The notes under the pieces are model-generated. The model saw only the letters and a list, made by a program, of their open reading frames with translations, was not told the DNA's origin and made no database searches. DNA of 37,301 nucleotides from an uncultured Bacilli bacterium. Its GTDB lineage: Bacteria; Bacillota_I; Bacilli_A; RF39; UBA660. A program made the position numbers and the translations under genes. The stretch's first letter is position 1. Each line of letters begins with the position of its first letter. The stretch is from positions 1 to 37,301 of the forward strand of contig CANRCV010000009.1 of assembly GCA_947629205.1 (NCBI GenBank). The letters run 5' to 3'. Shown piece by piece: positions 1 to 37,301 of this stretch.

Positions 1-3
1 CGT

Positions 4-29
4 GATTATTTTAACAAATTAAAATAATC
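4..29. repeat. Perfect inverted repeat (11-bp arms GATTATTTTAA / TTAAAATAATC, loop CAAA)
   Basis: Read directly: gATTATTTTAA-CAAA-TTAAAATAATc. Confidence 0.8.
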
Positions 30-36
30 TATCGTT

Positions 37-73
37 GGTTTGTCGTGACTCTGTCACTTTTGTTTGACAAACC
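37..73. repeat. Compound hairpin: GGTTTGTC-GTGAC-TCT-GTCAC-(TTTTGTTT)-GACAAACC
   Basis: Two nested perfect arms separated by an 8-nt bulge. Confidence 0.75.
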
Positions 74-99
74 TACAGAGTATTCTAAAAAAACAGAAA

Positions 100-123
100 A
101 AAAAGAATAGATTGCTCTATTCT
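100..123 (-). terminator. Rho-independent terminator of the TasA-like gene
   Basis: Minus strand AGAATAGA-GCAA-TCTATTCT followed by a T run. Confidence 0.8.
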
Positions 124-139
124 AATTTCGTTTTTAAAA

Positions 140-964
140 TTAAGCTGCAGGTGTATATAATGTAGATGCAGGTTTACCATCAAGATTTAATGATACTGTA
201 ATTTGGCTTCCAGCATCTGCAGATTGATCACCAGTATTTGGATATTTAACAATTAAATAGTAATATTTAGATTGAAGATCTTTAGTATTAATTGTTCTTT
301 GTGTTAAATCACTTTGATATCCTTCAGTATCTAACTCATCAGTACCACTATTTTTATCAATTGTTTGTTTAGTTGATTGTTCTTTTTTCAACTTACCAGT
401 AGCAATTTTAGTAGCACCTAAGCCACCTTGTTCTGTTCCATTTTGTAATTTAGTAGTAATTGCATTACCAGAACAAGCTGTAGTTTCTACTAGACCATTA
501 TCACTTTGATCAGCATACCAGAACATAGTTTTACCAGTTGCATCAGTTTTTTGTTGTAATTTACAAATTGTTGTTTTTTCTGCTTCTAATCCATCATATT
601 CTTTTGGTACCATCCAAAGTTCCCATTCCAAATCAGTTTGAGTATTATTAGTATATTCGATTTTTAAATTATAAGTTGCTTGATATTCATGTTCTGCATC
701 TTCTTGTCCTTCTTCTTTACTAATGGTTACTTTAGAACCAAATACTGCAAGTCCTCCAGGGTAATTTAATAAATCAAATTTACTATCAGCACTTGCAAAT
801 GTAATTGTAGCACCTTTTAAGTTTGTTGTATTAGTTTCTACACTATCACCAGAACCTTGTGCAGTTGTTTGTGCGGTAAAGTATGCAAATGTTGCTCCTA
901 CAACAGCTACTAATAATGTTGCGATAGCAATTACTGTTAATAAAATAGTATTTCTTTTTTCCAT
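140..964 (-). CDS. TasA/camelysin-like protein with SipW-type signal peptide
   Basis: N-terminus MEKRNTILLTVIAIATLLVAVVGATFAYFTAQT resembles SipW-dependent signal peptides; RBS aggagg upstream. Confidence 0.65.
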   Translation of the reverse strand: MEKRNTILLTVIAIATLLVAVVGATFAYFTAQTTAQGSGDSVETNTTNLKGATITFASADSKFDLLNYPGGLAVFGSKVTISKEEGQEDAEHEYQATYNLKIEYTNNTQTDLEWELWMVPKEYDGLEAEKTTICKLQQKTDATGKTMFWYADQSDNGLVETTACSGNAITTKLQNGTEQGGLGATKIATGKLKKEQSTKQTIDKNSGTDELDTEGYQSDLTQRTINTKDLQSKYYYLIVKYPNTGDQSADAGSQITVSLNLDGKPASTLYTPAA

Positions 965-996
965 TTTTTCTTATCCTCCTTACAATAAAAATGTTA

Positions 997-1025
997 TCAA
1001 AAATATGAGACGATTGCAATACCTT
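997..1025 (-). promoter_or_regulatory. Putative promoter of the TasA-like gene (TTGCAA-17-TAACAT)
   Basis: Minus strand TTGCAATCGTCTCATATTTTTGATAACAT; position approximate. Confidence 0.45.
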
Positions 1026-1072
1026 TTTAAAGAATTTTACAAAAAAAATGAAAAAAAGATAAAAAAATAGTT

Positions 1073-1747
1073 TTATCTTCGATTTTGATTCCTTCCAAAA
1101 AGTAAAATTAAACGTAGTATTTCAAGAGCACTCGTTAAAACTCCTGCTACATAAGTTGTTGCTGCCGCAGTTAACATTTCTCTTACGTTTTCTTGTTCTT
1201 CTTCGTTTGCTAATTCTAATTTTTTAATTTCTTGTTTGGCACGATTACTAGCATCAAATTCAACAGGAAGCGTAATTAGTTGAAAAAGTAATCCCATTCC
1301 TACTAAACAAATACCTAACCAAATCATTTCCATAGCTTCCATTAAAAGGCCTAAAAATAAGACAATATAGGAAAACATGGTTGCAAAGTGAACAATGGGA
1401 AAAATAAGGCTTCGTATACGTAAAGGCGTATAATTTTCTTTATCTTGAATAGCATGCCCACATTCATGTGCTGCAACTGCTAAAGATGCAATACTATCTC
1501 CATGAAAAATTTCACTTGAAAGTCTTATTACTTTTCTTTTAGGATCATAATGATCCGTTAGTACTCCTTTTGTTTCTACAACATAAATATCTTTTAAATT
1601 ATTTTCATCTAATAGTTTTCTTGCTACTTCAAATCCAGCCATTTTTTTACTATTTGGAATACTTTTATTTTTTCCATAACTACTATTCACATAAAAACTA
1701 GCAAGAGCTGGCAAAAGAAGCATACAAAGATAAAGTATAAAATCCAT
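1073..1747 (-). CDS. YugP-like neutral zinc metallopeptidase
   Basis: HECGHAIQ zinc-binding motif, multiple TM segments, typical family length. Confidence 0.85.
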   Translation of the reverse strand: MDFILYLCMLLLPALASFYVNSSYGKNKSIPNSKKMAGFEVARKLLDENNLKDIYVVETKGVLTDHYDPKRKVIRLSSEIFHGDSIASLAVAAHECGHAIQDKENYTPLRIRSLIFPIVHFATMFSYIVLFLGLLMEAMEMIWLGICLVGMGLLFQLITLPVEFDASNRAKQEIKKLELANEEEQENVREMLTAAATTYVAGVLTSALEILRLILLFGRNQNRR

Positions 1748-1750
1748 ATT

Positions 1751-3133
1751 CTACCTCAATTCATAAAGGGTTCCATCTTTTGTATCTTTTAAAAGAATCC
1801 CTTGACTTTCTAATTCATTACGAATAGCATCTGCAAGTTGATAATCTTTATTTTCTTTTGCTTTTCTTCTTTCTTCTATTTTTTCTTCAATATAATGAAT
1901 ATCTGTTATGGTATCTTCTTTTATTAAATTTAAAGATAAAACTTGATCCCAAGAAGAAATTAAAGCTCTTTTTGTTCCATCACTACAATTACTCTTTAAT
2001 AAATCATATAAAAGAGTAATCGCATTTGATGTATTTAAATCTTCTCCAATAAACGTTTTAAATTTTTGATCATATTCTTGATATTCTTCTTCTATTTTTT
2101 CTTCATCTTTTTTTAAAGATTTGATTTTATTTTTTAATTTTTGATAAGCAATTGTAGCATTTTTAAGAGATTCATAAGAGAAAACTAAAACTTTACGATA
2201 AGAGGTATTTAAACACATAAAACGATAAGCAAGTGGATCATACCCTTTTTCTTTTAAAACAGATAAAGTTAAAAATTCTCCTTTGGATTTACTCATCTTT
2301 CCTGTTGCATCATTTAAATGTTCTCCATGTATCCAATATTTACACCATGAGTGATGCAAGTAGGATTCACTTTGAGCAATTTCATTCGTATGATGAGGAA
2401 ATATATTATCAACTCCACCACAATGGATATCTAAATATTCTCCTAAAAATTTAAGACTGATACCAGAACATTCAATATGCCATCCTGGATACCCAACTCC
2501 AAAAGGAGAGTCCCATTTTAATTCTTGACTATCAAATTTGGATTTCGTAAACCAAAGAGCAAAATCCGTTTGATTCTTTTTAGAGGCATCCATTTCAACT
2601 CCATCACGTACTCCAATTTCTAACTCTTCTTTTTTATGATTCGTTAATTTATAATAATCATCTAATTTTGATGTATCAAAATAAACATTTCCTCCACTTT
2701 GATAAGCATAACCATCTTCTAAAAGTTTTTCAATCATTTGAATATAAAAATCAATATTATCCGTGGCTTTTGATACAATTTCTGGCCACTTAATATTTAA
2801 ATCTTCTAAATCTTTTTTAAATGCTTCTGTATAAAATTTAGCAATTTCTAATACGGTTTTATGTTCTCTTTTTGCCCCACTGACCATCTTATCTTCTCCC
2901 GTATCCGCATCACTTGCTAAATGGCCAACATCCGTAATATTCATAACCCTTTTGACTGGATATCCTAAATAGTTTAATGTTTTTTCTAAAATATCTTCAA
3001 AAATATAGGTTCTTAAATTACCAATATGGGCATAATGATAAACAGTTGGTCCACAAGTATACATTTTTACACAATCTTTATCATATGGAATAAATTCTTC
3101 AATTGTTTTGGTTAAAGTATTATATAGTTTCAT
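1751..3133 (-). CDS. cysS: Cysteinyl-tRNA synthetase
   Basis: MYTCGPTVYHYAHIGN (HIGH), GWHIECSG, KMSKSKGEF. Confidence 0.95.
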   Translation of the reverse strand: MKLYNTLTKTIEEFIPYDKDCVKMYTCGPTVYHYAHIGNLRTYIFEDILEKTLNYLGYPVKRVMNITDVGHLASDADTGEDKMVSGAKREHKTVLEIAKFYTEAFKKDLEDLNIKWPEIVSKATDNIDFYIQMIEKLLEDGYAYQSGGNVYFDTSKLDDYYKLTNHKKEELEIGVRDGVEMDASKKNQTDFALWFTKSKFDSQELKWDSPFGVGYPGWHIECSGISLKFLGEYLDIHCGGVDNIFPHHTNEIAQSESYLHHSWCKYWIHGEHLNDATGKMSKSKGEFLTLSVLKEKGYDPLAYRFMCLNTSYRKVLVFSYESLKNATIAYQKLKNKIKSLKKDEEKIEEEYQEYDQKFKTFIGEDLNTSNAITLLYDLLKSNCSDGTKRALISSWDQVLSLNLIKEDTITDIHYIEEKIEERRKAKENKDYQLADAIRNELESQGILLKDTKDGTLYELR

Positions 3134-4439
3134 TTTGATCCTCCTCTAATCGTTTTAAAACCTCTTCTTTTCCTAAATAATAGAAAAGAAGACTTAAATT
3201 CAAACCTTTTGTTCTTCCCGTAATACATAAGCGAAGAGCAAAAAGCATTTTACGATCCATTTCTTTTAAACAAGATAGAATATTTTCTCTAGTCCAATTT
3301 TCTATTTGTTCTAAGTTTTTCTTTATTACCTTTCTTTCTTCTTTTGTTAATAAAGAATCAACTTCTTCATTTTTTAATAAAGTATTGACTAGAAAGAAAG
3401 GGATTTCTTCTAAAAAAGAAATTCTTGGCTTTAAAGAAAGTAATAATTCTTCTTTATGTAGGATATTATAATCTTCTATATAAGGATATGCAAGAGTAAG
3501 ATAGAGTTGATTATCCATTTTTTTAATATATTGTTTATTAAACCAAATTAATTTTTTTAAAGAAAATATACTATTCTTTTTTCTTATTTGTTCTATTTCA
3601 AACTCTTCTTCCATTTCTTCTAAAGTAAATAGTTCTTGATTCTTTTTTGCTTGATATCCAACACTATATAAATAATTTAAAATTGCTTCTGGTAAAAAAC
3701 CTTGTTTTAATAAATCTTCAACAGAAATACTTTCTTTTTGGATTAAAGAAGGTAAATGAAGAAAACTAGGTATAAAAGCATTTAAATGATTAAGTAGTGC
3801 TATGTCTTTTGGAGTACTGGTTAAAAAGGTATTTTTACGAATAATAGTTGTACTATTTAATTCGATTGCATCAATAAGACTTGCAAAGAAAAAAGTAGGA
3901 ATATGATTACTTTTTATTAAAATAGAATTATCCATACTATGATTTGGAATAGTAACATCTTTATAAACCTCATCATAAAAACTCGTTTGTCCTTCATGAT
4001 CAAAATTTGCTCGTATCGTATATTTTTCCTTTAAAGAAACTTTTCTTAAAGCTTCATCTTTAGGAAAAGAAACACATTCTTCCTCTAGAACAGATACTTT
4101 TTTTTCTCTTGCTTCCATTCTTTGATGATTTAAACTTTCTTTACTACAAAAACAGTAGTACGCTTTTTGTTTTTTTAGTAACTTTTCAGCATAATCCAGA
4201 TACGTTTGTAAGTGTTCACTTTCGATATAACAAGATTCATAAGAAAGTTTAAATTGTTTTAATAGATCATAAATCTTTTGTTCATTTTCTAAACTATAAT
4301 TTTCTTGATTGGCATCTTCTATAACTAAAATCAAACTTGCTTTTTTCTTTTTAGCAATTAAATAAGAAAATAAAGTAGTATGTAAATCATTTAAGGTTAA
4401 TACTCGATTGGGAGATAAGTGAACCATTACTTTTTCCAT
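3120..4439 (-). CDS. Glutamyl-tRNA synthetase-like protein lacking canonical class I catalytic motifs
   Basis: GluRS-like: IEDANQENY (for RIEDTD), YYCFCSKESL, FLPEAILNYLYSVGY; HIGH and KLSKR not found at expected positions. Confidence 0.65.
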   Translation of the reverse strand: MEKVMVHLSPNRVLTLNDLHTTLFSYLIAKKKKASLILVIEDANQENYSLENEQKIYDLLKQFKLSYESCYIESEHLQTYLDYAEKLLKKQKAYYCFCSKESLNHQRMEAREKKVSVLEEECVSFPKDEALRKVSLKEKYTIRANFDHEGQTSFYDEVYKDVTIPNHSMDNSILIKSNHIPTFFFASLIDAIELNSTTIIRKNTFLTSTPKDIALLNHLNAFIPSFLHLPSLIQKESISVEDLLKQGFLPEAILNYLYSVGYQAKKNQELFTLEEMEEEFEIEQIRKKNSIFSLKKLIWFNKQYIKKMDNQLYLTLAYPYIEDYNILHKEELLLSLKPRISFLEEIPFFLVNTLLKNEEVDSLLTKEERKVIKKNLEQIENWTRENILSCLKEMDRKMLFALRLCITGRTKGLNLSLLFYYLGKEEVLKRLEEDQNETI

Positions 4440-4563
4440 AAGACCTTATTCCTTTCTTTTCTTTTATAAGTATACCATTTTTCCCAAAAGAAAAATAGTA
4501 TAGAAAGCGTTCTATCCTATTTTTTCTTAACAAAAATATTTATGCTTTGACCATAAATAAAGA

Positions 4564-4598
4564 TTGTAATAAATTGAATTGCAATTTTTTTATTACAA
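4564..4598 (-). terminator. Possible terminator downstream of clpC
   Basis: Arms TTGTAATAAA / TTTATTACAA; T-rich flank. Confidence 0.45.
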
Positions 4599-4614
4599 AT
4601 TTACTATAACAAAG

Positions 4615-6771
4615 TTATAAAGGAATTTCAAGTTCAATTTCATTATTATATTTTAAAATTAAATGATTCATATTTCTTAAACCATATTTTTCCCACTGGG
4701 CTTCTTGTAAAATCTTTTCTATATCAACATTTTTATTAGTTAAATGTTTATTTAAATATGTTATGATTATTTCTTTTGTAAAAGCATCAAAAGTAATTTG
4801 ATCTTGAAAACGACCTAAGAATTCTTTGGAAAATGTATCATGGATGGTATGATTTTCTTTATGAATAAAACCAACACTTTTTCCTTCTACTACATTACTG
4901 GTCATAAAAATCATGGTATTTGAAAAATCAATTTTTTCTCCTTTTGCACTTGTAATAAAACCTTCATCTAAGATTTGTAAAAATAAATTTAAGACTCTTG
5001 GATGGGCTTTTTCTATTTCATCTACTAATAAAATAGAATAAGGATTTTCTAATATACTACGAAATAAATAAGCATCCTCATACCCGACATACCCTTGTGA
5101 GACTCCAATTAATTTATTAACGGAGGTTTCTAAATTGTATTCACTCATATCTAGTCTTAAAAAATTACTTTTTTTGATACTTTCTGCTATTGTTTTCACT
5201 GTTTTGGTTTTTCCAACACCACTAGGTCCATTTAATAAAAGAGCAAGAGGACGACTACTTCCTTGTAATTTAATCCATATATTTTTTAAAATTTGTTTAA
5301 TGGCTTTATTCTGTCCAATAATTTGTTCTTGTAAGTTTTTTTGAATCGTTTTAAATAAAGCTTCTTTATTTTCCAGTAATGGAATATTTGCTTTCTGTTC
5401 TAAAGTGAATAAAATATCTTCTTTCGTCATACAATCTTTTTGCTTTTTCATTAAATCTTCTTTTTTTAAACAAAGCAAATTTTCTTGTTCTTTTAGTCGT
5501 ACTGCACTTTCATAGTCATTATTACAAATAGCTTTTTGTTTTTCTTTTTGAAAATAACGAATTTCTTGATTCATCTTATCTAATTTCATAAACGGAATAT
5601 CTTTTACTTTCATACTTGCACACACCATATCTAAAAGATCAATAGATTTATCTGGATTACATTTATTTTTAATATACTTATCGGCATAATAAACTATATC
5701 CACGATATTTTGATCACTTATTTTAATATGATGATGCAATTCATATTCTTTTTTAATTCCTTTTAAAATTTCTTCTGTTTTTTTTATATCTGGTTCTTCT
5801 ACTTGAATTTTATAAAACCTTCTTTCTAAAGCTTTATCTTTATAAATCGAATTATAATATTCATCCATCGTTGTAGCACCAATACAACGAAGTTCTCCTC
5901 TGGCTAAGTATGGTTTTAATATATCAGCAGCGTTAATTGCTCCTTCAGCCCCTCCCGCATTAATCATGGTATGTATTTCATCAATAAATAAAATAATCTC
6001 TTTATTTTCTAAAACCTCTTTAATAATTTTAGTAAGACGTTCTTCAAATTCTCCACGGTACTTTGTTCCAGAAACTAAAGAACCCATTTCTAGCATGACA
6101 ATCGTTTTATTTAATAACTCTTTAGGAACTAAACCTTGATTTATTCTTCTAGCTAGTTCTTCTACAATAGCTGTTTTTCCAACACCTGCTTTACCTATTA
6201 ATAAAGGATTACTTTTTTTCTTACGAAGTAAGGATTCAATAACCAAAGAAAGTTCTTCCTCGCGATTTAATACTTTTTCTTTACTATCCACACTCGTATT
6301 TAAATTGGTTCCAATTTCAAATAAAGTTAGTTTTCCTTTCTTTTCTTTAGAAAAACTATATTTAAACTCATCATAAATTTCTTCTAAATCAATATCCATA
6401 CCAACTAAAATACGTATAGCTACCCCTTCTCCTTCATCAAGTAAACTTAAAAATAAATGTCTTTCTGTTACTTTTCCTTTATTGTTTTCAATAGCATCAT
6501 TCGTAGCGGATTCAATAATTCTTTTCAAAAGAGGAGTATATAAAACAAAGTTCGTCTCTTTCGTTGCGGTTCCCACAATATGAATTAATTCTTCTTTAAA
6601 ACGTTCAAAAGTAAGACCATAAAGTTTTAATTTACGACTGACATCATTGTCACTTTCTAAAATCGCCAGTAATAAATGCTCACTTCCTACATAAGGATGT
6701 TTTAAACTTTTACGAAACTGTTCTGCTTTTTTAAATAATTGGGCTATTTCTATTCCATAATTTTCAAACAT
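4615..6771 (-). CDS. clpC: ClpC-type AAA+ unfoldase (double Walker A)
   Basis: Clp N-domain, GKAGVGKT and GPSGVGKT Walker A motifs, SVGF ClpP-loop-like motif. Confidence 0.85.
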   Translation of the reverse strand: MFENYGIEIAQLFKKAEQFRKSLKHPYVGSEHLLLAILESDNDVSRKLKLYGLTFERFKEELIHIVGTATKETNFVLYTPLLKRIIESATNDAIENNKGKVTERHLFLSLLDEGEGVAIRILVGMDIDLEEIYDEFKYSFSKEKKGKLTLFEIGTNLNTSVDSKEKVLNREEELSLVIESLLRKKKSNPLLIGKAGVGKTAIVEELARRINQGLVPKELLNKTIVMLEMGSLVSGTKYRGEFEERLTKIIKEVLENKEIILFIDEIHTMINAGGAEGAINAADILKPYLARGELRCIGATTMDEYYNSIYKDKALERRFYKIQVEEPDIKKTEEILKGIKKEYELHHHIKISDQNIVDIVYYADKYIKNKCNPDKSIDLLDMVCASMKVKDIPFMKLDKMNQEIRYFQKEKQKAICNNDYESAVRLKEQENLLCLKKEDLMKKQKDCMTKEDILFTLEQKANIPLLENKEALFKTIQKNLQEQIIGQNKAIKQILKNIWIKLQGSSRPLALLLNGPSGVGKTKTVKTIAESIKKSNFLRLDMSEYNLETSVNKLIGVSQGYVGYEDAYLFRSILENPYSILLVDEIEKAHPRVLNLFLQILDEGFITSAKGEKIDFSNTMIFMTSNVVEGKSVGFIHKENHTIHDTFSKEFLGRFQDQITFDAFTKEIIITYLNKHLTNKNVDIEKILQEAQWEKYGLRNMNHLILKYNNEIELEIPL

Positions 6772-6845
6772 ACTTGTCCTCCTACTTTTATTCTATGTTT
6801 ATAATGATAAAATTAGTTGATTTTTATACAATCTTTTATATCTTT

Positions 6846-6886
6846 ATTTGTCGTGGAATGACAAGTTTTTCCTACTTTTGTCGAAA
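6846..6886 (+). promoter_or_regulatory. Candidate Spo0A box (TTTTGTCGAAA at 6876-6886) plus upstream TTTGTCG / TTGTC..GACAA dyad
   Basis: Matches Spo0A box TTTGTCGAA; lies 3 bp upstream of the -35 of the next promoter. Confidence 0.4.
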
Positions 6887-6889
6887 CGC

Positions 6890-6917
6890 TTGAAAATGAA
6901 AAAAAATGATTTATAAT
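6890..6917 (+). promoter_or_regulatory. Promoter of toxin-like mRNA: TTGAAA-16-TATAAT
   Basis: -35 at 6890-6895, -10 at 6912-6917; predicted TSS about 6924. Confidence 0.7.
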
Positions 6918-6934
6918 AACTCACCGTTACCGAG

Positions 6935-6953
6935 AAAAGGTGGCGTTTACTAA
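6935..6953 (+). repeat. Direct repeat a of the type I TA-like locus (AAAAGGTGGCGTTTACTAA)
   Basis: Imperfect copy of 7167-7184. Confidence 0.65.
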
Positions 6954-7037
6954 CAATTTTTATCTTTTTATGTTTTTTGGGGGGGTTTTGGTTGTATACA
7001 TTTCTCAAAAATCTATAAATGGAAAGGGTTGGTAGTT

Positions 7038-7124
7038 ATGAAAAAAGAAGAGTTACATTTTTGTATACTAGTTCTTCTAGTAATTATCGTTATGTTATTC
7101 GTAATAATACTACGTTTAATATAA
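7038..7124 (+). CDS. Putative type I toxin-like hydrophobic peptide, 28 aa: MKKEELHFCILVLLVIIVMLFVIILRLI
   Basis: RBS GGAAAGGG 9 nt upstream of ATG; single TM; own promoter; convergent antisense RNA. Confidence 0.65.
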   Translation: MKKEELHFCILVLLVIIVMLFVIILRLI

Positions 7125-7126
7125 CC

Positions 7127-7159
7127 AAAAAACGCTATATTACGAAAGTAATATAACGT
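7127..7159 (-). terminator. Terminator of antitoxin-like RNA
   Basis: Stem around TATATTAC-GAAA-GTAATATA with six Ts on the minus strand (AAAAAA at 7127-7132). Confidence 0.7.
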
Positions 7160-7166
7160 CTACTCA

Positions 7167-7184
7167 AAAAGTAGGCGTTACCAA
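7167..7184 (+). repeat. Direct repeat b of the type I TA-like locus (AAAAGTAGGCGTTACCAA)
   Basis: Imperfect copy of 6935-6953. Confidence 0.65.
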
Positions 7185-7205
7185 TTCGGTAACACTTACA
7201 TTTTG

Positions 7206-7234
7206 ATTATATTATAGTTTATATATTTTTTCAA
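7206..7234 (-). promoter_or_regulatory. Promoter of antitoxin-like RNA: TTGAAA-17-TATAAT
   Basis: -35 complement at 7229-7234, -10 complement at 7206-7211, spacer 17. Confidence 0.7.
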
Positions 7235-7254
7235 GAAAAAATCTTGTTTGATAT

Positions 7255-7306
7255 AAATTTACATTCTTTTTTAAAGAAAAAGTATATAGAATGTAAATTT
7301 TTTCTT
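7255..7306 (+). terminator. Possible terminator of the toxin-like mRNA
   Basis: Perfect 13-bp arms AAATTTACATTCT / AGAATGTAAATTT followed by T run. Confidence 0.5.
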
Positions 7307-7375
7307 TAAAAAATAAAAATAATATAAATTATATTGTTATTATATTGAATATTTATTCTTTATTTATATTTTTTC

Positions 7376-7405
7376 AAAAAAAAATTAGTTTATTTCTAAA
7401 CTAAT
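7376..7405 (-). terminator. Terminator of the ribosomal protein operon, overlapping the rplQ stop
   Basis: ATTAGTTTA / TAAACTAAT arms, nine Ts on the minus strand. Confidence 0.8.
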
Positions 7406-7737
7406 TCTAAACGAACTTGTAAAGCGTCGTCCCCGATTCTTTCTTTTAATTTAATAATTCTCGTATAACCACCATTACGATTTTCATAACGTTTTGCAAG
7501 TTCATTAAAAACTTTATCTACACATTCTTGATTATTATAAACAAATGCTAAAGCTTTTCTACGAGAAACTAAAGTTCCACGTTTTCCATAAGTGATCATT
7601 TTATCAACAAATTTTCTTACTTCTTTGGCTTTGGCTTCTGTTGTAATAATTCCCTCATTCATAATGGTATCTACAGTAAGACCTGCAAATACACTATGTC
7701 TTTGTCTTGTTTCTCTTCCAATTTTTCTATATGCCAT
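7396..7737 (-). CDS. rplQ: 50S ribosomal protein L17
   Basis: MAYRKIGRETRQRHSVFAGLTVD; operon position. Confidence 0.95.
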   Translation of the reverse strand: MAYRKIGRETRQRHSVFAGLTVDTIMNEGIITTEAKAKEVRKFVDKMITYGKRGTLVSRRKALAFVYNNQECVDKVFNELAKRYENRNGGYTRIIKLKERIGDDALQVRLELV

Positions 7738-7748
7738 ACTTTACCTCC

Positions 7749-8711
7749 TTATTCGTGAAATTTAAGTCCCATTTCTTGAACTTTATCTAATACTTCTTTA
7801 AGTGATTTTTTACCTAAATTTCTAATTTTGGTTACTTCTACTTCTTTTTTAGAAATTAAATCTTGAACGGTATGAATACCAGCTCTTTTTAAACAGTTAT
7901 ATGCTCTTACTGAGAATTCAATCTCTTCAATTGGTGTTTCTAATGTTTTAGTAATGGTATCAACCTTTTTCTCAGCCATTAATCCAGAAATATTACTAAT
8001 AGCATTTAAATCTGCAATAATATTGAAATGTTCAATTAGAATCTTAGCAGATAAAGCCATACATTCTTCTGGAGTAATGCTTCCATTGGTATTAATATGC
8101 ATAATTAATTTATCATAATTTTCATTATGTCCAACACGAGCATTTTCAACCTCATATGCTACTTTTTCAACTGGAGAATATAATGAATCAATTGCAATAA
8201 CTCCTACTTTTTTATTTTCAAGTAGTTGTTGATTTTCTTTACTATCTACATATCCTTTACCAGTAGAAACCGTCATTTCCATATCAATTTTTCCACCTTC
8301 AACAAGGTTACAAATGACTAAGTCTTTATTAATTACCTCTAAATCAGCATCAACATCAATATCTCCTGCAAGTACTGGTCCTGGAGTTGATTTAGATAAA
8401 TGAATAACTTTATCCTCTCCAGTATGATTTTTAAGTACTACACTTTTAAGAGCTAAAATAATACTTGTAACATCTTCATAAACTCCTTCAATTTTTTGAA
8501 ATTCATGTAAGACACCATCAATTTTAACACTAGTAATAGCACAACCTGGTAAGCTTGATAGCATTACACGACGAAGCGCATTTCCAATCGTTGTTCCAAA
8601 TCCTCTTTCTAAAGGCTCTAATGTGAATTCTCCATAATGAGAATCTGCTGCATATTCTGTTATTTTGTATTCTGGTTTTTCAAATTTAATCATTTCTATC
8701 TTTCCTTTCAA
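7749..8711 (-). CDS. rpoA: RNA polymerase alpha subunit
   Basis: FTLEPLERGFGTTIGNALRRVMLSSLPG. Confidence 0.97.
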   Translation of the reverse strand: MKGKIEMIKFEKPEYKITEYAADSHYGEFTLEPLERGFGTTIGNALRRVMLSSLPGCAITSVKIDGVLHEFQKIEGVYEDVTSIILALKSVVLKNHTGEDKVIHLSKSTPGPVLAGDIDVDADLEVINKDLVICNLVEGGKIDMEMTVSTGKGYVDSKENQQLLENKKVGVIAIDSLYSPVEKVAYEVENARVGHNENYDKLIMHINTNGSITPEECMALSAKILIEHFNIIADLNAISNISGLMAEKKVDTITKTLETPIEEIEFSVRAYNCLKRAGIHTVQDLISKKEVEVTKIRNLGKKSLKEVLDKVQEMGLKFHE

Positions 8712-8714
8712 CCA

Positions 8715-9101
8715 TTAATTTCTAGGACGTTTTGGTGGACGACATCCATTATGAGGTACTGGAGTTTTATCATTAATACTTATAACTTCTAATCCAGCCG
8801 TTTGTAAAGAACGAATTGCTGTATCTTTTCCAGTTCCTAAACCAACAACCTCAACATCAACTTTTACAACACCTGCATTATCGTGAGCACTTTTAGCTGC
8901 TGCTTCTGCAGCAAGTCCTGCAGCATAAGGAGTTTTCTTTTTAGAACCTTTATAACCAATGGTTCCACTTGATGCCCAACTAATTACATTTCCATCTTTT
9001 TCTGCAATTGTAACAATGGTATTATTATATGTACATTGAATATGAGCAACTGCTTCAGGAATATTTTTCTTAACTTTTCTTTTTCTTCTGTTATATGCCA
9101 T
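8715..9101 (-). CDS. rpsK: 30S ribosomal protein S11
   Basis: [17 protein letters not shown]-terminus. Confidence 0.97.
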
Positions 9102-9111
9102 GATTTACCTC

Positions 9112-9486
9112 CTATTTACCTACTTTTTTCTTATTTGCTACTACTTTACCTTTACCTTTACGAGTATGAGCATTTCTATTTGTTCTTTGTCCTCTTACAG
9201 GTAATCCTTTTTTATGTCTAATTCCTTGGTAGCAATTAATTTCCATCTTATTTTTAATAGACATTTGTACATCACGACGAAGATCTCCTTCTACAATGTA
9301 TTTGTCTACTTCTTTTCTTAAACTAGTAATTTCTGCATCTGTTAAATCTTTAATTTTCTTTTCTGGATCAACACTCGCATCTTTACAAATGGTTTTTGCT
9401 AAGCTTCTACCTATTCCATAAATTGCTGTTAATCCAATGCAAATGTGTTTTTCATTTGGTAATTCAATATTTTTAATTCTTGCCAT
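9112..9486 (-). CDS. rpsM: 30S ribosomal protein S13
   Basis: [26 protein letters not shown]. Confidence 0.97.
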
Positions 9487-9498
9487 AAATTCCTCCTA

Positions 9499-9612
9499 TT
9501 AACCTTGAACTTGTTTGTGTTTTGGATTTTCACAAATAATCATTATTTTTCCTTTTCTTTTAATTGTTTTGCATTTTTTACATATTGGTTTTACTGATGG
9601 TCTTTTTTTCAT
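9499..9612 (-). CDS. rpmJ: 50S ribosomal protein L36 (37 aa, below the ORF-track size cutoff)
   Basis: Manual translation [37 protein letters not shown]. Confidence 0.95.
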
Positions 9613-9626
9613 TTTTTATACCTCCA

Positions 9627-9896
9627 TTATCTTTTATTCCATGTTATACGCCCACGTGTTAAATCATAAGGAGAAAGTTCTATTGTTACTGTATCACCTG
9701 GTAAAATACGTATCATGTTCACGCGCATTTTACCAGAAACGTAGGCTTCTACAGTATGTCCATTTGGTAGTTCTACTATGTAGTCTCCGCCTTTTACAAC
9801 ATCTACTACTTTTCCTTCCACCTCAATTTTATCTTCTCTAGGTTGTGTATGATTTTCTAGTTTTTCATGATTTGTTTTCATCTTTTTTTTCGCCAT
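9627..9896 (-). CDS. infA: Translation initiation factor IF-1 with N-terminal extension
   Basis: [41 protein letters not shown]. Confidence 0.93.
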
Positions 9897-9898
9897 AT

Positions 9899-10648
9899 TT
9901 ATTCTCCCGTTAATATTTCATAGCCATCTTTTGTCACCAGAACTGTATGTTCAAAATGAGCTGATGGACTTTCATCTTCCGTTACAATGACCCAATCATC
10001 TTGATCTGTTAGGCATACCTCTTCTTTACCAAGGGTTAACATGGGTTCAATTGCAATCGTCATTCCTTCTTTTAAAGTTATACCGGTATTTGCTATACCA
10101 AAGTTAGGAACATCCGGTTCTTCATGCATATTTGTACCAATTCCATGTCCTACTAAATCTTTGACGACTCCTAAATGATGAAGACGTGCAAATTTTTCAA
10201 TGGCACAACTTATGTCTCCTATTTTAGCACCACTTTTTACTTTACTCAAGCCTTCTTGTAATGCTAAATACGTATTTGTAACTAAATCTTCAATCTCTTT
10301 TGGTGCAGAACCAACGATATAGGTTCTTGCCGCATCACTTTCATATCCTTTATATCTTACGGTAAAGTCAATAGATACAACATCGTGTTCTTTTAACTTT
10401 CTTTTACCAGGAATTCCATGTACTACCTCATCATTGATGGAAATACATATACTTTTAGGAAATCCTTCATACCCTAAACAGGAAGGATAAGCATCATGTT
10501 TCATAATAAAATCATGAGCAATCTTATCTAACTGTTCGGTACGAATCCCTGGTTTAATATGTTTTTTTAATTCTTCATGTGTTAAATAATTAATATGTCC
10601 AGCTTGACGCATAAGTTCAATTTCTCTTTCACTTTTAATACTAATCAT
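9899..10648 (-). CDS. map: Type I methionine aminopeptidase
   Basis: [28 protein letters not shown]. Confidence 0.95.
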
Positions 10649-11288
10649 TTGATCCCTCGATTATTTTTGTTACCTCTTGTTGTATTTCAACTGGATTTTT
10701 TGTTCCATCCACTACTTTTAATTTTCCTTTTTCTTGATAAAAGTCCAGTAATGGTGAGGTTTGTTCTAAGTACGTTTTATAACGAACTTGAAAAGATTCT
10801 GTATTATCATCTTCTCTGGTAATTAAAGAAGAGGCACAAGAATCACATATTCCTTCTTGAATTGGTTTTAAAGTATCAAAGTAAATATTATAACTTGCCC
10901 CACAGTTACTACAAATTCTTCTTCCTACAATTCTTTTTTCTAATATTTCTTTTTCAACTGCTAAAGAAAGGACAACATAATTGGTTAAGTTCATTTCATT
11001 AAACAAGGTATCTAAATAGGTAGCTTGTTCTAAGTTTCTTGGCATTCCATCTAAAATAAATGGTTTGTCTTTTAAACAACTTAACTTTTCTTTAAAAAGA
11101 GGAAGAATAATATCATCACCAATTAATTTTCCTTCTCTCATTAAAGAAGCAATTTCACTATTTTTTTTGGCTTCTTCTCTTAATAAATCTCCAGTAGAGA
11201 TATGTTCATAAGAATAAGTATCCATTAAATAACTACTAATGGTTCCCTTGCCTGCGGCAGGAGGAGCGATTAAGATGATATTTTTCAT
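10641..11288 (-). CDS. adk: Adenylate kinase (zinc/Cys4 LID type)
   Basis: APPAAGKGT, DGMPRN, CSNC..CDSC. Confidence 0.95.
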   Translation of the reverse strand: MKNIILIAPPAAGKGTISSYLMDTYSYEHISTGDLLREEAKKNSEIASLMREGKLIGDDIILPLFKEKLSCLKDKPFILDGMPRNLEQATYLDTLFNEMNLTNYVVLSLAVEKEILEKRIVGRRICSNCGASYNIYFDTLKPIQEGICDSCASSLITREDDNTESFQVRYKTYLEQTSPLLDFYQEKGKLKVVDGTKNPVEIQQEVTKIIEGSND

Positions 11289-12550
11289 CTGGCACGTCTC
11301 CTATTTTTATAACTTCTTGTTACCAATCCACTTTCAATTTGTTTATAGGTTTCAATAGCTACACCTACAACAATTAATATCCCCGTTCCTCCAATAGATA
11401 CATAAGAAGGAAGGCTTGAAATATTTCCCATTAAAACAGGAAGACCAGATAGAATAACTAAGAAGATAGAACCAACAACAGTTAATTTACCAAGAGAATT
11501 CGAAATGTATTTACTGGTTGCTTCTCCTGGTCGAACTCCTGGAATATATCCTCCACGTTTATTTAAATCTTTACTCATTTCTTCTGGATTCATCATCATA
11601 AACGTATAGACATATCCAAAAAACATAATTAAGATCACATAAAGAATAAATCCAGTTGGAGTTGTATAAACAATATATTTATCAATAAAATCAATCGCTG
11701 CTTGATTTTTAATGAGTCCTGCAATCGTTGAAGGAATTGTTAAAACAATAGAAGCAAAGATAACAGGAATAACTCCAGCACTATTAATTTTTATTGGTAA
11801 AAAGGAACTTTGTGCACCATATGCACTAGTCGTATGATTCGCATATTGAATTGGTATTCTTCTTTCTGCTAATGTTACCCAAATAATACCAACTAATACA
11901 AATAAGTAAACGATTAAGAATAGAATAAATAATCCAATTCCTAATACCATTTGGTACGTTCCATTCAAAATGAATGTTTCAAAAGCTCCTACAAAGATTC
12001 TAGGCATACTTACAATAATACCAGCCATAATGAGTAAGGATGAACCATTTCCAATTCCTTTCATCGTTATTTGATCTCCTAACCAAAGTAGGAATGCTGT
12101 ACCAGCTGTCATAACTAAAGAGGTTTTAATCATAACCATTACATCATTGGTATTTAAATAAAATATAGAAATAACATAAGCTTGTACAAAAGCAAATATA
12201 ATAGCTAAATAACGATTAATTTTATTAATTTTTTGTCTTCCTACATAACCTTGTTCTTTTAATTCTTTAAAGTAAGGAATTATGTCCATTTGTAATAATT
12301 GTGTAATAATACTTGCTGTAATATAAGGACTAACTCCTAAAGCAAAGATAGAAAAACTTCTTAAACCTCCACCACTCATTAAGTTAAATATTTCTAAGAA
12401 ACCTAGTGTAGACATCTCTAGTTTATGTGCCCAAGGAATGGTAATTCCTGTTCCTAAACAAAAGATTCCTAAAGCAAAGAGGGTGAAATAAATTCTTTTT
12501 CTTAAATCTTTGTTTTCTTTTGCAAACATTTTTGCTACAAAGCGAAACAT
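11285..12550 (-). CDS. secY: Protein translocase subunit SecY
   Basis: Multi-TM protein with SecY motifs in spc operon position. Confidence 0.96.
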   Translation of the reverse strand: MFRFVAKMFAKENKDLRKRIYFTLFALGIFCLGTGITIPWAHKLEMSTLGFLEIFNLMSGGGLRSFSIFALGVSPYITASIITQLLQMDIIPYFKELKEQGYVGRQKINKINRYLAIIFAFVQAYVISIFYLNTNDVMVMIKTSLVMTAGTAFLLWLGDQITMKGIGNGSSLLIMAGIIVSMPRIFVGAFETFILNGTYQMVLGIGLFILFLIVYLFVLVGIIWVTLAERRIPIQYANHTTSAYGAQSSFLPIKINSAGVIPVIFASIVLTIPSTIAGLIKNQAAIDFIDKYIVYTTPTGFILYVILIMFFGYVYTFMMMNPEEMSKDLNKRGGYIPGVRPGEATSKYISNSLGKLTVVGSIFLVILSGLPVLMGNISSLPSYVSIGGTGILIVVGVAIETYKQIESGLVTRSYKNRRRAR

Positions 12551-12994
12551 CTAAATCACCTCAGTTTTGCCACCAGCAGCTTCAATAGCACTAACAGCTT
12601 TACTAGAAAAACGATTTGCTTTTACAGTTAATTTTTTTTCTAATTTACCATTTGCTAGTACTTTGATACCACTTAATTGTTTTTTAATAATTCCTCTTTC
12701 TTTTAAAATTTCTGGAGTTACTTCTTCTCCATCTTTGAAGAAGGTATTTAAGTCACTTAAGTTAATTGTTGCATATTTTGTTTCAAATCTTTTATTGTTA
12801 AATCCTCTTTTTGGTAATCTTCTATATAAAGGAGATTGACCACCTTGGAACCAAGAAGAAATAGATACACCGCTTCTTGATTTTTGTCCTTTTTGACCAT
12901 GAGTAGAGGTTTTACCCATTCCTGATCCTGTTCCACGACCAACAATTTTTTTAGATTTTAATTCTTTTGTTTTTGGTAAATTTTCTAATTTCAT
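12551..12994 (-). CDS. rplO: 50S ribosomal protein L15 (start corrected from ORF track)
   Basis: [42 protein letters not shown]; upstream 20 aa overlap rpsE. Confidence 0.93.
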
Positions 12995-12995
12995 C

Positions 12996-13541
12996 TTACA
13001 ACTCCTCAACTTTCTTTCCACGAAGAAGAGCAATCTTAGCAGGAGTTCTTTCACTCTTTAATGCTTCAAGCGTTGCTTTTGCTACATTAATTTTTGTATT
13101 AGAACCTAAAGATTTAGAAATAACATCTTTTACTCCAGCAAGTTCTAGTACACTACGAGCAGCACCACCAGCAATAACTCCTGTACCTTTTACAGCTGGT
13201 TTAATTAATACACTTGCTCTTCCTACTTTACCAGTTGCTTCATGAGGAATGGTTCTACCATCAATAATGGCAACTTTCGTTACATTTTTATTAGCCATCA
13301 TACTCGCTTTAGCAATAGCAGCAGGAACCTCATTTGCTTTTCCTGTTCCAATACCAACTAGACCTTTTCTATTTCCAACAACAACAGTTGCAGAAAATCT
13401 AAAATGTCTACCACCTTTGGTAACTTTTGTAACTCTTCCAATAGAAACAACTTTTTCTTCTAATAATTTTTTCTTATCGTTTTCTCTGGAAAATTTTTTT
13501 TCTTGTGTTTTTACACTTTTATTATTATTTTCTTCTTTCAT
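12996..13541 (-). CDS. rpsE: 30S ribosomal protein S5
   Basis: [34 protein letters not shown]. Confidence 0.96.
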
Positions 13542-13552
13542 ATGATGACCTC

Positions 13553-13909
13553 CTAGAATTCCAATCCGTTTTCACGAGCTGCTTCTGCAAGTGCTTTTAC
13601 TCGTCCATGATAATTGTTTCCACCTCTATCGAAAACAACCTTCGTAATTTTTGCTTTTTTACATTTTTCTGCAATATCTTTTCCAACTAAAGTGGCTGCT
13701 TCAATATTGCCCCCATTTTTAAGCTTTAGAGCAATAGAGGAAGAAGAAACGAGTGTTTTTCCTACAGTATCATCGATTACTTGTACATAAATAGCACTAT
13801 TAGATCGAAATACATTTAATCTTGGTTGTTCACTTGTTCCACTTAATGTTTTTCTTATACGATTGTGTCTTCTTACACGTACATCATTTCTTGATTCTTT
13901 TTTTATCAT
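13553..13909 (-). CDS. rplR: 50S ribosomal protein L18 (start corrected)
   Basis: [40 protein letters not shown] before ATG. Confidence 0.93.
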
Positions 13910-13922
13910 ATTCACTCCTCCA

Positions 13923-14459
13923 TTAAGCCGCTTTCTTACCTTCTTTACGACGTACATATTCGCCTTTATAACGAATACCTTTACCTTTATAAGGTTCTGG
14001 TGTTCTTACTTTACGAACATTCGCCGCAAATTCAGCTACTTTTTGTTTATCAATACCACTTAAAGTGATTTCTGTATTACTCACAAGTTCTGCTTTAATT
14101 CCTTCTGGAACAATCATTTCCACTGGATGTGAATAACCAGCATTTATAACAATTTTATTTCCTTGTACATTGAATCTATATCCAACACCAACAGCTTCTA
14201 AACCTTTTGAAAAACCTTGTGATACACCAACAAGCATATTATGAATTAGAGAATTTGTGGTTCCTTGCATAACATTAGCACGAGGAGTAGCATTTATAGT
14301 CTTTGTTATTAAAGTATTTTCATGTACCTCAACTTGAACTAAATTTGAAAATTGCAAAGATAACTCTCCTTTAGGACCTTTTACAGTGATTAGGTTTTGA
14401 TCTATTGTTACAGTAACTCCATTTGGAATTTGTAACTCTCTATTTCCAATTCTACTCAT
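13923..14459 (-). CDS. rplF: 50S ribosomal protein L6
   Basis: [26 protein letters not shown]. Confidence 0.96.
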
Positions 14460-14468
14460 ATAGTTTCC

Positions 14469-14864
14469 TTACCATATATAGGCAAGTACTTCGCCTCCTA
14501 ATCCAGCATTTCTAGCTTCTTTATCTGTCATAAGTCCTTTACTTGTAGAAATGATTGCAATACCAAGACCATTTAATACACGAGGAATTTCATCACATTT
14601 GGCATAGACACGAAGCCCTGATTTACTAATTCTTTTAAGACCAGTAATAACGCGTTCTTTTTTCTCTCCATATTTTAAAGTTAATGTTAATTTATCGCCT
14701 TTAATATCTTTTTCATAAGTATAATCAGCAATATAACCTTCTTTTTTAAGAATTTCTGCAATTCCTAAAGTCATCTTTGTACCAATAACAGTAACTGTAT
14801 CATATTTTAATTGATTTGCATTACGTATTCTTGTAAGCATATCTGCAATTTTATCTTGTACCAT
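14469..14864 (-). CDS. rpsH: 30S ribosomal protein S8
   Basis: [30 protein letters not shown]. Confidence 0.96.
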
Positions 14865-14881
14865 CTAAAATTCCTCCTTTC

Positions 14882-15067
14882 CTACCAACTTGATTTCTTA
14901 ACGCCAGGTATTTGGCCTTTATTTGCTAATTCTCTAAAACAAATACGACATAATTTGTATTTACGAAGAACACCATGAGGTCGTCCACATCTTTCACATC
15001 TTGTATAAGCACGAACTTTAAATTTAGGTGTTCTTTGTTGTTTTACTTTTAAACTTGTTTTTGCCAT
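14882..15067 (-). CDS. rpsN: 30S ribosomal protein S14 type Z (zinc-binding)
   Basis: [25 protein letters not shown]. Confidence 0.96.
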
Positions 15068-15078
15068 AAACTCTCTCC

Positions 15079-15618
15079 TTAATTTTTAAAAGGCATACCG
15101 AAAGCTTTTAATAAACTTTCTGCTTCCTTATTTGTTTTTGCTGTTGTAACGAATACAATATCCATTCCTCTAATTTTTAAAATGTTATCATATTCAATTT
15201 CTGGAAATATTAATTGTTCTTTAATTCCTAAAGTATAATTTCCGTTTCCATCAAAAGAATGATTTGATATTCCACGAAAATCTCTTACACGAGGTAAGGC
15301 AACTTTAATAAGTTTTTCCATAAAATCATACATATTTTCATTACGAAGGGTAACTTTAACTCCAATCGTTTGACCTTCTCTTAATTTAAAACCAGCGATT
15401 GATTTTCTAGCTTTGGTTACCACTGGTGCTTGACCAGTAATGGTTTTTAAATCTTCTAAAGCAGCCGTAATAAATTTTTCATCACGTGCTCCTTCACCTA
15501 CGCCCATATTAATGACAATCTTTTCTAATTTAGGAACTTGCATAACAGTTTTATAATTAAATTCTTTCATTAGGGAAGGAATAATTTCTTTTTTATATAA
15601 TTCTTTTAATGTACTCAT
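15079..15618 (-). CDS. rplE: 50S ribosomal protein L5
   Basis: [20 protein letters not shown]. Confidence 0.96.
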
Positions 15619-15628
15619 ATATTCTCAC

Positions 15629-15913
15629 CTATTCTTCTTTCTTCGTTTCTTTCTTAGGTTTTTCTTCTTTTTTAGAAGGTTTTTTTGTAGCTTTATCGTC
15701 GACTTTTTTTACATTGGATACATGAAGGGGAGCAGGCATTTCTATAATGCCACCCTTATCATTGGTATTGTTTGGTTTTTGATGTTTTTTTACAATATTG
15801 ATTCCGTCTACTACGACTTTATCTATTTTTTTAAGGGTTTTAATAACAGTACCTGTTTTTCCCTTATCCTTACCAGCAATAACTAAAACGGTATCTCCTA
15901 CTTTTATTTTCAT
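15629..15913 (-). CDS. rplX: 50S ribosomal protein L24 with Lys/Glu-rich C-terminus
   Basis: [24 protein letters not shown] (KOW). Confidence 0.94.
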
Positions 15914-15923
15914 TGTAATCCTC

Positions 15924-16292
15924 CTATAAAACCTCTGGTGCTAAAGAAACGATTTTTGCAAAATCTTTTTCTCTTAATTCTCTAGCAACAGGTCCAAGTA
16001 CTCTTGTACCAACAGGTGTTTTATCATCTTTAATAATAACGCAAGCATTATCATCAAATTTAATATAAGATCCATCTTTTCTTCTTACACCTTCAACACT
16101 ACGAACGATAACAGCTTTTACTACTTTTCCTTTTTTAAGATTGGAATTTGGAATAGCTTTTTTAACTGTTCCAACAACGATATCCCCAATGTTTGCATAT
16201 TTAACTTTTGATCCACCTAGTACACGAATAACAAGTAGTTCTCTTGCACCAGTATTGTCTGCAACTTTTAATCTTGATTCTTGTTGTACCAT
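15924..16292 (-). CDS. rplN: 50S ribosomal protein L14
   Basis: [27 protein letters not shown]. Confidence 0.97.
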
Positions 16293-16303
16293 AAGATTAC
16301 CTC

Positions 16304-16558
16304 CTAAAGGATAACAGCATCAATTAGAATCTCAACAAGTTCATATCTTTTTGTTTTTGATAATGGTCTTGTACTTCTAATTCTTACTGTATCTCCTACT
16401 TTTGCACTATTTTTTTCATCATGGGCAGCGTATTTTTTACTTGATTTTACTCTTTTTCCATATAATGGATGTCTTTTATATGTTTCTACTAAAACGGTAA
16501 TGGTTTTATCATTTTTTGCAGAAACAACTTTACCAACAAGTTCTTGTCTTTTTTCCAT
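16304..16558 (-). CDS. rpsQ: 30S ribosomal protein S17
   Basis: [29 protein letters not shown]. Confidence 0.95.
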
Positions 16559-16776
16559 TATTCGTTACCTCCTGTTTCTTTATTTTCTCTTTCTTTTAAA
16601 ACAGTGAGCATTCTTGCAACATCTTTTCTAAGTTCTTTTAATTTAGAAGGTTTATCAAGTGAACCAGTTGCATTTTTTACTCTTAAATTTAATAATTCTT
16701 TTTTTGTTTCTTTTACTTTTTTAAGTATTTCTTCATCTTTTAATTTACGAATTTCACTAATCTTCACTTGTAACAC
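16558..16776 (-). CDS. rpmC: 50S ribosomal protein L29
   Basis: [31 protein letters not shown]. Confidence 0.94.
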
Positions 16777-17182
16777 CCTCTTTCATTACAAATTTAGTTT
16801 TAATAGGTAGTTTATGAGAAGCAAGACGTAATGCCTCACGAGCAACCTCTTCACTAACTCCACTAATTTCAAACATAATTTTACCTTCTTTAACAACTGC
16901 TACATAATGTTCCACATTTCCTTTTCCTGTACCTTGACGTTGTTCTAGAGGTTTTCTTGTAATTGCTAAATGAGGGAAAATGTTAATATAGACTTTTCCT
17001 CCACGTTTCATATAACGAGTCATCGCAATACGAGCAGCTTCAATTTGTCTTGCCGTAATCCAATTTCCTTCTTTAGCCATAAGTCCATATTCACCAAAGT
17101 GAAGTGTGGTGTTTCCTTTAGCATGTCCATCGTATGTTAATCGATGTGGTTTTCTATATTTCGTTCTTTTTGGCATCAACAT
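16757..17182 (-). CDS. rplP: 50S ribosomal protein L16 (start corrected)
   Basis: [14 protein letters not shown]. Confidence 0.95.
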
Positions 17183-17840
17183 TTTGAACACTCTCCTTTT
17201 TTACTGATTTTTTAGGAAGTATTTCACCTTTATAAATCCAAACTTTAACACCGATTTTTCCATAAGTTGTATCTGCTTCACTATGGGCATAATCAATATC
17301 AGCTCTTAAAGTATGTAGAGGAACAGTTCCTTCTACATAGAATTCTGTTCTTGCCATTTCAGCACCAGCAAGTCTTCCAGAAACCATGGTTTTAATACCT
17401 TTAGCTCCAGCTTTCATTGTATTTCTTAAAGCTCTTTTTTGTGCACTTCTAAATGGAGCACGATTGGCAATTTGACTTGCAATATTATCTGCAACTAATT
17501 TTGCCACTAAATCTGGATTTTTTACCTCTACGATATTAATGTATACTTCTTCATTTGCATATTTTGACAAAGATTTACGAAGACGTTCAATATCTTCTCC
17601 ACCACGTCCAATAATAACACCTGGTTTTGCAGTATGAATCGTCACCTCACATTTATCTTTTTTTCTTTCAATGGTAACAGAGGCAACAGCGGCATCCTTT
17701 AGGTTTTTTTGAATATATTCACGAATTTTAATATCTTTATTTAAAGTAGTACCAAATTCGCTTTTTTTACTATACCATTTAGATTCCCAATCTTTATTGA
17801 CTCCAAGTCTATATCCTATTGGATTTACTTTTTGTCCCAT
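17154..17840 (-). CDS. rpsC: 30S ribosomal protein S3
   Basis: [28 protein letters not shown]. Confidence 0.96.
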
Positions 17841-18185
17841 CTATTTTGCCTCCTTTCCGTCACTTACTTTAACTGTAATATGACTTGTTCTTTTATCTCG
17901 TCTATCTACATTTCCACGACTTGCAAATTTAATTCTTTTATATACAGGACCTGGATTAATGTAGCATTCACTTATAAATAAATCTTGTTCATTTGCTCCA
18001 GCATTATTGACTGCATTTGCAACAGCACTTTTAAGTACTTTCATAATAAGACGACTTGCTTTTGTATTCGTAGTTTCTAATATTCCTTCAGCAGTTAAAA
18101 CATCTTTTCCTCGAATAAGATCAAGTGTCATTCTTGCTTTTCTTGGTGCAATTATTGCACTTTTATGTATTGCATAACTTTCCAT
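17841..18185 (-). CDS. rplV: 50S ribosomal protein L22
   Basis: APRKARMTLDLIRGK..KRIKFASRGNVDRRDKRTSHITV. Confidence 0.95.
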   Translation of the reverse strand: MESYAIHKSAIIAPRKARMTLDLIRGKDVLTAEGILETTNTKASRLIMKVLKSAVANAVNNAGANEQDLFISECYINPGPVYKRIKFASRGNVDRRDKRTSHITVKVSDGKEAK

Positions 18186-18196
18186 TTATAAGCCTC

Positions 18197-18460
18197 CTAC
18201 TTTTGTCCTGCGTGTCCACCAAATTTACGAGTTAAAGCAAACTCTCCTAATTTGTGTCCTACCATTTCTTCTGTTACATATACAGGAATAAATTCTTTCC
18301 CATTATGTACAGCAAATGTATGTCCTACAAAATCTGGAAATATTGTGGAACGACGAGAATAAGTTTTAATTACTTCTTTTTTATTATTACTATTTAATTC
18401 TTGGACTTTTTTAAGTAATCTATCAAAAACGTATGGTCCTTTTTTTAAACTTCTTGCCAT
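18197..18460 (-). CDS. rpsS: 30S ribosomal protein S19
   Basis: [16 protein letters not shown]. Confidence 0.97.
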
Positions 18461-18469
18461 AGTACCCTC

Positions 18470-19300
18470 CTACTTTTTCTTTCTACTAACAATAAGTTTG
18501 TTAGAAGCCTTTTTATTTTTTCTTGTTTTATATCCAAGTGCAGGTTTACCCCAAGGAGTAACTGGTGTTTTTCTACCAATAGGAGCACGTCCTTCTCCAC
18601 CACCATGAGGGTGATCGTTAGGGTTCATTACACTACCACGGTTGGTAGGTTTAATTCCCATATGTCTTTTTCTTCCGGCTTTACCAACATTCACAAGTTC
18701 ATAATCTTCATTACCAACAACACCAATCGTTGCCATACAAGTTCCTAGAACTTTTCTTGTTTCACCAGATTGAAGTCTTATTAATACATATTTTCCTTCA
18801 CGACCAAGTATTTGAGCAGAAGCTCCAGCACTACGACATAATTCTGCACCTTTACCAGGTTTTAATTCAATACAATGAATAACGGTACCAACAGGAATGC
18901 TTTGTAAAGGTAGAGCATTACCAACTTTAATATCTGCTGTATCCCCACTTTCAATAATCATTCCTACTTTTAAATCTTTTGGAGCAATAATATACCTTTT
19001 TTCTCCATCTTTATATGAAATTAATGCAATATTGGCACTACGATTTGGATCGTATTCAATAGAGGAAACACGTCCAGGAACTCCAGCTTTATTTCTTTTA
19101 AAATCAATTAAACGATATCTTTGCTTAGCTCCTCCACCAATATGACGAACAGTTAATTTTCCTTGATTATTTCTTCCACCGGTTTTTGTTTTTTTAACAG
19201 TTAATGTTTTAAGAGGTTTTTTACTTGTTAAATCTTCATTTGCAAGTGTAGTCATTCCCCTACGACCATTGGTCGTTGGTTTATAATTTTTTATTGCCAT
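18470..19300 (-). CDS. rplB: 50S ribosomal protein L2
   Basis: [36 protein letters not shown]. Confidence 0.97.
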
Positions 19301-19312
19301 TTTTAATTCCTC

Positions 19313-19585
19313 CTATAAATCTATCGTTTCGCCACTTTTAAGTGTTACGATAGCTTTCTTATAAACTTTAGTTTTACCAGTGTATTTTCCAACTCTTCTA
19401 TCTTTTGGTTTCGTTATTAATGTATTAATTTTTTCTACATGTACACCAAATTGTTCTTCAATTGTCTTTTTAATTTGTGTTTTACTTGCTCTTTTATCTA
19501 CTTTAAAAGTATAAATTCCATTTTGAGCATTCATGGCACTTTTTTCTGTAACAACTGGTGCAAAAATAATATCGGGGTTAGTCAT
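19313..19585 (-). CDS. rplW: 50S ribosomal protein L23
   Basis: IIFAPVVTEKSAMNAQNGIYTFKVDKRASKTQIK. Confidence 0.95.
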   Translation of the reverse strand: MTNPDIIFAPVVTEKSAMNAQNGIYTFKVDKRASKTQIKKTIEEQFGVHVEKINTLITKPKDRRVGKYTGKTKVYKKAIVTLKSGETIDL

Positions 19586-20207
19586 TTTTTAGTACCTCCT
19601 CAATGTAATTTATAGCAGCTTCATCACATACTAAACAATCAGCATTACAAATATCATAACAATTGATTTCATCAGCAAGAATTGCATAAGTATAACCTAA
19701 ATTTCTGGTTGCCATATAAAGATTTTCACAATCTTCTTTCGTTACAAATAATACCTTTCCTGCTAATTTTAATGTATCTAATAAAGCTTTTATATCTTTT
19801 GTTTTTAAACTATCTAAGTTTAAATTATCAATCACAACTAATTCTTTACCAGTAAATTTATACGTAAGAGCACTTTTTAAAGCAAGAACTCTTTCCTTTT
19901 TATTTATTTTAAATGTATAATTTCTTGGAAGAACCCCTAAAGCAATTCCTCCACCTCTCCATACTGGTGAACGATTAGATCCAGCTCTGGCACGTCCAGT
20001 ACCTTTTTGTTTATAAGGTTTTCTTCCACCACCAGAAACCTCTGCTCTCGTTTTTGTCTTTGCTGTTCCTTGACGAGTTGCAGCAAGTTGTAAACGAATC
20101 ATTTTCTTTAAACAATCATCATTAGTTTCAATTTTCCATATAGAATCACTTAGAGTGATATCTTTAAGTTTTTCACCTTTAGTATTTTTAAGTTCAACTT
20201 TTGCCAT
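19578..20207 (-). CDS. rplD: 50S ribosomal protein L4
   Basis: KTRAEVSGGGRKPYKQKGTGRARAGSNRSPVWRGGG. Confidence 0.96.
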   Translation of the reverse strand: MAKVELKNTKGEKLKDITLSDSIWKIETNDDCLKKMIRLQLAATRQGTAKTKTRAEVSGGGRKPYKQKGTGRARAGSNRSPVWRGGGIALGVLPRNYTFKINKKERVLALKSALTYKFTGKELVVIDNLNLDSLKTKDIKALLDTLKLAGKVLFVTKEDCENLYMATRNLGYTYAILADEINCYDICNADCLVCDEAAINYIEEVLKND

Positions 20208-20229
20208 ACTTTATCCCTCCAATAGTGTC

Positions 20230-21087
20230 CTAATTTTCTTCTTCTACTACTTCTTCAGTAGTTTCATTATTTTCTTCTTCTTTATTTTCTTCTGCTACTT
20301 CATTACTTTCTTCAACTGTTTCTACAGTTTCTTCTGTACTCACTGTATTTTCTTCTTCAACTGTTTTTACATCCTCAACAGTTTCTTCTACAGTTTCAGT
20401 GTTTTCTACAGTATCCACAACCGTTTCTTCTACATAAGAAAGTACTTCAAAATCACTTTTCTTTTTATTATTTTTAATAGCAGATTTAATTAAAACTAAT
20501 GAATTTTTAGGTCCAGGTACATTTCCACTTATCAAAATGTAATTTTCTTCGGCATTGACCTCAATAATTTGTAAATTTTGAATCGTAATGGTTTCATTAC
20601 CCATATGTCCTGGTAATTTTTTACCCTTTAATACTCTTTTTGGTAACATCGTACCTAAAGATCCTGGTCCTCTATGATAATGTGATCCATGAGCCATAGG
20701 TCCACGACTTTGATTGTATCTTTTAATAACACCTTCAAAACCTTTTCCTTTAGATGTACCAGTTACATCCACAATTTCTCCAGCTTCAAAAACATCCGCT
20801 TTTAAAATTTGTCCTTGTGTGTACTCTCCATCTACATTTCTTAATTCTTTTAAGAAGCGCTTAGGGGTAGTACTTGCTTTTTTTGCATGTCCAATTTCTT
20901 GTTTGGTTGCATTTTTTTCTTTTTTGTCTACTACGCCAAGTTGAATGGCATTATAACCATCTGTATCCATTGTTTTTACTTGCATTACTACATTTGGAGT
21001 AATTTCAACAACAGTTACAGGAATCAATTTACCTTCTTTAGTAAAGACTTGTGTCATTCCAACTTTACGTCCTAAGATTCCTTTCAT
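20230..21087 (-). CDS. rplC: 50S ribosomal protein L3 with long acidic C-terminal extension
   Basis: [32 protein letters not shown]; acidic tail after ..IKNNKKK. Confidence 0.95.
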
Positions 21088-21107
21088 ATTTTTAATTCCT
21101 TTCTTTT

Positions 21108-21416
21108 TTATAATTTAATATCGATGTCTACACCACTTGGAATATCTAAGTGTGTTAAAGCATCAACAATTTCTTTACTAGGATCTAAGATATCAATAAG
21201 TCTTTTATGCGTACGACTTTCAAATTGTTCTCTTGAATCCTTGTATTTGTGAACTGCTCTTAATACAGTAACTTTCTCAATTTCCGTTGGAAGGGGAATT
21301 GGTCCACTTACTTTTCCTCCAAGTCTTTTCACCGTTTCGACGATTTTAACTGCAGCTAAATCTAATGTTTTATTATCAAAAGCTCTTAAGTTAATTCGTA
21401 CTTTGTTTTTTGACAT
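21108..21416 (-). CDS. rpsJ: 30S ribosomal protein S10
   Basis: [32 protein letters not shown]. Confidence 0.97.
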
Positions 21417-21541
21417 TTACATGTCCTCCTTTCGCCTATATCGAGTATAGACTAGCTCCGTACAAATTCCCTGAATTCTAAATTTTGTTTTAACAACTCA
21501 ACCTAGTGTATCAGCAACCTCGCACATCCAAGCCGTCATAC
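21417..21541 (-). promoter_or_regulatory. Long 5' leader of the S10 operon (candidate autoregulatory leader)
   Basis: About 125 nt, GC-richer than neighbouring intergenic DNA, ending ..TATAGGCGAAAGGAGGACATGTAA-ATG. Confidence 0.5.
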
Positions 21542-21548
21542 GAAATCA

Positions 21549-21577
21549 ATTATAGCAATATATTATATGAAAATCAA
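21549..21577 (-). promoter_or_regulatory. S10 operon promoter TTGATT-17-TATAAT
   Basis: -10 complement at 21549-21554, -35 complement at 21572-21577. Confidence 0.7.
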
Positions 21578-21598
21578 GTATAAATTTGCACAAATACC

Positions 21599-21628
21599 CA
21601 AAAAAAGAAGAGGCATCCACTCTTCTTA
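21599..21628 (-). terminator. Terminator downstream of cassette 1
   Basis: AAGAAGAG / CTCTTCTT arms, T run on minus strand (Ts also on plus side, possibly bidirectional). Confidence 0.8.
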
Positions 21629-21651
21629 TTGTTTTTTTGTTAATAAATAGA

Positions 21652-22143
21652 TTAATCTTGATCTTCCGCTGTAAGATTTATTTTTTGACAAGTATAACCA
21701 GATTGTTCTAATTCATGTAAATAACTTTCTTCATAATATTCATAATTTCCTTGTATTGTACTTAATGTATAAGAAAGACTTAAGGTACTATTATCTTGTA
21801 CAATATTTTCAGGTATCCAGTTTAATTCATTTGTTACATAAGAATAGTAATAATTTAAATCATTCAAGTTTTTAAAATAACATGTTTGTCTATAAATATC
21901 TGGAGAAATAGCATTGTCCGTTCCAATATAAAATGAATAATCTTCTACAATTCGATATGAAAGGTTAGCAGCTTCATAAACATAATCTCCTTCTTTAGAA
22001 CAAGATATTCTCTCCGTAACAGTAGAATCGGTTGGAAGATTATTTTTTACTTTCTTATCTTTTTTTTGCCATATAAGTACCCCTTCAACTAAAAGGACAA
22101 AGATTAGTAACAGTATTAAAATCAAAATAGTACGTTTTTTCAT
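21652..22143 (-). CDS. Small membrane-anchored partner protein, cassette 1 (start corrected)
   Basis: MKKRTILILILLLIFVLLVEGVLIW TM; paralogous to 23781-24290. Confidence 0.7.
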   Translation of the reverse strand: MKKRTILILILLLIFVLLVEGVLIWQKKDKKVKNNLPTDSTVTERISCSKEGDYVYEAANLSYRIVEDYSFYIGTDNAISPDIYRQTCYFKNLNDLNYYYSYVTNELNWIPENIVQDNSTLSLSYTLSTIQGNYEYYEESYLHELEQSGYTCQKINLTAEDQD

Positions 22144-22151
22144 TTCACACC

Positions 22152-23681
22152 TCACCAACCACATCCATTAGGACAAGGTCCACAACGCTCACAGCAATGG
22201 TTTTTAGCATAAGATTGTCCAGGTTGACAGGAACCATAACATGCTGAATTTTTAGAACCAGGAGTTTGTTCACAACAAGAACATGTACTAGAACCTCCGC
22301 CGCCTCCACCGGAACTTTCACATGGGCTAGTATGGCAAGAGGTTGACTCTGATCTGGATCCACAAGTAAAGCCACTACCAAATGTACTATAGTAGGTTAT
22401 GGTTCTTGATTTTGATCCTCCTCCACAAGATTTACTACAACTTCCCCATGAGCCATAGCTTTCACGATAAGAGGTACATTTATCTACATAAACATCAACA
22501 TCTTTATTACAAGTCGTTTTATTTCCAGCTTTGTCTTCGATATCATAATTCCAATTATCAGTTTTGGTATTACTATTATAAATTTTCGTTATTTCGTTTT
22601 GTAATACACATCCACTTTCCTCATCCTTACATGCAAGAGTGATAGTTCGATCACTTTTGGTCCATGTTGTAGATTCTCCCGTCCAAATACATTCTGGTGC
22701 CGTTTTATCTACTTTTTCTATTTTTATTTCTTTACTACTTATATCTTCAGCATAATTTCCAGCTTTATCTTTTACACAGATATAATAAGTTCCATTATCA
22801 AGAGTGGTTTCATAATTATTGCTATCTTGTTCAATATAGACAACTTTAGTACAATCACTATCTTTTCCTATATAATATCCACCGATTCCAGAACCATTTC
22901 CATCACTTGCTGTTGCACTTACTTTTTTATCAGTATTGGTCCATTCATGTTCTTTTTCGATTTGTACCTCATAAATAACCGGTTTTTGTTTATCAATTCT
23001 TACCCAAACACTGGCTTGGTAACTTACTCCACCGTCTGTTTCTACTATAACAGTATAGTTGGTATTAATAATTTGTTCCGCACTAACTAAGTATTCATCT
23101 TTATTTGTAGTATCTCTTGAAACATTAGATTGCCATGTAATCGTTTTAATGGATTCGTTTTTTAAATCTTCATTTAACACTGCTTTTAAAATTACATTTT
23201 TATTGGTCCAACTATTATTTTCTATTTTATTTCCTTTCGTAACATTATCATTTGTTTCATAAACCTCTATATTTAAATTTAAATTTTTAATAGTTAAATT
23301 GCTTACTTCGCATTCTTCTTCATTAGAATATCTTCCATACAAATTATCGTTATCCCTCTCAATATTAACGATATGACAATTTAGGTTTTCTCTAGTAATA
23401 GGATTATAAACATTCCCTTCTTCATCATCAGCATCAATATATCCTTCTTTTACTAAAGTATCTACATTGGTAAGAAGATTTCCTGTATCAGTAGCATAAT
23501 TCGCAGCTTTAGATTCAATATAACTGATTAAGTTTTCATAAGCTTTTTCTTTTAAATTTTTTTGGATAGCATTATAACCACTCATCGCTATAGTGGTTAT
23601 AATAGCAAGTAAAACAATAACTGCTAATAATTCTACTATCGTAAACCCTCTTTGTTTGATTTTCATAATTATTTTTCTCAT
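22152..23681 (-). CDS. Prepilin-type protein with Ig-like modules, TSP1-like repeat and Cys-rich tail, cassette 1 (start corrected)
   Basis: KQRGFTIVELLAVIVLLAIITTIA; two DKAGN modules; WGSCSKSCGGGSKSRT; 10-Cys tail. Confidence 0.8.
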   Translation of the reverse strand: MRKIIMKIKQRGFTIVELLAVIVLLAIITTIAMSGYNAIQKNLKEKAYENLISYIESKAANYATDTGNLLTNVDTLVKEGYIDADDEEGNVYNPITRENLNCHIVNIERDNDNLYGRYSNEEECEVSNLTIKNLNLNIEVYETNDNVTKGNKIENNSWTNKNVILKAVLNEDLKNESIKTITWQSNVSRDTTNKDEYLVSAEQIINTNYTVIVETDGGVSYQASVWVRIDKQKPVIYEVQIEKEHEWTNTDKKVSATASDGNGSGIGGYYIGKDSDCTKVVYIEQDSNNYETTLDNGTYYICVKDKAGNYAEDISSKEIKIEKVDKTAPECIWTGESTTWTKSDRTITLACKDEESGCVLQNEITKIYNSNTKTDNWNYDIEDKAGNKTTCNKDVDVYVDKCTSYRESYGSWGSCSKSCGGGSKSRTITYYSTFGSGFTCGSRSESTSCHTSPCESSGGGGGGSSTCSCCEQTPGSKNSACYGSCQPGQSYAKNHCCERCGPCPNGCGW

Positions 23682-23709
23682 TTCTTTCTTTCCTATTCTT
23701 CTACATTTG

Positions 23710-23738
23710 ATTATAACTATAGAATAAATAAGTGTCAA
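23710..23738 (-). promoter_or_regulatory. Consensus promoter of cassette 1: TTGACA-17-TATAAT
   Basis: -10 complement at 23710-23715, -35 complement at 23733-23738. Confidence 0.8.
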
Positions 23739-23740
23739 TT

Positions 23741-23775
23741 AAAAAAAAGAAAATAATCTTTTAAGACTACTTTCT
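23741..23775 (-). terminator. Terminator downstream of cassette 2
   Basis: Minus AGAAAGTAGTC-TTAAAA-GATTATTTTCT (two G-U pairs) then T8. Confidence 0.7.
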
Positions 23776-23780
23776 TCTAA

Positions 23781-24290
23781 TTAATCATCTACAGGTATTT
23801 CTGTTTCATCACATTGATATTCCATTGCTCTTTTTAATTGTTCAACATATGCATCACTATATTCTTTTATATCTCCTTGTAAATTTCTTACATAACGGAC
23901 AATTGTTAAATCTTCTTCATTTTTTTGATAATTTGGATCCGTTAAACTTATATCCCATTTATTAGCCATAGAAACATAATAAGTATTTAAATCATTTAGA
24001 TTTGAAAAATAATAAGTCATGGCATATATATCTGGAACAAGTTTATTATTACTATCTACATAAAAAGCATAATCGCTAGTAAAATTGAAAGTAATATTGG
24101 TATCTTCATCTACTATGTTATCTAAATGTTTAGAGCAAGAAATTCTTTTTACTAATTCTGTAGAATCTGTAGGATTTGAATTTTCAATAGTTTTTTCTTC
24201 TTTCTTATTAAAATGCGAGAAAAGAATTTCTCCAAAAACAATACATAGAATAAGAAAAATAGAAATAATGATAATTTTATTTTTTTTCAT
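23781..24290 (-). CDS. Small membrane-anchored partner protein, cassette 2
   Basis: MKKNKIIIISIFLILCIVFGEILF TM; shares PTDST..RISCSK and NLNDLN.YY motifs with 21652-22143. Confidence 0.7.
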   Translation of the reverse strand: MKKNKIIIISIFLILCIVFGEILFSHFNKKEEKTIENSNPTDSTELVKRISCSKHLDNIVDEDTNITFNFTSDYAFYVDSNNKLVPDIYAMTYYFSNLNDLNTYYVSMANKWDISLTDPNYQKNEEDLTIVRYVRNLQGDIKEYSDAYVEQLKRAMEYQCDETEIPVDD

Positions 24291-24314
24291 TTCAATAATA
24301 TCTCCTTATAACTA

Positions 24315-25832
24315 TTAAGGGTATGGACAATTACACCAATCACAACATGGTCCATATTTTCCACCAGTTGCTCTTGTTTCTGGATCATCACAACATCCCC
24401 AGCATGAAGAGGAACCATCTTTTTTGCAAGAACGGCCTCCGCCGCCTCCGCTGCTTCCGCCACTACTTGAGCCACTATCACTTTCACATGGGCTAGTATG
24501 GCAAGAGGTTGACTCAGATCTTGATCCACAAGTAAAGCCACTACCAAATGTACTATAGTAAGTTATTGTTCTTGACTTATGTCCTCCTCCACAAGATCTA
24601 CTACAACTTCCCCATGATCCATAACTTGCACGTGTGGAGGTACACTTATCTACATAAACATCAACGTCTTTATTACAAGTCGTTTTATTTCCAGCTTTGT
24701 CTTCAATTTCATAATTCCAATTATCTGTTTTCGTATTACTATTATAAATTTTCGTTATTTCGTTTTGTAATACACATCCACTTTCCTCATCCTTACATCC
24801 AAGAGTGATAGTTCGATCACTTTTGGTCCATACTGTAGATTCTCCCGTCCAGATACATTCTGGTGCCGTTTTATCTACTTTTTCAATTTTTAATTCATAA
24901 TGGCTTACATCTTCTGTATAGTTTCCAGCTTTATCTTTTACACAGATATAATAAGTTCCATTATCAAGAGCAGTTTCATAATTGTTGCTTTCTTGTTCAA
25001 TAAAAGTTGCTTTTGTACAATCTTGTTCATTTCCTACATAATATCCACTTATTCCCGAACCATTGCCATCACTTGCACTAATATTTAGTTTTTTGTCTTC
25101 TTTTACCCAATCATTTTCTCTTTCGATTTGTGCCTCATATATAACAGGTCTTTGTTTATCTATTTTTACTACGACACTTGCTTGATAACTGACTCCACCC
25201 TCAGTTTCTACTATAACAGTATAGTTGGTATTAATGATTTGCTCTGCACTAACTAAATATTCATCTTTATTCGTTGTTTCTCTTGCAATATTAGATTGCC
25301 ATGTAATGTTTTTAATGGGTTCGTTTTTTAAATCTTCATTTAACACTGCTTTTAAAATGACATTTTTATTGGTCCAACTATTATTTTCTATTTTATTTCC
25401 TTTCGTGACATTATCACTGGTTTCATACATTTCTATATTTAAGTTTAAATTTTTAATTGTAAGGTTTGTGGTCTCACATTCTTCTTCATTCGAATATCTT
25501 CCATATAAATTATCGTTATCCCTCTCAATATTAACAATATGACAATTTAGGTTTTCTTTTGTAATTGGATTATAAACATTCCCCTCTTCATCATCAGCAT
25601 CGATATAACCTTCTTTAACTAATGTATCGACATTGGTTAGAAGATTACCTGTATCAGTAGCATAATTTGCAGCTTTGGATTCAATGTAACTGATTAAGTT
25701 TTCATAAGCTTTTTCTTTTAAATTTTTTTGAATAGCATTATAACCACTCATTGCTATAGTGGTTATAATGGCAAGTAAGACAATAACGGCAAGTAACTCT
25801 ACTATCGTAAATCCTCTTTGTTTTCTTTTCAT
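24315..25832 (-). CDS. Prepilin-type protein with Ig-like modules, TSP1-like repeat and Cys-rich tail, cassette 2
   Basis: MKRKQRGFTIVELLAVIVLLAIITTIA; WGSCSRSCGGGHKSRT; 8-Cys tail; close paralog of 22152-23681. Confidence 0.8.
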   Translation of the reverse strand: MKRKQRGFTIVELLAVIVLLAIITTIAMSGYNAIQKNLKEKAYENLISYIESKAANYATDTGNLLTNVDTLVKEGYIDADDEEGNVYNPITKENLNCHIVNIERDNDNLYGRYSNEEECETTNLTIKNLNLNIEMYETSDNVTKGNKIENNSWTNKNVILKAVLNEDLKNEPIKNITWQSNIARETTNKDEYLVSAEQIINTNYTVIVETEGGVSYQASVVVKIDKQRPVIYEAQIERENDWVKEDKKLNISASDGNGSGISGYYVGNEQDCTKATFIEQESNNYETALDNGTYYICVKDKAGNYTEDVSHYELKIEKVDKTAPECIWTGESTVWTKSDRTITLGCKDEESGCVLQNEITKIYNSNTKTDNWNYEIEDKAGNKTTCNKDVDVYVDKCTSTRASYGSWGSCSRSCGGGHKSRTITYYSTFGSGFTCGSRSESTSCHTSPCESDSGSSSGGSSGGGGGRSCKKDGSSSCWGCCDDPETRATGGKYGPCCDWCNCPYP

Positions 25833-25852
25833 CTATGATCAACTCTATTTTA

Positions 25853-25882
25853 ATAATACCCCCCCCCCGATGGCTTTGTCAA
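25853..25882 (-). promoter_or_regulatory. Candidate phase-variable promoter of cassette 2: TTGACA-18 (includes G10)-TATTAT
   Basis: -10 complement 25853-25858, C10 at 25859-25868, -35 complement 25877-25882. Confidence 0.7.
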
Positions 25883-25883
25883 C

Positions 25884-25913
25884 AAAAAAACGCAATTTTA
25901 AGTTTGCGTTTTT
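25884..25913 (-). terminator. Terminator of the cadherin-like surface protein gene (possibly bidirectional)
   Basis: AAAAACGCAA / TTGCGTTTTT arms with A/T tracts on both sides. Confidence 0.75.
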
Positions 25914-27258
25914 ACCTTTTCTTTTTAATAAAACTTAGTACAATTACAAGACCTAGAATACAATCAAAAATAGATAATGTTTTAATCCAAAAATCTTGTT
26001 TATCGATTTGTTCTTGTTGTTCTTCTATTTCTGTATCTTGTTCTTCCATAAATGAATTATCCTCAACTTGTTCTTCTTCAATTATAGTATTATTTGTATT
26101 TGGTAAATCTTCTTCTACAACAAAAGATTCCATTGGTACTGTTTCTTCTTGTGTTGTTTGTGTATTTTTATTTGTTGTAGTAGATGTTGATGATGTAACA
26201 GTTGTTTTCTTTTTAGAAATACTACTTTCTTGTTTCGTTGGAACAAAAAAATCTGTGGTATCAATCTCTTCATCATGTACGATTAAAAAGACATAAGAAT
26301 TTTTTGTAATTCCATCATCTGCTATGATGGTAAGTGTACATGAGGTAGTTGCATTTCCAACGTTACATGCATCACTTGTATGACTTTTTTTATCACTATT
26401 CGTTATAAAAGTAAAATACAACTTTTGTGTTGTTTTTCCTACTTTTACAGAATACACCTTTTTATCTGGTTGAAACGAAGGAGATAAGATACCTCCATGA
26501 ACCACTAAGTTCGAAATACTAGCATCATTAGAAGCAATTTTATTATTTTCATATTTTCTCGTTACAGTTACGGTATATGTTTTTTGATTTCCAGCTTCTG
26601 CAGCAATGACAATTTTACACAAATTCACTCCTGGATTTAAAGAACAAGTAGTTCCAGAAATGACTTTAGCATGAGTACCATTTGGTATAGCATTCCAAGT
26701 AATAGAACGAACTTGATTTTCAACGGTCATGCTATATAGTTCTAAAGAAGAATCAAAACTTGGACTTAAAGAACCAACATTTGGTTTTAAACTTTTTAAA
26801 GAGGCATCTTTACTTTTACTACAAGTTTTATTAAATTCACTTTCTAAAACAAGAGTACCATTTTCTCCAAAAAAGTTACCATATATATCTTTCATACAAG
26901 TATTATAATTATAACTTACTTTAGGTAAAGAATATCTACTATTATCATGCATCGTGACCTCTATAATAGCAATGGTATAATTACCACTAATAGCACCATC
27001 ATGATAAAAATAAAATTCATTATTTGTACCTGTTTTATTTATCCAATTGGATTGCATCGTAATACGACTGATCGATCCATTGGTTATATTAAAAGTACCT
27101 TGAATCGTATTTAATTTCATATCTTGAATTGTTAGAGCAAATTCATAAGTTGTTGCACTTGTTTTTTTTGAATCTGTTAAAGAAATACTAGATGCATGAA
27201 CCCTATTACATGCTAAAAACAAACAAAACAAAAATACAACAAATTTTAACCTTTTCAT
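25912..27258 (-). CDS. Secreted, C-terminally membrane-anchored protein with tandem cadherin-like beta-sandwich repeats
   Basis: Signal peptide; two related modules (DASLKSLKPNVGSLSPSFDSSLELYSMTVEN / DASISNLVVHGGILSPSFQPDKKVYSVKVG); C-terminal TM and KKKR. Confidence 0.65.
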   Translation of the reverse strand: MKRLKFVVFLFCLFLACNRVHASSISLTDSKKTSATTYEFALTIQDMKLNTIQGTFNITNGSISRITMQSNWINKTGTNNEFYFYHDGAISGNYTIAIIEVTMHDNSRYSLPKVSYNYNTCMKDIYGNFFGENGTLVLESEFNKTCSKSKDASLKSLKPNVGSLSPSFDSSLELYSMTVENQVRSITWNAIPNGTHAKVISGTTCSLNPGVNLCKIVIAAEAGNQKTYTVTVTRKYENNKIASNDASISNLVVHGGILSPSFQPDKKVYSVKVGKTTQKLYFTFITNSDKKSHTSDACNVGNATTSCTLTIIADDGITKNSYVFLIVHDEEIDTTDFFVPTKQESSISKKKTTVTSSTSTTTNKNTQTTQEETVPMESFVVEEDLPNTNNTIIEEEQVEDNSFMEEQDTEIEEQQEQIDKQDFWIKTLSIFDCILGLVIVLSFIKKKR

Positions 27259-27271
27259 TCTAAATTCCCCC

Positions 27272-28777
27272 TTATTTTATTAATAAACTTTCACTATCCT
27301 TCATTTCTTTTGGTTTTGCAATATCCATATAATCTAAAATGGTCGGTGCTACATTGGTTAAATCTCCCTCTTCTTTTAATTTAATTGCATCATCTACAAT
27401 GATAAATGGTACTTTAGCAAGTGTATGTGTCGTAATTGGTTCTTTTTGTTCATTATACATACAATCCGCATTTCCATGATCTGCTAATACAATAACTTTA
27501 TAAAAATTATTTTCTGCTTCTTCTATAAGTTTACCTAAACATAAATCAACGGTTGTAACAGCATTAACAGTAGCATCAAAGTTTCCTGTATGTCCTACCA
27601 TATCGGGATTTGCAAAGTTTAAAAATATAAAATCAATATCTTTTTCCATACAAGCAATACATTTTTTCGTTACCTCTACAGCACTCATTCTTGGATCTAA
27701 ATCATACGTTTTGATTTTTAAAGATGGAACTAATATTTTAGTACAATTTTCAATTGGTCCATCATATTCTCCATCAAAAAAGTAAGTGACATGAGCATAT
27801 TTTTCTGTTTCAGCAATTCTTGCTTGAGTAAGACCTAAATTGGATAAATAAATTCCTAAAGGATTTTCTATTTTTTGTTCTTCTAAGAAAACTTTAGTAG
27901 GAATGGCTTTATCAATAGGTACAAAAGAATAGATATCTAAGTTACTAAATTTAGTAACTGGAAAGTTATTATACTCTAGATTTGTAAAACAATCAAGTAT
28001 TTGTTTAGCACGGTCCGTACGATAATTCATCCAAAATAGAGCATCTCCATCACGAATAAGACCATCTTCTTCTAATAAAATAGGAGCCAAGAATTCATCG
28101 GTAATTTGTTTTTGATAACAAGCTTGAATAGCCGTTTTTGCTTTTTCAAACTTATTTCCTTTTCCTTTAACAATTAAATTGTAGTATAATTTCGTTCGAT
28201 CAAATTTATGATCTCGATCCATGGCATAATATCTTCCACATAAAGTAGCTATTTTTCCTACTTTTGTTTGTTTTAAACGTTCTTCTAATTTTTCTATATA
28301 AGAATAAGAACTCGTAATACTTGTATCTCTTCCATCTGTAATTAAATGAAAATAAATTGATTTTATACCATTTTTTAGAAGATGGTCATAAAGTTTAAAA
28401 AAATGTTCCCAATCAGCATGAACTCTACCATCACTAAATAAACCAATTATATGGACACGTTTATTGGTATCTTTATATTTTGCAACAAATTGTTTAAAAA
28501 GTTCATTTTCTTCTATCGTTTCATCTAAAAATTCATGAATTCTCGTTTCATTTTGAATTATTTTTCTGCCTGCTCCAATCGTCATGTGCCCTACCTCACT
28601 ATTTCCAAATTGATTCGGTAGTAATCCAACTCTTTGTTCACTAGCATATAAAAGAGAATGTGGATAATTTTCCCACAAAGTATTAAAATTTCTTGGATTT
28701 GCTTCTATAATTGCATTTCCTAACTTTTCTTCTCGATAGCCAAAACCATCTAAGACAATTGTTAATATTTTTCTCAT
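27272..28777 (-). CDS. gpmI: 2,3-bisphosphoglycerate-independent phosphoglycerate mutase
   Basis: VLDGFGYRE, FGNSEVGHMTIGAGR, VLADHGNAD. Confidence 0.95.
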   Translation of the reverse strand: MRKILTIVLDGFGYREEKLGNAIIEANPRNFNTLWENYPHSLLYASEQRVGLLPNQFGNSEVGHMTIGAGRKIIQNETRIHEFLDETIEENELFKQFVAKYKDTNKRVHIIGLFSDGRVHADWEHFFKLYDHLLKNGIKSIYFHLITDGRDTSITSSYSYIEKLEERLKQTKVGKIATLCGRYYAMDRDHKFDRTKLYYNLIVKGKGNKFEKAKTAIQACYQKQITDEFLAPILLEEDGLIRDGDALFWMNYRTDRAKQILDCFTNLEYNNFPVTKFSNLDIYSFVPIDKAIPTKVFLEEQKIENPLGIYLSNLGLTQARIAETEKYAHVTYFFDGEYDGPIENCTKILVPSLKIKTYDLDPRMSAVEVTKKCIACMEKDIDFIFLNFANPDMVGHTGNFDATVNAVTTVDLCLGKLIEEAENNFYKVIVLADHGNADCMYNEQKEPITTHTLAKVPFIIVDDAIKLKEEGDLTNVAPTILDYMDIAKPKEMKDSESLLIK

Positions 28778-28795
28778 TTTATCACCATTTGTTTC

Positions 28796-28824
28796 ATTAT
28801 ACTATTAAACAATTAAAATTACAA
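28796..28824 (-). promoter_or_regulatory. gpmI promoter TTGTAA-17-TATAAT
   Basis: -10 complement 28796-28801, -35 complement 28819-28824. Confidence 0.6.
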
Positions 28825-28825
28825 A

Positions 28826-29956
28826 TTAAGGCTTTAAAACAAGTTGTTGTACCTCTTCTTCATTAAAGTATTCTTCATAATTTTCATTAATTTCTGTATA
28901 ATACGTTAAAACATTAGTTGTCCACGTTTTTGTTTCTTCGTCTTCGACCTCTTTATTTCCTTTTACATAATGTCCAGCAAGTTCATGGATGTTATCTAAT
29001 GTATATTCATTATATCTTTTTTTATAATTTCCACACATAGAGATGACTCCTGCTTCGGGAGTGGCAAATGTAATTAATTCAAAATCTTTATTCATAAGAC
29101 CTGCAAAATTATTTTTTGTTCTAGAAGCATCTTCGGGATTATCTTTTCCCATCTCTGAGTAAGAAATAGCAAGTAAAATACTTTTATCTTGAATAGCAAA
29201 TAAATCACATATTTTTCCTACATATTCACTATAGGAATAAGTAGAATCTAAAACTAAATCTTCAATATGATCATAGTGTTTTACATAAGGAGTCGTACTT
29301 GTTTGAAATTCTTCTTTAGAAACTCCTAATTCCTCTTGGGAAAGTAATAAATCATTACGATTAAAAAGATAAACAAAATATAACGCTGCTGCTTCTTTCG
29401 AATTCATTTTATAAGTAGAGATATCTATAATTTTGGAAAAATCTGTATAGTTATTGGTTGTTTGTTTACAAAGTTGAATTATTTTTTCAGGATTTAAATG
29501 AAAATATTGTGCATATTTGGTTAAATAAAGTTCATATTCTTCATTGGCAGTAGGAACTTTTATAGCCTCTTCTTCTTTTGATTCTTCAACAATAGGACTT
29601 ACACAAGTTTCAACATTATGATTTTGTTTTGAATACTCTTCTTGTAGTTCTTCTTGGACGATTTTTTCATCCTCTAAAGCAATTACAGGAGTAGATGTGG
29701 CTAAACAACTCATAATTAAGTAACTTAAGGCACAAATATATTTCACTTTATATTTATGTTGATAAAATAGTTTATTAGTATCTATATCCTTTTTACAATA
29801 ACCATCTAATAATTTTCCACAAATTTTTTCATATTTTTTATCCACAATATAATAATCTTTTACAGAATTGACAATAACAGCATTATGAATATCTTTTAAA
29901 GCATAGTATTCTAATAATTTTTTATATAATTCTTTTTTTAATTTCACTTTTTTCAC
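28826..29956 (-). CDS. Membrane-anchored protein with possible glucosaminidase/lysozyme-like C-terminal domain
   Basis: Internal TM (ICALSYLIMSCLATSTPVIA); AISYSEMGKDNPEDASRTKNNFAGLM resembles lysozyme-fold hydrolases; GTG start, true start may be the GTG at 29947. Confidence 0.4.
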   Translation of the reverse strand: MKKVKLKKELYKKLLEYYALKDIHNAVIVNSVKDYYIVDKKYEKICGKLLDGYCKKDIDTNKLFYQHKYKVKYICALSYLIMSCLATSTPVIALEDEKIVQEELQEEYSKQNHNVETCVSPIVEESKEEEAIKVPTANEEYELYLTKYAQYFHLNPEKIIQLCKQTTNNYTDFSKIIDISTYKMNSKEAAALYFVYLFNRNDLLLSQEELGVSKEEFQTSTTPYVKHYDHIEDLVLDSTYSYSEYVGKICDLFAIQDKSILLAISYSEMGKDNPEDASRTKNNFAGLMNKDFELITFATPEAGVISMCGNYKKRYNEYTLDNIHELAGHYVKGNKEVEDEETKTWTTNVLTYYTEINENYEEYFNEEEVQQLVLKP

Positions 29957-29989
29957 CTCTTTTTGATTTTTTTACAACAACAGTCAAAA

Positions 29990-30018
29990 ATTTTACTACA
30001 GAATAGGAAAGATGTCAA
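29990..30018 (-). promoter_or_regulatory. Promoter TTGACA-17-TAAAAT for 28826-29956
   Basis: -10 complement 29990-29995, -35 complement 30013-30018. Confidence 0.6.
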
Positions 30019-30027
30019 ATTTTTTTC

Positions 30028-30057
30028 ATGAAAAAAGAAAGGGGATACTTTCTTTTT
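30028..30057 (-). terminator. spo0A terminator
   Basis: AAAAAGAAAG / CTTTCTTTTT arms, T run on minus strand. Confidence 0.75.
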
Positions 30058-30817
30058 AAATCATAACTAATTTTTTATTTAATCTTAAATTATCTGCTAA
30101 AGTTGCTATAAATTCACTATTGGTAGGCTTACTACGATCATAATCAACACTATGACCAAATAATTCTTCCATTACATCATAATCTCCTCTTGTCCAACTA
30201 ACCTCTATAGCGTGTCTTATAGCTCTTTCAACACGACTAGCAGTGGTATCATATTTACTTGCTACCTCTGGATAAATACATTTAGTTATTCCACCCACCA
30301 TATCTGGATTTTGATACATCATATAAACACTTTCACGAATATATTGATATCCTCTTATATGAGAAGGAATTCCTAAATCATGTAATAATCTACTAATAGC
30401 CAGTTCTATTTTACTATCTTTACTTTCAAGGGGTATAGTAAAGTTTGCTACATCCAATATTCTTTTTTCTAAAGTTTCCATTTGTATTGGTTTTAACATT
30501 AAATAATCAATATGATAAGGATTTAATAAACGCATAGCTTCTTCTTTATTATAACTTGTTAAAACCATAATACTTTTATTAATTCCTTTCGCTTTCATTT
30601 CTTCAAGAATTGTTATTCCATCTACCTCTGGCATAATAATATCTAAAAGAATCATATCAAAATCATTTGCATGTTCTAAGATGTAGTCTAAACCTTCCTT
30701 TCCATTATTTATTGTTTTTACTATCTTAATTACTGCGTGACTACTAAAATACTCTTTAGCACTATTTAAAATTGACTGTGTATCATCAATTAAAAGTGCA
30801 TTAATTGTTGTTTTCAT
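30056..30817 (-). CDS. spo0A: Sporulation response regulator Spo0A
   Basis: Receiver domain (DDTQS, DMILLDIIMPEVDG, VLTSY, KP) plus Spo0A C-terminal domain (LLHDLGIPSHIRGYQYIRESV..YPEVASKYDTTASRVERAIRHAIEVSWTRG). Confidence 0.95.
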   Translation of the reverse strand: MKTTINALLIDDTQSILNSAKEYFSSHAVIKIVKTINNGKEGLDYILEHANDFDMILLDIIMPEVDGITILEEMKAKGINKSIMVLTSYNKEEAMRLLNPYHIDYLMLKPIQMETLEKRILDVANFTIPLESKDSKIELAISRLLHDLGIPSHIRGYQYIRESVYMMYQNPDMVGGITKCIYPEVASKYDTTASRVERAIRHAIEVSWTRGDYDVMEELFGHSVDYDRSKPTNSEFIATLADNLRLNKKLVMI

Positions 30818-30863
30818 TTTCTTCTCCTTTTTTCTAAAAATTTACTGCACGCAAATCCATTAT

Positions 30864-30906
30864 AAAAAAGAACAAGACAAAATACTAGAAAATGTTTTGT
30901 CTTGTT
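30864..30906 (-). terminator. tpiA terminator
   Basis: AACAAGACAAAA / TTTTGTCTTGTT arms and T run on minus strand. Confidence 0.8.
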
Positions 30907-30936
30907 ATGTAAAATGGTGTAAAAATTTGTCGATTT

Positions 30937-31626
30937 TTATATTTTTTCTAAGATTTCCTTAATATTTTGTGGATTTAAGGCACAATTTCCAAGTAAATAA
31001 CCATCAAGTTCATCCATTTCTATAAGAGAATCAATATTTTTTAAAGTAATTCCTCCTCCATATAAAATAGGAAGAGTTAAATGATACGTCTTTTTTAATT
31101 CTTTTTTTAACTTTTTGACTATACAACTAATTACTTCTGGATTTTTAATTGTTTTGGTATGAATGGTCCAAAAAGGTTCATAAGCAAGAATGATATTTTG
31201 CATTTCTTCCATAGTAAGAGAAGAAAATATAAGTTCTAAATCTTTCTTTATTTCTTCTAAAACCTCTTCCACACTCTTTTTTTCTTTTTCTCCAATACAA
31301 AGAACTACTTTTAAATTTTCTTTAAAAGCATTTTTAATTTTTATACGAACATCTTTTATCGATTCACTTGCTTCGGCGTGATTCATTAAAACATAAGAAA
31401 CATGTAAACTTTTTAATTGTTCAGCCATTATTTCTCCCGTAAAACTACCCGTTTGATAAACAGATAGATTTTGACTACCAATAGGATACGATACATTATA
31501 AAAGAAACTTAAATATAAGGAAGAAGGAAAAAGAACAAATACATTTTCTTGAATAGAAAGATCTTGTAATTCTTTTTTATATTCTAAAATTTCTTTTAAG
31601 TTTTTATTGGATTTTAAATTACACAT
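30937..31626 (-). CDS. tpiA: Triosephosphate isomerase, divergent (start corrected)
   Basis: ILAYEPFWTI, ILYGGGIT, LDGYLLGNCAL; follows pgk. Confidence 0.85.
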   Translation of the reverse strand: MCNLKSNKNLKEILEYKKELQDLSIQENVFVLFPSSLYLSFFYNVSYPIGSQNLSVYQTGSFTGEIMAEQLKSLHVSYVLMNHAEASESIKDVRIKIKNAFKENLKVVLCIGEKEKKSVEEVLEEIKKDLELIFSSLTMEEMQNIILAYEPFWTIHTKTIKNPEVISCIVKKLKKELKKTYHLTLPILYGGGITLKNIDSLIEMDELDGYLLGNCALNPQNIKEILEKI

Positions 31627-32830
31627 CAAGTACTTCAATTTCTTCTTCCTCCATAATTGCATCTATGCCTACTAAATGACCTTGGGTTAAGTATTTGAGT
31701 GTTGCTCCTCCTCCAACACTTAGATAGGTAAAATCATTTTCATAACCAAGGTTTTTTACTGCTCCAACAGAATCTCCTCCCCCAACAATTGTTATGGCAT
31801 CACACTTTTTTAAGGTTTCAAATAATTCTTTTGTACCATTGGAATAACGCATATCCTCATATACACCTAAAGTACCATTTAAAAAGATCGTTTTACTTTT
31901 TAAAATAGCACTTTTATATTTTTCTAATGTTTTAATACCTACATCTTTAATAACCTCATTATCTGTAATTTCATTAATTCTTTTATAATGAGTATAATTT
32001 TTATCATAACTACTTCCAACAATGGCATCTAAAGGAAGCATTAATTTATCACGATAATTCAGTAAAATTTGTTTTAATTTTTCAATCATTTTTGTACTTT
32101 CTGTAGCTAAAGAAGAACCAATATTAAAATTAAGAGCTTTTAAAAAACTATTAGCAAGTCCTCCAGCTAGAAGTAAATAATCACATTTTGGAAGCATTGC
32201 TTCAAGTAATTCTAATTTATCCTCTACTTTAGCACCTCCCATAATCACAGTAAAAGGGTGTGTTGGATTTTTTAAAAAACGATCTAAACTTGCTAATTCT
32301 TTTTCTACTGAAAATCCAATACAACTAGGAATATATTTGGTAATTCCTGTAACAGAAGCATGATTACGATGAGCAGATGCAAAAGCATCCATAACAAATA
32401 CATCTGCTAAAGATGCAAAAAAAGAAGAAACTTGAGCATCACAATTGCTTTCTAATTGATTAGGAACATCTAAAAATCTCGTATTTTCTAAAAGAAGAAT
32501 ATCTCTTGGTAACATAGACTTAACATGATTAGGCAAATCTGGAGAAAGAATGGTATGACTAAAATAAATTTCTTTACCCAATAATTCTTTTAATCTTTTA
32601 GCTACTGGTTCTAAAGAATATAGTTCTTTATCTTCTTCAGTTTTTACTTTTCCTAAATGACTTAAAAGAATAATTTTACAATCTTTTTCCATTAAATAAC
32701 GAATCGTATCTAAACTTGCAACAATTTTCGTATCATCAACAATTTTTCCATTATAAATAGGAACATTGTAATCACAACGAACAATAACTCTTTTACCTTT
32801 TAAATCCATTTTTTCAATACGTTGTTTCAT
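31619..32830 (-). CDS. pgk: Phosphoglycerate kinase
   Basis: RVIVRCDYNVP, VIMGGAKVEDKL, IVGGGDSVGAV. Confidence 0.96.
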   Translation of the reverse strand: MKQRIEKMDLKGKRVIVRCDYNVPIYNGKIVDDTKIVASLDTIRYLMEKDCKIILLSHLGKVKTEEDKELYSLEPVAKRLKELLGKEIYFSHTILSPDLPNHVKSMLPRDILLLENTRFLDVPNQLESNCDAQVSSFFASLADVFVMDAFASAHRNHASVTGITKYIPSCIGFSVEKELASLDRFLKNPTHPFTVIMGGAKVEDKLELLEAMLPKCDYLLLAGGLANSFLKALNFNIGSSLATESTKMIEKLKQILLNYRDKLMLPLDAIVGSSYDKNYTHYKRINEITDNEVIKDVGIKTLEKYKSAILKSKTIFLNGTLGVYEDMRYSNGTKELFETLKKCDAITIVGGGDSVGAVKNLGYENDFTYLSVGGGATLKYLTQGHLVGIDAIMEEEEIEVLDV

Positions 32831-32842
32831 AAAGTCCTCCTT

Positions 32843-33853
32843 TTATTTTTTTTCAAACATTTTTTTAGCTGTTCTAAGCATTTGAGCTGTATAGCCCATT
32901 TCATTATCATACCAAGAAGCAATTTTTACAAGTTGTTTTTCATCGACATTTAAAACTTTAGTTAAAGATCCATCTACAAGGGATGCACATTTCTTACCTA
33001 AAATATCACTAGATACAATAGGATCAAAAGTAATTTTTAAAGTTTCATTTTGATTCTTTATAAAAGCGTTTTGTACCTCTTCTATAGTAACAGATTTTTT
33101 TAATTCTACAACTAGATCTACAATTGATCCATCACTAACTGGAACGCGGTAAGCGACTCCATCAATCTTTCCTTTTAAACTAGGAAGAACCTCACCAATT
33201 GCTTTTAAAACTCCAGTTGAGGTAGGAATAATATTCATAGAAGCAGCTCTTCCTCTACGTTCTTGTATTCCTTTTTTATGCGTAACATCTAAAGTCGTTT
33301 GATCATTGGTCATGGCATGTATTGTACTCATAAAACCCTTGACTACTCCAAATGTTTCCTCTAAAACTTTTAGCACTGGAGCAAGACAATTGGTTGTACA
33401 AGAAGCAGCAGAAACTAAAACATCTTCCTCGGTTAAAATAGAATCATTTACTCCATACACAATGGTTTTCATATTTCCTTTTCCCGGTGCTGAAATAAGT
33501 ACTTTTTTAGCTCCTGCTTCCAAGTGCTTTTTAGCATCTTCCTCTTTGGTAAACAAACCACTACATTCTAAAACCAAATCAACATTTAATTCTTTCCAAG
33601 GTAGTTGACTTGGATCTTTTTCATTGTACACTTTAATTCTTTTTTTATGATTAATAATAAGTTCATCTTGTTCAAAAGAAATTAAATCTTCATGAAAAGA
33701 ACGATGAACTGTATCATATTTTAATAAATAAGCTAGTTCTTCAGCACTTGTTAAATCATTAATTGCTACAATATCAAAATCAATTCCGGTAATCATTTCA
33801 CGAAATGCTACTCTTCCAATTCTTCCAAAACCATTAATAGCTACTCGAATCAT
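32843..33853 (-). CDS. gap: Glyceraldehyde-3-phosphate dehydrogenase
   Basis: INGFGRIGR, SAASCTTNCLAP, WYDNEMGY. Confidence 0.97.
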   Translation of the reverse strand: MIRVAINGFGRIGRVAFREMITGIDFDIVAINDLTSAEELAYLLKYDTVHRSFHEDLISFEQDELIINHKKRIKVYNEKDPSQLPWKELNVDLVLECSGLFTKEEDAKKHLEAGAKKVLISAPGKGNMKTIVYGVNDSILTEEDVLVSAASCTTNCLAPVLKVLEETFGVVKGFMSTIHAMTNDQTTLDVTHKKGIQERRGRAASMNIIPTSTGVLKAIGEVLPSLKGKIDGVAYRVPVSDGSIVDLVVELKKSVTIEEVQNAFIKNQNETLKITFDPIVSSDILGKKCASLVDGSLTKVLNVDEKQLVKIASWYDNEMGYTAQMLRTAKKMFEKK

Positions 33854-33867
33854 TTTAACTTTCCTTT

Positions 33868-35502
33868 CTATCCTATAAATTCTCTTAATATAGAATCTTT
33901 ACTTACATATTCACTGGAAATGGGATAAAAACCTCGTAAAGAATCAATCAGTCTTCTTGCTTCCTCATAATAAGGAGAGGTAATATCAACAGAATATAAT
34001 AAAGGTTCAACAAAAACTTTTAATACACCAATTTCATACGCATAAGCCGTATTAATAATCACATTGGCTTGTGGTATAAAAGGAAAAATATTTTTTTCTT
34101 CTCCTTCTCGTACCTTTTGCCATAACTCAATTGTTTTTCCAACATCACTTCCACGAGTACGATTATCTCTTACGATACGACGTAATAATCGTAAATCTAC
34201 TGTAGATACATAATTATGTCGATCAATTCCTAAAGGTATAAAAGGACTTAAATAAATTTTAAATTTATATTGTTCGGGGATAGAGTTAGTTAACTCTTCA
34301 TTTAAACCATGTAATCCTTCTATTAATAGAATACTATTTTCTTTCATTTGTATAGCATCTTTTCTTCTAGCTTTTTTTCCTACTATAAAATCATAAATAG
34401 GTAAATGAACCTCTTCATGATTTAATAAAGCATTTAAATCTTGATTAAATAGTTCTGTATCAATAGCGCTTAAAGATTCCAAATCAAGTGTTGTTTGTTC
34501 TTTTGCTAAATCATCTCGATCTTTATAATAATCATCAACAGAAATAGGAATAGGATCATAACCACGAACTTGTAAATAACGAGCTAATCTTTTATTTGTT
34601 GTTGTTTTTCCTGTTGAAGAAGGTCCAGCAATTAAAACCATTTTAATAGAACCTTGGGCTTCAATTTGTTGAGCTACTTTAAAAATACTTTCATTAAATA
34701 AAAGTTCACTAGCAGAAATAAATTCTTCAATTTTTCCTCGACTGACCTCTTCATTTAAATTAGAAAGGTAAGGGGTATGCATTTTTTTTAACCATTCTTG
34801 ACCTTCAAAAAAAGTTGCAATAATATTTTCATAATGAACATACTCTGGTGTTTTTCCATTACTATGAGGATTAGGATAAACTAAAACAAGACGATTATTT
34901 TCTAACAACTTAATATCAAATTGATTGATACAATTGGTATGATAAGGCATATTGGTATAGTAATAATTATAATAATTTTTTAATTTATAAAAACGAACAA
35001 TATCGGTATCAGTATTTAAAATATTTTGGGCTTTTTCAGGTTGATTGGTTTTACGAAAGTATAGAATTGCTTCTTTTTTTTCTACATTGTATCTTACTAT
35101 TTTTTCATCATTTTGAATAATTTTTGCCATATTTCCTTTAATTTTAGAAACCAATTCTTTAGTAAGTTCTACATGAAATAATTCACACATAATTCCTTTA
35201 GGAACACTATGTAAAAAACGTACTTCACTATCTGGTACAGTTTCTTTTAAAGAAACCTCAAAAATAAATTTTAAAGCTGCTTGATACATACGATATCCAT
35301 AAGGACTTGTAATATCTATAAAGGATAGAGTTGCACTTTTATTCATTTTGGTATGCATGGGTACAACATCCCCATTTACTTTAACTCCTAAAATAGGATT
35401 TGGACATAAAAAAGCATACTTTTTTACAATTTCATCTAATACGGTATTTTTTGGATAAACTTTTTTTTCTTGATTTGGTAATGTAATTGTTATTTCGTCC
35501 AT
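33868..35502 (-). CDS. Uridine kinase-like nucleoside kinase with N-terminal TGS domain
   Basis: TGS-like N-terminus; GPSSTGKTTTNKRLARYLQ Walker A; PRK/UDK-type C-terminus. Confidence 0.8.
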   Translation of the reverse strand: MDEITITLPNQEKKVYPKNTVLDEIVKKYAFLCPNPILGVKVNGDVVPMHTKMNKSATLSFIDITSPYGYRMYQAALKFIFEVSLKETVPDSEVRFLHSVPKGIMCELFHVELTKELVSKIKGNMAKIIQNDEKIVRYNVEKKEAILYFRKTNQPEKAQNILNTDTDIVRFYKLKNYYNYYYTNMPYHTNCINQFDIKLLENNRLVLVYPNPHSNGKTPEYVHYENIIATFFEGQEWLKKMHTPYLSNLNEEVSRGKIEEFISASELLFNESIFKVAQQIEAQGSIKMVLIAGPSSTGKTTTNKRLARYLQVRGYDPIPISVDDYYKDRDDLAKEQTTLDLESLSAIDTELFNQDLNALLNHEEVHLPIYDFIVGKKARRKDAIQMKENSILLIEGLHGLNEELTNSIPEQYKFKIYLSPFIPLGIDRHNYVSTVDLRLLRRIVRDNRTRGSDVGKTIELWQKVREGEEKNIFPFIPQANVIINTAYAYEIGVLKVFVEPLLYSVDITSPYYEEARRLIDSLRGFYPISSEYVSKDSILREFIG

Positions 35503-35642
35503 ACTTGACCCCTCGTATTCTTTATTATTTTATCATAATTTAGGTCACTTTGTATAGAATTCTTTTTTTATCCAAATCTAGACAATTTTTTCGCGTATAA
35601 AAATAAGAATTGTTTTCTATGATAGTAATAGGTGATTAAAAA

Positions 35643-36206
35643 ATGAATATTGTTCCTACTGTTATAGAAAAAACAAGTAATCGTGAATATGCCTATGATT
35701 TATATTCAAGATTATTAAAAGATCGTATTGTTTTTTTATCAGGAGAAATTAATATGACCACAGCAAATATCGTTATTAGTGAACTTTTATATTTAGATTC
35801 TTTAGCAAATGAAGAAATTTGTTTGTATATCAATAGTCCTGGAGGAGAAGTAACCAGTGGATTTGCTATATACGATACAATGAAAATGATTAAAAGTGAT
35901 GTAAGATGTATCGTTGTAGGCATGGCTGCCAGTATGGCGGCTTTCTTACTCGCTTGTGGGGATAAAAGATGTGCTCTTAAAAATGCTGAGGTCATGATTC
36001 ATCAACCGCTTGGAGGTATACAAGGACAAGCCACTGATATAAAAATTGTTGCAGATCATATTTTAAAAACTAAGAAAAAATTAATTACTATTTTAGCAAA
36101 ACAAACCAAGAAAAAAGCATCTACTTTAGAAGCAGATATGGAAAGAGATTTTTACATGGATGCCGATGAAGCTTTAGAATACGGATTAATTGATGAAATT
36201 TTATAA
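35643..36206 (+). CDS. clpP: ATP-dependent Clp protease proteolytic subunit
   Basis: [33 protein letters not shown]. Confidence 0.93.
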
Positions 36207-37133
36207 ATGATTATTTTTTTCATATTGATTAATTAATCTTTTCATTTTAATAAAGTGATGATTAATTCCCGATTTACCTATTTTATAATCGGTTTCTAAA
36301 GAAATAATTTGAGCAAGTTCTTGATAAGAAGACTCTGGATACTTAAAACGATACTCTAAAACAATTTTGGTATGTTCATCTAACAAATCAAACAAATCAT
36401 GTTTCTTTAAAAATTCTATACTTTCTTTTTGTTTCCATCCTGTTTGGGTGGTTTTTTCTTGATTGGCAATTTCACAATTATTTAAACGATTCACCATATT
36501 TTTATGATCTCGATAAATTCTTATATCTTCAAAATAAAATAGAGAATGAACCGCTTGAAAAAGCTTAATAATATCACTAATGGTTTCCGCACTTTTAATA
36601 TAAGTCATATAACGATTTCCTCTTTTTAAAACCTTAGAATCCATTTTAATACTTTTTAACATCATTTTAATAAAATCAGCATCGGTTTTCGTTAAAAAAA
36701 CAAATTCTAAATGATATCCACTTGTACTAGGATCATTAATGGAACCCGTTGTTAAAAAAGTTCCTTTCAAATAAGCTACTTTTTCTTCAAAAGCTTCAAA
36801 ATAATCAGCATTGGCTTTAATCTTTTTTCCTTGTTCCATTATATATAAAGATTCTAAAATGTAATGTACTTTTTCTTTTATTTCTAAAATATAAATTTGT
36901 TTAATACGAAATCTTTTTTGATTACGTACAATAATTTTTATATTAATACCAAAAATTTCTTTTAAATAAGTATAAATTCTTCTGGCAATTTTAGCATTTT
37001 CACTTGTAATTGTAATTTTATCTTTTTCTATTTTAGCATCATAACGAAGCATAGCAGCCAGTTCTGCTCTTTTTTCTAAAGGAGAACTATTATATTCTGT
37101 AATTTCTTCTTTTAAACGAGTGGAAAACGTCAT
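36201..37133 (-). CDS. whiA: WhiA-family DNA-binding regulator (start probably at [10 protein letters not shown])
   Basis: [40 protein letters not shown]-terminal HTH. Confidence 0.88.
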
Positions 37134-37237
37134 TTTAATTCTCCTTTCTTCTTTTTCATTATACACGAATTAAAAAAGAAGCACAAATCTTAAATAATTA
37201 TTTTATTTTTTCTTTAACAATTAAAAAAAGAAGAAAT

Positions 37238-37301
37238 TTATTTTTGCATTTCTTCTTTTAGTTTATTTATTTCGTTTAGAGATAAACCAGTTGAATTCGC
37301 T
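37238..37301 (-). CDS. C-terminal fragment of an unidentified CDS running off the window
   Basis: Open frame ..ANSTGLSLNEINKLKEEMQK-stop. Confidence 0.35.
   Translation of the reverse strand, partial: ANSTGLSLNEINKLKEEMQK

Follow-up and report, generated by a model that had tools for sequence, protein, structure and literature searches.

A promoter in the AT-rich DNA of an uncultured Bacilli bacterium carries ten consecutive Gs between its -35 and -10 elements, which raises the question of whether this run is a fixed spacer or a genetic switch. The promoter lies on the minus strand of the whole stretch of DNA that was analysed (37.3 kb, referred to as the window) and precedes the second of two neighboring pilin cassettes. 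We regard it as highly likely that the G10 tract is a contingency locus, situated in the -35/-10 spacer of the cassette 2 pilin promoter and slipping to alter transcription.

Direct reading of the minus strand from 25882 to 25853 gives TTGACA-AAGCCATC-GGGGGGGGGG-TATTAT, where GGGGGGGGGG is the G10 tract. The spacer is 18 bp long, with 8 mixed bases followed by the 10 Gs, in full agreement with the first description. The promoter region contains the following features.

25886..25913, minus strand: intrinsic terminator of the upstream Cadherin-like-domain gene (hairpin, reported by the scan on the plus strand, and RNA fold).
25877..25882, minus strand: -35 element TTGACA (direct reading and promoter scan; the same hexamer is found in the same place in the paralogues).
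25869..25876, minus strand: non-repetitive 8-base part of the spacer, AAGCCATC (direct reading).
25859..25868, minus strand: G10 tract, the proposed slippage-prone part of the spacer (direct reading, run search, and shuffles).
25853..25858, minus strand: -10 element TATTAT (direct reading and scan; TATTATTAAAATAGAGTTGAT is identical in the tract-free paralogue on contig C20).
25833..25852, minus strand: 20 bases between the -10 element and the start codon, an ATG at 25832 (direct reading).

Folded as minus-strand RNA, the terminator has an energy of -9.4 kcal/mol (z -3.1) and is followed by seven Ts that abut the -35 element. Transcription of cassette 2 would start near 25846 and give a short leader, roughly 14 nt long; direct reading of 25833..25852 shows no strong Shine-Dalgarno sequence. 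In a simple scan of positions 21500-27400, the promoter matches 11 of 12 consensus bases and ranks second among the sigma-70-like sites, after the paralogous promoter of cassette 1 (23738-23710). An open reading frame that spans the tract on the plus strand (25835-26296) was taken as spurious, because it is antisense to the Cadherin-like-domain gene and has no support.

The tract is as conspicuous as the original prediction held. No other run of at least eight G or C is present in the window, and neither a G10 run nor the composite pattern TTGACA-G8+-TAT occurs in 100 dinucleotide-preserving shuffles. The next-longest run is a G7 at 6979-6985 on the plus strand, with a possible hydrophobic ORF of 28 aa downstream at 7038, and it is perhaps a short or decayed tract.

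The genes and the second promoter of the two cassettes are arranged as follows.

24315..25832, minus strand: target gene, a type IV pilin-like surface protein of 505 aa (with a prepilin motif, repeats, and, at the C terminus, a TSP1-like motif).
23781..24290, minus strand: second gene of cassette 2, a small single-membrane-segment protein of 169 aa (no family match).
23710..23738, minus strand: tract-free promoter of cassette 1, TTGACA-17 bp-TATAAT (with its own hairpin and T run upstream).
22152..23738, minus strand: cassette 1 pilin paralogue, 84% identical to the cassette 2 pilin (listed with a TTG start).

The 505-aa protein has a prepilin methylation motif, scoring 30.7 bits against a Pfam cut-off of 21.2 for N_methyl (PF07963), and the genome contains three matches to T2SSE/PilB-family ATPases. 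Of the earlier designation as a TSP1 pilin, the pilin N terminus stands, but the TSP1 domain falls below the Pfam cut-off of 41 bits, with scores of 22.8 (TSP1_spondin) and 24.5 bits. The solved structures listed as matches in the PDB are all TSP1-bearing proteins or constructs, and these matches are weak (best E 0.005). The protein is predicted to be surface-exposed. Scanning the collection of named genomes with the pilin gave no relative. The 169-aa gene is probably co-transcribed with the pilin gene, and cassette 1 and contig C20 show the same order, a pilin followed by a small single-membrane-segment protein. The hairpin upstream of cassette 1 folds with -18.5 kcal/mol (z -5.6); because the listed TTG start of its pilin falls inside the -35 box, the true start is probably near 23666.

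The third pilin paralogue, encoded on contig C20 after ileS, matches over the first 324 residues (85%) and departs at the C terminus. About 324 N-terminal residues are thus common to the three paralogues (window 22152-25832 and L120:656-2502), and of their differing C termini two are TSP1-like and one is not. The C20 promoter reads TTGACA-AATATTGTACTTGCAAGG-TATTATTAAAATAGAGTTGAT, compared with TTGACA-AAGCCATC-G10-TATTATTAAAATAGAGTTGAT in cassette 2. The hexamers, the downstream bases, and the 18-bp spacing are identical, and the C20 copy is without a tract. Pilin orthologues in other species have promoters of the type TTGACA-17/18-TATAAT at the same place. These matches establish the position of the cassette 2 promoter and indicate that 18 bp is a natural spacing for this type of promoter. 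It had been suggested that the loss of one G would give the optimal spacing of 17 bp. The arithmetic is correct, and tract-free promoters in the DNA examined do peak at 17 bp (22 sites, with 10 sites at 18 bp and 5-6 at 16 and 19 bp), but the tract-free C20 paralogue uses this core promoter with an 18-bp spacer, which makes it probable that G10, as assembled, is an active state.

Most orthologues of the cassette 2 pilin in the genus have tract-free promoters, and a conserved switch shared at the pilin locus was therefore rejected. The poly-G switch would be local to the cassette 2 copy and to one homologue in genome G018, which has its own poly-G between TTGACT and TATGAT with a spacing of 15 bp (L122:4579-4625). 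This suggests an independent gain.

The tract of cassette 2 is one of many in its genome. The single assembly analysed for this species (1.05 Mb, AT-rich, 45 contigs) contains 43 runs of at least nine Gs, with lengths of 9 to 11 and mostly 10, and three classes cover all but one of them, the exception being on contig C3 near 36272. The first class lies in promoter spacers. Seven sites match the strict pattern, namely cassette 2, one site on C10, a G8 on C26, two on C39, and two on C41, and an additional, less clear site on C4 precedes a GNAT acetyltransferase. At least five of these eight targets have a secretion or pilin N terminus. The second class is a family of membrane-anchored proteins (MKKKNKNLPTLDSSLGGG...) present in 28 copies, with the tract in codons 15-18. 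The tract is G9 in 7 copies, G10 in 20, and G11 in 1; since in-frame lengths are multiples of three, G9 alone among lengths 8 to 11 is in frame, and 7 of the 28 copies are in frame as assembled. The family looks like a large ON/OFF surface repertoire. Its copies are distributed over the genome as listed.

Genome G000, contigs C1, C4, C6, C10, C12-C14, C16, C17, C19, C20, C25, C27, C32, C34, C36-C38, C40, and C43; loci L031, L036-L039, L041-L056, L058, L060, and L061: about 28 copies of the membrane-protein family.

Tracts similar to those of the family are also present in named relatives (L140, L141, and L147). The third class comprises nucleotidyltransferase and putative glycan-locus genes on C3, with seven intragenic tracts, six of them in frame as assembled. 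Six of the seven are in the putative glycan locus itself (G000:C3:41-53 kb, L034), five in frame and one, a G9, out of frame; the other is in a nucleotidyltransferase-like gene near this locus (C3:13942, L032). Judged from consensus assemblies rather than from cells, the coding and the promoter class both appear biased to the low or off state, the coding tracts being mostly G10 and out of frame and the promoter tracts having a modal spacer of 19 bp (see below). Loss of mismatch repair was considered as the driver of the tracts and rejected, because MutS is present in this genome and in 20 of the 22 genomes of the genus. To our knowledge, epsilonproteobacteria are without MutS-type mismatch repair.

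Promoters with poly-G spacers recur widely in relatives. The pattern TTGAC-N-G7+-N-TA is found in 19 of 22 genus genomes, and the strict promoter pattern in 22 of 147 genomes of the family, a sample with nearly one genome per genus. Further out, the strict pattern was found in 56 of the 289 order genomes and in 25 of the 298 class genomes, where several other families are positive. The reversed pattern, used as a control, gave zero matches in every genome of the genus, family, order, and class sets. Relatives identified via the neighboring phosphoglycerate mutase are uncultured Bacilli, Tenericutes, and Erysipelotrichaceae gut MAGs with rabbit, mouse, and rumen sample names. A loose pattern that permits spacers from 8 bp up to 38 bp or more returned 117 sites in 28 genomes, and 93% of these sites have a spacer of 15-20 bp, with a mode of 19; the 28 genomes were chosen partly for having matches, so these figures describe sites and not frequency. 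In one relative (L137, G048:C25), five secreted-protein genes in a row each have their own poly-G promoter, with tracts of G8 to G10.

The lengths of the tracts differ between copies with identical flanks. In genome G155, a single identical flank is joined to G9 eight times, to G10 six times, and to G11 once, so that only the number of Gs differs. Identical-flank copies have 14, 14, 15, 15, and 16 Gs in G311, and 10, 10, and 11 Gs, twice over, in G247. Differences confined to the number of Gs are as predicted for slippage. Between species the tract is retained while its surroundings change. Orthologues of an ABC-transporter ATPase are present in 14 species and have a poly-G promoter of G9 to G11 in seven; among these seven, the nine bases separating the -35 position from the tract have diverged, and in the sequence adjoining the tract, conservation is limited to the tract and the two hexamers. 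Other pairs of orthologues have G10 and G8, or G9 and G10. Retention of the tract while neighboring bases change argues for selection on the tract. Because G-runs recur with changing lengths in dozens of promoters and surface genes of relatives, the G10 run is very probably a slip-prone genetic switch, and the comparative evidence from the genome, the genus, and the seven species lends good support to the original reading of a phase-variable promoter.

An alternative is that the tract is a fixed functional spacer, one that binds a regulator, gives the DNA a stiff or G-rich shape, or weakly seeds a G-quadruplex, and does not slip as a switch. All 117 promoter tracts have G on the non-template strand, and no promoter spacer with a C tract was found in the 28 genomes searched; a pure control of spacing needs no such bias, and the modal length of 10 in many species also fits a fixed element. 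This strand preference is an observation that spacing alone does not explain. We nevertheless consider a fixed spacer unlikely, since tract lengths differ among identical-flank copies of one genome and between orthologues, and since the same tract occurs within reading frames, where the frame is the only thing on which it can act. The narrow conservation beside the tract, limited to the tract itself and the two hexamers, speaks against a bound regulator site or other fixed element as well, and a lone G10 does not have the length that a normal quadruplex requires.

A still less probable explanation is that the tract does slip and the expression of the gene barely changes, either because spacers of 16-19 bp all work or because another promoter dominates, which would make the tract a neutral hypermutable site. 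Tract-free promoters of these genomes do commonly have spacers of either 17 or 18 bp, and some poly-G promoters of relatives are followed by a second, tract-free TGTTATAAT. At cassette 2, however, reading and the scan found no further good promoter in the stretch from the terminator to the ATG, and the confinement of spacers to 15-20 bp together with the retention of the tract across species argues for selection on spacing. That the G10 is a sequencing or assembly artefact (for example, two-color poly-G) is hardly credible, for although the assembly is a metagenome-type draft of 45 contigs with some tracts near contig ends, the tract has unique sequence on both flanks, the same precise context is found in many assemblies from different projects, and the control patterns give zero.

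In the slip-prone switch that we favor, slipped-strand mispairing during replication would add or remove single Gs at a high rate. Each change would move TTGACA and TATTAT by 1 bp relative to one another and alter the recruitment of the housekeeping RNA polymerase, so that the spacer would pass through 16, 17, 18, and 19 bp and transcription would follow. G9 (17 bp) and G10 (18 bp) are expected to be strong to moderate, with G9 equal to or stronger than G10; G8 (16 bp) and G11 (19 bp) would be weak, and longer or shorter tracts nearly off. The switch would act on the pilin gene and the small membrane-protein gene downstream, since a terminator closely precedes the promoter and cassette 1, which comes next, has a terminator and a fixed promoter of its own. 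The benefit may be a mixed population that shows or hides an adhesin or antigen to a host, a phage, or a competitor.

The mechanism is already known, and the host clade and the scale appear to be new. Homopolymer-slippage phase variation has mostly been studied in Gram-negative pathogens and spirochaetes, whereas uncultured gut-associated Bacilli with small genomes seem to have dozens of poly-G contingency loci in each genome, with pilin-like adhesins, secreted proteins, the 28-copy membrane-protein family, and glycan genes as apparent targets. In a literature search that did not extend to preprints and most subscription journals, no relevant account of poly-G switching turned up for RF39-like or other uncultured gut Bacilli; because of this partial coverage the result is weak evidence of novelty. 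If true, such switching would imply a strong cell-to-cell heterogeneity of the surface that is hidden in bulk metagenomes and directly measurable from existing reads, and it would matter for phage resistance, for IgA coating, and for consensus MAGs, which fail to separate ON from OFF genes. A more speculative possibility, which we put forward tentatively, is that this clade of uncultured gut Bacilli has a large, mostly default-low poly-G surface switchboard, with independent settings, through promoter spacing or reading frame, for tens of genes in each 1-Mb genome. On this view, the strict non-template placement of G would have its own mechanism behind it, such as slippage linked to transcription or a preference of the polymerase, and would not be a matter of passive spacer length alone.

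Among known systems, the closest parallels are promoters with a transcription-controlling poly-G in the -35/-10 spacer and an optimum of 17 nt, as in porA and tp0126 (PMC3899988, PMC5320596, PMC7864442). The cassette 2 promoter likewise has a homopolymer between the hexamers, a tract of at least about eight Gs (ten), and a spacer within 16-19 bp (18 bp), and the N_methyl prepilin domain of the encoded protein, together with the T2SSE/PilB-family ATPases, points to a surface protein as the target. In the porA promoter of Neisseria meningitidis, a poly-G separates -10 from -35 (van der Ende 1995, as cited in PMC5320596, PMC3899988, and PMC7864442). The likeness extends to G on the coding strand and, as predicted for cassette 2, to one-base shifts around 17 bp and a surface-protein target; the host lineage (Bacilli) and the gene are unrelated, and the TTGACA/TATTAT hexamers are near consensus. 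In Treponema pallidum, transcription from the promoter of tp0126, an OmpW homologue, is reported to be best at a total spacing of 17 nt, and related poly-G tracts vary from 7 to 11 Gs in vivo (PMC7864442). The poly-G is again between -35 and -10, but its target is an outer-membrane protein of a spirochaete and not a pilin-like gene of an unrelated gut bacterium. The fetA promoter of Neisseria has a poly-C spacer (PMC5320596). There a homopolymer spacer changes promoter strength, as is proposed for cassette 2, with C on the coding strand in contrast to the G of cassette 2 and of the 28 genomes, in which no C-type spacer was found. Campylobacter has translational poly-G contingency genes (PhasomeIt, PMC6321876), and the presence of many poly-G loci in one small genome parallels the 28-copy membrane-protein family and the glycan genes, whereas the cassette 2 case is transcriptional and belongs to a genus that carries MutS.
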